Shown here one piece after another: positions 1-64,000 of a DNA stretch of 64,000 nt. Each line of letters opens with the position of its first letter. Position 1 is the stretch's first letter. The notes beneath the pieces were generated by a model. It was given only the letters and a program-made list of their open reading frames with translations. It was not told the DNA's origin and did not search any database. The translations under genes were made by a program, and so were the position numbers. The DNA is from Novosphingobium sp. SG751A (GTDB lineage: Bacteria; Pseudomonadota; Alphaproteobacteria; Sphingomonadales; Sphingomonadaceae): positions 62,001 to 126,000 of the forward strand of contig NZ_JABGCB010000011.1 in NCBI RefSeq assembly GCF_013149295.1. Direction: 5' to 3'.

Positions 1-139
1 TGTCCAGCCCTTCGGAGGAGATCCAGGTCTGATCCACCAGCGCATGGGCCGGGGGCGCCTGAAACAAAAGGGCAAGCAGCAGGCAGACCGCCATGCGGAA
101 CCAGCGGGCGAGAGTTTCGATTGGGTTGCGTATCGTCAT
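1..139 (-). CDS. N-terminus of a secreted or membrane protein (partial, cut by window edge)
   Basis: Only the first 46 codons are visible, read leftwards from the ATG at 139. The peptide has a basic N-terminus, a hydrophobic core (residues 16-26, AVCLLLALLFQ) and an APPAHA-type signal peptidase site, so the product is probably exported. An in-frame ATG at 160 is an alternative start and would add seven residues. The mature N-terminus begins near LVDQTWISSEGLD. This is too little to assign a family, and the rest lies outside the window. The gene is codirectional with the hydrolase and folE upstream. Confidence 0.6.
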   Translation of the reverse strand, partial: MTIRNPIETLARWFRMAVCLLLALLFQAPPAHALVDQTWISSEGLD

Positions 140-227
140 GAGGCCAAGTTTGCGGCCCATGCCGGGTTTCGTCGAACGCAACTCGGTTCAATTCCGAATC
201 TATTCCCGCCCCGAATCAGTCTCCGAA

Positions 228-1124
228 TCAGGCCCCGCTGTGCAAATAGGGGGTAAGAAACCGGATGATTCGCGCCTCCAGATCAATGCGGCGGTCCGAC
301 CAACTGTGATCGGTGGCCCCATGCCCGGTCTGCAGCTTTTTGCCCCCCGCCTTGCGAATCGCGGCCATCAGCGGCGCAACATCCCCGGCCAACCCATCAT
401 CGGAAGTCAGCACCAGCAAGGGCTTGCCCGCCAGCGCGGCGGCCCGAGAGGTGAAATCATAATCCGCCACATGCACCCCCAGTTCCTCGGACAGGGCCTG
501 CGGCGTGCTGGCCAGCGTTTCCATGTTTTCCGACATCATCTTGACGCGCGGTTCTGGGGCCATCCGGCCGATCTGGCCGAAATTCGCCGCCGAAATCAGG
601 CCCAGCGCCACCAGCCCCTTGTCCTGCGAGCCCGCCATCGCCGTCACCCATCCGCCCATGCTGTGGCCCACCACGGCCATATGCGCGGTGTCGATGCCCA
701 ATCGCCGGGCATTGGCCGGATCGCGTAGATAGGCCAGCACGGCCTGCAAATCCTGCGGGTTCTGGGCAAAGCGGAACGTGCCGGGGCTGCCCCATGACCC
801 GCGATAGTTGAAGGTGATCGCATGCCATCCGGCGCGGCGCAGCGCCTGCGCCAGATCGAGGTTCTTCTCATTGCCGGGAAATCCGTGGCAGATCACCACC
901 GTAGGCCGGGGCGCCGCGCCCGAGGCCAGATAAGCCACGCCATTGATCTCCACCCCGCCGCTGGGGATATGCAGCACCTCCATCCGCGCAGGATGGGCCC
1001 CATCATGGACAGGATCGGCGTAAATCGCAGGCGGCAAAGGCAACGGCCTGGCCGCCGCCGGAGCCAGAGGCGCGAGGAGACAGGCGGCCCATAGGGCGCG
1101 GCGGACAAGAGCGGGAGCGGTCAT
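228..1124 (-). CDS. Secreted alpha/beta hydrolase family protein
   Basis: A 298-residue serine hydrolase. The ATG at 1124 is chosen over a GTG at 1139 because GAGAGGG lies just upstream of it. Residues 1-25 form a signal peptide ending near APAAARP. The alpha/beta-hydrolase fold is shown by HGFPGN (oxyanion-hole region, residues 80-85), the nucleophile elbow GHSMGG with Ser155, an Asp-containing LVLTSDDG stretch and a late His in ATDHSW. This composition fits dienelactone-hydrolase or acyl-peptidase-like esterases; the substrate cannot be read. It starts 30 bp after the folE stop on the same strand, so co-transcription is likely, but a functional link to folE is not implied. Confidence 0.85.
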   Translation of the reverse strand: MTAPALVRRALWAACLLAPLAPAAARPLPLPPAIYADPVHDGAHPARMEVLHIPSGGVEINGVAYLASGAAPRPTVVICHGFPGNEKNLDLAQALRRAGWHAITFNYRGSWGSPGTFRFAQNPQDLQAVLAYLRDPANARRLGIDTAHMAVVGHSMGGWVTAMAGSQDKGLVALGLISAANFGQIGRMAPEPRVKMMSENMETLASTPQALSEELGVHVADYDFTSRAAALAGKPLLVLTSDDGLAGDVAPLMAAIRKAGGKKLQTGHGATDHSWSDRRIDLEARIIRFLTPYLHSGA

Positions 1125-1154
1125 GCCCCACCCTCTCACCCGCGCCGCGCCGGA

Positions 1155-1778
1155 TCAATAGCCCATCAGGCTCAGCACTTCCTTGCGGCTGCGCGGGTCG
1201 GACAGGAACGCACCCATCATCCGGCTGGTCACCATGCCCACGCCCGGCGTTTTCACCCCGCGCCCGGTCATGCAGCCATGCTGCGCCTCGATCACCACGG
1301 CCACACCGAAGGGGTCGAGATTGTCCCAGATGCACTGGGCCACCTGCGCAGTCAGACGCTCCTGAATCTGCAACCGGCGGGCATAGCCGTGCAGCACCCG
1401 CGCCAGCTTCGAAATCCCCACCACGCGCTCACGCGGCAGATAGGCGATGCTCGCCTTGCCGGTGATCGGGGCCATGTGATGTTCGCAATGGCTCTGAAAC
1501 GGAATATCTTTGAGCAGGACGATCTCGTTATAGCCGCCCACTTCCTCAAACTGGCGCGACAGGTGGACCGCCGGGTCCTCATTATAGCCCTGACAATATT
1601 CCTTCCACGCGCGGGCCACGCGCGCGGGCGTGTCGATCAGCCCTTCGCGCGCCGGATCATCGCCCGACCAGCGCAGCAACGTGCGAATCGCCTCCTGAAC
1701 CTCTTGGGGGACCGGCAGCTTGCCGTCATCGGCATGATCGTGGTCATGCAGGTCGAAATTTTCGCTGATCTCGTTCAT
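1155..1778 (-). CDS. folE: GTP cyclohydrolase I
   Basis: Converts GTP to 7,8-dihydroneopterin triphosphate, the first step of tetrahydrofolate synthesis (EC 3.5.4.16). The 207-residue length is typical for the bacterial enzyme. The zinc and catalytic region HCEHHMAPITGKASIAY is intact, followed by VVGISKLARV and the C-terminal QHGCMTGRGVK segment carrying the second conserved Cys. The N-terminus is acidic and His/Asp-rich (residues 10-20) and is probably a variable extension. It heads a minus-strand group with the alpha/beta hydrolase downstream. Confidence 0.97.
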   Translation of the reverse strand: MNEISENFDLHDHDHADDGKLPVPQEVQEAIRTLLRWSGDDPAREGLIDTPARVARAWKEYCQGYNEDPAVHLSRQFEEVGGYNEIVLLKDIPFQSHCEHHMAPITGKASIAYLPRERVVGISKLARVLHGYARRLQIQERLTAQVAQCIWDNLDPFGVAVVIEAQHGCMTGRGVKTPGVGMVTSRMMGAFLSDPRSRKEVLSLMGY

Positions 1779-1992
1779 TCTGCGCTACTCCGGCATCCTG
1801 CGCCAGACCGGCTGTCGGGGCGTCAAGGAAGAGTCCTCTCGCGGCATCGTCAGCGCGGCTTCGGGCCAGCATGGTTTACGGGAGCTTATGCCCCGATACG
1901 GCGCACGCTTTCGGCCCATATGCCGGCCAAAGCAAGAACAATTCGCGCTTTTAAGAAGGATGGCCCGAAGGGGCATTCAGGGGATCATGTGT

Positions 1993-2069
1993 TGGTGCAC
2001 CCGGAGCGATTCGAACGCCCGGCCCTCAGATTCGTAGTCTGATGCTCTATCCAGCTGAGCTACGGGTGC
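1993..2069 (-). tRNA. tRNA-Arg(ACG), copy 1
   Basis: A 77-nt cloverleaf on the minus strand. The acceptor stem is GCACCCG paired with CGGGTGC, the discriminator is A and CCA is encoded (1993-1995). The anticodon stem TCAGA/TCTGA encloses the loop CTACGAA, giving anticodon ACG (read as ICG after deamination, Arg CGN codons). The T-arm TTCGAATC is intact. It is base-for-base identical to the copy at 2131-2207. Confidence 0.97.
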
Positions 2070-2130
2070 ACACTAACACAATATCCCAAACGGCCTTGTA
2101 AAAGACCGACCATTCCCCCCAAAAGGAGAG

Positions 2131-2207
2131 TGGTGCACCCGGAGCGATTCGAACGCCCGGCCCTCAGATTCGTAGTCTGATGCTCTATCCAGCTGAGCTA
2201 CGGGTGC
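2131..2207 (-). tRNA. tRNA-Arg(ACG), copy 2
   Basis: A second 77-nt tRNA-Arg(ACG) with encoded CCA, identical to the gene at 1993-2069 and 61 bp upstream of it on the minus strand. The pair is probably one transcript or a recent tandem duplication. The 61-bp spacer shows no further structure. Confidence 0.97.
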
Positions 2208-2276
2208 CTTGGAGCCGCGCCTCTAAGGGGACAGCACCGGCTTGGCAAGAGGAAAATGACATTTTGTAAAAACTAA

Positions 2277-2693
2277 TTATTTTCGCTGTATTGCCCCCGC
2301 GCCGATCCAGCGCAACAGGTCGCGAACCAGCGGCACATCGAGCGGCGGCATATCCAGATCCGACAGAGCATCGGGCGCAACCCACGCAAATTGCTGGCCT
2401 TCTCGCGCCACGGGATCGCCGCTCCACACCCGCGCTATGTAAAGCAACAGCAGCACCCGCCGCCCCTCATCGCTATGGGCAAAGCTGACCGGCATCAGCG
2501 CGCGCGCCTCCAGCCCTACGCCCAGCTCCTCTTCCATCTCGCGCTGCGCCGCTTCGATCGGCCCCTCGCCCGGATCAATCTTACCGCCGGGAAATTCCCA
2601 AAGACCGCCGTGCTGTTTTCCCTCCGGACGGCGCTGCATCAATATATGCCCGTCCTCGCGCAACAGCGCCACGGCCACCACGGGCAGAATCAT
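2277..2693 (-). CDS. mutT: Nudix hydrolase, MutT-type (8-oxo-dGTP diphosphatase)
   Basis: A 138-residue Nudix protein that probably hydrolyses 8-oxo-dGTP to keep oxidised guanine out of DNA. The start is the ATG at 2693, preceded by AGGAAAGG; the longer frame to 2774 lacks this support. The Nudix box is complete: Gly37, Glu43, Arg51-Glu52, Glu55-Glu56, Gly58 (pattern GX5EX7REUXEEXGU). The segment KQHGGLWEFPGGK just before it is typical of the MutT/NTP-PPase group. MutT is the best match in length and motif, but substrate range within Nudix proteins is hard to fix from sequence. Confidence 0.9.
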   Translation of the reverse strand: MILPVVAVALLREDGHILMQRRPEGKQHGGLWEFPGGKIDPGEGPIEAAQREMEEELGVGLEARALMPVSFAHSDEGRRVLLLLYIARVWSGDPVAREGQQFAWVAPDALSDLDMPPLDVPLVRDLLRWIGAGAIQRK

Positions 2694-2800
2694 TGTACGA
2701 CCTTTCCTAACCGCCTGGGAAATTCCACCATTCCCGTTCAAGATCTTATTAACCGGACGCCTGCACAATAACACCGCAACGGAATTGGGCGGGCAAGGTC

Positions 2801-2998
2801 ATGTGTATTACAGAAATCCTGGCCCGGCTCCATCGGGACAAAAGCGGGCTGGCGGCGGTGGAATATGCGCTGCTGTGCGGGCTGGTTGTGCTGGTGATGA
2901 TCGCCTCGCTCAACGGCATGGCCAATGTGATCGGCCAGACATGGAATCACGTCAGTTCCGAGGCCCAGACTGCGGTTCAACAATCGACAGGCGGCTAG
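2801..2998 (+). CDS. Flp family type IVb pilin (divergent copy)
   Basis: A 65-residue Flp/Fap pilin. A short charged leader (RLHRDKSG) precedes a Flp signature with cleavage expected after Gly17, then LAAVEYALL with Glu and Tyr at the usual +5/+6 positions, and a hydrophobic helix (LLCGLVVLVMIASL). Prepilin peptidase of the Tad/Cpa system would process it, and the subunit would assemble at the inner membrane. It differs from the two copies downstream in its helix (Cys, Val-rich) and its C-terminal tail, so it may be a minor pilin. No tad or cpa secretion genes are in the window. Confidence 0.85.
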   Translation: MCITEILARLHRDKSGLAAVEYALLCGLVVLVMIASLNGMANVIGQTWNHVSSEAQTAVQQSTGG

Positions 2999-3213
2999 GG
3001 CTGCCCCGCCGCTCTGCCTCGTTTTGCATTTTGCCAAGCTGCCCTGCTCCCCCTTCCGATACCTTGCGCAAGACTTAACCCTTGCCATCCGCATTCTCCG
3101 CAGAGGAATCGGGGCGCTGACGGATTGTTAAGACATCTCGACTAGGACGATGGGACCGCCGGGCTGAGACGGGAAAACTGGCAGGGCGGAAAGACTGCTA
3201 CAGGAGACTGACC

Positions 3214-3393
3214 ATGAAGTTCATCAACAAGCTGATCCGCGACGAAGCTGGTGCGACCGCCATCGAGTATGGCCTGATTGCCGCTCTGATCGCCGTTGCC
3301 GCCATCACCGCCATGAACGGTCTGGGCAACCAGCTCAAGACCACGTTCAACACCACCTCGTCGCAGATGTCGGCCGCCAACGCCGCTGCCTAA
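3214..3393 (+). CDS. Flp family type IVb pilin (copy A)
   Basis: A 59-residue pilin subunit preceded by AGGAG nine bases before the ATG. The leader MKFINKLIRDEAG is followed by the prepilin peptidase site after Gly13, then ATAIEYGLIAALIAVAA: Glu18-Tyr19 is the invariant pair and the hydrophobic helix drives assembly. The C-terminus is short and Ser/Ala-rich, as in major Flp pilins. It differs from copy B at only four residues (positions 4, 5, 37 and 42), which indicates a recent duplication. A strong hairpin follows it. Confidence 0.93.
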   Translation: MKFINKLIRDEAGATAIEYGLIAALIAVAAITAMNGLGNQLKTTFNTTSSQMSAANAAA

Positions 3394-3436
3394 TCGCCGG
3401 CCTGACTACGGGGTCGGGCGCGATTTAGAGGTAATG

Positions 3437-3468
3437 AGAAGGGCGACAGGGCAACCTGTCGCCCTTCT
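3437..3468 (+). terminator. Hairpin terminator after Flp copy A
   Basis: A perfect 14-bp inverted repeat (AGAAGGGCGACAGG and its complement) around a GCAA loop, 44 bp after the pilin stop codon. A rho-independent-type structure with only a short T-run. It separates copy A from copy B, so copy B probably has its own promoter. Confidence 0.8.
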
Positions 3469-3470
3469 TG

Positions 3471-3629
3471 CGTGCGCGCAATATTTGCTTGACCATCTCA
3501 TAATATGATGAACCTTTTTAAGGTTACCATAAGTAAAACTATCTTTTTGGTATCGCTTTATCAACACCTTATCAGTATTCCTCCGGAGGTCGGCAGAAAC
3601 AAGTTGCTCGACGAGACCGGAGACCGACC
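3471..3629 (+). promoter_or_regulatory. AT-rich upstream region of Flp copy B
   Basis: This 159-bp stretch is strikingly AT-rich against a GC-rich background. It carries a perfect AACCTT-TTT-AAGGTT inverted repeat (3511-3525), several TAATATGAT/TACCATAAG stretches that could serve as -10 regions, and a CCTCCGGAGG palindrome at 3580-3589. It probably holds the promoter of the major pilin. Exact -35/-10 assignment is not possible by eye. Confidence 0.45.
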
Positions 3630-3809
3630 ATGAAATTCTTCAGCAAATTGATCCGTGACGAAGCCGGCGCCACCGCCATCGAATATGGCCTGATCGCCGC
3701 TCTGATCGCCGTTGCCGCGATCACCGCCATGAACGGCATGGGCAATCAACTCTCGACCACCTTCAACACCACCTCTTCGCAGATGTCGGCCGCCAACGCC
3801 GCTGCCTGA
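3630..3809 (+). CDS. Flp family type IVb pilin (copy B)
   Basis: A 59-residue Flp pilin nearly identical to copy A. It has leader MKFFSKLIRDEAG, cleavage expected after Gly13, ATAIEYGLIAALIAVAA with Glu18-Tyr19, and the same C-terminal tail (QMSAANAAA). CCGGAG lies upstream of the ATG. It has its own AT-rich upstream region and its own terminator, so it can be expressed independently of copy A. The likely product is the major pilin of Flp (Tad) adhesive pili. Confidence 0.93.
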   Translation: MKFFSKLIRDEAGATAIEYGLIAALIAVAAITAMNGMGNQLSTTFNTTSSQMSAANAAA

Positions 3810-3888
3810 TCGGGGTGATCCAGGGCGGCTGAGCCATTTGCCGCCCGCCCCATATGAGCGCTGTGACCGGCAGACGCTCATGACCAGC

Positions 3889-3924
3889 AAAAAGGGCGCA
3901 GCCTGCGAAGGCCGCGCCCTTTTT
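3889..3924. terminator. Bidirectional terminator between Flp copy B and accA
   Basis: The arms AAAAAGGGCGC and GCGCCCTTTTT enclose a 14-nt loop, giving an A-tract on one side and a T-tract on the other. It lies between convergent genes and fits rho-independent termination on both strands. Confidence 0.85.
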
Positions 3925-3950
3925 CTGTATCCCGCTTAGGACGCCGCGCC

Positions 3951-4898
3951 TTATTCAGCGCCGATCGCCAGAAAACGCTCTTCGCGCATCGCCAGCAATT
4001 GCTTGGCATCCAGCTTGAGCAGCTTGTCCAGTTCCTCGCCAATCGCCTTGCCCAGCGCCTTTGCCGCAGCATCCGGATCGCGATGCGCCCCGCCCACGGG
4101 TTCCGGCACGATACGGTCGATAACCTTGAGGCCCAGCAGGTCCTGCGCCGTCACCTTCATCGCTTCGGCCGCATCAGCCGCCTTTTCGGCGGTGCGCCAC
4201 AGGATCGAGGCGCAGCCTTCGGGCGAAATCACCGAATAGACCGCATGTTCAAGCATCAGCACGCGCTCAGCGCTGGCCAGAGCCACCGCGCCGCCCGAGC
4301 CGCCCTCACCCACGATCACGGCCACCATCGGCACGCGCAGCGCAAGGCAGGCCTCGGTCGAACGGGCAATGGCCTCAGCCTGACCGCGCTCCTCAGCCTC
4401 AACGCCGGGAAACGCGCCCGAGGTATCGACCAGCGTGACCACCGGCAGCCCGAATCGGCCAGCCAGTTCCATCAGGCGAATCGCCTTGCGATAGCCCTCC
4501 GGCTTGCCCATGCCGAAATTGTGCTTGATGCGCGTGGCGGTATCATGGCCCTTTTCATGGCCGATCAGCATCACCTTGCGGCCATTCAACTTGGCAAAGC
4601 CGCCGATGATCGCCTGATCCTCGCCATAGAGGCGGTCGCCGCCCAGAGGCACGAAATCGGTGAAGATCTTTTCGACATAATCGACGAAATGCGGGCGCAT
4701 CGGATGGCGTGCCACCTGCGTCTTCTGCCACGGGGTCAGCGCGCGATAGGTGCTGGCCAGCAGATCGGCGCTCTTGCGCTCCAGTCGCCCCACCTCGGCG
4801 GAAATGTCGAGGTCGCCCTCGGCCGCCGTTGCGCGCAATTCCTTGATGCGCGCTTCAAGCGCGGCCACCGGCTTTTCAAATTCGAGATAGGAAACCAT
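3951..4898 (-). CDS. accA: Acetyl-CoA carboxylase carboxyltransferase subunit alpha
   Basis: The 315-residue alpha subunit of the carboxyltransferase, which with AccD transfers CO2 from carboxybiotin to acetyl-CoA to give malonyl-CoA for fatty acid synthesis (EC 2.1.3.15). It is full length for the family. The N-terminal MVSYLEFEKPVAALEARI helix, the HPMRPH segment, GHEKGHDT, the VDTSGAFPG oxyanion region (about residue 157-165) and the Gly-rich EGGSGGAVALA turn are all conserved. It stands alone; the next gene upstream on the same strand is xerD, 49 bp away. Confidence 0.97.
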   Translation of the reverse strand: MVSYLEFEKPVAALEARIKELRATAAEGDLDISAEVGRLERKSADLLASTYRALTPWQKTQVARHPMRPHFVDYVEKIFTDFVPLGGDRLYGEDQAIIGGFAKLNGRKVMLIGHEKGHDTATRIKHNFGMGKPEGYRKAIRLMELAGRFGLPVVTLVDTSGAFPGVEAEERGQAEAIARSTEACLALRVPMVAVIVGEGGSGGAVALASAERVLMLEHAVYSVISPEGCASILWRTAEKAADAAEAMKVTAQDLLGLKVIDRIVPEPVGGAHRDPDAAAKALGKAIGEELDKLLKLDAKQLLAMREERFLAIGAE

Positions 4899-4947
4899 GG
4901 GGCATGGCCCTAGTGCGCCGCGCAGGTTTGGGCAAGCCTTTCAGCCG

Positions 4948-5847
4948 TCAGCCAACCGTTCTGGCCGCCAAAGGATGTCGCTGGTTCACCAATTCGACCA
5001 GACGCGCCGCATCGACATGGGTATAGATCTGGGTCGTGCCAATATCGGCATGGCCCAATAACGTCTGCACCACGCGCAAATCGGCACCCCCTTCAAGCAG
5101 ATGGGTGGCAAAGGCATGGCGCAACACGTGGGGACTAAGCCGCGTGGGGTCCAGTCCGGCGCGCGCGCCCAGTTCGCGCAGCAATTGAAACAGGCGCACC
5201 CGCGTCAGATGCCCATCCTTGCCGGTGGAAGGAAACAGGAAGCGCGAATCCGCCCCCGCGCCCCTGATGGCGATCCAGCGGCGCAGCACATGACCCGCGC
5301 GCGCGCTGATCGGCACCATGCGCTGCACCCCGCCCTTGCCCGTAATGGTCAGCAAGGGCGCATCACGCGGCGCGGAGCGGATCGGCAGGGATACCAGCTC
5401 GGTCGCGCGCAGGCCCGAACCATAGAGCAATTCCAGACAGGCCAGCGTGCGCAAGGGTTCGCGCTTGTCGCCCGCGGCTTCCTCTTCGGCGCGGGCAAAC
5501 AGGGTCGCGATATCCTCATGCCCCAGAATGCGCGGCAAAGGGCGGCGCTGGGCCACGCGCGGCAGGGCCGGGCTGGGATCGTCCTCGCGCCAGCCCTCGT
5601 CGATCAGGAAACCGTAGAATTGCCGCAAAGCCGAGGATTTGCGCGCCACGCTGGCGGGCGAGAGATGGCCCCATGTGGCCGCCAGCCGTTCCAGCGCGGC
5701 CACATCGGCGTTTTCAATATCCCCCAGCACATCCTCGGCCCCGCGCAGATCGCGCTCATAGGCCGCCAGCGTGTTGGCCGCCGCGCCGCGTTCCGCCGCC
5801 AGCATGGCCAGAAACGCCGCCACCGCAACCGATGGCGCCCGCGTCAC
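4948..5847 (-). CDS. xerD: Site-specific tyrosine recombinase XerD
   Basis: A 299-residue Xer recombinase that resolves chromosome dimers at dif with its partner XerC and FtsK. The N-terminal SAM-like core-binding domain spans about residues 8-90; the catalytic domain spans 105-290. The active-site set is complete: Arg147 (SGLRATEL), Lys171 (TGKGG), His240, Arg243 (PHVLRHAFATHL), His266 (LLGHADI) and nucleophile Tyr275 (IYTHV). XerD rather than XerC is inferred from the GxAD..VVQTLLGHADIGTTQIYTHV C-terminus; the two are close relatives. It starts 28 bp after the 628-residue envelope protein on the same strand, so they may share a transcript. Confidence 0.9.
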   Translation of the reverse strand: MTRAPSVAVAAFLAMLAAERGAAANTLAAYERDLRGAEDVLGDIENADVAALERLAATWGHLSPASVARKSSALRQFYGFLIDEGWREDDPSPALPRVAQRRPLPRILGHEDIATLFARAEEEAAGDKREPLRTLACLELLYGSGLRATELVSLPIRSAPRDAPLLTITGKGGVQRMVPISARAGHVLRRWIAIRGAGADSRFLFPSTGKDGHLTRVRLFQLLRELGARAGLDPTRLSPHVLRHAFATHLLEGGADLRVVQTLLGHADIGTTQIYTHVDAARLVELVNQRHPLAARTVG

Positions 5848-5875
5848 CCGCGCGCCTTTGTTAGAATTTCGCGCG

Positions 5876-7762
5876 TCACCCGCGCGCCACCGCTTCGGCC
5901 GCGATCATCCGCGCCTCGGCCCCCATCCCCACGCGATTGAGCGCGGAGGTGATGTGATAGAGATAGCGCGGCGTCATCTTGGCCCAACTGTCGCCCTGCA
6001 TGCCCAATCCGGCCAGCAGCGCCACCAGCGCGGCATTGTTCACGCCCGCCGCCGTATCAATTGCCCCGGTCCAGCGGGTCTGGCCGCCGACGCTGCCCTT
6101 GACTTTGCCCAGCAGCGAATCGCGCGTGCTGTCCTTGATCCGTCCCAGCCCCGACAACGCCGCGATCAGCATGGCGCTGCGATGCTGGCCATCGGATTTG
6201 TCATTGCCGATAAAGCTCTCAATCGCCCCGGTATCGGCCTCGCCCGACATCGGCAGACCCAGCGCCAGTTGCGCCCAGCCGGGCGATCCGGCCTCGACCA
6301 CCGGCCGCCACAGGGCCGCATTGCCGTCCAGCCCGGCGCTCAGCATCGAGGCGATCAGATCGCCCGATTGCGCATTGAGATCCGCCGAGGGCGCCAGACG
6401 CGCCGCCGCATAGGCCGTCAACACCATGCGGGCATAGCGCGAATAGGGGTTGGCGGCCCCATCCCACAATTGCTGCATCGCGGCCACGCGGTCGGCCGGG
6501 GCCACGCCCACATAGGCATCGCGCAGCAAAAGCGCGCGCTCCGCCGGGCCGCCGGTGATGTCGTCATTGCTGTAGATCTGGCTGTAAAGATCGACCATCG
6601 CCGCGCCCGACAGCACACCCATCGCGCCCGCCACATCGGCCGCATCGGCGCGCAGGCCCAGCCCGGCCATCGGCGACAGCGCGGTCATGTCGGCATAGAC
6701 CGGCCCGGCCTTGGCCAGCAGCGCATCGGGCGGAGCCAATCCCACCGCCAGCGTCAACCCATGACGCATCGGGGTCAGGTCACCCACATTGTCCCACTCG
6801 ATCTTGACCGCCCGCGCCCGCGCGCCGCCCACGGCGCCGGCATATTTCTGCGCCAGTTCCATATCCATGCCCGAGAGCGCCTTGGCCTTGCCCAGACGGT
6901 CGAGTTCGGACTGGCCGGTGGCGGTGGCCCCGCCATAGGTCTGGCAAATGCTGCGCATCACCTGCCAGGGCACATCGTCGCGCGCCGAGGCGTTCAATTG
7001 CAGCACCGGGCAAAAGCCGGTAAAATCGCCCGTGGCGATATAGGCGTCCATCGCCGCCTGCGTCAGCGAAGCGTCGTAATTGACCGGATCGACATCCTGC
7101 ACCAGTGCGCGCGCCGCCACACCTTCGCCCATGCGCAGCAGCAGGGCGGCGCGCAGCGCGGCGAATTCGGCGGGCGCCATCTCGGCGGGCGCATCCAGCC
7201 GCGAGGCCAGCGCCCGGCGCACCAGAATATGGCCCCAGCGCGACACCATCTGACCATTGTTGCCCGCCAGCGCCGCGCGCACGAGGCCCGCATTCTGTCC
7301 GGCCAGCGATTGCGGCGCCATGCCGCCCTCGCCCGTGTCGAGCAGACCAACCTGCTTCATCGCCCGCTGGGCGCCGGGGGGGATGTCATATTTGGGGATA
7401 AGGCCCAGCAACCGGTCAAGCTTCTCCGGCGGCAGGGCGATCAATTGTTCAAACGAGCTGATCCCCTCGGGCAGCACCACCGGCCCGCTGGCCGATGCCG
7501 CGCCGATGGCGGCAATGCCCGATGGCGCCTCAACCATCGGTTGCGCGGCAATGGTGGGTTCGGGCGTGGGCGCGATGTCAACGCGCGGTTGGCCGGGGCG
7601 AACCGGAGCGGCCGCAGGAACCGGCGCGCGGCTGGGGCGCGGCGCGGGACGGTCAAAGCCGGGGGGCAGCAGCGATTCGGGGCCGCCCTGCGCCCATGCG
7701 CCGCCCGCCCCCAACAGGGCCAGCGCGGAGCAAACAAGGAGAGGTCTGGCAATCCGTTTCAT
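5876..7762 (-). CDS. Exported helical-repeat protein of unknown function
   Basis: A 628-residue protein that I do not recognise as a named family. The ATG at 7762 overlaps the stop of the 75-residue gene upstream (TGATG), so it is translationally coupled. Residues 1-24 form a signal peptide ending GAWAQ, followed by a Pro/Ala-rich linker (to about residue 110). The remainder is Ala/Leu-rich and looks like an alpha-helical solenoid, with repeated patterns such as ALLAGLGMQGDS and ALLLRDAYVGVAPADR. It is probably periplasmic. The neighbours are xerD downstream and aroKB divergent upstream. Confidence 0.8.
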   Translation of the reverse strand: MKRIARPLLVCSALALLGAGGAWAQGGPESLLPPGFDRPAPRPSRAPVPAAAPVRPGQPRVDIAPTPEPTIAAQPMVEAPSGIAAIGAASASGPVVLPEGISSFEQLIALPPEKLDRLLGLIPKYDIPPGAQRAMKQVGLLDTGEGGMAPQSLAGQNAGLVRAALAGNNGQMVSRWGHILVRRALASRLDAPAEMAPAEFAALRAALLLRMGEGVAARALVQDVDPVNYDASLTQAAMDAYIATGDFTGFCPVLQLNASARDDVPWQVMRSICQTYGGATATGQSELDRLGKAKALSGMDMELAQKYAGAVGGARARAVKIEWDNVGDLTPMRHGLTLAVGLAPPDALLAKAGPVYADMTALSPMAGLGLRADAADVAGAMGVLSGAAMVDLYSQIYSNDDITGGPAERALLLRDAYVGVAPADRVAAMQQLWDGAANPYSRYARMVLTAYAAARLAPSADLNAQSGDLIASMLSAGLDGNAALWRPVVEAGSPGWAQLALGLPMSGEADTGAIESFIGNDKSDGQHRSAMLIAALSGLGRIKDSTRDSLLGKVKGSVGGQTRWTGAIDTAAGVNNAALVALLAGLGMQGDSWAKMTPRYLYHITSALNRVGMGAEARMIAAEAVARG

Positions 7763-7989
7763 CACTTCACCTGTCCGTTCACGCCGACCTGTCTGGCCGA
7801 AAGTTCCACCGCCACTTCGCGCATCTGCACCGGCCCGCCCTTGATCCAGGCCAGCGCCGCAACGCCGCCCGCCACCATCAAGGCCAGCACCAGCCACCAG
7901 AACAGCCACCGCCCGCGATGCGATTTTGCCGCTCTGTTCCTGCCCGCACTCTTGCCGCCATCGCGCCGGATCGTGATACTCAACGTCAA
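7762..7989 (-). CDS. Small single-pass membrane protein
   Basis: A 75-residue protein with a basic cytoplasmic N-terminus (RRDGGKSAGRNRAAKSHRGR), one transmembrane helix (residues 29-49, LFWWLVLALMVAGGVAALAWI) and a short outer tail. Its stop codon overlaps the start of the 628-residue exported protein (TGATG), which suggests the two act together. It has no family match that I recognise. It may anchor or position its partner at the inner membrane; that is inference from coupling and topology. Confidence 0.7.
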   Translation of the reverse strand: MTLSITIRRDGGKSAGRNRAAKSHRGRWLFWWLVLALMVAGGVAALAWIKGGPVQMREVAVELSARQVGVNGQVK

Positions 7990-8072
7990 AATCCTCGAAA
8001 CAGCGGCCCGAAGCGCGCCAACATCATGCTATGCTTGCGCAGCCGGTTAGCAAAAGTATAGGCAACCCGGCA

Positions 8073-8735
8073 ATGGATGAAGATCACACTCTTTCCGAAA
8101 GCGTAGCCGAGGCCGCTCATCTGGCCGCTGTTCTGGCGCATATCGACCGCCCCATCGTTTTGGTGGGCATGATGGGCGTGGGCAAGACCAGCCTTGGGCG
8201 GCGTCTGGCCGCGCTGCTGGGCGTGCCCTTTGTCGATGCCGATGACGAGATCGAGAAGGCGGCGCATATGCCGATTCCCGATATTTTCGCCACTTACGGC
8301 GAGGCTTTCTTTCGCGAGGGCGAGCGGCGGGTGATCGCGCGGCTGCTGGGCGAAAACACGCCGGGCGATGCGATCAAGGGGCTCAAGCTGCCTCATGCGG
8401 GCAATGGCAAAGCGGGGCTGAAGGTTTTGTCCACTGGCGGCGGGGCCTTTGTGAATGATGCCACGCGCGAACTGATTCTCGCGCGCGGGATCGCGGTGTG
8501 GCTGGACGCCGAGCTGGAAACGCTGGTGGATCGCACCGCGCGCAAGGGAAACCGGCCTTTGCTGAAAACCGGCAATCCGCGCGAAATTCTCTCCAATCTC
8601 AAGTCCAGCCGCGAACCCTTCTATTCGCAGGCCCCGATCAAGGTGATGAGCGGCAATGTGCCCCATTCGCGCACCTTGGCCAGCCTGATGGTCTCGCTGG
8701 ACGAATGGCTCGATGCCCATGGCGCGAAAGGCTGA
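8073..8735 (+). CDS. aroK: Shikimate kinase (with internal insertion)
   Basis: Phosphorylates shikimate at O3 using ATP (EC 2.7.1.71), step five of the chorismate pathway. It is 220 residues from the ATG at 8073; an upstream ATG at 8031 would add 14 residues. The Walker A is GMMGVGKTS (residues 32-40), the shikimate-binding part is VDADDEIE followed by GEAFFREGERRV, and the substrate-binding loop is STGGGAF. A run of about 20 extra residues (94-116, TPGDAIKGLKLPHAGNGKAG) lies just before that loop, where most shikimate kinases have only a few residues. aroB follows after 7 bp, making an aroKB operon. Confidence 0.93.
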   Translation: MDEDHTLSESVAEAAHLAAVLAHIDRPIVLVGMMGVGKTSLGRRLAALLGVPFVDADDEIEKAAHMPIPDIFATYGEAFFREGERRVIARLLGENTPGDAIKGLKLPHAGNGKAGLKVLSTGGGAFVNDATRELILARGIAVWLDAELETLVDRTARKGNRPLLKTGNPREILSNLKSSREPFYSQAPIKVMSGNVPHSRTLASLMVSLDEWLDAHGAKG

Positions 8736-8742
8736 TTTTACG

Positions 8743-9849
8743 ATGCCGATTATTCCTGTCGATATTGCCGGCCGCCCCTATGAAGTGCGCGTGGGCGCCG
8801 GGCTGATCGCGCGTCTGGCCGAAGAGGCGGGGGCGCGTTTGCGCAAGCCCGTCGTGCCGATCATTACAGACGTGAATGTGCATCAGGCGTGGGGAGCGGC
8901 GGTCGACGCCTCGTTGGCGCGCGCGGGCAAAAAGGCCGCCTGGCACATTCTGCCTGCGGGCGAGAGCACCAAGAGCTGGGCCAATCTGGTGGCGGTGGTC
9001 GATGGGCTGCTGGCGCTGGAGGTGGAGCGGGGCGACCATATTATCGCGCTGGGCGGCGGGGTGATCGGAGATCTGACCGGCTTTGCGGCCAGTATGCTGA
9101 AACGCGGATGCCATTTCATTCAGGTGCCGACCTCGCTTCTGGCGCAGGTCGATTCGAGCGTGGGCGGCAAGACCGCGATAAACACGCCTGCGGGCAAGAA
9201 TCTGGTCGGCGCCTTTCATCAGCCCTCACTGGTGCTGGCCGATCTCGATGCGCTGGAAACCTTGCCCCGGCGCGAGTTGGCTTCGGGCTATGCCGAGGTG
9301 GTGAAATACGGGCTGATCAACGACCCGGAATTTTTCGCATGGTGTGAGGCCAATGGCGATGCCATGCTGTCGGGCGACCGGGCGGCGCGCGAATATGCGG
9401 TGGCCTATTCGGTCGCGGCCAAGGCGCGCATCGTGGCGCAGGATGAGTTCGAAACCACGGGCCTGCGCGCTCTGCTCAACCTTGGCCACACATTCGGCCA
9501 TGCACTGGAAGCGGAAACCGGCTTTTCCGACCGCCTGCTCCACGGCGAGGCGGTGGCGTTGGGCTGCGTGCTGGCGGCGCGATTTTCGGCGCGGCGGGGG
9601 CTGATGGGAGCGGATGAGGCCGAGCGGGTGGCCGCCCATATCGCCGCTGTCGGCCTGCCTGCGGACGTTCGCGCGTTGGGGCTGAATGTGTCGGGGGCGC
9701 AATTGGCGGCCCATATGCTGCATGACAAAAAGGTCGATGCCGGGCGCTTGGCGTTCTTGCTGATGCGCGGGATTGGCGGGACGTTTTTGACCAAGGATGT
9801 GACGTTGGAGGAAGTGTCCGCGTTTTTGAAGGATGAATTGGAGGGGTAA
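8743..9849 (+). CDS. aroB: 3-dehydroquinate synthase
   Basis: Converts DAHP to 3-dehydroquinate (EC 4.2.3.4), step two of the chorismate pathway, using NAD and a divalent metal. The start is taken as the ATG at 8743, 7 bp after aroK; in-frame ATGs at 8713 and 8719 overlap aroK. The protein is 368 residues, typical length. Conserved segments are GGGVIGDLTGFAASMLKRG, the PTSLLAQVDSSVGGKTAIN substrate and NAD site, and the metal ligands in YAEVVKYGLI and NLGHTFGHALE. It is co-transcribed with aroK and ends at an extragenic palindromic element. Confidence 0.97.
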   Translation: MPIIPVDIAGRPYEVRVGAGLIARLAEEAGARLRKPVVPIITDVNVHQAWGAAVDASLARAGKKAAWHILPAGESTKSWANLVAVVDGLLALEVERGDHIIALGGGVIGDLTGFAASMLKRGCHFIQVPTSLLAQVDSSVGGKTAINTPAGKNLVGAFHQPSLVLADLDALETLPRRELASGYAEVVKYGLINDPEFFAWCEANGDAMLSGDRAAREYAVAYSVAAKARIVAQDEFETTGLRALLNLGHTFGHALEAETGFSDRLLHGEAVALGCVLAARFSARRGLMGADEAERVAAHIAAVGLPADVRALGLNVSGAQLAAHMLHDKKVDAGRLAFLLMRGIGGTFLTKDVTLEEVSAFLKDELEG

Positions 9850-9853
9850 GAAT

Positions 9854-10045
9854 CACGAGGGGCTAGCCCCTCGTGGCTCCCCGCTACGTCTTCCGGCGAG
9901 AGGGGAGTGGCGCCGACAGGGTGCGCCCCGAACTCTCCATCAGCGCCGCAGGCATTATAGCCTCCGGCGGTGTAAATTTATCGCCTTGGCCGAACCCGTG
10001 GCGCAACGAAGACAGTAACGGGAGCGCGAGGGTCTAGACCCTCGC
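9854..10045. repeat. Extragenic palindromic element, copy 1 (aroB/gor)
   Basis: The 211-bp gap between the convergent genes aroB and gor is filled by a composite element. At its left end is a perfect 22-bp palindrome (9854-9875, arm CACGAGGGGCT). At its right end is a perfect 20-bp palindrome (10026-10045, arm GCGAGGGTCT). Between them are CCTCCGGCGG and a CCTTGGCCGAACCC...GGCGCAAC block. The last 60 or so bases (about 9984-10045) recur at about 27058-27118 in the other hemA/pstB gap. The palindromes can act as bidirectional transcript ends. Confidence 0.8.
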
Positions 10046-10060
10046 ACCTATCCCTAAACC

Positions 10061-11407
10061 TTACCGCATCAACACCAATTCCTCGGCCATCGAGGGATGC
10101 AGGGCCACGGTATCGTCGAAATCGGCCTTGGTCAGGCCAGCCTTCACCGCAATGGCCACTGCCTGCAAAATCTCGGGCGCATCCGGGCCGATCATATGCA
10201 CGCCCAGCACCTTGTCGGTCGCCGTGTCGACGATCAGCTTGTAATAGCCGCGCTCCGCCCGCGTGTGGAACATGTTCTTCATCGGGCGGAAATCGCTGGT
10301 ATAGATCTTGATGTCATGCCCCGCCGCGCGTGCCGCCGCCTCGGTCAGGCCGACGCCCGCCAGAGGGGGCTGGCTGAACACCGCGCTGGGGATATGGTCA
10401 TAGGCGATGGTGCGGGGTTTGCCGCCAAACACAGTGTCGGCAAAGGCATGGCCCTCGCGGATAGCCACAGGGGTCAACTGCACCCGGTCGGTGACATCGC
10501 CCACGGCATAGATTGAGGGGCAGGAGGTGGCGTTATATTCGTCCACCGGGATCTGCCCGTTCTTGCCCAATTCGACCCCGGCGTTTTCCAGGCCCAGCCC
10601 TGGGGTCTTGGGCTTGCGCCCGGTGGCGACCAGCACGGCATCCGCCTCAATCGGCAGGAAACCCTTGGTGTTGACGCAGAGCGAGCCGTCCGCCTGCTTG
10701 ATGATGCTTTCAATCGGCGCGTCAAAGCGGAACTCGATGCCCCGCGCGCGCATCATGGTCAACAAGCGGTCGGTCAGGCTGGTATCATACGATCGCAGGA
10801 TCTTGTCCGAGCGGTTCACCACCGTGACATGCGCGCCCAGCGCGTTGAAGATGCCCGCAAATTCCAGCGCGATATAGCCCGCCCCCTGAATCACCACGCG
10901 CTTGGGGAAGGTCTCCAGATGGAAGACTTCATTGCTGGTGATCGCATATTCGTTGCCCGGAAATTCGGGCATCACCGGCCAAGCGCCCACGGCCACCAGA
11001 ATGAATTTCGCGCTGATCTCGCGGCCCGATGCCAGACGCACCGTGTTCGGCCCGGCAATGGTGGCGCGTTCGTGGAAATGCTCGACCTTGTTGTTGTCCA
11101 GCGTGGACGTATAGGCACGCTCCAGCCGATCGACATCGCTGGCCACGAAATCGCGCAGAGCCGCCCAGTCAAAGCTCTTTTCGCCCAGCGTCCAGCCCAG
11201 CTTGGCCGTATCGTGCAGTTCCTCGGCAAACTGGCTGGCGTAAACCAGCAGCTTCTTGGGCACGCAGCCGCGGATCACGCAGGTGCCGCCAACGCGGAAT
11301 TCCTCGGCCACGGCCACGCGCGCGCCATGACCGGCCGCGATCCTGCTGGCGCGCACGCCCCCCGACCCGGCGCCAATCACAAACAGGTCGTAGTCAAATT
11401 CGGCCAT
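10061..11407 (-). CDS. gor: Glutathione-disulfide reductase
   Basis: An FAD-dependent oxidoreductase that reduces oxidised glutathione with NADPH (EC 1.8.1.7). It is 448 residues from the ATG at 11407 (GTGGAG upstream); the longer frame to 11470 has no signal or motif. The N-terminal FAD fold has IGAGSGGVRA, the redox pair is Cys43/Cys48 in GGTCVIRGCVPKK, and the NADPH fold has GAGYIALEFAGI and VNRS. A C-terminal dimer-domain His lies in LHPSMAEELV. The GCVPKK and GSGGVRA forms point to glutathione reductase rather than lipoamide or mercury reductases. Confidence 0.93.
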   Translation of the reverse strand: MAEFDYDLFVIGAGSGGVRASRIAAGHGARVAVAEEFRVGGTCVIRGCVPKKLLVYASQFAEELHDTAKLGWTLGEKSFDWAALRDFVASDVDRLERAYTSTLDNNKVEHFHERATIAGPNTVRLASGREISAKFILVAVGAWPVMPEFPGNEYAITSNEVFHLETFPKRVVIQGAGYIALEFAGIFNALGAHVTVVNRSDKILRSYDTSLTDRLLTMMRARGIEFRFDAPIESIIKQADGSLCVNTKGFLPIEADAVLVATGRKPKTPGLGLENAGVELGKNGQIPVDEYNATSCPSIYAVGDVTDRVQLTPVAIREGHAFADTVFGGKPRTIAYDHIPSAVFSQPPLAGVGLTEAAARAAGHDIKIYTSDFRPMKNMFHTRAERGYYKLIVDTATDKVLGVHMIGPDAPEILQAVAIAVKAGLTKADFDDTVALHPSMAEELVLMR

Positions 11408-11512
11408 TTTCAAACTCCACCGGGGGACAGATTGCCGCGCCGATATGGGGCCAACCACACACTTTGCCAATAGATAGTATGCAACACTGACAATATTAAT
11501 CTGCCGGCCCCA

Positions 11513-13498
11513 TTAATCTGCCGGATTGTTCTTTTTCAAGAATCCCTCGATGGCCTTGAGCAATTCCAGCCGGTCGACCTCACGCGTGAAATAATGGTCC
11601 GCCTTGGGCAGAGAGACGAATTCCACCGGCTTGCCCGCCTCGCGCATCTTGGCCACCATCGAGGCCGACTGGCCATGATCGACCGTCACATCCATCTTGC
11701 CATGCACCAGCAGCAGCGGCGCCTTGATCCGGCCCACCGCGTTGATCGGCGAAACGGCGGCGAAATCGGGGGTCATGCGCGACCATGCATCGCGGTTGTG
11801 ATTGCCATAGAGCGAATTGCCCATATCGTTGACCTCGCGCCGCACGCTGGCCACGCCCGAAATCGAGATGCCGCAGCGCCACAGGTCCGCATCGCGCGCC
11901 AGCCCCCACATCGTGGCATAGCCGCCATAGGATGCCCCCACCAGGCAAGCCCGCTTGCCATCGGCAATGCCCTCCTTCACCGCCCAGTCCAGCGCGTCAT
12001 TGAGATCATCCTGCATGGCAAGGCCCATCTGCCCTTCGCCTTTGCGTTCAAACTCCTCGCCATAGCCGTCCGAGCCGCGGAAATTGGGCTGGATCACGCC
12101 ATATCCAAGCTGGGCCACGAATTGGGCCCAGTAATCATAGTCCAGCGTATCATGCGACCACGGCCCGCCGTGGGGCATCACCACGAACGGCAAATTCTTC
12201 GCCGCCTTGCCCTTGGGCAGGGTCAGGACCGCCTCGATCTCCAGCCCGTCGCGCGCCTTATAGCGCACCATCTTCACCGGATTGATCGCCTGCCCTTTAA
12301 GCTTTTCGGACAGATAGGCCAGACGGTGCAGCACGCCCTCGCCGGTATCATAAAAATAGATTGCGCCCGGCGCATCGGGCGCATCGATCCGCACCAGCAT
12401 CCGCGTATGGTTGCTGTTGATATCGACAATCGCCACGCGCCGGTCCGGCACCGCCTTGGCAAAGGCGGCCTGCGTTTCGGCCAGCGCGGGATCCAGCCAG
12501 ACCCGCTTCTGCTCCTTGCCCTCTACACGCAGACCCAGCACCGTCTTGCGGTCGACATCAGTCCATGCCTTCTCGATCCAGCTTCCCTCAGGCGCGGTCC
12601 AGATCGTGCGCAGATCCTTTTGCGTGGCCAGATCCACCTCGAACAGGGCCGAATGCTTGTCCTTGTCGTCATGGATGATCAGCGCGCTGCCCGGCACGCT
12701 GCCAAAACCGACCACCGAGATCAGATCCTCTCGCTTGCGACCATCGGCGCGGTCCACTTCCTTGAAGCTCTCGCCCACGCCGTTGCGATACATCACGCGC
12801 GACATGCGGCTGTTATCGTCATAGCCATAGCCGATGCGCACCACGCCCTCGCCATCGGTGAACCAGCGCATGACATCCGCGCGCGGCTGCTGCACGATCA
12901 TCCGGCTGCCGGTTTCGACATTGACGCGATAGATCGAGGGCCAGAAATCAGCGCCCATATAGATCGAATTCTGCGCCGCGATCAGCGCCGTGGGCTTGCC
13001 GTCATGGGCGGTCCACAAAACCCGGTCGGCCGACTGGCCCTGACTGTCCCATAACAGCTTGGTGATCTTGCCCGTCACCCGGTTGAAGTTGATCAGGCGG
13101 CTGACATAGAAACGCTCGCCCTCCACCGGTTGCAACACGGTCAGGTGGACCAGCAGATTATCATTGTTGACCCATTCCAGCCCATGCGCCTCGGTCAGGT
13201 CGGGGATGCCGATGCATGAAGGTTTGCTCTGCCCGTCAAACAGGCCAATCGCGCAGATCCGCTTTTGCCCGCCAATGGCGAAAAGGCCGCCCATCCATTC
13301 GCCATCGGGCGAAAGCGTCGGTTCGGCCACAAAGGGCAGGACGGCGAAATCGGCCGCGTCCAGCCGGTGTTCGGCCTCGACCACGGGTGCGGCAACCGGC
13401 GCTGCGTCTTGCGCCATGGCCTGTCCGCCGCCCAATCCAAACGCCGCCGCCAACGCCAGCACACTGCTGCACGCCCGGCCAAACTGCTTCACGATCAT
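11513..13498 (-). CDS. Exported S9 family peptidase (prolyl oligopeptidase-like)
   Basis: A 661-residue serine peptidase. The ATG at 13498 is preferred because of a GGGGGC site before it and because it gives a clean signal peptide ending GGGQAMAQ; the frame to 13579 is not supported. The middle part is a beta-propeller-like region and the C-terminal ~250 residues form the alpha/beta-hydrolase domain. The nucleophile Ser is in GASYGGY, the Asp in GKMDVTVDHGQS and the His in KADHYFTRE. It is probably periplasmic and cleaves short peptides. Related enzymes include dipeptidyl and acylaminoacyl peptidases; specificity is not readable. Confidence 0.9.
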   Translation of the reverse strand: MIVKQFGRACSSVLALAAAFGLGGGQAMAQDAAPVAAPVVEAEHRLDAADFAVLPFVAEPTLSPDGEWMGGLFAIGGQKRICAIGLFDGQSKPSCIGIPDLTEAHGLEWVNNDNLLVHLTVLQPVEGERFYVSRLINFNRVTGKITKLLWDSQGQSADRVLWTAHDGKPTALIAAQNSIYMGADFWPSIYRVNVETGSRMIVQQPRADVMRWFTDGEGVVRIGYGYDDNSRMSRVMYRNGVGESFKEVDRADGRKREDLISVVGFGSVPGSALIIHDDKDKHSALFEVDLATQKDLRTIWTAPEGSWIEKAWTDVDRKTVLGLRVEGKEQKRVWLDPALAETQAAFAKAVPDRRVAIVDINSNHTRMLVRIDAPDAPGAIYFYDTGEGVLHRLAYLSEKLKGQAINPVKMVRYKARDGLEIEAVLTLPKGKAAKNLPFVVMPHGGPWSHDTLDYDYWAQFVAQLGYGVIQPNFRGSDGYGEEFERKGEGQMGLAMQDDLNDALDWAVKEGIADGKRACLVGASYGGYATMWGLARDADLWRCGISISGVASVRREVNDMGNSLYGNHNRDAWSRMTPDFAAVSPINAVGRIKAPLLLVHGKMDVTVDHGQSASMVAKMREAGKPVEFVSLPKADHYFTREVDRLELLKAIEGFLKKNNPAD

Positions 13499-13657
13499 CA
13501 AGCCCCCATTAGCTGTGTTCTGCCCATCGAACACATCTTGCCTGCGGGCAGAATAGCCACAGCCTATTTCGGAACTCAATGATAATTCTCACGAAAATCG
13601 CGCCGTTTCGTCATAGAAACGACGCGATCCCGTGCAAGTTTACACTTGGCTAATGCT

Positions 13658-15187
13658 TCAGGCCAAACCAGCCTCTGCCAGCAGCGCGGTGGTGCTGGCG
13701 TCGAACACGGCTTCGCCCTTGTCGATGGCATTGGCGATCTGCTTGCCCAATTCCACGCCGAACTGGTCGAACGGGTTGATTCCCAGCAGCACCGCATTGG
13801 CAAATGTGCGATGTTCATGGAACGCGATCAGCGCGCCAAGGCTGGCGGGCGAGAGATCGTCGACAAGGATCGTGGCCGAAGGACGATTGCCCGGATAATC
13901 GCGCGACTTGTCCTCGCTCGCCTTGCCCGCCATCAGCGCGGCGCCTTGGGCAAAGCAGTTCATCAGCAGGATGCGGTGATGGGCCGGATCGAGCTGATCG
14001 CCCGGCGCGATGCTGGCGATGAAATCGACCGGCACGACGATCGTGCCCTGATGCAGCAACTGGAATACCGCATGCTGGGCATCCGTGCCCACGCCGCCCC
14101 AGGTGATCGGCGCAGAAGGGCCATCGAGCGGCGCGCCGTCGAAGGTCACGCTCTTGCCGTTCGATTCCATTTCGAGCTGCTGAAGATAATCAGGCAGCAG
14201 CGCGAGGCGTTCGTCATAGGCAAAGCAGGCGCGCGTCTGGCAACCGCGCAGGTGGGTGTAGAGCTGGTCGGCAAAGGCCGCGCGCAGGGGCAGATTGTCC
14301 GCGCCCGACGTATTGGCGAAATGTTCGTCAATGGCCGCCGCGCCTGCAAGGAATTCGGCAAATTCCTCAAAGCCCAGCGCCAGCGCCACCGGGAAACCGA
14401 TCGACGACCACAGCGAATAACGCCCGCCCACGCTTTCCGGGAAGGGCAGGATGCGGGTTTCATCCACGCCCCATTCCACCGCCTTTTCCGGCGCGGCGGT
14501 CAGCGCGACCACACGGCCATAGGGATCATCGACGCCATTTTCCTTCAGCCAGTTCAGCGCCGACTTGGCGTTGGTCATCGTTTCGATGGTGGTGAAGGTC
14601 TTGGAGGCAACCGCGATCATCGTGGTGGCCGGGTCCGCCTTGGCAAAGGCGGCCTCCAGCGCGCAGCCGTCGATATTGGCGACCACATGCACCTCGACCA
14701 CGCAGCCGTCGCGGGTCAGCGCGTCAATCGCCAGCGCCGGGCCCAATGCCGAACCGCCGATGCCGATGTGGATCAGGTGCTTGACCTCGCCCAGCGCGCC
14801 CTCGTGGATCGCGGCCACCAGCGAGGCCGTGCGCTGATGCAGGGCCTGTGCCTCTTCCACCGAACTGTCCTTGCCGATGCCGCGCTGGGCGGTATGTTCG
14901 GCGGCGCGGCCTTCGGTGTTGTTGATCTTTTCGCCGCCAAACAATTGCGCACGGCGGCCATCGAAATCCTGCGCCGCGGCCAGAGCCTCGAACCCGGCAA
15001 TATGCGCATCATCGAGATGCATCTTCGACCAGTCGAAGCGGATGCCGCCCAACCCTTCGCCCAGCTCGAAACGGGTGGACAGCTTGCTCAGACGATCGGC
15101 ATCGCCGGCGAACAATTCCGCCAGCGTGGGGCGAGGCAGGCCCGCCAGATGGTCCCATGCAGCCTTGACCGATTGGTTGGTGGACAC
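13658..15187 (-). CDS. pgi: Glucose-6-phosphate isomerase
   Basis: Interconverts glucose-6-phosphate and fructose-6-phosphate (EC 5.3.1.9). The 509-residue length is close to the usual range. Family marks include HIGIGGSALGP near the sugar phosphate site, the SKTFTTIETMTNA segment, WSSIGFPVAL, the catalytic-Glu/His region GVGTDAQHAVFQLLHQGT and a C-terminal INPFDQFGVELGK. It stands alone on the minus strand; the 240-bp gap upstream (15188-15427) separates it from lepB and must hold both promoters. Confidence 0.97.
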   Translation of the reverse strand: MSTNQSVKAAWDHLAGLPRPTLAELFAGDADRLSKLSTRFELGEGLGGIRFDWSKMHLDDAHIAGFEALAAAQDFDGRRAQLFGGEKINNTEGRAAEHTAQRGIGKDSSVEEAQALHQRTASLVAAIHEGALGEVKHLIHIGIGGSALGPALAIDALTRDGCVVEVHVVANIDGCALEAAFAKADPATTMIAVASKTFTTIETMTNAKSALNWLKENGVDDPYGRVVALTAAPEKAVEWGVDETRILPFPESVGGRYSLWSSIGFPVALALGFEEFAEFLAGAAAIDEHFANTSGADNLPLRAAFADQLYTHLRGCQTRACFAYDERLALLPDYLQQLEMESNGKSVTFDGAPLDGPSAPITWGGVGTDAQHAVFQLLHQGTIVVPVDFIASIAPGDQLDPAHHRILLMNCFAQGAALMAGKASEDKSRDYPGNRPSATILVDDLSPASLGALIAFHEHRTFANAVLLGINPFDQFGVELGKQIANAIDKGEAVFDASTTALLAEAGLA

Positions 15188-15427
15188 GTTAGCTTCACTC
15201 CCGTCTTGCAGATGCGATCAATAATTGGCCCGAACCTATGCCCTTTGCGCAAGGATTGGCCAAGGGTGCGCCGCAGCATTTTTACCCTTATCGCGCCGCT
15301 GAATACGTTTTGTGACGCAAGGATGGCCCAAACATGCACGGTTCATCCCCTGCTCAGCCAAACCATGTCTTGACGCAGGGCCTCTTGGCCAACATGGCAG
15401 CACGGCCAGATTCAAGGATGAGCAAAG

Positions 15428-16276
15428 ATGAGCCAAGCCGAACCCGCCACCAAGCCCGGCGCCAAACCGGAAAAACAGGAGGAGAACTTTTTCGTTTTCC
15501 TTATCAAGCTGGTGGTGATCGTTGCTGTGTTCCGCAGCTTCATCTTCTCGCCCTTTAACATCCCCAGCGAATCGATGCTGCCGCGTCTGGTCAATGGCGA
15601 CTATTTGCTGGCCGCCAAATGGCCCTATGGCTATTCGCGCTATTCGATGCCTTTCAGCCTGCCGCTGCTGCCGGGCCGCATTCTGGCCACCCAGCCCAAG
15701 CGCGGCGATGTGGTCATCTTCAAGGCCCCGCCGACCAATCAGGATGACTGGATCAAGCGCGTGATCGGCCTGCCGGGCGATACGATCCAGATGAAGGGCG
15801 GCGTTCTGTATATCAACGGCAACGCCGTGCCCAAGCAGAAGATCGAGGATTTCGAGATCGCCGTCTCGCCCAACACCTCCTGCTATCAGCCGCGCTATGG
15901 CATGAGCGTGAACTACGAGACGGTGAAGGATGGCAAGACCATCTGTCACTATCCGCAATATCGCGAGACGCTGCCCGCCGACAACGGCAAACCGGGCAAG
16001 TCCTATAACGTCCTCGACATGGAAACCACGCCGCAGGACAACACCCTGCCCTATATCGTGCCCGAGGGGGCGCTGTTCCTGATGGGCGATGACCGTGACA
16101 ATTCGCAGGACAGCCGTTTCCCCGTCGAGGTAGGCGGCATCGGCTATGTGCCGCAGGGCAATCTGGTGGGCCGCGCCACCATCGTGATGTGGTCGACCGA
16201 CGGATCGGTTTCGTGGTACAAGCCCTGGACTTGGCTGACCGCCGCGCGCTGGAACCGGATCGGGGGCACCTTTTGA
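15428..16276 (+). CDS. lepB: Signal peptidase I
   Basis: A 282-residue inner-membrane protease that removes signal peptides from exported proteins. One N-terminal membrane helix spans residues 21-41 and is followed by the periplasmic catalytic domain. The Ser-Lys dyad is Ser49 (PSESM) and Lys110 (KRVIGLPGD). Box E, GDDRDNSQDSR, is near the C-terminus. It contains an extra loop (about residues 140-195) relative to the shortest family members, as is common in Gram-negative bacteria. It heads a tight lepB-rnc-era operon, with its stop overlapping the rnc start. Confidence 0.96.
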   Translation: MSQAEPATKPGAKPEKQEENFFVFLIKLVVIVAVFRSFIFSPFNIPSESMLPRLVNGDYLLAAKWPYGYSRYSMPFSLPLLPGRILATQPKRGDVVIFKAPPTNQDDWIKRVIGLPGDTIQMKGGVLYINGNAVPKQKIEDFEIAVSPNTSCYQPRYGMSVNYETVKDGKTICHYPQYRETLPADNGKPGKSYNVLDMETTPQDNTLPYIVPEGALFLMGDDRDNSQDSRFPVEVGGIGYVPQGNLVGRATIVMWSTDGSVSWYKPWTWLTAARWNRIGGTF

Positions 16277-17004
16277 GCAAGACCCTTACGACTAAGCCTG
16301 CCCATAATCCGGCGCTTCCTGATGACACGCGGGCGTTTCTGACCCGCGTGATCGGCGTGGATCCCGATGGCGCGCCCGAATGGACCGCCGCGCTGACCCA
16401 TGGCAGTTTTTCCGCCCAGAACGGCGCGCGCGGCAAAGGTCTTGAAGATTATCAGCGGCTCGAATTTCTGGGCGACCGGGTGCTGGGCCTGACCATTGCC
16501 GAATGGCTGTATCAAAGCGAGGGCGCGGCCGAGGGCCGCCTGTCGCAGCGGTTGAACGTGCTGGTCAGCCGCCAGATGTGCGCCACCATCGCGCGCGGCA
16601 TCGGGCTTGGCGAACATATCCGCCTTGGCAAACAGGCGCGCGACGATGGCGGATCGGACAGCGAGAATATCCTTGGCGATGTGATGGAAGCCCTGATCGG
16701 CGCCTCCTTCGTCACGCGCGGCTTTGAACCCACGCGGGCATTGATCCGCAGCCTGTGGGCCGAAGAGGTCGGCGGGCGCGCGGGACAGGCCAAGCATCCC
16801 AAATCCGCGCTTCAGGAATGGGCCGCCGGCAACCGCCGCAAGCCCCCCGAATATCGACTGGTCGATCGTTCAGGCCCCGATCATGCCGCGCGCTTTACGG
16901 TCGCCGTGGCGGTCAAAGGCGTGGGCGAGGTTGAGGCCGTGGCCAACAGCAAACAGGAGGCCGAAACCCAGGCGGCCGCCGCATTTTTAAGGCAATTTGG
17001 ATGA
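16273..17004 (+). CDS. rnc: Ribonuclease III (TTG start)
   Basis: A double-strand-specific endoribonuclease for rRNA and mRNA processing (EC 3.1.26.3). The TTG at 16273, overlapping the lepB stop as TTGA, gives a normal 243-residue protein; an in-frame ATG at 16189 would bury 84 bp inside lepB. The catalytic domain holds the signature QRLEFLGDRVLGL (Glu64, Asp68) and a second acidic motif in DVMEALIGA. The C-terminal double-stranded RNA-binding domain starts around residue 175 (PKSALQEWAAG) and ends QAAAAFLRQFG. era overlaps by ATGA, so the operon is translationally coupled throughout. Confidence 0.93.
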   Translation: MSKTLTTKPAHNPALPDDTRAFLTRVIGVDPDGAPEWTAALTHGSFSAQNGARGKGLEDYQRLEFLGDRVLGLTIAEWLYQSEGAAEGRLSQRLNVLVSRQMCATIARGIGLGEHIRLGKQARDDGGSDSENILGDVMEALIGASFVTRGFEPTRALIRSLWAEEVGGRAGQAKHPKSALQEWAAGNRRKPPEYRLVDRSGPDHAARFTVAVAVKGVGEVEAVANSKQEAETQAAAAFLRQFG

Positions 17005-17915
17005 GTGAAATCGCAGAATCTTGTGGACTGGTGGCCGTGCTGGGCGCACCCAATGCGGGCAAGTCCACACTGGTCAACGCGCTGGTCGGGCAAAAAGTGG
17101 CGATTGTCTCGCAAAAGGCTCAGACCACCCGCGCGCGCCTGATGGGCATCGCGCTGGAGCAGTCGCCCAAGCATAATGCCCAGATCATACTTGCCGACAC
17201 GCCCGGCATTTTCACCCCGCGCCGTCGTCTGGACCGTGCGATGGTGGCCGCCGCATGGGAAGGCGCGAGCGAGGCCGATGCCATCCTGCTGGTGGTCGAT
17301 GCCGCCAAGAAGAACCGGCAGGGGCTGGAGGAAATCCTCGAATCGCTGAAAGGTCGCCCCGAACGCAAGTTGCTCGCGCTCAACAAGGTTGATCTCTGCC
17401 CCAAGGAGCCGCTGCTGGTTCTGGCCCAGGAATTGACGCAGGCGGTCGATTTTGCCGAAGTCTTCTTCATCTCGGCCTCGACCGGCGACGGCGTGGCGCA
17501 GTTGAAGGCCCGTCTGGCCGATCTGATGCCCGAGGGCCCGTGGAATTTCCCCGAAGATCAGGTTTCCGATGCCTCGGAACGGCTGATGGCCTGCGAAATC
17601 ACCCGTGAACAACTCTATCGCCAACTGCATGACGAGCTGCCCTATGACAGCACCGTGCGGCCCGAAAGCTATACTCACCGCAAGGATGGCAGCGTCGAGA
17701 TCCGCCAGCAGATCGTGATCGCCCGCGAAAGCCAGAAGTCCATCGTGCTGGGCAAGCGCGGCGCGCGGCTCAAAGCCATCGGCGAGGCGGCGCGGACCGA
17801 GCTGGCGCAGCTGCTGGGGGTCAAGGTGCATCTGTTCCTGCACGTCAAGGTTGACGAAAACTGGGCCGATGCGCGCGAGATCTATGAAGAGATCGGGCTG
17901 GACTGGGTGCGCTGA
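17001..17915 (+). CDS. era: GTPase Era
   Basis: A 304-residue GTPase that binds 16S rRNA and helps 30S subunit maturation. The G1 motif is GAPNAGKST, G2 lies in the AQTTRARLMG switch, G3 is DTPG and G4 is NKVD. A C-terminal KH domain is marked by GKRGARLKAIGEAAR, and the LFLHVKVDENWADAREIYEEIGLD tail is typical. Its ATG overlaps the rnc stop (ATGA), as in many proteobacteria, linking rRNA processing by RNase III with Era. Confidence 0.97.
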   Translation: MSEIAESCGLVAVLGAPNAGKSTLVNALVGQKVAIVSQKAQTTRARLMGIALEQSPKHNAQIILADTPGIFTPRRRLDRAMVAAAWEGASEADAILLVVDAAKKNRQGLEEILESLKGRPERKLLALNKVDLCPKEPLLVLAQELTQAVDFAEVFFISASTGDGVAQLKARLADLMPEGPWNFPEDQVSDASERLMACEITREQLYRQLHDELPYDSTVRPESYTHRKDGSVEIRQQIVIARESQKSIVLGKRGARLKAIGEAARTELAQLLGVKVHLFLHVKVDENWADAREIYEEIGLDWVR

Positions 17916-18147
17916 GGCGCGCCCGGCAACCTATCAGGCGTGCTCAAGCGCCTTGCCTGATCTATTGTGAGACAGACATACAAAGGTTATGGCAAATCGG
18001 ATGAAAACTGCGACAAGACAGTTTGGTTCGAAACCATGACGTGAAGGCACAGAATCAAAGCTGGGCATCGGGGGTTGATGGCCTGACCGCAATGCAGATG
18101 GGGGTCTGTCGCGGTTTGTAAAGGCGATCAGACGGACGGAGTGTTTG

Positions 18148-19731
18148 ATGGTCGAATATATCGCAGAACTTCCGGCGCGGCTGCGGGGTGCAGCCAGAGC
18201 GGAAGCTCCCAAGATCAGCCAGCCCTTGCAGGGCGTGGCCGAAAGAGCCGGGCTGGGCGCGGTGCGCGGGGTCAATCTGCTGCTGATGGGCTTTGCCTAT
18301 CTGGCGGTTGGACTGGTGCTGCGCGGCGCCACGCTGGGCTTTCCTGTTATCCATATTGACGAACAGTTCTATCTGCTGGTGGGCGACCGCATGCTGCATG
18401 GGGCGGTGCCCTTTGTCGACATCTGGGACCGCAAACCGGTTGGCCTGTTCCTGCTCTATGCTGCGATCCGGTTGCTGGGGGGCGACGGGATCCTGCAATA
18501 TCAACTGGTGGCACTGGCCTGCGTGGCGGGCACGTCGCTGGTCATCTATCGCATGGCGCGCGAAATCGCCTCGCCGATGGGCGCGTTCTGGGCCGGGGTT
18601 GCCTATCAATTGTTCCTCTCGGCCTTCTTCTGCTTTGGCGGACAGGCGCCGGTTTTCTATAATCTGCTGATGGCTCTGGCGGGCCTTGGCATGATGGGCG
18701 TGTGGACGGCCAAGACCGACCGGCGCCTGTTCGTACATGGCCTGGCGATCATGGCGGTGGTCGGCGTCTCGCTTCAGATCAAATATACGGTCGTATTCGA
18801 AGGTCTGGCCTTTGGCCTGATGCTGATGTTCCGCGCGCGGGCGCTGGGCTGGTCGCATAGGCGGGTGATGGCAGCGGCCACCGGCTGGGCGGGCGTGGCG
18901 CTGTTGCCCACGCTGGCGGCATGGGGTGTCTATATCGCGATGGGCCACGGTCTGGCCTTTGCGCAGGCCAATTTCCTCTCGATCTTTGGCCGACACGAGG
19001 ATCTCGACGGTTCGCTGTTCCGCCTGTTCAAGGAAACGTTGGCGCTGTTGCCGGTCTGGGCGGCGATCCTGTGGGCGCCGCGCAAAATGCCGCCGCTGCG
19101 CTTTGCTGCGCGCCCGGCGCAGGGGTTCCTGAGGATCTGGGCCGGGGTGGCGGTGGCCGGGTTCCTGATCTTTGGCACGTGGTATGACCATTATGTCGCG
19201 CCGCTGCTGGTGCCGCTGATGGCGCTGGCCGCACCTGCGCTGGGCCGCGCCCGGCCTTTCCGCTGGTACACCCATTTCATGCTGGGCATCGGCATGATCG
19301 CGGCCGCCGTGGTGACGATCTATAACACCCGCCACCATGGCACCTCCGAAGAGGTAGAGGTGGCCGCCGACATGATCCGAAACGCGGCGGCAACGCCCAC
19401 CGGGCAGGGCTGCGTCTATATCAACGAGGGCGATCCGATCCTCTATCACATGGCCAATGCCTGCTTTGTCACGCGCTACATCTTCCCCAACCATCTCAAC
19501 GGCATGGTCGATGTCAACGCGCTGGGCGTCGATGCCGGGCAAGAGGTGCGCAACATTCTGGCCAAGCGCCCGCAGGTGGTGGTGATGACGGTTGAGCCCT
19601 CGTCGCTGCCGGTGAACTGGCACACGCGCAATATGATGTTCCAGCATCTCAAGCGGGATTATCAGATTGTCGGGCTGGCCCATGTCGGATGGCGCGACCT
19701 GCTGATCTATCGGCTGAACAACCGGCCATAA
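18148..19731 (+). CDS. GT-C type membrane glycosyltransferase (family 39-like)
   Basis: A 527-residue multi-pass membrane protein. The ATG at 18148 follows ACGGAG; the TTG just before it is not needed. After a soluble N-terminus of about 40 residues, the first helix leads to the Asp71-Glu72 pair in HIDEQFY, the conserved catalytic position of GT-C enzymes in the first periplasmic loop. DIWDRKPVGLFLLY matches the PMT/ArnT-like second motif. Roughly ten further helices follow, and the soluble tail (about 400-527) would be periplasmic. It would use a polyprenyl-phosphate sugar; donor and acceptor are unknown. It stands alone before a strong terminator. Confidence 0.8.
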   Translation: MVEYIAELPARLRGAARAEAPKISQPLQGVAERAGLGAVRGVNLLLMGFAYLAVGLVLRGATLGFPVIHIDEQFYLLVGDRMLHGAVPFVDIWDRKPVGLFLLYAAIRLLGGDGILQYQLVALACVAGTSLVIYRMAREIASPMGAFWAGVAYQLFLSAFFCFGGQAPVFYNLLMALAGLGMMGVWTAKTDRRLFVHGLAIMAVVGVSLQIKYTVVFEGLAFGLMLMFRARALGWSHRRVMAAATGWAGVALLPTLAAWGVYIAMGHGLAFAQANFLSIFGRHEDLDGSLFRLFKETLALLPVWAAILWAPRKMPPLRFAARPAQGFLRIWAGVAVAGFLIFGTWYDHYVAPLLVPLMALAAPALGRARPFRWYTHFMLGIGMIAAAVVTIYNTRHHGTSEEVEVAADMIRNAAATPTGQGCVYINEGDPILYHMANACFVTRYIFPNHLNGMVDVNALGVDAGQEVRNILAKRPQVVVMTVEPSSLPVNWHTRNMMFQHLKRDYQIVGLAHVGWRDLLIYRLNNRP

Positions 19732-19742
19732 GGGGCCAAACG

Positions 19743-19780
19743 AAAAGGGCCGCGCCGGACATCTCCGGCGCGGCCCTTTT
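19743..19780. terminator. Bidirectional terminator between GT-C gene and topA
   Basis: A perfect 17-bp stem (AAAAGGGCCGCGCCGGA and complement) with a CATC loop, flanked by A and T tracts. It sits between convergent genes and fits rho-independent termination in both directions. Confidence 0.92.
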
Positions 19781-19801
19781 CTTTGCTCAGGCTTGCGAAA
19801 A

Positions 19802-22414
19802 TCAGGCCTTGGCTGCAGCTTTCTTCGGGGCTGCCTTCTTGGCCAGAGCCTTCTTGGCGGCAGGCTTCTTGGCGGCAGGCGCTTCGCCATCATCTTTCTT
19901 GGCAGCGGCCTTCTTGGGCGCGGCCTTTTTCGCGGGGGCCTTCTTCTTGCCCTTGGTGCCAGGCCCCTTGGCCGCCTTTTCGTCGATCAGCGCGATCGCC
20001 TGTTCCAGCGTCAGCTTGTCCTGGTCGACCGCCTTGGGCAGCGTGGCATTGGTCGTGCCATCGGTGACATAAGCGCCATAGCGGCCCGCCAGCAGCTTGA
20101 TCTCGCCCCCGGTGGTGGGGTGGGCGCCAAACACCTTGAGCGGCTCGGCAGGAGCATTGCGGCTGCGTCCGCCGCCCGCCGCCGCCTCTGCCAGCTTGGT
20201 CACGGCCAGATTCATGCCTGTCTCAAACACTTCGGCCGTGCTGCGCAAACGGGCATATTTGCCGCTATGCGCCAGATAGGGGCCATAGCGACCGATGCTG
20301 GCGGTGATCAGCTCACCGCTTTCGGGATGCGGCCCGATGGTGCGCGGCAAGGACAAGAGCTTGACCGCCCAGTCCAGTGTCATCTCGCCAATATCCTTGG
20401 GGATCGACGCCATCTTGCGCGTGTCACCCTCGCCCATCTGGATATAGGGACCAAAGCGGCCCGCCTTGCGCATGATCGGCTCGCCGGTTTCCGGGTGCTT
20501 CCCCAGCTCGCCTTCCTCGCCCGCATCAGCGCTGCCGCCGGGCTGAGCGAATTTGCGGGTGAATTTGCATTCCGGATAGTTCGAGCAGGCGACAAACGCG
20601 CCATATTTGCCGCCGCGCAGGCTCAGACGCCCTGCCTCGCATTGCGGACATTTGCGCGGATCAGTCCCATCCTCACGCGGGGGGAACAGGTAATCGGAGA
20701 GGAATTCGTCCAGCGCCTCGGTCACTTCCGAGGGCTTCTTCTCCATCACCTCGTCGGACTTGGGCTTGAAATCCTTCCAGAAGGCTTCGAGCACCGTGCG
20801 CCATTGCGCCCGCCCGCCCGAAACATCGTCCAGCTCGTCCTCCATACCCGCCGTAAATTCATAGGCGACATAGCGGTCGAAGAAACGTTCGAGGAAAGAG
20901 GTGAGGAGACGCCCGGTTTCCTCGGCAAAGAAACGGTTTTTCTCGGTGCGCACATAGGCGCGGTCCTTCAACACCTGAAGCGTGGCCGCATAGGTCGAGG
21001 GACGCCCGATGCCCAGCTCTTCAAGACGCTTGACGAGGCTTGCTTCGGAATAGCGCGGCGGCGGCTGGGTGAAATGCTGGGTGGCCTCCACGCCCTGCTT
21101 CAAGGGCATGTCGCCCTTGTTCATCAGGGGCAGCAGGTTCGCATCGTCATCATCGTCCGTCTTATTGTCGCGGCTTTCATCATAGACCGCCATGAAGCCG
21201 GGGAATTTGACCACCTGCCCCGTGGCGCGCAACTCATGCTGCCCCGTGCCATCGCGCAGCGTCACCGTGGTGCGCTCCAGCGCGGCGCTCGCCATCTGGC
21301 TGGCCAAAGCGCGCTTCCAGATCAGGTCATAGAGGCGCGCCTCGTCGCCGTTGCCGTAATGGTCGCGGCCGAACTCGGTCGGGCGGATGGCCTCGTGGGC
21401 CTCCTGCGCGTTCTTGGCCTTGGTTTCATAGTGGCGCGGCTTTTCGGGGCAGTAATGGCCCGAGAAACGCTCGGTGATCTCGCGGCGGGCGGCGGAAATG
21501 GCGCTGGGGTCCATCTGCACGCCGTCGGTACGCATATAGGTGATCGCGCCCGCTTCATACAGCGTTTGCGCCACGCGCATCGTGTGGCTGGCCGAAAAGC
21601 CCAGCTTGCGCGCGGCTTCCTGTTGCAGGGTCGATGTGGTGAAAGGCGGATAGGGATTGCGGCGGACCGGCTTGGTCTCCACCTCCTCCACGCGGAAGGC
21701 GCCCTGCTCCACCGCCGCCTTGGCGCGATTGGCAATGCCCGCCTCGCCAAGGCTCAGCTTCTCCAGCTTTTTGCCCTCAAACTTCACCAGCCGCGCCGGG
21801 AATTGCGAGCCGTCGTGCATCATGCGCGCGATGACCTGCCAATATTCCTCAGGCTTGAAGAGTTCGATCTCGCGCTCGCGCTGAACAATCAGGCGCAGCG
21901 CCACCGACTGCACGCGGCCCGCCGATTTGGCGCCGGGCAATTTGCGCCACAGCACCGGCGAGAGCGTGAAGCCGAACAGATAGTCCAGCGCGCGCCGCGC
22001 CAGATAGGCGTCGATCAGATCCTGATCCAGCTCGCGCGGATGCTTCATCGCCGTAGTCACGGCATCCTTGGTGATCGCGTTGAAGGTGACGCGCTCAACC
22101 TCCTTGGGCAGCGCCCGCCGCTTGGCCAGCAATTCCTTCACATGCCACGAAATCGCCTCACCCTCGCGATCAGGGTCAGTCGCCAGGATCAGTCGGTCGG
22201 CCTGCTTGGCAAGTTCGGCAATCTCGCGCACGCGGGCCTGCTTGTCGCCATACAGTTCCCAGTCCATCGCGAAATCTTCATCGGGCCGCACCGATCCATC
22301 CTTGGGCGGCAAATCGCGCACATGGCCATAGCTGGCCAGCACCCGATAATCCTTGCCGAGATACTTCTCGATGGTTTTCGCCTTGGCCGGGGATTCGACA
22401 ATAACAAGCTGCAT
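19802..22414 (-). CDS. topA: DNA topoisomerase I
   Basis: An 870-residue type IA topoisomerase that relaxes negative supercoils. The Toprim domain opens with VIVESPAKAKTI and contains DPDREGEAISWH; the catalytic Tyr is Tyr293 in ITYMRTDG. Later parts are a Cys4 zinc ribbon (CPQCEAGR...ACSNYPEC, about residues 590-620) and repeated topoisomerase C-terminal modules (GRFGPYIQMG, GRYGPYLAHS, GRYGAYVTDG). The last 50 residues are Lys/Ala-rich (AAPKKAAAKK type), a histone-like tail seen in several alphaproteobacteria that probably aids DNA binding. Confidence 0.97.
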   Translation of the reverse strand: MQLVIVESPAKAKTIEKYLGKDYRVLASYGHVRDLPPKDGSVRPDEDFAMDWELYGDKQARVREIAELAKQADRLILATDPDREGEAISWHVKELLAKRRALPKEVERVTFNAITKDAVTTAMKHPRELDQDLIDAYLARRALDYLFGFTLSPVLWRKLPGAKSAGRVQSVALRLIVQREREIELFKPEEYWQVIARMMHDGSQFPARLVKFEGKKLEKLSLGEAGIANRAKAAVEQGAFRVEEVETKPVRRNPYPPFTTSTLQQEAARKLGFSASHTMRVAQTLYEAGAITYMRTDGVQMDPSAISAARREITERFSGHYCPEKPRHYETKAKNAQEAHEAIRPTEFGRDHYGNGDEARLYDLIWKRALASQMASAALERTTVTLRDGTGQHELRATGQVVKFPGFMAVYDESRDNKTDDDDDANLLPLMNKGDMPLKQGVEATQHFTQPPPRYSEASLVKRLEELGIGRPSTYAATLQVLKDRAYVRTEKNRFFAEETGRLLTSFLERFFDRYVAYEFTAGMEDELDDVSGGRAQWRTVLEAFWKDFKPKSDEVMEKKPSEVTEALDEFLSDYLFPPREDGTDPRKCPQCEAGRLSLRGGKYGAFVACSNYPECKFTRKFAQPGGSADAGEEGELGKHPETGEPIMRKAGRFGPYIQMGEGDTRKMASIPKDIGEMTLDWAVKLLSLPRTIGPHPESGELITASIGRYGPYLAHSGKYARLRSTAEVFETGMNLAVTKLAEAAAGGGRSRNAPAEPLKVFGAHPTTGGEIKLLAGRYGAYVTDGTTNATLPKAVDQDKLTLEQAIALIDEKAAKGPGTKGKKKAPAKKAAPKKAAAKKDDGEAPAAKKPAAKKALAKKAAPKKAAAKA

Positions 22415-22722
22415 GGTTTCTCTTGTACTATCTAAGAGGGACGCTCTGGCCGCGATGGCCGCAGGGCCGACAATGCGGCCATGCCCCCAATTGAAAGGCT
22501 TGTGAAGCCCGATTGCCCCTTAGAGCGCCGGGCCTCACGTATACGCGCGATGGTGGCGGGGCGGGCGTGCCTTCGTCAAGAGGGCGTGTGGCGGGTCCAT
22601 TCTCATGGCATTTTGACAGCCATAAGACAGCGGCAGGTTCGTTTCGGAACTATCGCAACTTTACCCGCGGGCGCTCCCGGCAGAAAATCCCACGCAGATT
22701 TACGGAGCACACCATGGAAAAA
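22415..22722. other. Intergenic region between dprA and topA
   Basis: 308 bp without a convincing gene. It must hold the topA promoter on the minus strand and the end of the plsY-dprA transcript. A plus-strand ATG at 22714 has a GGAG before it, but its frame runs opposite dprA and has no recognisable protein character. No RNA gene was recognised. Confidence 0.5.
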
Positions 22723-23949
22723 TCACGCAATGCGGCTGACCCGCCCCCCGGCATGACGCTGGATCACCCCGCCCAGCTCCAGCTCGGTCAGCGCCATCTG
22801 CACACCCCCGGCGCTAAGGCCCGACTGGCGCACGATCTCGTCCACCCCCACCGGCGCCGGGCCGAGCAGCGCGGCGATCCGGTCATTGGCATCGGCGCCT
22901 CCCTCCTCGGCCTCATCCCCGGTCTCATCCGCCTCTGGCAGGCGATCACCGCCACAGCCATCGAGCGGGGCGTGATCCTCTTCATGGAAATGCGAACGCG
23001 GCAGGCCGTCGAAACTGGCGATCAGCTCGATAATATCCTCGGCCCGCTGGATCAGGATGGCCCCCTCGCGGATCATTTCGTTGCAGCCATGGCTGCGCGG
23101 GTCGAGCGGAGAGCCGGGAACCGCCATCACCTCGCGCCCGTAATCGCCCGCCAGCCGCGCGGTTATCAGCGAGCCGGACTTGAACGCGGCCTCGACCACC
23201 ACGGTCCCCGCCGCAATGCCGGCGATGATGCGATTGCGTGCCGGGAAGTGGCGCTGGGTAGGCTCAACGCCGGGGGGGGCCTCGGTCAGGAGCAGCCCCT
23301 CCTCGGCAATACGTGATTGCAGCGCGGCATGTTCGGTGGGATAGGCAATGTCGATGCCGCCCGCGATGACAGCGATCGTGGTGGCGCTGTTATAGCTCTC
23401 TCCGCGACCGGCCAGCGCGCCCTCATGCGCGGCCGCATCGATCCCGCGCGCCAGACCCGAAACCACCGGATAGCCCGCCTCGGCCAGCCCGCCCGCGATT
23501 TCACGGGCCAGACGCATCGCCCCCGCGCTGGCATTGCGCGCGCCCACTATGGCCACCGGCGCGGCCCGCGACAGATCAGCCCGCCCGCGCGCAATCAACA
23601 GCGGCGGCGCCGAATCGAGCTGGCGCAGCAAGGGAGGATAATCGGGCGAATCGTGAAAGATATAGCGCGCACCGGCGGCGCGGACGGCCTTGATCTCGGC
23701 CTCGATCACGCCAATGTCGATGGCACGATAAGGTTTGCGACCCTTGGAGCTGCCACGTCCATCGCCTCTGGCGGCCAGATCCGGCAAAGCGTCGAGCGCG
23801 CGGCGCGCATCGCCAAAGCGGCGCAGCAATTGGCCGAAGGTGACTGGCCCGATGTTGGGCGAACGGATCAGGCGGATGCGCGCCAGCCCTTCCTCGCGCG
23901 TCAGGGTAAAACCCGCGCCGGACTGCGCCTCGTCGCCCGGCCCGCTCAT
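22723..23949 (-). CDS. dprA: DNA-processing protein DprA
   Basis: A 408-residue DprA/Smf protein that loads RecA onto incoming single-stranded DNA during transformation. The N-terminal helix-hairpin region spans about residues 20-75, and the Rossmann-fold core contains VAIVGARNASAGAMRLA, VVSGLARGIDAAAHEGAL and TEAPPGVEPTQRHFPARNRII. A C-terminal winged-helix domain (about 350-408, LSAGGVQMALTELELGGVIQ) is present. A 40-residue acidic linker joins the last two. Its ATG overlaps the plsY stop (ATGA). Confidence 0.95.
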   Translation of the reverse strand: MSGPGDEAQSGAGFTLTREEGLARIRLIRSPNIGPVTFGQLLRRFGDARRALDALPDLAARGDGRGSSKGRKPYRAIDIGVIEAEIKAVRAAGARYIFHDSPDYPPLLRQLDSAPPLLIARGRADLSRAAPVAIVGARNASAGAMRLAREIAGGLAEAGYPVVSGLARGIDAAAHEGALAGRGESYNSATTIAVIAGGIDIAYPTEHAALQSRIAEEGLLLTEAPPGVEPTQRHFPARNRIIAGIAAGTVVVEAAFKSGSLITARLAGDYGREVMAVPGSPLDPRSHGCNEMIREGAILIQRAEDIIELIASFDGLPRSHFHEEDHAPLDGCGGDRLPEADETGDEAEEGGADANDRIAALLGPAPVGVDEIVRQSGLSAGGVQMALTELELGGVIQRHAGGRVSRIA

Positions 23950-24572
23950 CCCTTTTTCGCGCCCACTTTCGGCTCGGTCCCGGCGCGCAGGCGGGTGATA
24001 TTTTCACGATGTTGATACAGCACCAGCACGGCCAGCGCGGCCAGCACCGGCACCATCGCCATATGCCCCAGCGCCAATGCACCAATCGGGGCGGCCAGCG
24101 CGGCGCTCATCCCGCCAACGCTGGAAATGCGCGAGAGCTTGAACATGCCCACCCATGCCAGCAGGCACAGCAGCCCCACCGGCCATGCCAGCCCCAGCGC
24201 CACGCCCAGCATGGTGGCCACGCCCTTGCCGCCTTTGAATTTCAGCCAGACCGGAAAGCAATGGCCCACCATCGCCCCTGCCCCGCCCGCCAGCGCCAGC
24301 CATGTTGCCCCGGCGGCCCCATCGGCAAATTGCCCGGCAGGCAGCATGCCCGCGATCAGCACCGCCGCCGCGCCCTTGCCGCCATCGAGCAGCAGCGTGG
24401 CCGCCGCCAAACCCTTGCGCCCGGTGCGCAGCACATTGGTCGCCCCGATATTGCCCGAGCCGATCGAGCGCAGATCGCCCGCGCCAAAGGCCCGCGTCAA
24501 CAGCAGGCCAAAAGGCACCGAACCCAGCGCGTAACCCAGCACCGAGGCCACCATCAAAGACATTGCATTCAC
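23946..24572 (-). CDS. plsY: Acyl-phosphate glycerol-3-phosphate acyltransferase
   Basis: A 208-residue inner-membrane acyltransferase that makes lysophosphatidic acid from acyl-phosphate and glycerol-3-phosphate (EC 2.3.1.275). There are five or so membrane helices. The three PlsY motifs are visible: GSGNIGATNVLR (residues 38-49), the GHCFPVWLKFKGGKGVAT segment and a later SSVGGMSAALAAP stretch. The start is the ATG at 24572 with AAGGGTGA upstream; an ATG three codons later is possible. It is coupled to dprA by an ATGA overlap, a gene order common in bacteria. Confidence 0.95.
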   Translation of the reverse strand: MNAMSLMVASVLGYALGSVPFGLLLTRAFGAGDLRSIGSGNIGATNVLRTGRKGLAAATLLLDGGKGAAAVLIAGMLPAGQFADGAAGATWLALAGGAGAMVGHCFPVWLKFKGGKGVATMLGVALGLAWPVGLLCLLAWVGMFKLSRISSVGGMSAALAAPIGALALGHMAMVPVLAALAVLVLYQHRENITRLRAGTEPKVGAKKG

Positions 24573-24695
24573 CCTTGTTGGCGCCCGATGCTTTAACCAA
24601 AGGGCGCGTTCATCCCTCCTTTAGTCGCAGCGGAGGCTTTGTCGAACCCCCTTCTCTTTCCTTTTTGCCGCAATCCCTCCTAAAGAGGGACTGAC

Positions 24696-25511
24696 ATGGC
24701 CCCGACTCCCAAAGAACTGATCGCCCCTTCAGCCCCCATCCTGCTGTTCGATTCCGGCGTTGGCGGGTTGACCGTGCTGGACGCGCTGCGCCGCCATTTG
24801 CCGCAAGCCCCGGTGATCTATGTCGCGGACAATGCAGGCCTGCCTTATGGCACCAAGAGCGAGGCGCAGATCGCCGCTCGCGTGTCGGGCCTGCTGGGGC
24901 GGATGACCGAGCGTTTGCGCCCTCGTCTTGTCTGCATCGCCTGCAACACGGCCAGCACGATCGCGCTGGCCAGTGTGCGCGAGGTGCTGGAGGTGCCGAT
25001 TGTCGGCACCGTCCCCGCGATCAAGCCCGCCGCAGCCATGACCCAGACCGGCGTAATCGGCCTGCTGGGCACACAGGCGACGATCCGGCAGGCCTATGTG
25101 GATCGACTGGAACATGAATTTGCCGCCGGTAAACGCCTTTTGCGCCATGGTGCGCCCGAACTGGTTGAGGCGGCGGAGGCGAAATTGCGGGGCCTGCCGG
25201 TCGATTCCCGGTTGATTGCGCGGGCGGTTGCGGGGCTGCGCAATCAACAGGGTGGGGATCGCATCGATACGGTGGTGCTGGCCTGTACTCATTTCCCGCT
25301 CTTGGCGCAGGAGTTGGGCGAGGCATTCGGTCCGGGCGTGCGCTTTATCGACGGGGCCGACGGCATCGCGCGTCGTATCGCCTTTTTGACGCAAGGTCAG
25401 GAGTTTAGCCGCAATGCCGAGGACCTCGCCCTATTCACCAGCGGGGACGGCATCGCCGGTCTGGAGCCGGCGCTGCACCAGCGCGGGCTGATGCGGGTCG
25501 CCGTGTTCTGA
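24696..25511 (+). CDS. murI: Glutamate racemase
   Basis: Makes D-glutamate for peptidoglycan (EC 5.1.1.3). The 271-residue protein starts after AGAGGGAC. The two catalytic cysteines are Cys83 in ACNTAST and Cys197 in ACTHFPLL. The [16 protein letters not shown]-terminus and [10 protein letters not shown] substrate loop are conserved. It is a single gene, followed by the hemA upstream region. Confidence 0.96.
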
Positions 25512-25671
25512 TCGCCTTAATGATCGGTCTGCGACAAAGACGAATACTACTTTTGGACAGAATGCCCTATCTCACTGTTTGACTCTGGTCATTTTATGCA
25601 TCCCCTCATATGTTCTAAGGGGGGAGAGCCGGAAAGCCGGATCCATACGGTGCCGTTCAGGATTAGAGCCA

Positions 25672-26886
25672 GTGAACTACGACCAGATTTTCGACGCAGC
25701 TATCGACCGCCTGCATTCCGAAGGGCGGTATCGCGTGTTTATCGACATCCTGCGCAACAAGGGCGCCTATCCCAACGCGCGCTGTTTTGCCGGACATAAC
25801 GGCCCCAAGCCGATCACGGTGTGGTGCAGCAACGACTATCTGGCGATGGGGCAACACCCCAAGGTGATCGCCGCGATGGAAGAGGCGCTGCATGACGTGG
25901 GCGCCGGTTCGGGCGGCACGCGCAACATCGGCGGCAACACCCATTACCATATCCAGTTGGAAGAAGAACTGGCCGACCTGCACGGCAAGCAGGGCGCGCT
26001 GCTCTTCACCTCGGGCTATGTGTCGAACGATGCCACGCTCTCCACGCTGGCCAAGATCCTGCCTGGATGCGTGATCTTTTCCGACGAATTGAACCATGCC
26101 AGCATGATCGCCGGCATCCGCAATTCGGGCGCGGAAAAGAAGGTGTTCCGTCACAATGATGTCGAGCATCTGGAAGAACTGCTGAAGGAAACCGATCCCA
26201 ACGTGCCCAAGCTGGTGGCGTTTGAATCGGTCTATTCGATGGATGGCGATATCGCCCCGATCCACGAAATCTGCGATCTGGCGGAAAAGTACAACGCGCT
26301 GACCTATATCGACGAGGTTCACGCCGTGGGCATGTATGGCCCGCGCGGCGGCGGCATCACCGACCGCGACAATGCCGCCCATCGCATCGACATTATCGAG
26401 GGCACGCTGGGCAAGGCATTCGGCGTAATGGGCGGCTATATCGCGGCCGACAAACGCATCGTCGATGTTATCCGCTCCTATGCGCCGGGCTTCATCTTCA
26501 CCACCTCGCTCTCGCCGGTACTGGTCGCGGGTGTGCTGGCATCGGTGCGCCATCTGAAGGCATCGAGCGTGGAGCGTGACGGCCAGCAGGCCGCCGCCGC
26601 CAACCTCAAGGCGATGATGCGCGAGGCGGGCCTGCCGGTGATGAACTCGACCACGCATATCGTGCCGCTGATGGTGGGCGATCCGGTCAAGGCCAAGAAG
26701 ATCAGCGACATCCTGCTGGCCGAATATGGCGTCTATGTGCAGCCCATCAACTTCCCCACCGTGCCGCGCGGGACCGAGCGTCTGCGCTTTACACCGGGGC
26801 CGCAGCATACCGAGGCCATGATGCGCGATCTGACGCGGGCGCTGGTCGAAATCTGGGATCGGCTGGAGTTGCGGCTGGCGGCTTGA
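25672..26886 (+). CDS. hemA: 5-aminolevulinate synthase (GTG start)
   Basis: A PLP enzyme that condenses glycine and succinyl-CoA to 5-aminolevulinate (EC 2.3.1.37), the C4 route to haem typical of alphaproteobacteria. The GTG at 25672 gives a 404-residue protein opening with [19 protein letters not shown], the standard family N-terminus; the longer frame from 25579 adds 31 unrelated residues. The PLP lysine is Lys248 in EGTLGKAFG. Also conserved are [23 protein letters not shown] and FTTSLSPVL. It ends in an extragenic palindromic element. Confidence 0.95.
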
Positions 26887-26911
26887 TTTCGGGGGTTTAT
26901 GCCTCCGGCGG

Positions 26912-27118
26912 GCAAAGGGACTTGTCCCTTTGCAATCCCGTTAATGGGGTGGGGCCGGGTTGGCAGGGTCATTGAAGAGAATTTGCAAGCCTGCGGCGCG
27001 GGGGCCTTAGAGCCAAAAGCGACGCAGGCTTTAATGTTGCAACGCTGCGTGCAACTCACCTTGGCCGAACCCAAGGCGCAACACAAACTAATGGGAGCGC
27101 GAGGGTCTAGACCCTCGC
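26912..27118. repeat. Extragenic palindromic element, copy 2 (hemA/pstB)
   Basis: The 245-bp gap between convergent hemA and pstB has the same plan as the element at 9854-10045: a left hairpin (GCAAAGGGAC-TT-GTCCCTTTGC, 26912-26933) next to CCTCCGGCGG, a GC-rich middle with AGCCTGCG/CGCAGGCT arms, and a right block CCTTGGCCGAACCC...GGCGCAAC. That block ends in the same 20-bp palindrome (27099-27118, arm GCGAGGGTCT). The right 60 bp is nearly the same as copy 1; the left palindrome differs in sequence. It probably terminates both genes. Confidence 0.8.
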
Positions 27119-27131
27119 ATACCTTCTAACC

Positions 27132-27989
27132 TTACCCATACCTTCCGGTCACATAATCCCGCATCGCCGCCGTCGCAGGCCGCACAAAGGCCTCGCCCGA
27201 GGGTCGGAATTCGACCATTTTGCCCATCAGCATAAAACCGGTGTAATCGGAAATCCGCGCCGCCTGTTGCAGGTTATGGGTGACGATGACGATGGTGAAG
27301 CTCTGCTTCAGCTCAATCAGCGCCGTTTCCAGCTTGGCGGTGGACAAAGGATCGAGCGCCGAGGCTGGCTCGTCGAGCAGCAGCACTTCCGGCTCCACCG
27401 CGATCCCGCGCGCCACACACAGGCGCTGTTGCTGCCCGCCCGACAGGCTCAGTCCCGATTTGTCCAGCTTGTCCTTGACCTCGTCCCACAGCGCCGCGCG
27501 GGTCAGCGAGGTTTCGACGATCTCATCCATCTGCGCCCGCGAAACATTGCGGTGCAGCCGCACGCCAAAGGCGATGTTTTCATAGATCGACATCGGGAAA
27601 GGCGTGGGCCGCTGAAACACCATGCCGATACGCGCGCGCAGCCGGGCATTGTCGCCGTTGATCGCCGGACCTGCGGCGGGCGGCGCATCCTCGACCGCTT
27701 CACGTGGGTTCAGCAGGTTTTCGCCGTTGAACAGGATCTGCCCCTCGGCATGCTGGCCGGGATAGAGGTCATAGATCTTGTTGAGCGTGCGCAGCAGCGT
27801 CGATTTGCCGCAACCCGACGGGCCGATCAGCGCGGTGATCTTGCCACGCGCCACCGGCAGATCGACGCCGAACAGCGCCTGATGCTTGCCATAGAAAAAG
27901 TTGAGCCCACGAACGTCCAGCACCCGCTGCTCCATCGGCGGAGGCAGGATCACGCTGGCGACATCGGCCTGTTTGGCGTCAAAATTCAC
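27132..27989 (-). CDS. pstB: Phosphate ABC transporter ATP-binding protein PstB (GTG start)
   Basis: The ATPase of the high-affinity phosphate importer. The GTG at 27989 overlaps the pstA stop (GTGA) and gives 285 residues; the longer frame would run well into pstA. Walker A is GPSGCGKST, the Q-loop [20 protein letters not shown], the signature LSGGQQQRL, Walker B EVLLLDEP, and the H-loop VTHN. The residues PTPFP after the Q-loop are characteristic of PstB. It is the last gene of pstSCAB; phoU, often next, is absent and an extragenic repeat follows instead. Confidence 0.96.
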
Positions 27990-28831
27990 GACTGATGGCT
28001 CCCGCGCGCCAGAGCGCGTCCGATGATGTTGGCGGCAAGGACGGTGATCGCAATCAACAGCGCCCCCACCCATGCCAGCGCGCGCCAGTCGTCAAAGGCC
28101 GACAGCGCGAATTGATAGATCGTGGTGGGCAGCGCCCCCATCGGCTGGGTCAGGGCAAAGGACAGATCGGGATTGCCCAGCGAGGTGAAGAGCAGCGGCG
28201 CCGTCTCGCCCGAGATACGGGCAAAGCCGAGCAGCGCGCCCGTCACCAGACCGGGCCGCGAAGCCCGCCAGATGATAGCGCGGATGACATAGCTCTTGCC
28301 CGCGCCCATCGCCATGCCCGCCTCGCGCAACTGGTTCGATTGCAGGCGCAGGATGTCCTCGGTAGTGCGCGTCACCACGGGCGTGGCCACAAAGGCCAGC
28401 GCCACCGCGCCCGCTGCGGCCGAAAAGCCATGCAGCGGGCGCACCAGCAATTCGTAAACGAACAGGCCGATCAGGATCGAGGGCGCGGAAAGCAGCACGT
28501 CGTTCAAAAACCGCACCACCTCGGCCAGACGCTTGCCCTCGCCATATTCGGCCAGCCATGTGCCCGCCAGAATGCCGATGACCACCGCCATCACCATGCC
28601 GATCGCGCACATTTCCAACGAACCGAGGATCGCATTGCGCAGGCCCCCGGGCATTTCAGGCGGCGGCTGGTCCATGGTAAAGATATGCAGTCCGATCCCG
28701 CCCAGCCCGTTGACCACCAGCGACCACAGGATCAGCAGGAGCGCAATCACCGCCACGGCCGTTGCCGCCATGGTCAGGCCCACAAAGCCGTAATTGACCA
28801 GCTTGCGCCGCGTATGGCGGTCAAACCTCAT
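27986..28831 (-). CDS. pstA: Phosphate ABC transporter permease PstA
   Basis: An inner-membrane permease subunit of the Pst importer, 281 residues with about six helices. The ATG at 28831 overlaps the pstC stop (TGATG); a GTG one codon earlier is possible. The permease EAA-type loop is seen in [23 protein letters not shown], and the C-terminus has [17 protein letters not shown], typical of PstA. The N-terminal segment is short, without the long extension found in some proteobacterial PstA proteins. Confidence 0.95.
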
Positions 28832-29769
28832 CACGCCTTCTCCTGTCCGATCAGCAGCCGCGCGCCCACCAGCGCGGCAAAGGTAATCACAAACAGCACC
28901 AGCCCCAGCGCCAGCAGCGCCGAGACATGCAGATCGCTGCTGGCCTCGGCAAATTCATTGGCGATGGTCGAGGCAATGGTCGACCCGCTGGCAAACAGGC
29001 TGCGCGGAAATTCATGGCTGTTGCCGATGATAAACGTCACCGCCATCGTCTCGCCCAGCGCGCGGCCCAGCCCCAGCATCACCGCGCCAATCGCGCTGCG
29101 GCGGATATAGGGCAGCATGATCCGGCTGACGACCTCATAGGGCGTGCAGCCCATACCATAGGCAGCCTCGCGCACATGGGTGGGCACCGAGAGCAGCAGC
29201 TCGCGCAGGACCGTGGCGATATAGGGCAGCACCATGATCGCCAGGATCATCGCGGCGGTAAAGATATTGGCACCATTGGGGATGCCCTCGAACAGATGGC
29301 CCCAGAAACTGTCGGGATCGACCACATAGAACAGCGGCAATTGCACATGCAGCGCAAACCACGGCGCCAGCACAAACAGGCCCCACATGCCGTAAACAAT
29401 GGACGGGATGCCCGCCAGCAGCTCAACCGCCATGCTGACATATTTGGCCAGCACCGCGGGGCAGAATTCCACCAGAAACACCGCAATCCCCACCGCCAGC
29501 GGCAGCGCCATCACCATGGCCAGACCTGCCGTGACCAGTGTGCCGACAATGGGGCCCGCCGCGCCGTAATCCTCGGCCACAGGGTCCCATGCGGCGGAGA
29601 TGAAGAACTTCGGCCCGAAATGCGCCAGCGCGGGCCAGCCCCCGATCACCAGCGCGACCAGCAGCCCGGCCAACGTGGCCATCAGCACCATGGCGGCGGA
29701 AAAGCACAGCGCCTGAAAAAACGCATCCTGCCGCGCCGCGCGCGAAAGGCCGTTGGTTTCCTCGGTCAT
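28831..29769 (-). CDS. pstC: Phosphate ABC transporter permease PstC
   Basis: The second Pst permease, 312 residues from the ATG at 29769, which overlaps the pstS stop (ATGA). Six membrane helices are visible. The cytoplasmic coupling loop is VREAAYGMGCTPYEVV, followed by GRALGETMAVTFIIGN, a PstC hallmark. The IPSIVYGMWGLFVLAPW helix is also typical. It forms the membrane pore with PstA and is coupled to both neighbours. Confidence 0.95.
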   Translation of the reverse strand: MTEETNGLSRAARQDAFFQALCFSAAMVLMATLAGLLVALVIGGWPALAHFGPKFFISAAWDPVAEDYGAAGPIVGTLVTAGLAMVMALPLAVGIAVFLVEFCPAVLAKYVSMAVELLAGIPSIVYGMWGLFVLAPWFALHVQLPLFYVVDPDSFWGHLFEGIPNGANIFTAAMILAIMVLPYIATVLRELLLSVPTHVREAAYGMGCTPYEVVSRIMLPYIRRSAIGAVMLGLGRALGETMAVTFIIGNSHEFPRSLFASGSTIASTIANEFAEASSDLHVSALLALGLVLFVITFAALVGARLLIGQEKA

Positions 29770-30779
29770 TGGCCGCCCCCGATCGCGCGCCATTGCTGGC
29801 GCACCATGGCCTTGAGCGAGGCGGGCAGCGGCACATAGGACAGGCGCGCCGCCGTGGCGTCCCCGCGCGCAAAGGCCCAGTCAAAGAAACGCAGCACCGC
29901 GCGACCCTTTTCCGGGCGCTCCTGATCACGGTGCATCAGGATGAAGGTCGCGCCGGAAATCGGCCATGTCCCGGCGCCGGGCTGGTTGAGCAGCAGCACG
30001 TAATTGCCTGCCGCCCGGCCCCATGGCGCCGCCGCCGCGGCCGCGGCAAAGCTGGCCGGTTCAGGTGTCGGGAATTGCCCCGAGGCGTTCTGCACACGGG
30101 CATAGCTGACCTTGCCCTTGCGGGCGTAAATATATTCGACATAGCCCAGCGCACCATACGTCTGGCGGACGAAGGCCGCCACGCCGTCATTGCCCTTGCC
30201 CCCGATCCCGGCGGGCCATTTGACCGCATCGCTGGCCCCCACCATGCGCGCCCAATCGGGCGAGGTCTGGGCCAGATAGGTGGTGAACAAGAAAGTCGTG
30301 CCCGAACCATCAGCGCGATGCACCACCGTGATCGGGAAAGGCGGCAATTTCAGCCCCGGGTTGAGCGCGGCAATGCGCGGATCGTTCCAGCGCTTGATCC
30401 TGCCCAGAAAAATCTCGCCCAACAGGCCGCCCGACAGGCGCAATTGCCCCGGCCCGATGCCCGGCAGATTGAACACCGGCACCACCCCGCCAATCGCAGC
30501 GGGAAATTGCACCAGCCCGGCCTTGTTCAGTTCCTCGGGCTTCAAAGGCTTGTCGGTGGCGCCGAAATCGACCGTATGGGCGATGATCTGGCGCACCCCG
30601 CCGCCTGATCCAATCGATTGATAATTCAGCTGATCGCCGGAAGCCCCGGCATATTCGCGTGCCCATGCCTGATAAAGAGAGGCAGGAAAGCTGGCCCCCG
30701 CGCCGGTGAACGATTCGGACCGAGCGGGCGAAATCATCGCCAGCCCAAGGCCGAACGCCAGCACGGTTTTGCGAAACAT
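29766..30779 (-). CDS. pstS: Phosphate ABC transporter substrate-binding protein PstS
   Basis: The periplasmic phosphate receptor of the Pst system, 337 residues from the ATG at 30779 (GGAGAA upstream). Signal peptide residues 1-22 end ISPARSE. The mature protein opens with FTGAGASFPASLYQAWA, and phosphate-binding parts are QSIGSGGGVRQI, DFGATDKPL and VHRADGSGTTFLFTTYL. It is the first gene of pstSCAB and lies about 57 bp downstream of a minus-strand Pho box, so phosphate starvation through PhoB should induce it. Confidence 0.95.
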   Translation of the reverse strand: MFRKTVLAFGLGLAMISPARSESFTGAGASFPASLYQAWAREYAGASGDQLNYQSIGSGGGVRQIIAHTVDFGATDKPLKPEELNKAGLVQFPAAIGGVVPVFNLPGIGPGQLRLSGGLLGEIFLGRIKRWNDPRIAALNPGLKLPPFPITVVHRADGSGTTFLFTTYLAQTSPDWARMVGASDAVKWPAGIGGKGNDGVAAFVRQTYGALGYVEYIYARKGKVSYARVQNASGQFPTPEPASFAAAAAAAPWGRAAGNYVLLLNQPGAGTWPISGATFILMHRDQERPEKGRAVLRFFDWAFARGDATAARLSYVPLPASLKAMVRQQWRAIGGGQ

Positions 30780-30835
30780 GGGCGATTCTCCACCAATGGG
30801 CACACTTCGCCCACGTCGGGCGCTAGACATTCCAT

Positions 30836-30853
30836 ATGACAACTTTGTGACAA
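30836..30853 (-). promoter_or_regulatory. Pho box upstream of pstSCAB
   Basis: On the minus strand the 18-mer reads TTGTCAC-AAAG-TTGTCAT: two 7-bp direct repeats separated by 4 bp, an 11-bp period, the geometry of a PhoB dimer site. It ends 56 bp before the pstS start codon. It matches the enterobacterial consensus CTGTCATA-AW-CTGTCA at most positions. Confidence 0.85.
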
Positions 30854-30943
30854 TCGCCAAGCCTCGGCACTTTCGCGCAATTTTGGCCCAAGCCGCAAGA
30901 ATCGCAGGCCACGCCCAACCTTTCCTCCCCTATGCGGAGAGCG

Positions 30944-30961
30944 ATGTCATAGAAATGTCAT
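30944..30961 (+). promoter_or_regulatory. Pho box upstream of the porin gene
   Basis: On the plus strand the 18-mer reads ATGTCAT-AGAA-ATGTCAT, a perfect 7-bp direct repeat with a 4-bp spacer, as expected for PhoB. It lies 218 bp before the porin ATG and points towards it. With the divergent box at 30836-30853 it makes this 400-bp gap a two-way Pho promoter region. The rest of the gap (30962-31179) shows nothing else I could assign. Confidence 0.85.
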
Positions 30962-31179
30962 TTTCCTGACCGCACCCCTGGCGCCCCAGCGCTTTATCGT
31001 CCCACCGACGATTATCTATCTATCCCGATGCGCGCGGCGGTCCTAAACTGGCACGATCAGATCGACGCGCTGACCGGGTCCCGGCGCGATCCGATCGGGG
31101 CGGCCGGTTCACGGGAATGGCTGCCAGCCTCGCGGCCCACATGGCTTATGCCACGCTTATGCCACAAGGAATTCGTTCG

Positions 31180-32676
31180 ATGGATTTGCTCAAGCCCCTT
31201 GCTCTGACCCTTCTCGCATCGACGGCTCTGGCGCCCGATGCGGCAATGGCAGGCCAGCAAAAGGCGGCATCCTCGCAAAAGACGGCAAAGCCCTCCCCCA
31301 GCCTTCAGGCCCAATTGCAACAAGCGCAGGCGCAAATGGCCCGTATGCAGGCCCAGATCGACGCGCTGGAAAAGAAGCTGACCGTGCTGGCCGAAGGGCA
31401 ATCTGCGCCTGCAACGGCCGCGCCTGAAACGCCCACCTTGGCCGCCGCCGCCGAAACCGCACGCCATGCCGATGCCACCGCCACGCAGGCGCTGGCCAGC
31501 GCGGAAAAGGCGCAGGGCGCCATCGCCCTGACCCAGCGCGCCGTGGCCGCCACAAAATGGGCCGCCAACACCTCGATCTCGGGCGAGATGTTCCTGAACC
31601 TGAGCAACATCACCCAGCACAGCGGCGGCGCGAACAATCCGGCCAGCGGCGTGGGCGTCAATCTCAAGCGCGCCTTCCTGGGGGTCAACCATCGTTTCAG
31701 CAGCAAGGTTTCGGCCGCAATCCTGCTGGACGCCGACAATGTCACCGGCCAGCCCAGCACGGTGAACCCGCTCACCTCGGCCTCGGGGCTGGTGGGCAAG
31801 GGCGTCTATGTGCGCAATGCCTATGGCGAGGTCAAACTGCACCCGGCGCTGACCATCCGGCTGGGCGCGGCGGAAATGCCGTGGATTTCCTATGCCGAGG
31901 GCGCGGAAAACCAGCGCCATGTCGAACGCTCGCTGCTCGAACGGGTGGGCTATGGCAATCCGGCCGACTGGGGCGTCCACCTTTCGGGCGACTTTCTGCG
32001 TCAGGGCGACACCAGCCTGTCCTATGGCCTGGCCGTGGTCAACGGCGGAGGCTATCGCCAGGCCCGCGTGACCAAATCGGTGGACGTCGAGGCGCGCCTG
32101 TCGGGCACATGGAAGGGCTTTTACGCCGCCGCCGGGGGCTATTACGGCAAGCGGGGCAATGACATCGAATCCATCGCGGGCACCACGGCCTCGTCCTTCC
32201 GCACCGCCACGCGCATCGACTTTATGGGCGGATACAAGAATTCGGTGATCGGCATCGGCGGTGAATATTTCTTTGCCCGCGACTGGAACAATGTGGGCGT
32301 CAACCCCGCGCTCTTTGCCCTCTCGCAGGATACGGCCAGCGGCTGGTCGGGCTTTGCCCATTACAACCTGTCGCGCCAGTGGAGGGCCTTTATGCGCTAT
32401 GATCAGGTCCACCCCAACCGGATGACGGTGCGCGAATTGCAGGACGATCTGTTCGTGGGCGGCCTGCAATTCTCGCCGCTCAAATTCGTCGATCTGGCGC
32501 TGGTGTATAAGCGCGAAACGGTCAATGGCGGCTCGCTGGCCACCAGCAATGGCGTGGTGGGTTGCGGCACGGTGGCCACGCCCAATGCCTTTGCCACGAT
32601 CTCTGGCCCTTCGGCGCTGTGCAAGGGCAACGGCACCTATGACGAAGTGGGGCTGTTCACCGCGATCCGCTTCTGA
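31180..32676 (+). CDS. Phosphate-starvation outer-membrane porin (OprO/OprP-like)
   Basis: A 498-residue porin. The ATG at 31180 follows AAGGA and gives a signal peptide ending DAAMAGQ. After a Gln/Ala-rich coiled coil (about residues 20-85, QAQMARMQAQIDALEKKL), the rest is a beta-barrel ending in Phe (FTAIRF), the usual outer-membrane sorting end. Barrel segments alternate polar and hydrophobic residues, and the fold resembles the phosphate-selective porin O/P family. The divergent pst operon and the upstream Pho box support phosphate or polyphosphate uptake. Its stop overlaps the next gene (TGATG). Confidence 0.85.
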   Translation: MDLLKPLALTLLASTALAPDAAMAGQQKAASSQKTAKPSPSLQAQLQQAQAQMARMQAQIDALEKKLTVLAEGQSAPATAAPETPTLAAAAETARHADATATQALASAEKAQGAIALTQRAVAATKWAANTSISGEMFLNLSNITQHSGGANNPASGVGVNLKRAFLGVNHRFSSKVSAAILLDADNVTGQPSTVNPLTSASGLVGKGVYVRNAYGEVKLHPALTIRLGAAEMPWISYAEGAENQRHVERSLLERVGYGNPADWGVHLSGDFLRQGDTSLSYGLAVVNGGGYRQARVTKSVDVEARLSGTWKGFYAAAGGYYGKRGNDIESIAGTTASSFRTATRIDFMGGYKNSVIGIGGEYFFARDWNNVGVNPALFALSQDTASGWSGFAHYNLSRQWRAFMRYDQVHPNRMTVRELQDDLFVGGLQFSPLKFVDLALVYKRETVNGGSLATSNGVVGCGTVATPNAFATISGPSALCKGNGTYDEVGLFTAIRF

Positions 32677-33281
32677 TGCGCCCTGAAGTCATACTGCTGG
32701 CGGCGGGATGGTCGCGGCGGATGGAAGGCGCGGACAAAAGGCTGCTGCAATGGCGCGGGACGCCGATGGTGCGCCATGCGGTGCAACTGTATCTGGCGCT
32801 GGGCCTGCCGGTGGTGGTGGTGGGCCGGGCGCGCGATGAGGCTTTGGCGCTGGCGCTCGATGGGCTGGATCTGCGACTGGTGGCCAATCCTGATACAGGC
32901 AGCGAGCAGGGCGCGTCGGCGCGGGTCGGACTGGCGGCTTGTCTGCTGGACGGGGGCGTGCTGGATGGGGATGGCGTGATCTTTGCGCTGGCCGATCAGC
33001 CTTTGTTGCGGCCAGAGGATATTGCCGCGCTGATCGCGGATTTTGCCGCCCATCGCGATGCTGTCATTATCCCGCGCCATGATGGTGTGCGGGGCAATCC
33101 GGTGCTGATGCCGGGCGATCTGGCGCGCGGGCTGAACGCGGCGCCGGCGAACATCAGCCCGCGCGCGTGGATCGACCGCCATGCCTCGCGTATTGTCTGG
33201 CATGAGGCGGAACATTCGCGTTTTACCAGCGATATAGATACGCCGCAGGACGCGGATCGCCTGCGACAATACGAAAGTTGA
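32676..33281 (+). CDS. MobA/MocA-like nucleotidyltransferase
   Basis: A 201-residue NTP-transferase of the MobA-like (MocA) group. The signature LLAAGWSRRMEGADKRLL (residues 7-24) carries the Gly, Arg and Lys that bind nucleotide triphosphate, and ALADQPLL holds the metal-binding Asp. NPVLMPGDL and TSDIDTPQDADRL also match the family. Relatives attach CMP or GMP to molybdopterin, but others act on different substrates. The ATG overlaps the porin stop, so the gene is coupled to a phosphate-starvation porin, an odd setting for molybdenum cofactor work. Confidence 0.8.
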   Translation: MRPEVILLAAGWSRRMEGADKRLLQWRGTPMVRHAVQLYLALGLPVVVVGRARDEALALALDGLDLRLVANPDTGSEQGASARVGLAACLLDGGVLDGDGVIFALADQPLLRPEDIAALIADFAAHRDAVIIPRHDGVRGNPVLMPGDLARGLNAAPANISPRAWIDRHASRIVWHEAEHSRFTSDIDTPQDADRLRQYES

Positions 33282-33359
33282 TTCATCATTCAGGATGGCT
33301 AGGTTAGCCATCCCAAGGCGCGCGATGCCGCAATGGATGACAAGAGGAGTGAACCGGCA

Positions 33360-34142
33360 ATGAAACTCGACAAAAAGGTTTGCATCGTCACTGGCGCGGC
33401 CAGCGGCATTGGTCTTGCCATCGCGCGGCGTTATGTGGCCGAAGGGGCGCTGGTGGCGCTGGCCGATCTCAATCTGGATGCGGCCGGCGCGGCAGCGGCC
33501 GAACTGAACGCGGCAGGCCCTGGCGAGGCAATCGGCATCGCCATGGATGTGACCAGCGAGGAACAGGTCAATGCGGGCGTGGCGCAGGTCGTGGCCAAGT
33601 GGGGCACGGTCGATGTGCTGGTGTCGAATGCGGGCATTCAGATCGTCAACCCGGTGGAGAATTTCGCCTATGCCGACTGGAAGAAGATGCTGGCGATCCA
33701 TCTGGACGGCGCTTTTCTGACCAGCAAGGCGGTCTTGCCACATATGCAGGCGCAAGGTTCGGGCGCGATTCTCATGATGGGCTCGGTCCATTCCAAAACC
33801 GCCAGCCCGCTCAAATCGGCCTATGTCACGGCCAAGCACGGGTTGCTGGGCCTGGCCCGCACCATCGCGCGCGAGGGCGGCAAGAAGGGCATCCGGGCCA
33901 ATGTGATTTGCCCCGGCTTTGTCAAAACACCGCTGGTGGAAAAGCAGATCCCCGAACAGGCCAAGGAATTGGGCATCTCCGAGGATGAGGTGGTCAAGAA
34001 GGTGATGCTGGGCGAAACGGTGGACGGCGAATTCACCACCGTCGAAGACATTGCCGAGGTGGCGCTGTTCTTCGCCTCCTTCCCCACCAATGCGCTGACC
34101 GGGCAATCGCTGATCGCCAGCCATGGGTGGTTCATGGAATAA
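33360..34142 (+). CDS. D-3-hydroxybutyrate dehydrogenase (SDR family)
   Basis: A 260-residue short-chain dehydrogenase that oxidises D-3-hydroxybutyrate to acetoacetate with NAD (EC 1.1.1.30), a step in using polyhydroxybutyrate. The ATG at 33360 follows AAGAGGAG. The nucleotide motif is TGAASGIG (residues 11-18); the catalytic set is Ser142, Tyr155 and Lys159. The segment [22 protein letters not shown] and the C-terminal [13 protein letters not shown] are close to the known hydroxybutyrate dehydrogenase (BdhA) pattern. It stands alone, 78 bp after the MobA-like gene. Confidence 0.9.
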
Positions 34143-34235
34143 GGATCGGGTCTGGTCCAAAGCCGATTCAATTGCGATTCACGACCGGGCGCTTGTCTGC
34201 CAATCTCCAGACAGGGCGCGTGGATAGGGCCCAAT

Positions 34236-34278
34236 CGATACGGGCCGCGGCGGACAATCTCCCGCCCGGTCCGTATCG
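34236..34278. terminator. Possible hairpin after hydroxybutyrate dehydrogenase
   Basis: The arms CGATACGGGCC and GGTCCGTATCG pair over 11 bp with one G-T mismatch, around a 21-nt GC-rich loop. There is no T-run. It could be a transcript end for the dehydrogenase gene or an unrelated palindrome. Confidence 0.35.
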
Positions 34279-34302
34279 GTAATCCCCGGGGGATGGGATC
34301 GG

Positions 34303-34635
34303 ATGGCGCAAGAACAGGGCGTGCACGAAATTGATCGCAACCATGGCTCCGGCGGTCCGCCTGCCCTGCCTCTGCCATCTCGACCCGAACCGCTGGTGAA
34401 GGACAGGCCACTGCCGCGCCATCTCTCGCTGACGCGGCCCTCGGTCGGGTTGACTGCGACCATTGGTGCATGGATCGGCAGTATGGGGCGGATGCTGGTC
34501 TCGGGCTTTATTGTTCGAAAACAGCGCGAGGCGCCGCTCTCTCTGCGAGAACGTACCGAGATGACGCAATTGCGCGCGGAAAACCGCCGCCTGCGCGCAC
34601 AATTGCAGGCGTTGGAGCGGCAAAAATCCGATTAG
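34303..34635 (+). CDS. Small protein with C-terminal coiled coil, unknown function
   Basis: A 110-residue frame. A Pro-rich N-terminus is followed by a moderately hydrophobic stretch (TATIGAWIGSMGRMLVSGFIV, about residues 51-71) and a strongly predicted coiled coil (TEMTQLRAENRRLRAQLQAL). The coiled coil is unlikely to arise by chance, but the frame also overlaps open frames on the other strand and has only a weak upstream GGGATCGG. Its stop overlaps the end of the LysR gene by 3 bp. No family recognised. Confidence 0.45.
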   Translation: MAQEQGVHEIDRNHGSGGPPALPLPSRPEPLVKDRPLPRHLSLTRPSVGLTATIGAWIGSMGRMLVSGFIVRKQREAPLSLRERTEMTQLRAENRRLRAQLQALERQKSD

Positions 34636-35414
34636 GCCGTCAGATGGGCGACCAGTGCCTTCACCTTTTTTTGACGCCATTGCGGCAGCGGGGCAACCAG
34701 CCAATAGGCCTTGCGCGCAGGCTCCACCTCGCCAAAGCCGGGGATGCGGCCCAGATCGCGCCAGCCCTGCGCCAGCAACAAAGGCACGCGCGCGCGACCA
34801 AGACCAGCAGCCGCGGCGGCAATCGCCTGTCCGGCATCGCCCACATGCAGACCCGCCTCAATCCCCTCGCCCGCCGGATTGGGGTCGCTGGGCCATGCGA
34901 TCCACTCGCCCTGCCCCACCACGGTCTGCTCGGCCTCGCCAATCGCCACGCCTTCCAGATCGCCCGGACCTTCCGACAGGCGCATGGCCAGATCGAGGTT
35001 GGCCTCGGTAAAATCGGTGGCGTCGCCATCGACCAGCACGACGCGGATGTCGGGATTGGCCGCGCGGAATGCGGCAAGGCGCGGCGCCAGCCAAGCGGCA
35101 AAAATGTCGCGCGGGGCGGCAATCGTATAGACATGCGAGGATTGCCCCGCCTGCATCGCCTGCACCGCATCTTCAAATTGCAGGAAACCGGCGCGCAAAG
35201 GCTCCAGCCCCGCCTGTGCCTCGTCGGTCAGCTCCAGCCCCTTGGTCGTACGGCGGAACAGCACCACGCCCAGCAGATCCTCGAGCGCGCGGATCTGCTG
35301 GCCCACGGCGGCGGGGGTCACGGCCAGTTCATCGGCGGCGCGGGTGAAGGAGAGATGGCGCGCCGCTGCGTCAAACACGCGCAGGGCGTTAAGGGGAAGA
35401 TGGGTACGCTTCAT
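34632..35414 (-). CDS. LysR family transcriptional regulator
   Basis: A 260-residue regulator. The N-terminal winged helix-turn-helix (residues 5-64, ALRVFDAAARHLSFTRAADELAVTPAAVGQQIRALE) resembles the GcvA-like branch, with LFRRTTKGLELT following. A substrate-binding domain follows but is shorter than usual (about 170 rather than 210 residues), so part of it may be reduced. It does not stand divergent to an obvious target gene; apaG is 41 bp upstream on the same strand. Confidence 0.88.
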   Translation of the reverse strand: MKRTHLPLNALRVFDAAARHLSFTRAADELAVTPAAVGQQIRALEDLLGVVLFRRTTKGLELTDEAQAGLEPLRAGFLQFEDAVQAMQAGQSSHVYTIAAPRDIFAAWLAPRLAAFRAANPDIRVVLVDGDATDFTEANLDLAMRLSEGPGDLEGVAIGEAEQTVVGQGEWIAWPSDPNPAGEGIEAGLHVGDAGQAIAAAAAGLGRARVPLLLAQGWRDLGRIPGFGEVEPARKAYWLVAPLPQWRQKKVKALVAHLTA

Positions 35415-35455
35415 GGGCCGGGTTGTTGCGCGCCACCGCCCGCTGCGTCAAGCCT

Positions 35456-35887
35456 TCATCCCGCCGTGGCGGGCGCGGCCAGCGGGAAATGCGGGATCGG
35501 CACCAGCACCGAATCGCCCTGCGATCCATCGGGGTGAATCTCGCGGAAGGTATAGTACCCCTCCATGCTGCCTTGCGGCGTGGCCAGCGGACAGCCCGAG
35601 ACGTAATCATGGCTCTGACCCGGATGCAGCACGGGGGTTTCGCCCACCACGCCCTCGCCCTCGACCAGATTGACCGCGCCGCGCCCGTCGGTGATCCGCC
35701 AGTGGCGCGTGACCAGTTGGAGCGTGCGATCCGAGTCGTTCTCGATCCGTATATGATAGACCCAGAACCACTTGCCCGCCTCGATCCGCGATTGTTCGGG
35801 CAGGAAGTTGACAGCCACCCGCACGGTGACGCCATGGGTGGTGGCGGCGTGCTGGAACAGCTCCTTGATGAAGGATCGGTCAGACAT
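35456..35887 (-). CDS. apaG: ApaG family protein
   Basis: A 143-residue single-domain beta-sandwich protein. Family marks are GVTVRVAVNFLPEQS, WFWVYHIRIENDSD, TLQLVTRHWRITDG and the Gly-rich VVGETPVLHPGQSHDYVSGCPLATPQGSMEGYY. ApaG is linked by gene location in other bacteria to Ap4A metabolism and Co2+/Mg2+ resistance, but its biochemical role is not settled. It is a short gene probably transcribed with the LysR gene downstream. Confidence 0.92.
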   Translation of the reverse strand: MSDRSFIKELFQHAATTHGVTVRVAVNFLPEQSRIEAGKWFWVYHIRIENDSDRTLQLVTRHWRITDGRGAVNLVEGEGVVGETPVLHPGQSHDYVSGCPLATPQGSMEGYYTFREIHPDGSQGDSVLVPIPHFPLAAPATAG

Positions 35888-36042
35888 GAGTGCAGGTTAG
35901 CGCTGCTTTTGTCGCTTCGCAACGGGCCTTTGGGGGCATTTTGGGGGTATCGGGTCAACGGTCCACCGCAAAAAATGCAGCGTCATTATTGATATTCACT
36001 CGCAATAGCGTTAAATGAGACTCCACACCAAGGAGTGTCCCC

Positions 36043-36474
36043 ATGAACGAACCGCATCTGGCCCGCATCCTGCCCCATGCCGCCCCGCTCGACGGCCCGC
36101 CGCGCGCGCTTCTGGTGGCGCTGCGCCGCATGGCGATTCACGGATTGTATGATGCCAGCGCGTCGCTGTTGATGTTCGAACATTTCGGGCTGCATTTTCG
36201 CAAACCGCTGGTGCTGATGCGCGCGCTGTTGATGGAAGTGTCGCAGACTACGCGCAAGCCGATCCAGATCGCGCCCTGCTGCGCCTCGCGTATGACGCCG
36301 GCGGAAAATGCACTGCTGCGCGCGATGACCTGCGCCGATCATGATCCGGCGCAGGCAGGGCAACATTTGCAGGATTTGACGCAGGCCCCCGCCATCGAGG
36401 GCCTGCTGGCCACCACGCGCGTGCTGGCCAGCGCCCTTCGCGATTCCGGGCGGGAACTCAGGGTCGAGGCTTAA
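36043..36474 (+). CDS. Small conserved-looking protein of unknown function
   Basis: A 143-residue protein with a clean ATG and no signal peptide. It has a mixed alpha-helical composition and a Cys-containing segment IAPCCASRMTPAENALLRAM. It resembles a small uncharacterised sphingomonad family that I cannot name with confidence (possibly DUF6628). Its stop overlaps the end of metZ by 4 bp on the opposite strand. Function cannot be inferred. Confidence 0.75.
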   Translation: MNEPHLARILPHAAPLDGPPRALLVALRRMAIHGLYDASASLLMFEHFGLHFRKPLVLMRALLMEVSQTTRKPIQIAPCCASRMTPAENALLRAMTCADHDPAQAGQHLQDLTQAPAIEGLLATTRVLASALRDSGRELRVEA

Positions 36475-37679
36475 AGGCCAATCGCCTTAAGCGCCCCGTC
36501 GAGGTCTTCCTTGAGGTCTTCCAGATCCTCAAGGCCGACGCTGATCCGGACCATGCCCTCGGTCACCCCCATCGCCTGACGAGTTTCGGGCGAGATCGAG
36601 GAATGGGTGGTGCTGGCCGGATGCGTCATCAGCGATTTGGTATCGCCGATATTGTTCGAAATATCGATCAGTTGCAGCGCGTTAAGCAGCTTCATCGCCG
36701 CCTCGCGCCCGCCATCGACCTCAAAGGAGAAGATCGAACCGGCGCCATACATCTGCTTCTTCACCAGATCATGCTGCGGGTGGCTTTCCAGCCCCGGATG
36801 CAGCACGCGCGGCAAACGCGCCTCCAGCCAGCGGCCCAGTTCGAGCGCCGCATCGCTCTGCGCCCGCGCGCGCAGTTCGAGCGTTTCCAGACCTTTCAGC
36901 ACCACCCAGGCGTTGAAGGGCGACAGCACATTGCCGGTGTTGCGCGTATAGGGGTGCAGGATCGTGTTGATGAAATTGGCATCGCCCGCCACCGCGCCCG
37001 CCAGCGTTCGACCCGAACCGTCCATCAGCTTGGTCGCGGCATAGGCCACCACATCGGCGCCATGATCCAAAGGCCGCTGCAAGGCTACGCTCGCAAAGGC
37101 ATTGTCCACCACCACGCGAATGCCGCGTTCCTTGGCGATCTTTGACACGCCCGCAATATCGACCAGATCCATCGTCGGATTGGCCGGGGTTTCAAAGAAG
37201 AACAGCTTGGTGTTGTCGCGGATCGCATCCTGCCACTGGTTCAGGTCGCGCCCGTCGATGGCCGTCACCTCGATCCCGAAGCGCGGCAACAGATTGTCCG
37301 TCACCCAGCGCGTCGGGCCAAAGGCGGCCTTGGCGATCACCATATGGTCGCCCGCCGAAAGCTGGCACAGCAGAACGCTCGACATCGCGCCCATGCCGCT
37401 GGCCTGACACCGGCACGCCTCGGCCCCTTCCATCAGGGCGATGCGTTCCTCCAGCATCTGCACGCTGGGGTTGGCGGTGCGCGAATAGGTCATGCCCGGG
37501 ATCTTGCCCGCGAAACGGTCGGCCACCGTTTCGGCCGTGTCATAGGCATAGCCCGAGGTCATATAGATGGCCTCGGAGGTTTCGCCCTGTTCGCTGCGCC
37601 ATGTGCCGCCGCGCACGGCCTGCGTCGCGCTGCGCCAGTTGCGGGTGATCTTGCGATCCTGTCCAGTGTCCCTTTTCAT
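36471..37679 (-). CDS. metZ: O-succinylhomoserine sulfhydrylase
   Basis: A PLP enzyme that makes homocysteine from O-succinylhomoserine and sulfide, for methionine synthesis. The 402-residue protein starts at the ATG at 37679; the frame to 37799 is not supported. Cys/Met-metabolism family marks are MTSGYAYDTAE, the cofactor region ASGMGAMSSVLL, the ETPANPTMDLVDI segment and the PLP Lys217 in YAATKLMDGSGR. GDTKSLMTHPASTTHSS closes the active site. MetZ is chosen over cystathionine enzymes by its sequence pattern; a side role in other thiol reactions cannot be excluded. Confidence 0.9.
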   Translation of the reverse strand: MKRDTGQDRKITRNWRSATQAVRGGTWRSEQGETSEAIYMTSGYAYDTAETVADRFAGKIPGMTYSRTANPSVQMLEERIALMEGAEACRCQASGMGAMSSVLLCQLSAGDHMVIAKAAFGPTRWVTDNLLPRFGIEVTAIDGRDLNQWQDAIRDNTKLFFFETPANPTMDLVDIAGVSKIAKERGIRVVVDNAFASVALQRPLDHGADVVAYAATKLMDGSGRTLAGAVAGDANFINTILHPYTRNTGNVLSPFNAWVVLKGLETLELRARAQSDAALELGRWLEARLPRVLHPGLESHPQHDLVKKQMYGAGSIFSFEVDGGREAAMKLLNALQLIDISNNIGDTKSLMTHPASTTHSSISPETRQAMGVTEGMVRISVGLEDLEDLKEDLDGALKAIGL

Positions 37680-37771
37680 GGCGTTTGCTCTATAACCGGC
37701 ACGGCGCAAGAGCAAGGGCATCCGGCGCAAGCGCTGTTGCGCATATCTCGGACGGGATCTAGCCTGTTCAA

Positions 37772-39034
37772 ATGTTTGCAAAGCAACAGTCCGATCCATG
37801 GGCCTTCCAGATCCTTGTCACGCTGCTGTTTGCCGGGCTGGTTTTTCTGCGCCTGACCATCCCCTCGCATCTCTATTTTGACGAAATCCATTATGTGCCC
37901 GCCGCCCGCGCGATGATCGCCGGCCATCCGGCCAACCCCGAACACCCGATGCTGGCCAAGGCGATGATTGCCGGGTCGATCCGCATCTTCGGCGATAATC
38001 CGCTGGGCTGGCGGATGCCCTCGGCGCTGATGGGGGTGATCGGCCTGTGGGCCTTTGGCCGGGCCTTGTGGTACGCCAGCGGGCGGGCGATGGCCTCGGT
38101 GGCAGGCATGGTGCTGCTGGCCACGGATTTTGCCTGGTATGTGCAAAGCCGGATCGCGATGCTCGACATGGTGATGGCGGGGCTGGCGATGGTGGCGCTC
38201 TGGCTGATCGCAGGGGCGATAAGGCGAACGGATGGGGCGCGCTGGCGGATAGTGGGCGCGGGGCTCGTGCTGGGCCTGTCGCTGGGCGCAAAATGGAGCG
38301 TGCTGCCGGTCTGGGCGGTGGTCGTGGCTCTGGTGCTGGGCGCGCGGCTGTGGACCTTTGCCACCGGGGGGCGGCCGATCCTGCCCGCACTATCGATGGT
38401 CGAGCTGGGGCTTTGCCTGATCGTCCTGCCGCTGGGAGCCTATTGGCTGACCTATCTGCCCGGCTTTTTCACCGCGCGTGATGCGGTGCCCACGCTTGAT
38501 CCGCTAGGCTGGCATCGCCACATGATCGACCTGCAAAGCAGCGTGACCAAGCACCATCCCTATCAAAGCGTATGGAGCCAGTGGATCATCAACTGGCGCG
38601 CGATCTGGTATCTCTATGAAGTCACCGATGGGGCGCAGCGCGGGGTGATGCTGATCGGCAATCCCTTTACGATGATCGCGGGGTTGATCGCGCTGATCTG
38701 GGCGGGCTGGAGCGGGATGCGGCGCGGGGCATGGCTGCCGCTGGTGCTTGTTGCGCTCTATTGTGCATCGCTGGGTCTGTGGATCGTGGGCAACAAGCCG
38801 GTGCAGTTCTATTATCACTATCTGCTGCCCGGTACATTTCTGATGGGCGCGCTTGGGCTGATGGTGGATGAATTATGGGCCTCGCGGGGACAGCGCCGGC
38901 GGCACGAGGCCTTTGGTGTTCTCGTGCTGTCGCTGGGTGTCTTCGCCTGGTTCTTCCCCATCCTCTCGGCCGCAGCGCTGACCAAGGGCGTGGCCAGTTT
39001 CGAGGACTGGATGTGGCTGGCCAGTTGGCGGTGA
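37772..39034 (+). CDS. Dolichyl-phosphate-mannose--protein mannosyltransferase-like (PMT) membrane protein
   Basis: A 420-residue multi-pass membrane protein of the GT39 PMT family. After the first helix the conserved Asp37-Glu38 pair stands in YFDEIHYVPAAR, followed by NPEHPMLAKAMIAG, the classical PMT motif around residues 52-66. About ten helices follow, and the C-terminal LYCASLGLWIVGNKPVQFYYHYLLPGT is also typical. Such enzymes move mannose from a polyprenyl-phosphate to Ser/Thr of exported proteins. It converges with a polyprenyl-phosphate mannose synthase-like gene, 22 bp apart. Confidence 0.9.
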   Translation: MFAKQQSDPWAFQILVTLLFAGLVFLRLTIPSHLYFDEIHYVPAARAMIAGHPANPEHPMLAKAMIAGSIRIFGDNPLGWRMPSALMGVIGLWAFGRALWYASGRAMASVAGMVLLATDFAWYVQSRIAMLDMVMAGLAMVALWLIAGAIRRTDGARWRIVGAGLVLGLSLGAKWSVLPVWAVVVALVLGARLWTFATGGRPILPALSMVELGLCLIVLPLGAYWLTYLPGFFTARDAVPTLDPLGWHRHMIDLQSSVTKHHPYQSVWSQWIINWRAIWYLYEVTDGAQRGVMLIGNPFTMIAGLIALIWAGWSGMRRGAWLPLVLVALYCASLGLWIVGNKPVQFYYHYLLPGTFLMGALGLMVDELWASRGQRRRHEAFGVLVLSLGVFAWFFPILSAAALTKGVASFEDWMWLASWR

Positions 39035-39056
39035 TGGCACCAACTGGCCCGGCCTA

Positions 39057-40199
39057 TCAATTGCCGTATTTGCCCCAGACGAACTTGCTCGACAGCGCAA
39101 AGTTCCAAACAGAGGCCAGCACGATGCCCACCAGCACCGCGATCACATCGTGGATATGCATCCGCTTGAGCGCCGCTGTCGCGCCGATGTTGGTCAGCAG
39201 GCCCAGCGAACAGGTCAGCGCGAATTGCGCCCAGCCCTTGCACAATGGCCAGACCCCGCGCAAACGCTTGTCGGCATAGGTCAGTTCGTTGTTCAGCACG
39301 AAGTTGAACGTCATCGCGATCAACGCGGCAATGGTGTTGGCGATGTTGAAGGTCGTCTCGTCGCTCGACCAATGGCCATAGACGAAACGCTCGCCCAGAA
39401 ACACGCTGAGCACCAGCCAGAGCATCGCGAACTGCACCGCCACACCCAGCGCCCCCACCGTGCCGAACAGCGCGAAACGGGTGGGAATGATGCGGCCGAG
39501 CCACTTGTCGTAAAGACCGATCAGGAATTCAAACACAACCGTCCGATCCAGCTTGCTTTCGCCATCCGCACGGGCGGCAAAGTCGAGGGGAAATTCCTTG
39601 ACCCGCATCGGCGCGTCAACTGTGGCAAGAATGTCGAGCAGGATCTTGAAACCCACGCCCGAAAGGCGATGCGCATCGCAACGCAGCGTGGCCGTGGGCA
39701 GCATGAAATAGCCGCTCATCGGATCGGACAGGTCAACGCCCGTCACCTTGCGCGCGATGGAATTGGCAAAGCCGCTGGCCTTGACGCGATCGGGGCGCCC
39801 CCATGCCTCGGTGCTGGCGCCTTCGGCAAAGCGGCTGGCATAGGCCAGATCATATTCGCCTGATTCAATCGCCGCCAGCATGCCGGGCAGCAATTTGGGA
39901 TCGTGCTGATGATCGGCATCCATCACCGCGACAACGGGCGCGGCGGTGGCGCACATGCCCTCAATGGCGGCGCTGGCCAGACCGCGCCGCCCGATGCGCT
40001 GGATGCAGCGGATGCGGGGGTCTTCCAAAGCGATGGCGCGCGCTTCGTCGGCGGTGCCGTCGCGGCTGTTGTCATCGACGAAGATCGCCTCCCACGCGAT
40101 GCCCGCCAAGGCGGCATCGAGCCGCGCCACGAGCGGGCGCAGATTGCCCCTCTCGTTCAGCGTGGGCATGACAATGGCAAGTTGCAGAGTCTGAACCAT
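39057..40199 (-). CDS. Polyprenyl-phosphate mannosyltransferase (DPM1-like) fused to GtrA domain
   Basis: A 380-residue fusion. Residues 1-235 form a GT2 enzyme with MPTLNERGNL, VDDNSRDGTAD and the DAD metal site at 94-96 (VMDADHQHD), followed by DPMSGYFM and FPLDFAARADGESKL as in dolichyl-phosphate mannose synthases. Residues 245-378 form a GtrA-type module with four helices, ending FKF-like (SSKFVWGKYGN). The enzyme would load mannose (or another hexose) onto undecaprenyl phosphate, and the membrane part may help transfer or flipping. It converges with the PMT gene. Confidence 0.92.
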   Translation of the reverse strand: MVQTLQLAIVMPTLNERGNLRPLVARLDAALAGIAWEAIFVDDNSRDGTADEARAIALEDPRIRCIQRIGRRGLASAAIEGMCATAAPVVAVMDADHQHDPKLLPGMLAAIESGEYDLAYASRFAEGASTEAWGRPDRVKASGFANSIARKVTGVDLSDPMSGYFMLPTATLRCDAHRLSGVGFKILLDILATVDAPMRVKEFPLDFAARADGESKLDRTVVFEFLIGLYDKWLGRIIPTRFALFGTVGALGVAVQFAMLWLVLSVFLGERFVYGHWSSDETTFNIANTIAALIAMTFNFVLNNELTYADKRLRGVWPLCKGWAQFALTCSLGLLTNIGATAALKRMHIHDVIAVLVGIVLASVWNFALSSKFVWGKYGN

Positions 40200-40348
40200 A
40201 ATTCCTGATGCTTAAAAAGCCGGACGATGGGAAAGAGCCCCACTCTCATCCCACCTCGGCATGTTGCCGGGTTTATCGCCCCCCGGAAAACGCGCGGTTC
40301 TTGCGCCCCAACCTTGTTCAAATCATGGCAGGGGCGCAAAACCTTGCA

Positions 40349-41407
40349 TCAAAGGCGTTCAAGCACCGCATCGCCAATCGCGCTGGTTCCGGCATCGCCG
40401 CCCAGATCGCCACCGCGAATGCCGTCGGCCAGCGTCTTGGCCACCGCCGCCTCGATCCGCGCGGCCTGCGCCTCAAGGCCCAGCGAATGGCGCAGCAGCA
40501 TCGCGGCCGAGAGGATCGTAGCCATCGGATTGGCCTTGTTCTGGCCCGCGATGTCGGGGGCGCTGCCGTGGATCGGCTCATACAGGCCCACGGTGCCATA
40601 TTCGGTCTGGCGCGTGCCCAGCGAGGCGCTGGCCAGCAGACCGATCGAGCCCACGCACATGCTGGCCTGATCCGAGAGGATATCGCCGAAAAGATTGCCG
40701 GTGACGATCACGTCGAACTGGCCGGGCGACTTGACGAGCTGCATCGCGGCATTGTCGACATACATATGGCTCAGCTCGACATCGGGATATTCGGCCGAAA
40801 CCTCGATCACCACATCGCGCCACAGCTGGCTGGTTTCCAGCACATTGGCCTTGTCCACGCTGCACAGCTTGCCCTTGCGGCCCTGCGCGGCCTTGAAACC
40901 GGCGTGCGCAATGCGGCGCACTTCGTCCTCGGCATAGGACATCATGTCCCAGCCCTGACGGCGGCCATCCTCAAGAGTGCGCATACCCTTTTCACCGAAA
41001 TAGACGTCACCGTTCAGCTCGCGCACGATCAGCAGATCGATCTGGCTGGCAACTTCGGGACGCAGCGCCGAAAAGCCTTCGAGGCCGGGGAAGAGCGTGG
41101 CCGGACGCAGGTTGGCGAACAGGCTGAGTTCCTTGCGCAGGCCCAGAATGGCCTGTTCCGGGCGCAGCGCGCGCTCCAGATGGTCGCAGGAAAAATCGCC
41201 CACCGCGCCAAACAGGATGCCGTCCACAGAACGCGCGATGTCCTTGGTCGCCTCGGGCAAGGGATGGCCATGCTTGTAATAAGCCGCGCCGCCCACATCG
41301 CCTTCAACCATTTCAAGCCCGGCAATCGCCAGCTTGTCCAGCACGCGAACGGCCTGTGCCGTCACTTCGGGGCCGATGCCGTCACCGGCGAAAACCGCAA
41401 TCTTCAT
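40349..41407 (-). CDS. leuB: 3-isopropylmalate dehydrogenase
   Basis: The third enzyme of leucine synthesis, converting 3-isopropylmalate to the 2-keto acid with NAD (EC 1.1.1.85). It is 352 residues, standard length. Family marks are [19 protein letters not shown], the substrate loop [14 protein letters not shown] and [10 protein letters not shown], the [13 protein letters not shown] metal site, and [24 protein letters not shown] near the C-terminus. The start is preceded by AGAGG. It sits 16 bp after recO on the same strand; other leu genes are not in the window. Confidence 0.96.
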
Positions 41408-41423
41408 GGGTCAAACCTCTTGT

Positions 41424-42050
41424 TCAAGCCGCCATACGCCCCAGACGCTGGCGCAGGATTTCGCGCGCTCCCATAACATCGCCGCGCCGATCGGCAAGCA
41501 GATAGCGCGAAAGTGCAAGCCCCAGCGCATCGAAACGGGCCAGAACCGCCTCCCACGCCCCGCCATCGAGCATACGCTGCCCATCAGCCCCCGCGCCGAA
41601 ACGCTCGCCATAGCCCATCTCGCGCAGCAGCAGCGCCTCATAGGCCAGCAAGGCCGGCGCCCAGCCCCGCGCCGATGGCGCATGACACACCGCATCAAGC
41701 AGCGCGCCCAGCGCATCATACAGCGCCGGATAGGCCTGCCGCTCGGGCAAAGAACAGGCAGAGAGCGCCGTGACCCAGCCGATCGCCGCAGCGGGCAAGG
41801 GCTCAGCCAGAAAGGGCGCGCGGCTGATGGCCAGTTCAACCTTGGCCGCGGGCATCTGGCTGGGGATGCGCGCGCGCAGATCCACCGCCAGCCCATTGCC
41901 CGGAATCAGCACAGGCCGCAATTCGCGCCCCCGCCCCCCCGCGACATAGGCCGCCACCATGCCATGATCGGCGGTCATCAGGCGCGCGATCACCCCTACC
42001 TCGCCATGCGGGCGGGCCGAACACAGGATGGCGGGGGCGCGAATATGCAT
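41424..42050 (-). CDS. recO: DNA repair protein RecO
   Basis: A 208-residue RecO, which helps RecR load RecA at single-strand gaps. The N-terminal OB fold (residues 1-80) includes SARPHGEVGVIARLMTADHGMVAAYVAGGRG; the C-terminal helical domain contains YPALYDALGALLDAV and ALLAYEALLLREMGYG. The zinc-finger Cys residues of some RecO proteins are lacking, as in other alphaproteobacteria. It is transcribed with leuB, probably by chance of location. Confidence 0.93.
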   Translation of the reverse strand: MHIRAPAILCSARPHGEVGVIARLMTADHGMVAAYVAGGRGRELRPVLIPGNGLAVDLRARIPSQMPAAKVELAISRAPFLAEPLPAAAIGWVTALSACSLPERQAYPALYDALGALLDAVCHAPSARGWAPALLAYEALLLREMGYGERFGAGADGQRMLDGGAWEAVLARFDALGLALSRYLLADRRGDVMGAREILRQRLGRMAA

Positions 42051-42168
42051 CAGCTCGGGCTAGAGCAAATCAGCCCGGGATGCAAAAAACGCCCCCGTTC
42101 ATCTGCGCGCAAGCTTTGCGCAGGCAGGTCAGCTATGGGGAGGGCTTCGCATTGGTCCGGGATGTAAT

Positions 42169-43008
42169 ATGCGCAACAGATTGACAGTTTTGACAGCCTT
42201 GCTGCTGGCCGCGCCCCTCATGGCAGCGGCGCTGACGACACAGCCCGCCATGGCCCAGATGGGCGGCATGGGGGGAATGGGCGGCGGCGGAATGGGCGGT
42301 ATGGGAGGCGGTGGCGGCATGGGTGGCCGTCATGGCGGCGGCGACATGGGCGGCCCGCCCGACGGTGGCGCCCCGCGCGGCGGCGCGCCACGGGACATGA
42401 AGCCCATCCCGCTGAAAAAATACGAAGCAGCGGTCGAATCCATGTTCCGCGCGGCGGACGCCAACAAGGACGGCATGGTCACGCTGGCCGAATTTGAAAG
42501 CGTGATTACCGCGCGGCGCAATACGCTGATTCACAAGCGCTTTGTCGATGTGGACGCCAACCATGACGGGCGCATCGACGAGGGCGAATTCATCGCCTGG
42601 GAAAGCCGCAAGAGCAGCGCGGAAATGGCCGAGGATGGCGGCGAATTTGCCGAAATCGTGCCTGACGCGATCTTCCCCGATCTGGGCGAAGGCGAACGCG
42701 ACATGGCGCTGCGTCTGGCGGTCGAACCGCTGGGCCCGGTGGCGATCGCCAAGGCCAATGTCGATTATGACGCCGGGATCAGCCTGGCCGAATTGCAGGC
42801 CTATGAACGCGCCCGTTTTGACAAGGCCGACACCAACAAGGACCTGTTCCTGAGCCGCGAGGAGATCGAGGCGATGCGCGGCGGACGCGGCATGATGCCG
42901 CCGATGGGCGGCGGACGCGGACGCGGCGGCGCAGGCGGCGGTATGGGGGGCAGCATGGGCGATGGCCCGCCTCCCGGCATGCCCCCGATGGGCGGCGGCG
43001 ACAATTAA
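42169..43008 (+). CDS. Exported EF-hand protein with Gly/Met-rich tracts
   Basis: A 279-residue protein. The signal peptide (residues 1-29) ends QPAMAQ. Residues 30-75 are a Gly/Met-rich tract (GGMGGMGGGG type), and another such tract with Pro ends the protein. Between them lie EF-hand loops: DANKDGMVTLAE, DANHDGRIDEGE, a degenerate DYDAGISLAE, and DTNKDLFLSREE. It probably binds Ca2+ in the periplasm. Gly/Met tracts could mediate contacts or bind metal; that is conjecture. A hairpin separates it from the convergent DUF418 gene. Confidence 0.85.
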   Translation: MRNRLTVLTALLLAAPLMAAALTTQPAMAQMGGMGGMGGGGMGGMGGGGGMGGRHGGGDMGGPPDGGAPRGGAPRDMKPIPLKKYEAAVESMFRAADANKDGMVTLAEFESVITARRNTLIHKRFVDVDANHDGRIDEGEFIAWESRKSSAEMAEDGGEFAEIVPDAIFPDLGEGERDMALRLAVEPLGPVAIAKANVDYDAGISLAELQAYERARFDKADTNKDLFLSREEIEAMRGGRGMMPPMGGGRGRGGAGGGMGGSMGDGPPPGMPPMGGGDN

Positions 43009-43015
43009 GCATCAC

Positions 43016-43044
43016 GGCGTCGGGAGCATCACACTCCCGGCGTC
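43016..43044. terminator. Hairpin between EF-hand and DUF418 genes
   Basis: An 11-bp stem with two G-T pairs (GGCGTCGGGAG with CTCCCGGCGTC) and a 7-nt loop that contains the DUF418 stop. Short T-run to the right. A likely two-way transcript end for convergent genes. Confidence 0.55.
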
Positions 43045-44294
43045 ACTCTTTTGAAAGGCAGGGCGCGGCGCTCCACCAGCGAGCGCCACAGCCATTCGAG
43101 CGGCCCCTGCCGGAAATGGGCCAGCCACGGCTTGCTCCAGCCCAGCATGGCGATCCACACAGCCCCCACCACCAGCATCTGCGTCGCATCGCCCATCCGC
43201 CCGAACAGGCCCACGCGATAGAACAGCACCGAAAGCGCCACGCTGGTCAGGATATAATTGGAAAAGGCCATCCGCCCCGCCGCGACAAGACGCGCGCCCA
43301 GCCCGCTGCGCAGCAAACAGGGCGCAGCCAGCAGCATCAGCGCATAATAGGCCAGCGCCAGCAGCAGATGCTGCGGAGCGGCCCAATCAGCCATCAATTC
43401 GCCCATCGCCACCGGGGGAAAATGGCGCGCCCAAGCCCACCACGCCATGCCCAGCGCCATCGGCAGGCCCAGCCCCAGCCCCAGCGCAGCCACGCCCCAC
43501 AACACCCGCCGCGAGACCTGTCCTTGGGCAAAACCGATACGATACAGCACCATGCCGATCAGCATCAGCGGCAAAGTCTCGCCAAAACTGGCAAAGATCA
43601 TGACAAAGGGCCAGCCCGGCGCATGGACCAGCTTGTCATGCGCCATGGCCACAAAGCCCAGATGCGCCTGCGCCACATCGCCGCGCAGCATGGTCATACT
43701 GTCGGCCAAGGCCTCGTTGAGTTTACTCACCTCGCCCGCGCTGGCCATGCCAAGGCGCATATGCTCCTCGGCCATCACCAGCGGCAGGCCGCCCAAGCCC
43801 CCCATCACCGCCCAGAGCAGATAACCGGCCAGAGCGCCGACTACCAAGGCGCGATTGGAAAACACGCAAAGACCCAGCGCAACAAAGCCGCAGGCCGCAT
43901 AAAGGAAAAGAATATCGCCCCACCACAGCAGCACGTAGTGAAGATAACCAAACAGCGCCAGCCAGCCCAGCCGCCGCGCCTGAAGCGCAAGGCCATTGCG
44001 CCCCGCCGCCTCGGCCCGCTCAATAAAGAGCAGCATCGAGGCGCCGAACAGCATGGTGAAGAGCGCCCGCATCTTGCCCTCGAACAGGACAAGGATCGCG
44101 GCAAACACCGCCTCGTCCAGCCGGGCGGCGGGGGCATAGGCAAAACCGGCGCCCTGCGCGATCAGATGCGCGGGCGTCAAAGTGGCCAGACGCGGCCCGG
44201 CAAAGCCCGCCATATTGACCGCCACAATGCCCAGCACCCCAAACCCGCGCACCAGATCGAGCGAAATGATCCGCTCGCGCCCCTCCATCGTCAA
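43029..44294 (-). CDS. DUF418 family integral membrane protein
   Basis: A 421-residue membrane protein with about ten helices. The N-terminal part opens ERIISLDLVRGFGVLGIVAVNM, as in the DUF1624/acyltransferase-like superfamily, and the C-terminal DUF418 module has AGRMAFSNYILTSVALSVLFY and a final WSKPWLAHFRQGPLEWLWRSL. The function of the family is not established; a transport or acyl transfer role is guessed for relatives. The start could be two codons later. It is followed 22 bp upstream on the same strand by a SPOR-domain gene. Confidence 0.85.
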   Translation of the reverse strand: MTMEGRERIISLDLVRGFGVLGIVAVNMAGFAGPRLATLTPAHLIAQGAGFAYAPAARLDEAVFAAILVLFEGKMRALFTMLFGASMLLFIERAEAAGRNGLALQARRLGWLALFGYLHYVLLWWGDILFLYAACGFVALGLCVFSNRALVVGALAGYLLWAVMGGLGGLPLVMAEEHMRLGMASAGEVSKLNEALADSMTMLRGDVAQAHLGFVAMAHDKLVHAPGWPFVMIFASFGETLPLMLIGMVLYRIGFAQGQVSRRVLWGVAALGLGLGLPMALGMAWWAWARHFPPVAMGELMADWAAPQHLLLALAYYALMLLAAPCLLRSGLGARLVAAGRMAFSNYILTSVALSVLFYRVGLFGRMGDATQMLVVGAVWIAMLGWSKPWLAHFRQGPLEWLWRSLVERRALPFKRVTPGV

Positions 44295-44316
44295 AATCGT
44301 CAGTCCTCGAACGCCG

Positions 44317-45507
44317 TCAATCCTTGACCGCCATACAGGACAGACCCGCCCCCGTCAGCTTGCGACAGGCATTTTGCGCGCTTTCTTCGCTATAGCCTGT
44401 GGCCAGCAGGCGTGTGACCTTGCCAACCGGCACATTGGCGCGCGGATGCCCGGCGATTTCGGGCATGGATTTCACCCGCGTCCACAGCGCATCGGCATTG
44501 CCCGCCACGCCAAAGGCGCCAAGCTGCAATTTCCACGGCCCGGTCACCGGGGCGGCATGGAGCGCCGGTTTGGGCGCGGGGGCCGGTTGAGGCGCAGGTG
44601 CAGCCACCGCCATCGGGGCCGGACGCGGCGTGGACGCCATCACACGCGGAGCAGGCGCAGGCGGCAGACCCGTCGGAGTCGCCGGCGTCGGACGCGGCGC
44701 AGGTTCGCGCGGCATGATCGGCGCGGGCGCGGGTTCGCGCATCATCACCATTGGCGCAGGTTCACGCGTGGCGACCGTGGCGGGGCGCATATTACCCGCC
44801 ATTCCCGTGGGCATGGCACGCACCGGCATCGGGCGCACCGGCGCGGACGTGGCCACCACCGGCGGATTGGGCGTGCCCAGATCGAACGCGGCCAATTGAC
44901 GCTGGCGATTCGCTTCGACCTGCGCGGCCAATTCGGTGGCCAGCGAGATCGCGCGCTGGCGGTCCTCTATGGCAACATATTTGTCCATCTCGCCCAGTGC
45001 CGCCTTGGCCTGCGGCAGGCCCGGCGCGCCCGAAGATGGCTGGGCGGCAAGGCTTTCGAGCGCATAGGCGCGCACCCAATCCTTGTTAACCCCATCGGCG
45101 TTGAAATAGGCCAGCCCCAGCAGATATTGCGAGCGCGGATCGCCCCGGTCCGATGCGGCGCGGATATAGGGCAGCGCGGCAGCATGTTGCCCACGCTGAA
45201 ACAGCAGCAGGCCGTAATTGTCGCCCGCCTGCAGGTGGCCTTGCGCCGCCGCCTTGGCATAAAGCATTTCGGCGCGGGTCAGGTCCTGGGGCACGCCGCG
45301 CCCCAATTTATAGGCCTGCGCCATGTTAAACTGGGCATCGGGATCGCCTTTATCGGCCAAGGGTTGCCATTCGCGAATGGCGGCGGGAAAATCGCCGCGC
45401 CCCCACGCATCGGCCCCGGCCTTCACATCGGCCAGCGCGGGCAATGATGCCGCCGCGCCCAGCAAGCCTGCAACGACCAAACCCTTGCGCATCAAAGAGA
45501 AACCCAT
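44317..45507 (-). CDS. Sel1-repeat and SPOR-domain protein
   Basis: A 396-residue exported protein. The ATG at 45507 follows AGGGGATC and gives a signal peptide ending SLPALAD. Residues 30-130 carry Sel1-like repeats (AQFNMAQAYKLGRGVPQD, SQYLLGLAYFNADGVNKD). A long Pro/Ala linker with repeated REPAP units (about 200-310) precedes the C-terminal SPOR domain (about 320-396, WKLQLGAFGVAGNADALW). SPOR domains bind septal peptidoglycan, so it may act at division sites. A second SPOR gene diverges from it. Confidence 0.87.
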   Translation of the reverse strand: MGFSLMRKGLVVAGLLGAAASLPALADVKAGADAWGRGDFPAAIREWQPLADKGDPDAQFNMAQAYKLGRGVPQDLTRAEMLYAKAAAQGHLQAGDNYGLLLFQRGQHAAALPYIRAASDRGDPRSQYLLGLAYFNADGVNKDWVRAYALESLAAQPSSGAPGLPQAKAALGEMDKYVAIEDRQRAISLATELAAQVEANRQRQLAAFDLGTPNPPVVATSAPVRPMPVRAMPTGMAGNMRPATVATREPAPMVMMREPAPAPIMPREPAPRPTPATPTGLPPAPAPRVMASTPRPAPMAVAAPAPQPAPAPKPALHAAPVTGPWKLQLGAFGVAGNADALWTRVKSMPEIAGHPRANVPVGKVTRLLATGYSEESAQNACRKLTGAGLSCMAVKD

Positions 45508-45796
45508 CGTCCGATCCCCTTGCGACGCAAAGCGCGCCGCCAATACCTGTCCCGTAATCCATTGCCCAAGACCGCCGGGGCCGGATCGCCCCCTCAGCCC
45601 CTTGGCTACCCCCGTGTTTACTACGCGGGTTACTACCGTCCCGTTAACTTAAATTTAGGAACGATCTGCGAAGTTTTTCCCAGAAATCCCACCATGGGGT
45701 CGGGATGCGCAAATGGGGCTGGCCCGATGAAACTGGCAATTTCGCCGCGCCGGGCCGCCCGCCTTGCGCGCCCGTAAACCGATGCAGGAGCCGACC

Positions 45797-47215
45797 ATGA
45801 TCGCGCGCCGTTCTTTTTCGCTTAACGCTGCTGTGCCGCTTTCACTGACTCTGGCGCTGGCGGCCGCCACGCTGGCCCAGCCCGCGATGGCCCGCGCCAA
45901 ACCCAAGCCGCAGGCGGTCGAGGCCGCATTGACCAAGGGCGATGGCGAGCGGGGCGTTTCGCTGGCCGAAGCATCGGTGGCGCAAAGCCCGCGTGAGGCC
46001 GCCCTGCGTGCCACTTTGGGCCGGGCCTATTTGAAAAACGGGCGTTTTCAGTCGGCAACCACCGCGCTTTCCGATGCGGTGACGCTGGGCGACACCTCGG
46101 GCCGCACCCTGCTGGCGCTGGCGCTGGCCCAGATCGGCAGCGGGCAGAATGACGCCGCGCTGGCCACGCTGGAAAATGGCAACAATGTGATTCCCGTGGC
46201 CGACCTTGGCCTCGCGCTGGCCCTGGCGGGCGAAGGCGACAAGGGCAGCCTGCTGCTGGCCGATGCGCTGCGCGCGGGCGACAAGAGCGACAAGCTGCGC
46301 GCCAATCTGGGCTATGCTTATGCGTTGGCGGGCCGCTGGGCCGAGTCGCGCACGATTGTGGCGATGGACCTGCCCGCCGACAAGGTCGACGCCCGGATGA
46401 CCGAATGGGCGCAGGCCGCCCGCCCCGAAGCCAGCCGCCAGCGCGTGGCCAGCCTGCTGGGCGTCAATCTGGCGCCCGATGCGGGCCAGCCCATGCAACT
46501 GGCGTTGAACAAGAGCGAGAGCCCGGTACAGATGGCCTCGGCCGAACCCGCACCGATGGCCGCACCCATGGTGGCCGCCGCCGCGCCGGTCGAGGTCCCG
46601 GTCAAGGCCGAACCCGCCAATGCAGAGCCCGCCGCCCCGGTTGCGGCTTCCCCGATAGCGGCCAGCGAATCGGCTCCGGCCGCTGAACTGCCCGCTTTGG
46701 CCCAGACCCCTGTTTTGACCCAGAGCGAAGTGATCGCCCCGCCCGCGCCGGTGTTTCACGCCATTGCCATGCCCGCCCCGATGGCGCGCCCGGCGACCAT
46801 GGCCGTCCGCACGCCCCGCGTGAAGGCCAAGACGGCTCCTGCACTCAACATGGCCAGTGCCGAAGCGCGCAGCCCCTCGGGCACGCATGTCGTGCAACTG
46901 GGTGCATTCCTGTCGGAACAGAACGCCCTGCGCGCCAAGAAGGCCTTCTTGAGCCGCGAAAAGTCCTTTGCCGCCGCCGATGTCGAAGTGACCAAGGCCA
47001 CGGTCGAGGATCGCCAGTTCTGGCGTGTGTCGGTGCGCGGGTTCAACGCCAATGCCGCGTCGAACAAATGCGCCTCGATCCGCAAGAGCGGCGGCGCCTG
47101 TTTCGCCCATGCGGGTAATCTGCCGCAGGCGACCCCGGCCCAGCCCGCGCAGAGCAAAGGCTCGCAGGGCCGGGCTCTGGCCATGGCCACGCCCCGGACA
47201 CAGCGCGGGCGCTGA
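45797..47215 (+). CDS. TPR and SPOR-domain protein
   Basis: A 472-residue exported protein starting after GCAGGAG. Its signal peptide ends AQPAMARA, then TPR-like helical repeats (residues 45-190, LRATLGRAYLKNGRFQSATTAL) run into a long Ala/Pro linker. The SPOR domain is near residue 370-440 (HVVQLGAFLSEQNALRAKK...ASNKCASIRKSGGACF). It shares its plan with the divergent Sel1-SPOR protein: repeats, Pro-rich spacer, SPOR. The 289 bp between them has two-way promoters; nothing else stands out. Confidence 0.87.
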   Translation: MIARRSFSLNAAVPLSLTLALAAATLAQPAMARAKPKPQAVEAALTKGDGERGVSLAEASVAQSPREAALRATLGRAYLKNGRFQSATTALSDAVTLGDTSGRTLLALALAQIGSGQNDAALATLENGNNVIPVADLGLALALAGEGDKGSLLLADALRAGDKSDKLRANLGYAYALAGRWAESRTIVAMDLPADKVDARMTEWAQAARPEASRQRVASLLGVNLAPDAGQPMQLALNKSESPVQMASAEPAPMAAPMVAAAAPVEVPVKAEPANAEPAAPVAASPIAASESAPAAELPALAQTPVLTQSEVIAPPAPVFHAIAMPAPMARPATMAVRTPRVKAKTAPALNMASAEARSPSGTHVVQLGAFLSEQNALRAKKAFLSREKSFAAADVEVTKATVEDRQFWRVSVRGFNANAASNKCASIRKSGGACFAHAGNLPQATPAQPAQSKGSQGRALAMATPRTQRGR

Positions 47216-47238
47216 TCCTTCAAACCTGACGCCGTTGA

Positions 47239-47274
47239 AAAAAGGGCTGCCCCCTGTCTGGAGCAGCCCTTTTT
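47239..47274. terminator. Bidirectional terminator between SPOR gene and der
   Basis: The arms AAAAAGGGCTGC and GCAGCCCTTTTT are separated by 12 nt, with an A/T tract on each side. Located between convergent genes. Confidence 0.88.
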
Positions 47275-47275
47275 G

Positions 47276-48661
47276 TTACTTCTTAGGCGCGAAGGGATTC
47301 TTCGGCATACGCAGCGTCAAACGCACCGGCACTGCGTCAAAGCCCAATTCGCGCCGGATGCCGTTGATCAGATAGCGCTGATAAGACATCGGCAGATCGT
47401 CCAGACGGGTGCCGAACAGCACGAAGCCGGGCGGGCGGGTCTTGGCCTGGGTGATATAGCGCAGCTTGATCCGCTTGCCGCCGGGCGCGGGCGGCGGATT
47501 GGCGGCCAGCGCATCGTCGAACCAACGGTTGAGCGCGGCGGTGGGCACGCGCTTGCTCCATGCCGCGCGCAGCTTGAAGGCTGCGGCGATCATCTGGTTC
47601 AGCCCCTTGCCGGTGCGCGCCGAAACGCTCATCAGCGGCAGACCGCGCACCTGCGCCAGACCATCGTCCAGCGCCGCCTTGATACCGTTGAACAGGCCCG
47701 AGGCGTCTTCGGCCACGTCCCATTTGTTGATGGCGATCATCAACGCGCGGCCTTCTTCCAGCACCATGCTGGCGATCTTGAGATCCTGATGCTCCAGCCC
47801 GCGAGTAGCGTCGAGCAGCAGCACGACCACTTCGGCAAAGTCGATCGCGCGGCGCGCATCGGCCACCGACATGCGCTCCAGCTTTTCGACCACCAGCGCC
47901 TTTTTGCGCATACCGGCGGTGTCGATCAGGCGGACAGGACGCTCCAGATGAGTTTCCGGGTCCATCCACAACCAGTCGATGGAAATCGAATCGCGGGTAA
48001 TCCCCGCCTCCGGCCCGGTCAGCAACCGATCCTCGCCCAGCAGCGCGTTGATCAGCGTGGACTTGCCCGCATTCGGACGCCCCACGATGGCCAGCTTCAG
48101 CGGCGCGGCGTTGAGCGCATCTTCATCGTCGGGATCAAAGGGTTCGAACTCCTCCTCTTCCTCGTCGCCTTCGAAGAAGGGCAGCAGCGCCTCGAACAGG
48201 TCGCCCATGCCCTCGCCATGCTCGGCGCTGATCGGAACGGGATCGCCCATGCCCAGGCTGAAGGCCTCATACAGGCCGCCATCGCCCGCGCGCCCTTCAG
48301 CCTTGTTGGCGCAAAGGATAACCGGAACGCTCTGTTCGCGCAGCCAGCGTGCGATTTCCTCGTCCAGCGGGGTGATGCCGGCGCGGGCATCCACCACGAA
48401 CAGTGCGATATCCGCGCCTTCAAGGCTGGCCTCGGTCTGTATCCGCATCCGGCCCGGCAGGCTGGAGGGATCGTCGTCCTCCCACCCGGCGGTGTCGACA
48501 ATGGTGAAATCCAGCCCCAGCAGACTCGCCTCGCCAAAGCGGCGGTCGCGAGTCACGCCCGGCTGGTCATCCACCAGCGCGAGCTTCTTGCCCACGAGGC
48601 GGTTGAACAGGGTTGATTTGCCGACATTGGGTCGGCCAATAATGATAATCTGACGGGACAT
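47276..48661 (-). CDS. der: Ribosome-biogenesis GTPase Der (EngA)
   Basis: A 461-residue GTPase with two G domains, needed for 50S subunit assembly. The ATG at 48661 follows AGGGACA; a longer frame to 48823 has no support. The first domain has GRPNVGKST, DTAGW and NKAEG. The second has GRPNAGKST, DTAGM and NKWD. They are joined by an acidic insert (about residues 160-180, EGDEEEEEFEPFDPDDED). A KH-like C-terminal domain ends the protein. Standard length and order. Confidence 0.96.
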   Translation of the reverse strand: MSRQIIIIGRPNVGKSTLFNRLVGKKLALVDDQPGVTRDRRFGEASLLGLDFTIVDTAGWEDDDPSSLPGRMRIQTEASLEGADIALFVVDARAGITPLDEEIARWLREQSVPVILCANKAEGRAGDGGLYEAFSLGMGDPVPISAEHGEGMGDLFEALLPFFEGDEEEEEFEPFDPDDEDALNAAPLKLAIVGRPNAGKSTLINALLGEDRLLTGPEAGITRDSISIDWLWMDPETHLERPVRLIDTAGMRKKALVVEKLERMSVADARRAIDFAEVVVLLLDATRGLEHQDLKIASMVLEEGRALMIAINKWDVAEDASGLFNGIKAALDDGLAQVRGLPLMSVSARTGKGLNQMIAAAFKLRAAWSKRVPTAALNRWFDDALAANPPPAPGGKRIKLRYITQAKTRPPGFVLFGTRLDDLPMSYQRYLINGIRRELGFDAVPVRLTLRMPKNPFAPKK

Positions 48662-48849
48662 GGCATGTCCCTGCTCACAAGAACGCGCATTTGGCAAGCA
48701 AAACGGCGCATCCCAGCCCTGCCCAGCCCCTAAATGGGCCGCTTTTACCGCCGGTTTGAGCCGATAAGGGCTAATCCGGCAAAAGGTTGCCGGGTTGGTA
48801 ACCACACCTTGCGACCCCAGCATAACTTGTGGGGCGTAATCTTCCCGAT

Positions 48850-49581
48850 ATGACGAGAACGCTCATCAGCAAATCGCCGGGCAAGATCACGGCAAAGGCT
48901 TTGGCCATCGCGCTGATGGGAGTCTCGGTGTTGGGGGCTCCGATAATCGGAGCCGGGCCTGCCCATGCGGCAGGGCGCACGCAGACCGCCCCGCGCTTTG
49001 CCATCGCCTTTGTCGATCTGGCGAATCAGAATGGGCGGATCATCCCGCGCAGCCAGCAGGTCGTGGCCGCGCCGGGCAGCACTTTCCTGCAGTGCGTGCC
49101 CTATGCGCGCACGGTGTCGGGCATTCAATTACGCGGCGATGCGCATACATGGTGGGATCAGGCCGCCGGGCGCTATCAGCGCGGTTTCACCCCCCGCGTG
49201 GGCGCGGTGATGGCGTTCAAGCCCTATGGGCCGATGGTGCTGGGCCATGTGGCCACGGTCAGCCGGATACTCGATTCGCGCCGGGTGCTGCTGCGTCATG
49301 CCAACTGGAGCCCGCTGGGCGGCGAGCGCGGACAGATCGAGGATAATGTGCTGGCAACCGACGTGTCGGCGCGCGGCGACTGGAGCGAGGTGCGCGTGTG
49401 GTATCAGCCGCTGGGCGGGCTGGGTACGACGCATTGGCCGATTTCGGGCTTTATCTATAACACGCCCACCGCGCCTGTTGGCGGTACCCGCACCTATGCC
49501 GGGGCCAATCACGGCTCGGTGCTGAGCCGCTATCTGGGCGACCCCATCGGGGCGATTATCGCGGCCTATTCGCGCCGCTGA
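48850..49581 (+). CDS. Exported CHAP-domain amidase
   Basis: A 243-residue protein with a signal peptide (residues 1-40, AIALMGVSVLGAPIIGAGPAHA). The CHAP domain holds the catalytic Cys in LQCVPYAR and the His in GHVATVSRI, followed by LLRHANWSPL as in bacterial CHAP amidases. It probably cleaves peptidoglycan cross-links in the periplasm. The ATG at 48850 is chosen over a GTG 21 bp earlier. It is divergent from der and followed by a terminator. Confidence 0.87.
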   Translation: MTRTLISKSPGKITAKALAIALMGVSVLGAPIIGAGPAHAAGRTQTAPRFAIAFVDLANQNGRIIPRSQQVVAAPGSTFLQCVPYARTVSGIQLRGDAHTWWDQAAGRYQRGFTPRVGAVMAFKPYGPMVLGHVATVSRILDSRRVLLRHANWSPLGGERGQIEDNVLATDVSARGDWSEVRVWYQPLGGLGTTHWPISGFIYNTPTAPVGGTRTYAGANHGSVLSRYLGDPIGAIIAAYSRR

Positions 49582-49614
49582 AACCTGTAAGAATTCGAAG
49601 TAGCAGTCGATAGG

Positions 49615-49643
49615 AAAGGTCCGGGTTGCGCCCGGACCTTTTT
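49615..49643. terminator. Bidirectional terminator between CHAP gene and DUF3297 gene
   Basis: The arms AAAGGTCCGGG and CCCGGACCTTT with a TTGCG loop and a T-run, between convergent genes. A strong rho-independent type. Confidence 0.9.
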
Positions 49644-49653
49644 CGTTTCAGCC

Positions 49654-49962
49654 TCAGGCAGCAGCGATGGGCGGATTGTCGCCCAGATCTTCATACCACG
49701 CCTCGACCGGGCCGTTCAGCTTGATGGTCAGCGGCTGCCCCTTGCGGTCAAAGCTCTTGCCCGCCTGAACGCGCACCCAGCCTTCGGAAATCGAATATTC
49801 CTCGACATTGGTGCGCACCACGCCCTTGAAACGGATGCCAATGCCGCGCTGCAGCTTGTCCGCGTCGAAGAACGGGCTCTTGGGGTTGATGGCGAGGCGA
49901 TCGGGCGGGGTATCGCCCAGAGCGGCGCCCGATTCGGCGGGGGTGTTTTCAGTGTCAGTCAT
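49654..49962 (-). CDS. DUF3297 family protein
   Basis: A 102-residue cytosolic protein. The DUF3297 core is plain: PPDRLAINPKSPFFD, RGIGIRFKGVVRTNVEEY, SEGWVRVQAGKSFDRKG and LNGPVEAWYEDL. The family is frequent in sphingomonads and other proteobacteria and has no proven function. The N-terminal 18 residues are variable and acidic. It is divergent from the tRNA-Val gene. Confidence 0.92.
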   Translation of the reverse strand: MTDTENTPAESGAALGDTPPDRLAINPKSPFFDADKLQRGIGIRFKGVVRTNVEEYSISEGWVRVQAGKSFDRKGQPLTIKLNGPVEAWYEDLGDNPPIAAA

Positions 49963-50072
49963 GGGTGCGTGAAATAAATTGCATTACCCACTTGTCAACG
50001 CAAACAAACCCCTTTAGAGGCGCGGCTCCCGGCAACGGAGACGCTTCGATACGAAGCCGATACGAGGCCAGC

Positions 50073-50147
50073 GGGCGCGTAGCTCAGCGGTAGAGCACAC
50101 CCTTCACACGGGTGGGGTCACAGGTTCAATCCCTGTCGCGCCCACCA
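50073..50147 (+). tRNA. tRNA-Val(CAC)
   Basis: A 75-nt tRNA. The acceptor stem GGGCGCG pairs with CGCGCCC, the discriminator is A, and CCA is encoded. The anticodon stem CACCC/GGGTG encloses loop TTCACAC, giving anticodon CAC (Val GUG). The T-arm is GTTCAATC. A 10-bp AT-rich inverted repeat begins within its CCA end (50145-50178). Confidence 0.96.
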
Positions 50148-50178
50148 TAAATTCTCTTGAGCAATCGGGAATTTATGG
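50145..50178 (+). terminator. AT-rich hairpin at the tRNA-Val 3' end
   Basis: The arms CCATAAATTC and GAATTTATGG pair perfectly over 10 bp around a 14-nt loop. The left arm uses the last bases of the CCA end. It may be a tRNA trailer hairpin or the transcript end; there is no clear T-run. Confidence 0.45.
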
Positions 50179-50307
50179 ATGGATTTTGACCCGGGCCATT
50201 CCACGATCCGATATGAAACCATCGCCTCGAGCGGGACTGCGTTTGCCTGAGCGGTAGGCGGTTTTGCCCTGCGCAATTACCTATCAAAAAACTCAATCCT
50301 CATCTCC

Positions 50308-51576
50308 CTACGCGGCCACGGGCGCCGGGGCGGGTCGGGGCGGCGGCGGGGCCAGCAATTGCTCGACCAGCGCGAGCTGCTGCTTCAGGCAATTCTGCAA
50401 TTCATAGCGCGCCACCACCGTCTCGCGCGCCGCCTTGCGCAGCCGCTTGGCCAGCGCCTTGTCGTCCAACGCGCGGCAGACCGCAGCCACCAGTTGATCG
50501 CCATCGAAGAAGGGCACCAGCAGGCCGTTTTCCTCATGCCTGATCACCTCACGCACCGGGGCCGTATCGGAGGCCACCAACATGCAGCCCGCGGCCATCG
50601 CCTCAAGGCAACTCCACGACAGCACGAAAGGATAGGTCAGATAGACATGCGCCGAGGAAATCTGAAGCAACGCCATGTAGTCGGGATAGGGCAGCTTGCC
50701 CAAATAATGGACGCGCGCACCATCGCCCCCCAGATCGACCTCGGCAGCGAACTTGGCGCACCAGTCGGCATGGCCGTCGCGCGGACGCGGGCTATAGCTG
50801 ACATCGCTGCCGCCCACGATCAGCACGGTCGCGTGCGGCCGCGCGGCCAGCAGTTTCGGCAGGGCCTGCATAAAAACATGATAGCCCCGATGCGGCTCCA
50901 GATTGCGCGCGACATAGGTGATGACCTCGAACTTGCGCGTCAGCACCCGCCCATCGGGCAGTTTGAAGCCGGCCTTGGGGTCGGGCTTGGCGCGATTGGT
51001 GTCGATACCGTCAAAGATCACCGCCGTCTTGCCGCGCAGGATCGCGGGATGGCGGCTCTTCTGCCAATGCGTGGGCGAGAGCAGCACATCGGCCTGTTCA
51101 TGCGCCAGCAGCAGATTGGCATTCATCGCGCGCGCATTGAACAATCCCGCAGGCGTGACCGGAAAGATCGGATCAAAGCCGATATCGCCCCCGCGCGGCT
51201 GATAATAATATTCGGCATAGGACAAGAGCCGCGCCCCCGGCCAGATATCGCGCAGGAAAAGCCCTTCGCCCCACCCCGGATGATACAGGACCAGAGCGGG
51301 CCGCACCCCCTTCCTGGTCAGGTCGAGCGCCACCCCGGCCACCGCCCGGCCAAAGCCCGCCGCCGCCTCGAACGACCGGGCGAAAGGTTCTGGCGAGCGC
51401 TCCTTGGGCTGGGGCCGTTCATAACGCAGCGTTTCGATCCCGGCCATATCCACCCCCTTGCGACAAGTGATGAAAAAGACGCGAAACCGATCCTTCTGCT
51501 TTGCCAGAGCCATGGCCAGATAGCGGAACTGGCCCGGCATATTCTGATGAATGAAGACAATGTCCTGTACGGCCAT
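50308..51576 (-). CDS. Glycosyltransferase family 4 protein
   Basis: A 421-residue GT-B enzyme. The ATG at 51576 is preferred (AAAGGGCGG upstream); an ATG at 51615 would add 13 residues. The N-terminal domain has IHQNMPGQFRYLA. The C-terminal domain has RNLEPHRGYHVFMQALPKLL, the nucleotide-sugar-binding LSWSCLEAMAAGCMLVASDTAPVREVI and NGLLVPFFD. It has a Pro/Ala-rich tail. It is a retaining-type transferase of unknown donor and acceptor; candidates are surface polysaccharide or a surface protein, given the autotransporter genes next door. Confidence 0.87.
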   Translation of the reverse strand: MAVQDIVFIHQNMPGQFRYLAMALAKQKDRFRVFFITCRKGVDMAGIETLRYERPQPKERSPEPFARSFEAAAGFGRAVAGVALDLTRKGVRPALVLYHPGWGEGLFLRDIWPGARLLSYAEYYYQPRGGDIGFDPIFPVTPAGLFNARAMNANLLLAHEQADVLLSPTHWQKSRHPAILRGKTAVIFDGIDTNRAKPDPKAGFKLPDGRVLTRKFEVITYVARNLEPHRGYHVFMQALPKLLAARPHATVLIVGGSDVSYSPRPRDGHADWCAKFAAEVDLGGDGARVHYLGKLPYPDYMALLQISSAHVYLTYPFVLSWSCLEAMAAGCMLVASDTAPVREVIRHEENGLLVPFFDGDQLVAAVCRALDDKALAKRLRKAARETVVARYELQNCLKQQLALVEQLLAPPPPRPAPAPVAA

Positions 51577-51817
51577 AGGCTGAACCGCCCTTTCCGAATC
51601 GATCCTGCCCGTCATCGCGAATATACGCGCGCACCCGATGGAAGCGCTTGAGCGATGGACATGACGTCAAAGCCCATGATTATTATGCCTGTTTTAAACT
51701 TCGGCAATCATGGACTGAACCATAAATGATCCATTCGCACATCCCGGGATTGACGGGCCCGCCCGCCATGCCGCAATCGCGCGGCAACATCTCATTATCT
51801 GAAGGGAAGAGGGGGCC

Positions 51818-52075
51818 ATGACCGCACCATCCACCATGCCGGACCCGCAAGAACATTTCGCCCATTGCATTCAGGTGCTGGGCGGCACCACGGCGGCCTC
51901 GCGGCGGCTGGGGATAGATGAAAGGGCGCTCCGCCGCTTCATCAACGGCGAAAGGCCGATCGGCGCAGGCCTGATGCATGACACCGCCAAGGCGCTCAGC
52001 CTGATGATCGCGCAGGCAACCGAGGCCGAGGCGCGCATCACTGCCGCCTTCGGCCCCGCGCCCGACGCTTCGTAA
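51818..52075 (+). CDS. Small helix-turn-helix protein
   Basis: An 85-residue frame after GAAGAGGG. Residues 15-50 (HCIQVLGGTTAASRRLGIDERALRRFINGERPI) look like a Cro/YdaS-type helix-turn-helix with a recognition helix around ALRRFINGE. It may be a DNA-binding regulator of nearby genes. It converges with the autotransporter gene and ends at a strong palindrome. Family assignment is tentative. Confidence 0.65.
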   Translation: MTAPSTMPDPQEHFAHCIQVLGGTTAASRRLGIDERALRRFINGERPIGAGLMHDTAKALSLMIAQATEAEARITAAFGPAPDAS

Positions 52076-52082
52076 ATCCGGT

Positions 52083-52119
52083 CGTATCGGTCGGCCCTTT
52101 ATCCGGGCCGACCGATACG
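52083..52119. terminator. Hairpin between HTH gene and autotransporter 1
   Basis: A perfect 15-bp inverted repeat (CGTATCGGTCGGCCC and its complement) around a 7-nt TTTATCC loop, between convergent genes, 8 bp from either stop. GC-rich and very stable; no T-run, but its position fits a transcript end on both strands. Confidence 0.75.
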
Positions 52120-52126
52120 CCATCCA

Positions 52127-55100
52127 TCACCAGCGCAGCGCGATGCCTGCGCGCCCGGCCACGCCATGGGCCTTGCTGCCTTCAACCACATCGACCTTGG
52201 CAAAGATCGACAGGCCGCTCGTGCGTGCGCCCTGAATGCCCGCCTCGATCCGGGCCCGGCCGCCTTCCGATGCATCGGCAAAATCGACGCCCGTCCCGCC
52301 CGAGGAGAGGAGCGCATGGCCCTGACCCGACAGTTCGCCTTCCCAGCCGACGCCGACATAGGGGCGCACCACCCAGTTGGCCGACTTGGTTTCAACCCCC
52401 GCCCGCAGGCCGACCCGGCCATAGGCGCTGCCATTGTTGGTGAACTGCACCGCCATGCCGCCCGCGCCGCCGGTAAAGCCGTCCAGATCGGTATGCGTGG
52501 CCGAAATGCCCGCCGAAGGCTCGAAGAACATCGTGCCCGAACGCAGATGCGCGCCCACCTCGACATTGGCGCCATAGGTGGTGCCGTTGAACGAAGGCGC
52601 CGAGGCAAGGCCGTTGAAGTTGTAATTCACGCTGAAGCGATCAACCTTGACCAGCACGTTGGCATAGAGCCCTTCCTGCGAGAGCAGCCGCAGATAGGCG
52701 CCGACATTGCCGCCCTTGATCTTGATCTGGTCGCTCGTGGCGTTCAGCCTGCCGGTCTGTTCGCCATAGCCGCCCGTCAGGCCCACGCCCCAGCTCTCGC
52801 GGCCCAGTTGATAGCCGATCTGGACGCCCTGCCAGGTGTTGCGAATGTCCAGATTGGGGTTGAAGCCAACCGATTTGCCCAGCACGGTCAGATTATAGAC
52901 CGGCGCCGATTTGTCGGTCTGGCCGCCGCCATAGACCTGCATCCACATCGAATTGCCCCGCGACAGATCGGTGGCGCGAACCTGTTCGGCCCATGTGTCG
53001 CCCGACCGGCGCCAGAACTTCTGGGCCTGGGCCGCGGTGCGCACCAATTCAAACGCCGCCGCCGAGGGCAAGCCGACAAGGTTCCAGTTCGACCCGGAAT
53101 CCTGCGCCAGCACATATTGGACAAAGCCCTTGTTGATCGGCCCTCCCTGCAGCGCATAGGCCCCTGACGAGGACGCGCCATTGGTGACCACGCGGATGCC
53201 GTTGAAATTGAACTGTCCCGCCTGCGCGGCGCCAAGGTCGTTGATGACGATGGTGGTGGTGCCGCCGCTGGCCCCGGTGGTACGCAGCATGTCGGCGCTT
53301 TGCGCAGCGCTGACGCCCACGGCCGCCACGCCCAGATTGGCGTCCAGCACCAGCTTGCCCGAGGCGCCCGTCACTGCCGCCCCGCCCACATCCAGCACAT
53401 CGCCCGTATGGCCATTGGCCAGCGAGATCGTGCCGCTGTTGGTGATCGAGGTCAGGTTGAGGAAACGGGCGGTGGAGGCCGCGACCGCCGCCGGGTTGAT
53501 ATTGATCGTGCCCGAATTGTTCAGCGTCGATGTGCCGCCAAAGGTGGTGTCACCGCCAAAGGCGTTCCATGTGCCGCTGTTGCTCACGGTATTGCCCGCG
53601 CTCGACAGCGTCATATAGCCGTTGATCGTGCCCTTGTTGACCAGCGTGACCGCCCCGCCCGACAGCAGCACGGCGGCATTGTTGCCAGCGCCCACAATGC
53701 CCGACAGGGTGACGCTTTGGCCCCCGGCGGCGGCCGAACTGATGCCTGCCGTCGCGCCCGTGATCGTGGCCGAGGTCGCCGCGCTGCCCAGATTGATCGT
53801 GGCCGTGCCCCCGGTGTTGATGCTCAGGCCCGCCCCGGTGCTGCTGCTGGTCGCGCCGCCATCGGCCAGATTGACCGTGACATTGCCGCCCGTCGATGAA
53901 ACGGCAATCGCGTTCGCGCCCGTGGCGGTGGTGGTTTTGGCCGCAATGGTGATCGCGCCCGTCCCGCTGTTGGCATAAATGCCGCGCCCGCCGGTGGCCC
54001 CGGTGGTGGTGGCGTTGATGCCAATCGTCCCGGCCCCGGTGTTGACCGCGCTGATCGCATCGCCGCCCGCCGCGCTCACCGTGGTCGAGGTGATCGCCAC
54101 CGCACCGCCTGCCCCGGTCGCATCAATGCCCTTGCCCGCCGCTGTGGTCAGGTTCCAGTTGGCGATGGTGATCGGCCCCGCGCCGGTGGCCACGATGCCC
54201 TCGCTGCCGCTGCCCGAAACGGCAATGGTGGCGTTGTTGGTGATCGTGCCCGCGCCATTGGTGGTGGCCAGAACCACGCCATGCGCGCCCGCGCCCGTGG
54301 TGGTCACGCCGCCCGTATGCGACGCAGAACCCAGTGTGAGGCCGGCCGCGCCGCTTTCCGATCCGGTGATCGCAATGCCGGTCGATCCCGCGCCGGTGGT
54401 GCTCACCGACTGGATCGTTGCGGCAATCGTGCCGGTGGTGCCTGCCGCATTGCTCTGGGCCAGATTGACGCCGATGGTGGCGGGCCCGGTGGTGGCGACC
54501 GTGTTCAACGTGGCGCTGATCGCCCCGCTGGTGCCGGTCTGGGTCAGGCTGACGCCATTGCCGCCCGTGGCCGAATTGGCCGTGATGCCGGCCGCATCGA
54601 TCAACGTGATCGCGCCATTGCCCGAAAGCGAGACGCCATTGGCCGTCGCGCCCGTCGAGGTGGCCGAAACCGTGCCCAACGTCACATTCTGCGCGCCGGT
54701 CTGGCCAGTGCTGTAAACGCCGTAGGCATCGCCCGCGCTGGTAACAGTCACATCTGGCGGATCGATGGTCAGGCCCGCGCCATTGACCGCCGAAATGCCA
54801 TAGGCCGCACCCGTATTGGCCGCCGCCTTGATCAGGATGCCCGCCGGAACATTCACGGTGGTCATGCCCGTCGCGCCCGACAGGTCCAGCCCATAGGCAT
54901 TGCCCGCGCCCGTCGCCGTCGCGGTCACCGCCTTGGCCACCGAAACCGTGACATCAGCCCCGTTCAGCACCTGAATGCCGGTGGCCACACCCGAACTGTT
55001 GCTGACCGTGACCGTATCGGCGGCGGTGATCGCCACCGATCCGCTGGCCAGACGGCTGCGCAAGCCATAGGCTTCAGCATTGGCGCCGCTGACGGTGACA

Positions 55101-58100
55101 GCCTTGGCCGTGCTGATCGTGTGCGTCGTGCCGTCAATCAGCGAAAGACCATAGGCCGACCCCGCCACCGAGGTCACATTGATCGGACCACCGGCGGTAA
55201 AACCGGCCGCGCCGCTGCCGCCATTGAGGGAAGCACCGACTGCCTGACCATTGGCCGAAACCGTCAGCGTGCCGGTGACACCCGCCGATTTCGCCGTACC
55301 CCCGGTCAGCAAGATGCCCCATGCGTTGTTATTGGCGACCGCATTGTCAGCCGTCACCGACAGGTCGCCGGTGACATTGACGCTCTGGCTGCCCGCGCCG
55401 GTCATCTGCACGCCATAGGACGTGCCGCTGCCGCCTGTCACGCTCAGCCCGGCGTTGATGTTGGCCGTGCTGCTGGTGCTGTTGGTGGTCAAAACGCCGG
55501 TAGCGCCGGTGCTGGTGTTGGCAACGGTAAAGCCCGCCTTGGTGGTGATAAGCCCGGTGGCCGATCCCGTCTGCTGCAGGCCGATGGTGCTCCCGCCCGC
55601 GCCATTCACGCTCAGCGCATCATTCAGCGTGATCGTCTCGCTCGATCCGCCCGACTGGATGATGCCCCATGCGCTGCCGCTGGTGGTGGAAACGGCGATG
55701 GCGCCGGTGCCGGTAAAGGTGGTGGCATCCGTACCGCCGAATTGGCGGAAGCCGTAAGTGCCGCTGGCCGTACCCGAAATGGTGGCGCCGTTCAGAACGG
55801 TGATCGTCTCGCTGGTGCCGCCCGTCTGTGCCGCGCCTGCGGCCGAACCGCCGCTGGCCGAGACCGAAAGGCCGCCGTTGAACGCGATCGATGCCGCCCC
55901 GCTGCCGCCGCTGGTGGCAAAACCGCCCGCGAAAGTCACACCCTGAATCGTCACCGCGCCATTGAGCGTGATGGATTGCGAGGTGCCCCCGAAATCCTGC
56001 CCGCCGATGGCCTGGCCGCTGTCTGCGGTGACCGACCATGCGCCGTTGGCCACGGTGGTCATGGCGCCCGCGCTGAACAGGTTCTGACCGTTGGAGACGC
56101 CCCCGCCATGGACATTGAGCCCCTTGGCATAGGTGGTGCTGGCGCCGGCGCTGCTCGACACGGTGACGCCATTCGCTCCGGCGGTGCCCGATGTCACGGT
56201 GAATGTGTCATTGGCGTTGAGCGTCAGCGCGGCGCTCGAGCCGCTGGTCAGCACGCCATTGGCCGTGCCGCCCGTCGAGCCGACCGAAAGCGCCTTGGTA
56301 AAGGTCAGCGTCTGGGCCGAGCCGCCCGAGGCCGAAACGCCGGTGGCGTTGCCCGTACCGCCGGTGACGGTGAAGATATCCGAAGCGGTGAAATTCTCCG
56401 CCCCGCTGGCCCCGCTCATCGTCGCGCCCGTGGCCGAGGCGCCCGTTACCGTGCCACCCTGAGTCAGCGCGATGGTCTGATCCGTGCCGCCCGTGGTGCT
56501 GATGCCGCTGGCCGCGCCCGTACCGCCCAGAACCGAAAGCGCGCCATTGTCGGTAAAGCTGACCGCACCCGTGCCGCCGGTCAGCGCCGCGCCTGTCGCC
56601 CCCGTGCCCGTCACCGACAGGCGGCTCACCGTGGCCGAAGCGCCGCCGCCCGCGTTCAGGCTGATGCCGGTGGCGCTGCCCGTGGTGCCATCCACCGTAA
56701 AGGCGGCATTGCTGGTCAGCGTATCATTGCCCGACTGGGCGGTGGTCGCCCCGGCGCTCACGCCCGTTGCGCCCACACCCGTCACCGACAGGCCCCTGGC
56801 CAGCGTGATCGCGCCATCGGTGCCGCCATCCAGCGTGATGCCCGTGGCTGCGCCGCCGCCATTGGCGGTGTTGGTTACCGAAAAGCTCTGGCCCAGATTG
56901 ACCGTTTCGGTGCCGGTGGCGCCCGAAATGGCGATACCGCCCGCCGTGCCGCCATTACCGCCGCCGATCACCGCGATGTTCGCGGCAACCTCGTTGGGTG
57001 CGTCAAAGGCCGTCGTTATCTGAACGCTCGATCCGCCCGACACCGACACACCGCTGGCATTGCCCGCCGTGCTGGTCACCGAGAGCGAGGCCCCGGTCAG
57101 CGAGACATCCACCGCGCCGCTTGCCCCGCTCAGCGCGATGCCGGTGGCATCCCCGCCCGCCTGAACCGTAACATCGCCCGAATAGAGCGTGCTGCCCGGC
57201 TTGGCATCGCTGAAATGGACGGTCTGGGTAGTGCCCCCGCTCAGGGTTGCCGCAGTCGCGCTATGGCCCGCGCCCGCGGTCAGGCCGATCGCTACGCCCG
57301 AATTGTTGAGCGTCATCGCCCCGGTGGCATTGGCCACGCGAAAGCCGATGACATCCGCGCCCGTCACGGTCAGGCTTGTGCCGCCCGTTACGGTCTGGGT
57401 GTTGTTGAGCGTGACGCTGGTGCCATGCTGAACGTCCATGCCGATGGCCGTGCCCGTATCCGAAGCCACCGCCAGCGATCCGGTGTTGGTCAGCGTTGTG
57501 GCCCCGCCCGCGCCCGCATTGTTCACCAACATACCCGTGGCCGCGCCCGACCCGCTATGTACGCTCACGCTGCCCGAATTGGTCAGCGTGGCCGCGCCCG
57601 CATTGGCGATCACATTCATGCCCGTCAGCGCCACCGTGCCGCGCACATCGAGCGAGACAATGCCGGTGTTGTTGATCGAAAGCGTTCCGCCGCTGGCATA
57701 GGAACCGGCGGCAAGGCCGCTGAACGCGCCGGTGGCGGTGGCGTTGGTCAGCGAGATTGCGCCATTGTTGACCACGCTGGCCGACCCGCCCTGCGCCAGC
57801 GCGCCATAGACCGTGCCCGAGGAAGGGGTGAGCGTGACCGAGCCGTCGCTCCGGTTGATAACCGAGCCCGCGCCCGCCGCCCCGCTGGTGTCGCCAAGGG
57901 CCAGCAGGCCGCCGGTCTGGGCGGCAAGGATGCCGTGGTTGTCAATCGAGGCGGTGCCTGTGCCCGAGGCCAGCGCCTCTGCGGCAATGCCCGTATTGGT
58001 CACATGCGCGCCCGCACGCAGCGCGATCTGGGCCGCATTGCCGCTCGAACCGGTTACCGATACCGCAGCCCCGGCCAGATTGGTGTTGACCACCGCCGTG

Positions 58101-58321
58101 CCGTAAATGTCGATCTTCAGCCCCGCCGGGGTAGCAAAGCTGTTCTGATCATAGACGATGCCGTTCTGATAGCTGGTCGGATCCGATATGCAGGACACCA
58201 CATTGGGGTTCTGCGACGTATCGGGGATGCCGCAGGCCCCGACCGGGGCCGCCAGCGCGGCTTGCGGCGTGAAAAGCATCAGCGCCATTGCCGAAGCTCC
58301 GCTCTTCAGGACATTTTTCAC
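52127..58321 (-). CDS. Giant autotransporter 1 (type Va secretion)
   Basis: A 2064-residue type Va autotransporter. The start is the GTG at 58321, after GGGGGAGA. A signal peptide (residues 1-24, ending PQAALA) and an early Cys pair (GACGIPD, VSCISD) lead into a repetitive passenger of about 1760 residues. It is rich in Gly, Ala, Ser, Thr, Val and made of 30-40-residue units such as VTGGTGAASGIS and FTVTSGTAGANGV, which should form a beta-helix. The last ~275 residues (from about 1790) are the outer-membrane beta-barrel, ending ALRW. It could serve adhesion; no protease motif seen. Confidence 0.93.
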   Translation of the reverse strand: MKNVLKSGASAMALMLFTPQAALAAPVGACGIPDTSQNPNVVSCISDPTSYQNGIVYDQNSFATPAGLKIDIYGTAVVNTNLAGAAVSVTGSSGNAAQIALRAGAHVTNTGIAAEALASGTGTASIDNHGILAAQTGGLLALGDTSGAAGAGSVINRSDGSVTLTPSSGTVYGALAQGGSASVVNNGAISLTNATATGAFSGLAAGSYASGGTLSINNTGIVSLDVRGTVALTGMNVIANAGAATLTNSGSVSVHSGSGAATGMLVNNAGAGGATTLTNTGSLAVASDTGTAIGMDVQHGTSVTLNNTQTVTGGTSLTVTGADVIGFRVANATGAMTLNNSGVAIGLTAGAGHSATAATLSGGTTQTVHFSDAKPGSTLYSGDVTVQAGGDATGIALSGASGAVDVSLTGASLSVTSTAGNASGVSVSGGSSVQITTAFDAPNEVAANIAVIGGGNGGTAGGIAISGATGTETVNLGQSFSVTNTANGGGAATGITLDGGTDGAITLARGLSVTGVGATGVSAGATTAQSGNDTLTSNAAFTVDGTTGSATGISLNAGGGASATVSRLSVTGTGATGAALTGGTGAVSFTDNGALSVLGGTGAASGISTTGGTDQTIALTQGGTVTGASATGATMSGASGAENFTASDIFTVTGGTGNATGVSASGGSAQTLTFTKALSVGSTGGTANGVLTSGSSAALTLNANDTFTVTSGTAGANGVTVSSSAGASTTYAKGLNVHGGGVSNGQNLFSAGAMTTVANGAWSVTADSGQAIGGQDFGGTSQSITLNGAVTIQGVTFAGGFATSGGSGAASIAFNGGLSVSASGGSAAGAAQTGGTSETITVLNGATISGTASGTYGFRQFGGTDATTFTGTGAIAVSTTSGSAWGIIQSGGSSETITLNDALSVNGAGGSTIGLQQTGSATGLITTKAGFTVANTSTGATGVLTTNSTSSTANINAGLSVTGGSGTSYGVQMTGAGSQSVNVTGDLSVTADNAVANNNAWGILLTGGTAKSAGVTGTLTVSANGQAVGASLNGGSGAAGFTAGGPINVTSVAGSAYGLSLIDGTTHTISTAKAVTVSGANAEAYGLRSRLASGSVAITAADTVTVSNSSGVATGIQVLNGADVTVSVAKAVTATATGAGNAYGLDLSGATGMTTVNVPAGILIKAAANTGAAYGISAVNGAGLTIDPPDVTVTSAGDAYGVYSTGQTGAQNVTLGTVSATSTGATANGVSLSGNGAITLIDAAGITANSATGGNGVSLTQTGTSGAISATLNTVATTGPATIGVNLAQSNAAGTTGTIAATIQSVSTTGAGSTGIAITGSESGAAGLTLGSASHTGGVTTTGAGAHGVVLATTNGAGTITNNATIAVSGSGSEGIVATGAGPITIANWNLTTAAGKGIDATGAGGAVAITSTTVSAAGGDAISAVNTGAGTIGINATTTGATGGRGIYANSGTGAITIAAKTTTATGANAIAVSSTGGNVTVNLADGGATSSSTGAGLSINTGGTATINLGSAATSATITGATAGISSAAAGGQSVTLSGIVGAGNNAAVLLSGGAVTLVNKGTINGYMTLSSAGNTVSNSGTWNAFGGDTTFGGTSTLNNSGTININPAAVAASTARFLNLTSITNSGTISLANGHTGDVLDVGGAAVTGASGKLVLDANLGVAAVGVSAAQSADMLRTTGASGGTTTIVINDLGAAQAGQFNFNGIRVVTNGASSSGAYALQGGPINKGFVQYVLAQDSGSNWNLVGLPSAAAFELVRTAAQAQKFWRRSGDTWAEQVRATDLSRGNSMWMQVYGGGQTDKSAPVYNLTVLGKSVGFNPNLDIRNTWQGVQIGYQLGRESWGVGLTGGYGEQTGRLNATSDQIKIKGGNVGAYLRLLSQEGLYANVLVKVDRFSVNYNFNGLASAPSFNGTTYGANVEVGAHLRSGTMFFEPSAGISATHTDLDGFTGGAGGMAVQFTNNGSAYGRVGLRAGVETKSANWVVRPYVGVGWEGELSGQGHALLSSGGTGVDFADASEGGRARIEAGIQGARTSGLSIFAKVDVVEGSKAHGVAGRAGIALRW

Positions 58322-58406
58322 AGCAAGTCTCCCCCTGATGCGTCGAGGCCGCAGCCCCAAAAGATGTTGGGGGCACGACGGCCCCCGTTAAGTGTCGAAA
58401 GCATCA

Positions 58407-61400
58407 TCACCACGCGACCCGGAAACCGGCCTGTGCGGCGAAATTGTGGTAACGGGCGGCCATCGTGCTGCCCAGATTGAAGCGGAACTGGACATTGCCG
58501 CGCGTCACCGCGCCGCGCAGATCCAACCGTGCCGCATCCGCAGGCGCCGAGGCGCCCAGCGTCTCGAAGCTGTAGTCAGGCACCCCGGCAAAACCGGCCA
58601 TCAGCGAACGCTGCGGATCAAAGTCATGCGACCATGCCGCCTTGCCCGCCAGCGTCAGAGTGGTGCTGCCGCCCAGATCGAAGTTGCGGCCCAGATCCAC
58701 GCCCGCAAAGGTCCGGCTGCGCACCATCGCCTCCTTGCCAAAGCCCAGCCCCAGCACCCCGGCCGTTCCTGCCGTGGTCGTCGAGGTTTCGTTGAAGGAA
58801 GGCACCGACAGGCGCGTCACATCCAGACTGGCGAAGGGACGCATCTGCAGCGAACCGGTCACGAAATTGCCGGTGATCTGCATCCGGCCCGACAGCGCCT
58901 TCATGGTAAAGGCCCCGCGCGCCAGTTCGCTGGTCCCGGGCAGCGCCATCGAGCGCGTATAGGTCGTGGCATAGTTGCTGTAGACCAGATCGGCCCCCAG
59001 CGACAAAGGCCCGACATTTGTGCCCAGATAGCCGCCCGCGCTGAACGAAGTGATCCGTCCGCCCGTGCCGACCCCGCCCACGCGGAAGTTCTGCGGATCG
59101 CCCGCCACGCTGATCCCGGCCACGGTGTTGCGGCCAAGGCGGATATCCCAGCCGCCCTGAAGGGCATAGCCGTTGGTCTCCACATCATGCGTGCCATTGG
59201 CCCCGCGCACGGTTTCATTGCCGCCCGTCATGGTCAGCCACAGATTGCCGAAGCGCTCGATGGGCTTGCCCGGACCACCATCCAGCAGGCGCGATTCACG
59301 CTGAAGCGAAATCGCATCGTGGAAATTGGTCGAGACGGCAAAGGCCGCCGTCTTGGCCGCCACCACGCCCTCCCCGCTCAGACTGTCATAGACCGCGCCC
59401 AGCGTGGATACCGTCGGGATCGTCATGATCGTGGCGGCGGTCGGCGCAAAGGCGGCGGTCGGATTGGTCTGGATGCGGTTGATGAGCTGCCCCAGCCGCG
59501 CCTGCTGGGCGCTCAGCCCGTTTGGCGCGAATTCGATGACGTAATGCAGCGTCTCGTCATTGGCGTTGGGATAGGTCAGGCTATAGCTGGCCACCGCCGA
59601 ATTGGGCGCCACCAGCGTCAGCCCGGCATGGCTGGTAATGCCGCCCGCCGCCCGCAGGATCACGATGTCATGCGCGCCCGATTTGGCATAGCCCGGGTTC
59701 ATCACATTGACATTGACCGTGCCCGCCAGAGCCGCCGTGCCCGATACCGTGACCAGATCGGCGGTGTTGGTGCGCGCGTCGAAATCGCTGCGATAAAGGC
59801 TGGTGCCTGTGGTCGCCAGATTGCCGGTAATGGCCAGCGTTTTAACCACATTGGCCCCGCCCGGATCAATCGTGCCGCTGTTGAAGAACGTGCCCGAGCC
59901 CAGATTGACCAGCGGCCCGGCCAGGAACACCCCGCCCGCAACGTTGGTCAGGCTGTTATTGCCCGAACCCAGATCAATCGAACCGACGATCGTGCCGGTG
60001 TTGGTGATGGCATTGTTGCCCCCGGTGGCGGTGATCACCATGCCGGTCTGGCCATCGGCCGTGGTCAGCGTGCCCGCCGTGGTGATCGTATTATTGGCCC
60101 CGCCATGCAGTTGCAGCGCATTGCCGCCCTTGCCGCCGGTGATGGCCACGGTGCCGATGGCGATGTTGATCGCCCCCGCGCCGCTGCCGCCCTCGCTGCC
60201 TACAACCAGCGCCGAAGAGCCATTGCCCGTGGTGACGACCGGCGCATTGACCGTCAGGCCCACCGCGCCGCCCGAACCGATCCCGCCCAGCGCGACCGAC
60301 GTGTTGCCCACAAGGCCGCCGCCGCCGCCGATGGACTGCACCACCACGCCATTGGCCTTGGCCCCGGTGGTGGTGATCGCGCCGCCGACGGTCACGCTGG
60401 TCGCGCCGCCATTGCCGCCGCCGCCCGCCGCCGTCTGGACCGCAAGGGTCTGGACCGCGCCGCCGGCGTCCGTTGCCATGGCATTGCCGCCGCCGCCGCC
60501 GATGGATTGCACCAACAGGCCGGTTGCCCCCGCCCCGCTGGTGGCGATGCCGCCCGAGGTGGTCAGATTGACCGCGCCGCCATTGCCCGATGCGCCATTG
60601 GTCGAACCCAACACCAGAGGCGCCGAGACCGTCGAGCCAAAGCTGTCCACCGTGCCGCCGCCGCCGCCGATGGACTGCACCGAAACGCCGCCCGCACCGA
60701 TGCCGGTGGTGGTGACATTTCCGGCAAGGTTGAAGCTGATCGCCCCGCCATTGCCGCTGGCCGCGCCGCCGATGCTCGCGCCCGAAACCGCGCCGCTGCC
60801 GCCGGTGTTATCCATGGCCGAAACGCCGCCGCCGCCGCCGATGGATTGCAGCGAAACGCCGCTCGCGCCCGCGCCGGTGGTGGAAATGGCCCCGTTCTGG
60901 CTCAGCGTGATCGCCCCGCCATTGCCGCCCGCGCCGCCCGTTGCGCCCGAGGCCAGCGTGATGCCGCCCGCGCCAATCGCCGCGCCGTTCAGCGAGGTCG
61001 CATCGGCCACGCCGCCGCCGCCGCCAATCGACTGGACCACCAGACCCGAGGCCAACTTGCCCGTGGTGCTGATCGCGCCGGTCGATGTGGTGAAGGTGAT
61101 GTCGCCGCCATCGCCCTGTGTGGTCTGCGATCCGCCCGTGGCCAGATTCATGGCCGAGGCCGAACCTGTGGTCACACCCAGCGCCAGCGAACCCACGCCG
61201 CCGCCGCCGCCAACGCTCTGCGCCAGCAGGCCATAGGCCGAAATGCCTGTGGTGCTGATCGCGCCGGAATTGGCGATGGTGACCGACTGGCCGCTGCCCG
61301 CCGAGGTGGAGGTGCCGCCGACCGTCGTGGTCCATGCCGAATTGCCCGACCCCAGCGTGACATCGCCCGTCACGCCCTCAATGCCGCCGCCGCCGCCAAC

Positions 61401-64000
61401 GCTCTGCGCGACAAAGCCGATGGCCCCCGCGCCGCCGGTGCCGATGGGATTGGCATTGGTCAGATCAACGACATTGCCATCGCCCGTGACCCCGCCGCTG
61501 CCGCCGACCGCCAGCGTGACACCGCCCCCGCCCACCGAGAGCGGATCGGGCACCGAGATCGCGCCATTGCCGCCGCCCGCGCCAATCGCCTGCGCCAGCA
61601 AGCCATAGGACAAAGCGCCCGCCGTGCGGATCGTGCCGCCCGACAGATTGACAATGACCTGACCCTGCGTGCCGGTAATACCATTGCCCTGCGCGCCAAG
61701 GCGCAGGCTGAGCGCGTCGAACGAGCCGGTCTGAGCCGCGATGGCAAAGGCCGACTGGCCGCCGCCGCCCGCGATGGATTGCGCCAGCACCGCGACCGAA
61801 TCGTCGCCCAGCGTGGTGATCGAACCCGTCGAAGTAACGGTGACATTGCCGCCGTTGCCGCCCGCGCCGCCCGAACCGCCAAGCTGGTTGCCCAGCGTGC
61901 CGCCCGATGCGGCAAGGCTGCCCGAAAAGCCGCCCGCGCCGCCGCCGCCGCCGATCGACTGGGCCAGAACGCCCACCGATGCCGCGCCTTCGACCACGAT
62001 CGATCCGGTGTTGCTCACCGTCACCACGCCGCCGTTGCCGCCGCCGCCGCCCGCGCCGCCCAGCGCCGAGGTCAAACCGCCGCTGCCTTCGGCCAGAGTG
62101 CCCGACACCGCCATGCCCGCAACGCCGCCGCCGCCGCCAACCGACTGGGCAAACACGCCATAGGAAAGGTTGCCCTTGGCATTGATCAGGCCGCTGTTGG
62201 TGATGGTGACATCGCCCGCGCTGCCGCCTGCGCCGCCCGTGCCGCCGATCGAGGTGGCCGTGCCCGAGCCCGAAGAGCCCGAACCGGCAATCGAGAAGCC
62301 GCCAAGGCCGCCGCCGCCGCCCACGCTTTGCGCAAACACGCCGATGGAATTGTCGGACAGCGTCTGAACCAGCCCGGTGTTGGCCACCGAAACCACGCCG
62401 CCCGTGCCGCCGCCGCCGCCTTCGCCGCCGACCGATTGGGCAATCGCCCCGCCGCTGCCGATGGTCAGGCCGCCCGCAAAGCCGCCCGCGCCGCCGCCGC
62501 CGCCCACGCTTTGCGCAAACACGCCCACCGATCCCGCGCCCTTGGCCTGCACCGCGCCGTCATTGGTCACGCCCACAAGGCCCCCATCGCCGCCGCCGCC
62601 CCCGGCGCCCGCGCCAAGGCTGGAATTGGCCGAACCACTGGTGGCCAGCGTACCGGTCACGGCAAAGCCGCCCTTGCCGCCGCCGCCGCCCACGCTCTGA
62701 GCATAGACGCCATAGGAGAGCGCGCCATCGGCCACGATGGTCGCCCCGCCGGCATTGCTGACGCTGACCGCGCCGCCTTCGCCGCCGGCCCCGCCCATGC
62801 CGCCAATCGCGTTGGACAGGCTGCCCACGCCGCCGCCCGCCGCCAGCGAGAAGCCGCCGACACCGCCGCCGCCGCCGATGCTCTGGGCATAGACGCCCAC
62901 CGCATTTGCGCCGCCGGTATGAATCTGGCCCGTGTTGGTGATGCTCACCGCGCCGCCCATGCTGGCCGCACCGCCGTCGCCGCCAATGGCCGAGCCGAAC
63001 GTGCTGCCGCCCGCCGCGCTGAGCGCACCGGCAAAGCCGCCCGCGCCACCGCCGCCGCCCACCGACTGGGCAAAGACCGCGATGGCCCCTGCGCCTTCGG
63101 TGTCCACCGTGCCCGCGTTGGTCAGGGTGATCGCGCCGCCGATACCGCCGCCGCCGCCCGCGCCGCCGCCGATGGTCGAGCGCGCATCGCCGCCCAGCGC
63201 CACCGTGCCGCCCGCCGCAAAGCCGCCATTGCCGCCGCCGCCGCCCACACTCTGCGCCTGAATGCCATAGGCAAAGGCGCCCAGAGTCGAGATCGCGCCC
63301 GCGCTGCTGTTGGTGATGGTGATAGCGCCGCCAAGCCCGCCTGCCCCGCCGCTGCCGCCGATCACATCGGCCAGCGAACCGGCCTGCGAAGCGCCGGCGC
63401 CCACGGCAAAGCCGCCCACGCCGCCGCCGCCGCCGATGCTCTGCGCCAGAATGGCGCTGGCCATCTGGCCGCTGGTGGCCACAATACCGCTGTTGTCCAG
63501 CGTCAGGACGCCGCCTGCCCCGCCAGCCCCGCCAGCCCCGCCAACGCTTGAACCAAGCGCCTGACCCGAAGCCGCGATGCCGCCGCCCGCGGCAAAGCCG
63601 CCCGCGCCGCCGCCGCCGCCGATGCTCTGTGCAAAGACCGCGATGGAATCGTCGCCCGCTGTGCCGATCTGGCCAAGGTTGGACAGCGTGACCGCTGCGC
63701 CCTTGCCGCCAGCGCTGCCGCCGCCGCCGCCAACGCTTGATGTCGCATCGCCACCAAGGGTCAGCGCACCGCCTGCGGTAAAGCCGCCCGCGCCGCCGCC
63801 GCCGCCAACCGACTGCGCAAAGACCGCGTAGGACAGCTTGCCCGTGGTGGAAATTTTGCCATCCGCCGCGTTGGAGAGCGAGACGAGGCCGCCATCGCCG
63901 CCGCCGCCGCCCGTGCCGCCCACGATATTGGCCGCGCTATCCGCCTGCGCGCCCGCGCCGCCCACGGAGAATCCGCCAGCACCGCCGCCGCCGCCCACGC
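58407..64000 (-). CDS. Giant autotransporter 2 (partial, N-terminus beyond window)
   Basis: At least 1864 residues visible; the 5' end is cut off. The passenger is built from about 20 units with the signature QSVGGGGGxGGF, spaced 62-63 residues, each also carrying a beta-strand pattern like VTLSNLGQI. The units get less regular towards residues 700-1100. The last ~270 residues form the barrel, ending FRVAW. Autotransporter 1 starts 85 bp after its stop on the same strand, so both probably share a transcript. A surface adhesin or matrix protein is a reasonable guess. Confidence 0.93.
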   Translation of the reverse strand, partial: VGGGGGAGGFSVGGAGAQADSAANIVGGTGGGGGDGGLVSLSNAADGKISTTGKLSYAVFAQSVGGGGGAGGFTAGGALTLGGDATSSVGGGGGSAGGKGAAVTLSNLGQIGTAGDDSIAVFAQSIGGGGGAGGFAAGGGIAASGQALGSSVGGAGGAGGAGGVLTLDNSGIVATSGQMASAILAQSIGGGGGVGGFAVGAGASQAGSLADVIGGSGGAGGLGGAITITNSSAGAISTLGAFAYGIQAQSVGGGGGNGGFAAGGTVALGGDARSTIGGGAGGGGGIGGAITLTNAGTVDTEGAGAIAVFAQSVGGGGGAGGFAGALSAAGGSTFGSAIGGDGGAASMGGAVSITNTGQIHTGGANAVGVYAQSIGGGGGVGGFSLAAGGGVGSLSNAIGGMGGAGGEGGAVSVSNAGGATIVADGALSYGVYAQSVGGGGGKGGFAVTGTLATSGSANSSLGAGAGGGGGDGGLVGVTNDGAVQAKGAGSVGVFAQSVGGGGGAGGFAGGLTIGSGGAIAQSVGGEGGGGGTGGVVSVANTGLVQTLSDNSIGVFAQSVGGGGGLGGFSIAGSGSSGSGTATSIGGTGGAGGSAGDVTITNSGLINAKGNLSYGVFAQSVGGGGGVAGMAVSGTLAEGSGGLTSALGGAGGGGGNGGVVTVSNTGSIVVEGAASVGVLAQSIGGGGGAGGFSGSLAASGGTLGNQLGGSGGAGGNGGNVTVTSTGSITTLGDDSVAVLAQSIAGGGGQSAFAIAAQTGSFDALSLRLGAQGNGITGTQGQVIVNLSGGTIRTAGALSYGLLAQAIGAGGGNGAISVPDPLSVGGGGVTLAVGGSGGVTGDGNVVDLTNANPIGTGGAGAIGFVAQSVGGGGGIEGVTGDVTLGSGNSAWTTTVGGTSTSAGSGQSVTIANSGAISTTGISAYGLLAQSVGGGGGVGSLALGVTTGSASAMNLATGGSQTTQGDGGDITFTTSTGAISTTGKLASGLVVQSIGGGGGVADATSLNGAAIGAGGITLASGATGGAGGNGGAITLSQNGAISTTGAGASGVSLQSIGGGGGVSAMDNTGGSGAVSGASIGGAASGNGGAISFNLAGNVTTTGIGAGGVSVQSIGGGGGTVDSFGSTVSAPLVLGSTNGASGNGGAVNLTTSGGIATSGAGATGLLVQSIGGGGGNAMATDAGGAVQTLAVQTAAGGGGNGGATSVTVGGAITTTGAKANGVVVQSIGGGGGLVGNTSVALGGIGSGGAVGLTVNAPVVTTGNGSSALVVGSEGGSGAGAINIAIGTVAITGGKGGNALQLHGGANNTITTAGTLTTADGQTGMVITATGGNNAITNTGTIVGSIDLGSGNNSLTNVAGGVFLAGPLVNLGSGTFFNSGTIDPGGANVVKTLAITGNLATTGTSLYRSDFDARTNTADLVTVSGTAALAGTVNVNVMNPGYAKSGAHDIVILRAAGGITSHAGLTLVAPNSAVASYSLTYPNANDETLHYVIEFAPNGLSAQQARLGQLINRIQTNPTAAFAPTAATIMTIPTVSTLGAVYDSLSGEGVVAAKTAAFAVSTNFHDAISLQRESRLLDGGPGKPIERFGNLWLTMTGGNETVRGANGTHDVETNGYALQGGWDIRLGRNTVAGISVAGDPQNFRVGGVGTGGRITSFSAGGYLGTNVGPLSLGADLVYSNYATTYTRSMALPGTSELARGAFTMKALSGRMQITGNFVTGSLQMRPFASLDVTRLSVPSFNETSTTTAGTAGVLGLGFGKEAMVRSRTFAGVDLGRNFDLGGSTTLTLAGKAAWSHDFDPQRSLMAGFAGVPDYSFETLGASAPADAARLDLRGAVTRGNVQFRFNLGSTMAARYHNFAAQAGFRVAW

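Follow-up and report, generated by a model that had tools for sequence, protein, structure and literature searches.

A convergent gene pair between metZ and leuB

The window, a stretch of 64,000 nucleotides from Novosphingobium sp. SG751A, carries two convergent genes, encoding a GT39-type protein O-mannosyltransferase (PMT) and a polyprenyl-phosphate mannose synthase-like GT2 protein fused to a GtrA membrane domain (GT2-GtrA). The layout given in a preliminary description of this DNA, with PMT facing GT2-GtrA at a distance of 22 bp, agrees with the coordinates of the open reading frames (ORFs; Table 1), and the Asp37-Glu38 and NPEHPMLAKA motifs that it reported in PMT are present, the latter at residues 55-64. 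Both ORFs are real genes and not chance frames, since relatives (E ≤ 1e-10) are found for PMT in 112 and for GT2-GtrA, distant paralogues being counted, in 167 of 249 genomes of one family, which are not independent of each other. The start of metZ at 37679 was chosen by homology (37799 in the ORF list), and the scores of this gene against NCBIfam equivalog models lie below the cut-offs.

Table 1. Features of the locus, with positions in the window
Feature	Position	Strand	Evidence or remark
metZ (O-succinylhomoserine sulfhydrylase-like)	36471..37679	-	conserved neighbour next to PMT, in divergent orientation
PMT, GT39-type, 420 aa, no MIR domain	37772..39034	+	PF02366, PF16192; fold
Asp37-Glu38 codons (GT39 DE motif)	37880..37885	+	invariant in 22/22 and 56/56 rows
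Loop and predicted beta-hairpin H262-P298 of PMT	38555..38665	+	alignment, column counts, model strands
Gap of 22 bp between the two convergent stop codons	39035..39056	.	ORF ends
Polyprenyl-phosphate mannose synthase-like GT2 fused to GtrA membrane domain, 380 aa	39057..40199	-	PF00535 and PF04138; 5mlz match
leuB (3-isopropylmalate dehydrogenase)	40349..41407	-	conserved neighbour next to GT2-GtrA; 445.2 bits with TIGR00169, exceeding the cut-off

Longer gaps between the two genes were read in seven PMT loci. The intervening ORFs appeared unrelated by eye, and the idea of a conserved third component was discarded. By eye, these ORFs are oxidoreductase-, transporter- and peptidase-like, and a glycosyltransferase-like ORF occurs in locus L035 and another in L036.

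Family, fold and conserved residues of PMT

PMT matches three Pfam models above their cut-offs: PF02366 (PMT, 35.2 bits for a cut-off of 22.7), PF16192 (PMT_4TMC, 36.9-38.8 bits for 32.4) and PF13231 (PMT_2, 30.8 bits for 26.1). It is the only PF02366 gene of the genome, and PF02366 and PF16192 are matched by all 22 PMT relatives (E ≤ 0.01). In a control scan of 14 well-known genomes, PF16192 gave a match in one, that of C. glutamicum, whose PMT is established. It should be noted that a census with PF16192 undercounts PMTs, since the window's PMT itself reaches only 38.8 bits.

Searching the PDB by phmmer with the single PMT sequence gave no match at E ≤ 1. With a profile of PMT relatives, only yeast Pmt1 (4.2e-12) and the Chaetomium Pmt4 chain 9i5k (1.4e-6) were retrieved at E ≤ 10, ArnT being absent from this search. 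The AF2 model of PMT (pLDDT 92.8) was compared with known structures. In Foldseek, PMT chains occupy ranks 1-7 and ArnT comes next (E 6.8e-12 vs 2.8e-6). Using VIA-align, the model superimposes over its full length on five fungal Pmt1, Pmt2 and Pmt4 entries (6p25, 9i5k, 9i5l, 9e61, 9e6i; Z 35.0-37.5, 406-410 of 420 residues, rmsd 2.8-2.9), whereas the match with ArnT covers 340 residues (Z 26.2, rmsd 4.3). An identity as an ArnT-like lipid A transferase (GT83) was rejected, because fold and sequence are closer to PMTs. Thus fold, profile search and conserved residues uphold the earlier assignment of this protein to the PMT type.

D37, E38, R81, H262, W271, P298 and K342 are invariant in all rows of two alignments (56/56 and 22/22). 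Alignments and column counts show that PMT has the DE motif of the first external loop and the second Asp of the M. tuberculosis enzyme (MtPMT D74-E75 and D176); the second Asp, D132, is found in 56/56 and 21/22 rows, with one Glu. Asp37-Glu38 also aligns with D77-E78 of yeast Pmt1, whose R138, D189, H555, S559 and W564 are likewise kept. K342 and F346 are present in 56/56 rows with a K-x3-F spacing, compared to the Rx2Y/F pair in the fifth external loop of MtPMT (R441, Y444). No basic residue lies closer to R441 than K342, which is displaced from it by one column when the sequences are aligned, and an R441K variant of MtPMT is almost fully active (PMC12331936).

The H262-P298 segment corresponds in alignment to the WW-like C-terminal segment of EL4 in MtPMT, the function of which has been described (PMC12331936). 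In the model, strands are predicted at 279-285 and 288-293. PMT does not match the complete MtPMT pattern (P359-x2-W362-x8-Y371-x20-L392-x3-P396 with an actinobacterial insert). The W, Y, L and P positions are kept, but the first P is replaced by Trp268, invariant in 56/56 and 22/22 rows, and the insert is absent. In the 56-row alignment, H262, Y264, W271 and P298 are found in all rows, Y280 is Phe in five and L294 is Met in nine. In MtPMT, changing P359 to Ala lowers activity by more than 55% (PMC12331936). Since the hairpin Pro is Trp and the hairpin insert is missing, the acceptor choice of PMT may differ from that of the actinobacterial enzymes.

With these actinobacterial GT39 enzymes (M. 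tuberculosis, C. glutamicum), PMT shares the PMT and PMT_4TMC domains, the lack of a MIR domain, the DE motif and the second Asp, as well as the hairpin positions W362, Y371, L392 and P396, numbered as in PMC12331936. PMT-like ORFs from Nocardia, Tsukamurella and Arthrobacter resemble it over the full length. However, it is shorter, with 420 aa against 547 in Nocardia and 612 in Arthrobacter (upper bounds, counted from stop to stop), and it scores 47.8 bits against the NCBIfam equivalog PrMnsylTfPmt (NF058602), for which 800 are required. Compared with the fungal PMTs, it lacks the MIR domain and has Trp at the position of Pmt1 P561. Trp at the P359 position is also found in GT39 proteins of another alphaproteobacterial genus (g359 of family f171, genomes of 6-9 Mb), which group with some sphingomonad PMTs in a tree (support 98/99). 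The 24 sphingomonad and g359 rows stand apart from two actinobacterial rows and G789 (95/95). As this tree is rooted at the midpoint, contains few outgroups and has one row with a very long branch, an actinobacterial origin of PMT was set aside and nothing is claimed on this point.

The GT2-GtrA synthase and its association with PMT

GT2-GtrA contains a GT2 domain (PF00535, 96.6 bits) fused to a GtrA domain (PF04138, 65.1 bits). Its best match is PfDPMS, the dolichyl-phosphate-mannose synthase of P. furiosus (5mlz), aligned over residues 3-375 with E 3.3e-45; the alignment spans almost the entire protein and takes in the membrane part. In the printed alignment, 13 of the 16 PfDPMS residues checked are identical, donor-site and acceptor-phosphate residues being kept, and G122 is Ala. 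R131 and S135 of PfDPMS fit R138 and S142 of GT2-GtrA only with a shift of one residue; this R-x3-S pair is invariant in 19/19 sequences. These data support the earlier proposal that the second gene encodes a DPM1-like GT2 fused to GtrA. In contrast to PfDPMS, GT2-GtrA is bacterial, so its carrier is presumably undecaprenyl or another polyprenyl. A ManC-like match, relevant for GDP-mannose supply, exists in the same genome; its score does not reach the cut-off of the bifunctional model applied, and it is flagged with one TAA.

The preliminary description asked whether the two genes always co-occur in relatives. The association is strong, without being absolute. GT2-GtrA proteins of at least 50% identity are encoded in 102 of the 112 PMT genomes vs 3 of the 137 PMT-less ones. 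Within 12 kb of PMT, a convergent GT2-GtrA gene is found in 95 of the 112, and the convergent arrangement holds in 76 of 80 named loci. Novosphingobium sediminicola DSM 27057 has both genes as well (locus L034). Moreover, in 6 of 9 PMT-less genomes that were read, neither gene is present between leuB and metZ. Among the ten PMT genomes lacking the synthase at this identity, nine have a 46-48% identical GT2-GtrA elsewhere and one, 85% complete, has none. Genome G918 keeps the synthase without PMT, 31 PMT-less genomes have a GT2-GtrA at 40-49% identity, and three g359 PMT loci of 14 kb gave no synthase match. Synteny around the pair reaches metZ, leuB, recO and apaG. Linkage alone proves little, because metZ, leuB and recO are conserved neighbours as well.

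A putative donor-plus-transferase module

The families, the fold, the kept catalytic residues and the paired presence together give good support to a GT39 transferase that is supplied by a donor synthase. We consider it probable that the pair forms a module in which GT2-GtrA makes polyprenyl-phosphate-mannose and PMT moves the mannose to Ser/Thr of exported proteins. GT2-GtrA would take GDP-mannose at the cytoplasmic side, sugar and lipid being suggested by the kept active site. The lipid-linked sugar would then be presented at the periplasmic side, where GtrA may help. During or after export, PMT would transfer mannose from the lipid to the protein, with Asp37 acting as the base, as proposed for D74 of the M. 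tuberculosis enzyme. The sugar is likely mannose, judging from sequence, and exported proteins would be the acceptors.

Alternatively, the same donor pathway could serve another acceptor, the GT39-like enzyme mannosylating a periplasmic glycosphingolipid, an LPS-like lipid or an exopolysaccharide. Sphingomonads have glycosphingolipids with hexuronic acid heads (PMC13318209), which counts in favour of this scheme, as do the loss of the hairpin proline and the wider fold shared with ArnT, which modifies lipid A. A mannose-bearing tetrasaccharide form of glycosphingolipid, from Sphingomonas paucimobilis, also speaks for it. On the other side, the annotated glycosphingolipids of the two Novosphingobium strains in PMC13318209 bear a hexuronic acid, and an Sgt2-like homologue, of the type that adds a hexose in Caulobacter, was found in that study. 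Moreover, fold and sequence place PMT clearly closest to protein O-mannosyltransferases, most other hairpin residues are kept, and no lipid or LPS gene occurs among the conserved neighbours given names, several conserved clusters lying outside that naming. A non-protein acceptor thus appears unlikely. Transfer of another sugar, such as glucose, to proteins or lipids is less likely still. GT2-GtrA would then be a GtrB-like polyprenyl-phosphate-glucose synthase, and GtrB of Synechocystis (sll0501) is indeed a distant relative (E 1.1e-7). However, the best and near-full-length match is the mannose enzyme, and D89 and H94, which contact the mannose, are conserved, whereas in GtrB the His is replaced by Asp (PMC5526996). 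Finally, the extended synteny and the exceptions to co-occurrence would fit two unrelated residents of a conserved chromosomal stretch, with a synthase serving other transferases, but the flanks stay where the pair is missing together and the contrast between PMT and PMT-less genomes makes this very improbable.

As to the acceptors of the proposed mannosylation, the giant Ser/Thr-rich ORFs, putative autotransporters that had been suggested for this role, were set aside, nothing linking them to the pair. They contain 24.5% and 18.9% Ser+Thr and 1.2% and 1.3% Pro, and gave no Pfam match at E ≤ 0.001. No sphingomonad glycoprotein study was found among the literature matches listed, and searches on proteobacterial and cyanobacterial PMTs led nowhere.

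Fungi, animals and actinobacteria are the groups in which protein O-mannosylation has been studied best. A 2024 paper, which used a C. glutamicum pmt knockout, counts GT39 genes in more than 3,800 bacterial genomes and names only those of M. tuberculosis and C. glutamicum as investigated in prokaryotes; mutants of the enzyme from S. coelicolor are nevertheless cited there, and all three organisms are actinobacteria (PMC11727336). It can be tentatively proposed that alphaproteobacteria have their own PMT subfamily, with Trp for the hairpin Pro, which sphingomonads pair with a dedicated GT2-GtrA, both genes being there or missing together between leuB and metZ. This would amount to a Gram-negative periplasmic O-mannosylation whose acceptor code does not rely on proline-rich linkers. 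The pair is compact, the donor synthase is linked, and the genome of this harmless Gram-negative host has only one PF02366 gene; O-mannosylation of exported proteins in such bacteria would be directly testable here, as would the role of the hairpin proline in acceptor choice.

Identity of the two convergent genes

The preliminary description had proposed a PMT-type enzyme carrying Asp37-Glu38 whose gene faces, with stops 22 bp apart, a gene for a DPM1-like synthase fused to GtrA. Coordinates, strands and Pfam domains of the two ORFs agree with this proposal (see the table).

Features of the window and the basis of their assignment
Feature	Position	Strand	Basis
PMT	37772-39034	+	Pfam PMT and PMT_4TMC, both above cut-off
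GT2-GtrA synthase	39057-40199	-	Pfam Glycos_transf_2 and GtrA, both above cut-off
Small ORF of unknown family DUF6628, beside metZ	36043-36474	+	PF20333, 58.9 bits
Small Gly/Met-rich protein	42169-43008	+	EF-hand matches; signal-peptide-like start by eye
Giant Gly/Ser/Thr-rich ORF, 2077 aa	52127-58360	-	ORF reading
Giant Gly/Ser/Thr-rich ORF, 1863 aa as read, up to the end of the window	58407-63998	-	ORF reading

When a profile of the window PMT and 21 relatives was run against the PDB, the only sequences with E<=10 were those of yeast Pmt1 and of Pmt4 from Chaetomium. For each, the alignment covers the first and the last part of the protein, although the Pmt4 match is weak in its last part. 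The AlphaFold2 model, for which 56 sequences were used, has high confidence (mean pLDDT 92.8). With this model, Foldseek places PMT chains at ranks 1-7, followed by ArnT at E about 3e-6, and in VIA-align five PMT entries superpose with Z 35.0-37.5 over 406-410 residues, ArnT with 26.2 over 340 residues. Together, these comparisons indicate that the enzyme is, as modelled, a PMT-type GT-C enzyme closer to the PMTs than to ArnT. Like the bacterial PMTs described in the excerpted part of PMC8147084, it has PMT and 4TMC domains and no MIR domain. The source genome (5.73 Mb, 75 contigs) contains one gene matching PF02366, as two stretches in one frame. Among the nearest named relatives, Novosphingobium sediminicola DSM 27057 has a PMT 93% identical and a synthase 100% identical after rounding; the values for Novosphingobium sp. 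SG707 are 90% and 98%. The family surveyed below is taken to be Sphingomonadaceae on the strength of these relatives' names.

In the profile alignment, D77, E78, R138 and D189 of yeast Pmt1 correspond to D37, E38, R81 and D132. Two alignments, of 22 (the window and 21 relatives) and 56 PMT rows, show D37 and E38 unchanged throughout, as are K342 and F346; D132 is found in 21/22 and 56/56 rows. Activity of the M. tuberculosis PMT needs D74, D176, R441 and Y444, according to the excerpts of PMC12331936, and these positions were transferred via a Nocardia ORF and the motif printed there. Since F346 falls at the Y444 position of the Nocardia homologue while K342 lies one column ahead of R441, K342/F346 is a likely, not a secure, counterpart of R441/Y444.

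The best PDB match of the second protein is the dolichyl-phosphate-mannose synthase of P. furiosus (residues 3-375, E 3.3e-45). Sixteen residues of that enzyme were chosen from excerpts of PMC5526996; the printed alignment shows 13/16 as identical, Ala in place of G122, and R131/S135 off by one column. In 19 aligned synthases, R138 and S142 do not vary and keep the same R-x3-S spacing, unlike the residues in the printed columns, so that the site for the lipid phosphate has probably been retained. The window synthase has His at the H94 position, whereas the same excerpts of PMC5526996 give Asp there for GtrB, which uses glucose. GDP-mannose could come from a candidate ManC-like protein encoded at another place in the genome; its match scores 340.8 bits, under the 372.95 cut-off of the bifunctional model, and carries a flag for one TAA.

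Association of the pair within the family

In 249 evenly drawn Sphingomonadaceae genomes, whose kinship means that counts are not independent, PMT is present in 112. Among the matches listed, a GT2-GtrA protein of at least 50% identity occurs in 102/112 PMT genomes vs 3/137 PMT-less genomes, these three being a 70%-complete genome, an 84-residue fragment and one partial match. The two genes lie at most 12 kb apart in 96/112 genomes and are convergent in 95 of these, with a median gap between matches of 28 bp, which is also the gap obtained in this way for the window. Likewise, a convergent synthase accompanies 76 of the best 80 named loci (of 469 relatives); it is missing from L053 and L082, and L078 and L103 end too early to judge well.

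The pair is located between leuB-recO and metZ-apaG, and the leuB site was read in nine PMT-less genomes. In three, leuB directly adjoins metZ; in three others, about 1 kb of other sequence separates them; both genes of the pair are absent from the site in all six. Two more lack metZ, PMT and synthase in the stretch read. A threonine/serine dehydratase-like gene (by eye) fills the gap at two PMT-less loci (L136 6970-7947; L138 4853-5815). From these empty sites, PMT and synthase in most cases occur together or are missing together. There is at least one exception, genome G918, which has leuB, GT2-GtrA and metZ in a row (L134, G918:C2:38000-52000, 5959-9461) and no PMT match better than E 0.16 in its whole genome; five other genomes seen of its genus, g92, have PMT.

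Several results speak against tight pairing. Nine PMT genomes have only a GT2-GtrA of 46-48% identity located elsewhere, an 85%-complete genome (G018) has PMT and no GT2-GtrA, and in G877 the two genes are about 100 kb apart. Moreover, distant GT2-GtrA proteins occur in 31 PMT-less genomes, and the genes around the pair are conserved as well. That the donor synthase and the GT39 transferase work together is well supported and, in our view, very probable. With moderate confidence, the pair is best read as putting mannose on proteins.

The S. parapaucimobilis counterpart adjoins a GT2 gene, leuB and recO, and is labelled by NCBI as a phospholipid carrier-dependent glycosyltransferase with a protein O-linked glycosylation term. 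Its record (L114, NZ_CP155756.1 120858-134015), described as a "plasmid", carries PMT, GT2, leuB, recO, uvrC and apaG, a gene content that may point to a second chromosome or to part of a chromosome assigned wrongly. According to the excerpts of PMC11727336, no more than two GT39 enzymes of prokaryotes had been investigated, yet S. coelicolor mutants are cited there as well; the experiments reported in those excerpts concern actinobacterial enzymes. No study of sphingomonad O-mannosylation was found among the literature matches listed. Given this annotation and published work, the GT39 family is already known, and the sphingomonad pair with its changed hairpin is a variant.

Acceptor hairpin and candidate acceptors

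In the M. tuberculosis PMT, a WW-like hairpin, P359-x2-W362-x8-Y371-x20-L392-x3-P396, is described as recognizing the acceptor (PMC12331936, excerpts). Its counterparts in the window alignment are W268, W271, Y280, L294 and P298. W271 and P298 are invariant in both PMT alignments; Y280 is replaced by Phe in 2/22 and 5/56 rows, and L294 by Met in 5/22 and 9/56. In L126, another sphingomonad locus, Leu takes the place of P298. The P359 position, which is Pro in two actinobacterial loci and in Pmt1, is Trp in 22/22 and 56/56 rows and in 14/14 alphaproteobacterial loci (L118-L130, L132) found with a pattern that left it free; these loci represent 11 genomes and include three genes in duplicate. 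The insert of the actinobacterial hairpin is also absent from the window PMT when aligned with the Nocardia homologue. Trp268 and the missing insert suggest a PMT subfamily that may differ in acceptor choice.

The giant ORFs, called autotransporters in the preliminary description, both contain little Pro and gave no Pfam match at E<=0.001, which leaves that name unconfirmed; a role as acceptors is conjecture.

Distribution beyond the family

In a control of 14 well-known genomes, PF16192 matches one (C. glutamicum) and PF02366 alone matches eight. PF16192 is found in 7/385 alphaproteobacterial genomes (six over cut-off, the seventh place being full of stops) and in 25/398 Pseudomonadota genomes, the two samples overlapping by several genomes. 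Of the 25, the 22 over cut-off comprise 12 of the window's family, nine of genus g359 and genome G789. These counts are lower bounds, since the window itself scores only slightly above the cut-off.

Genus g359 (alphaproteobacterial family f171) has PMT in nine genomes of 6-9 Mb. At its three PMT loci read (L129, L130, L132), the homologues have Trp at the hairpin-proline position and Phe at the Y371 position, and no GT2-GtrA match lies within 14 kb, which counts against tight pairing. The pattern scan did not find the hairpin motif in two G789 loci. A record titled Actinobacteria bacterium 21-64-8 (L082, 7524-8789) contains a PMT that falls within the sphingomonad rows, beside Novosphingobium marinum in the tree (support 90/63), and shares sphingomonad neighbour genes; it is probably a mislabelled or mixed bin.
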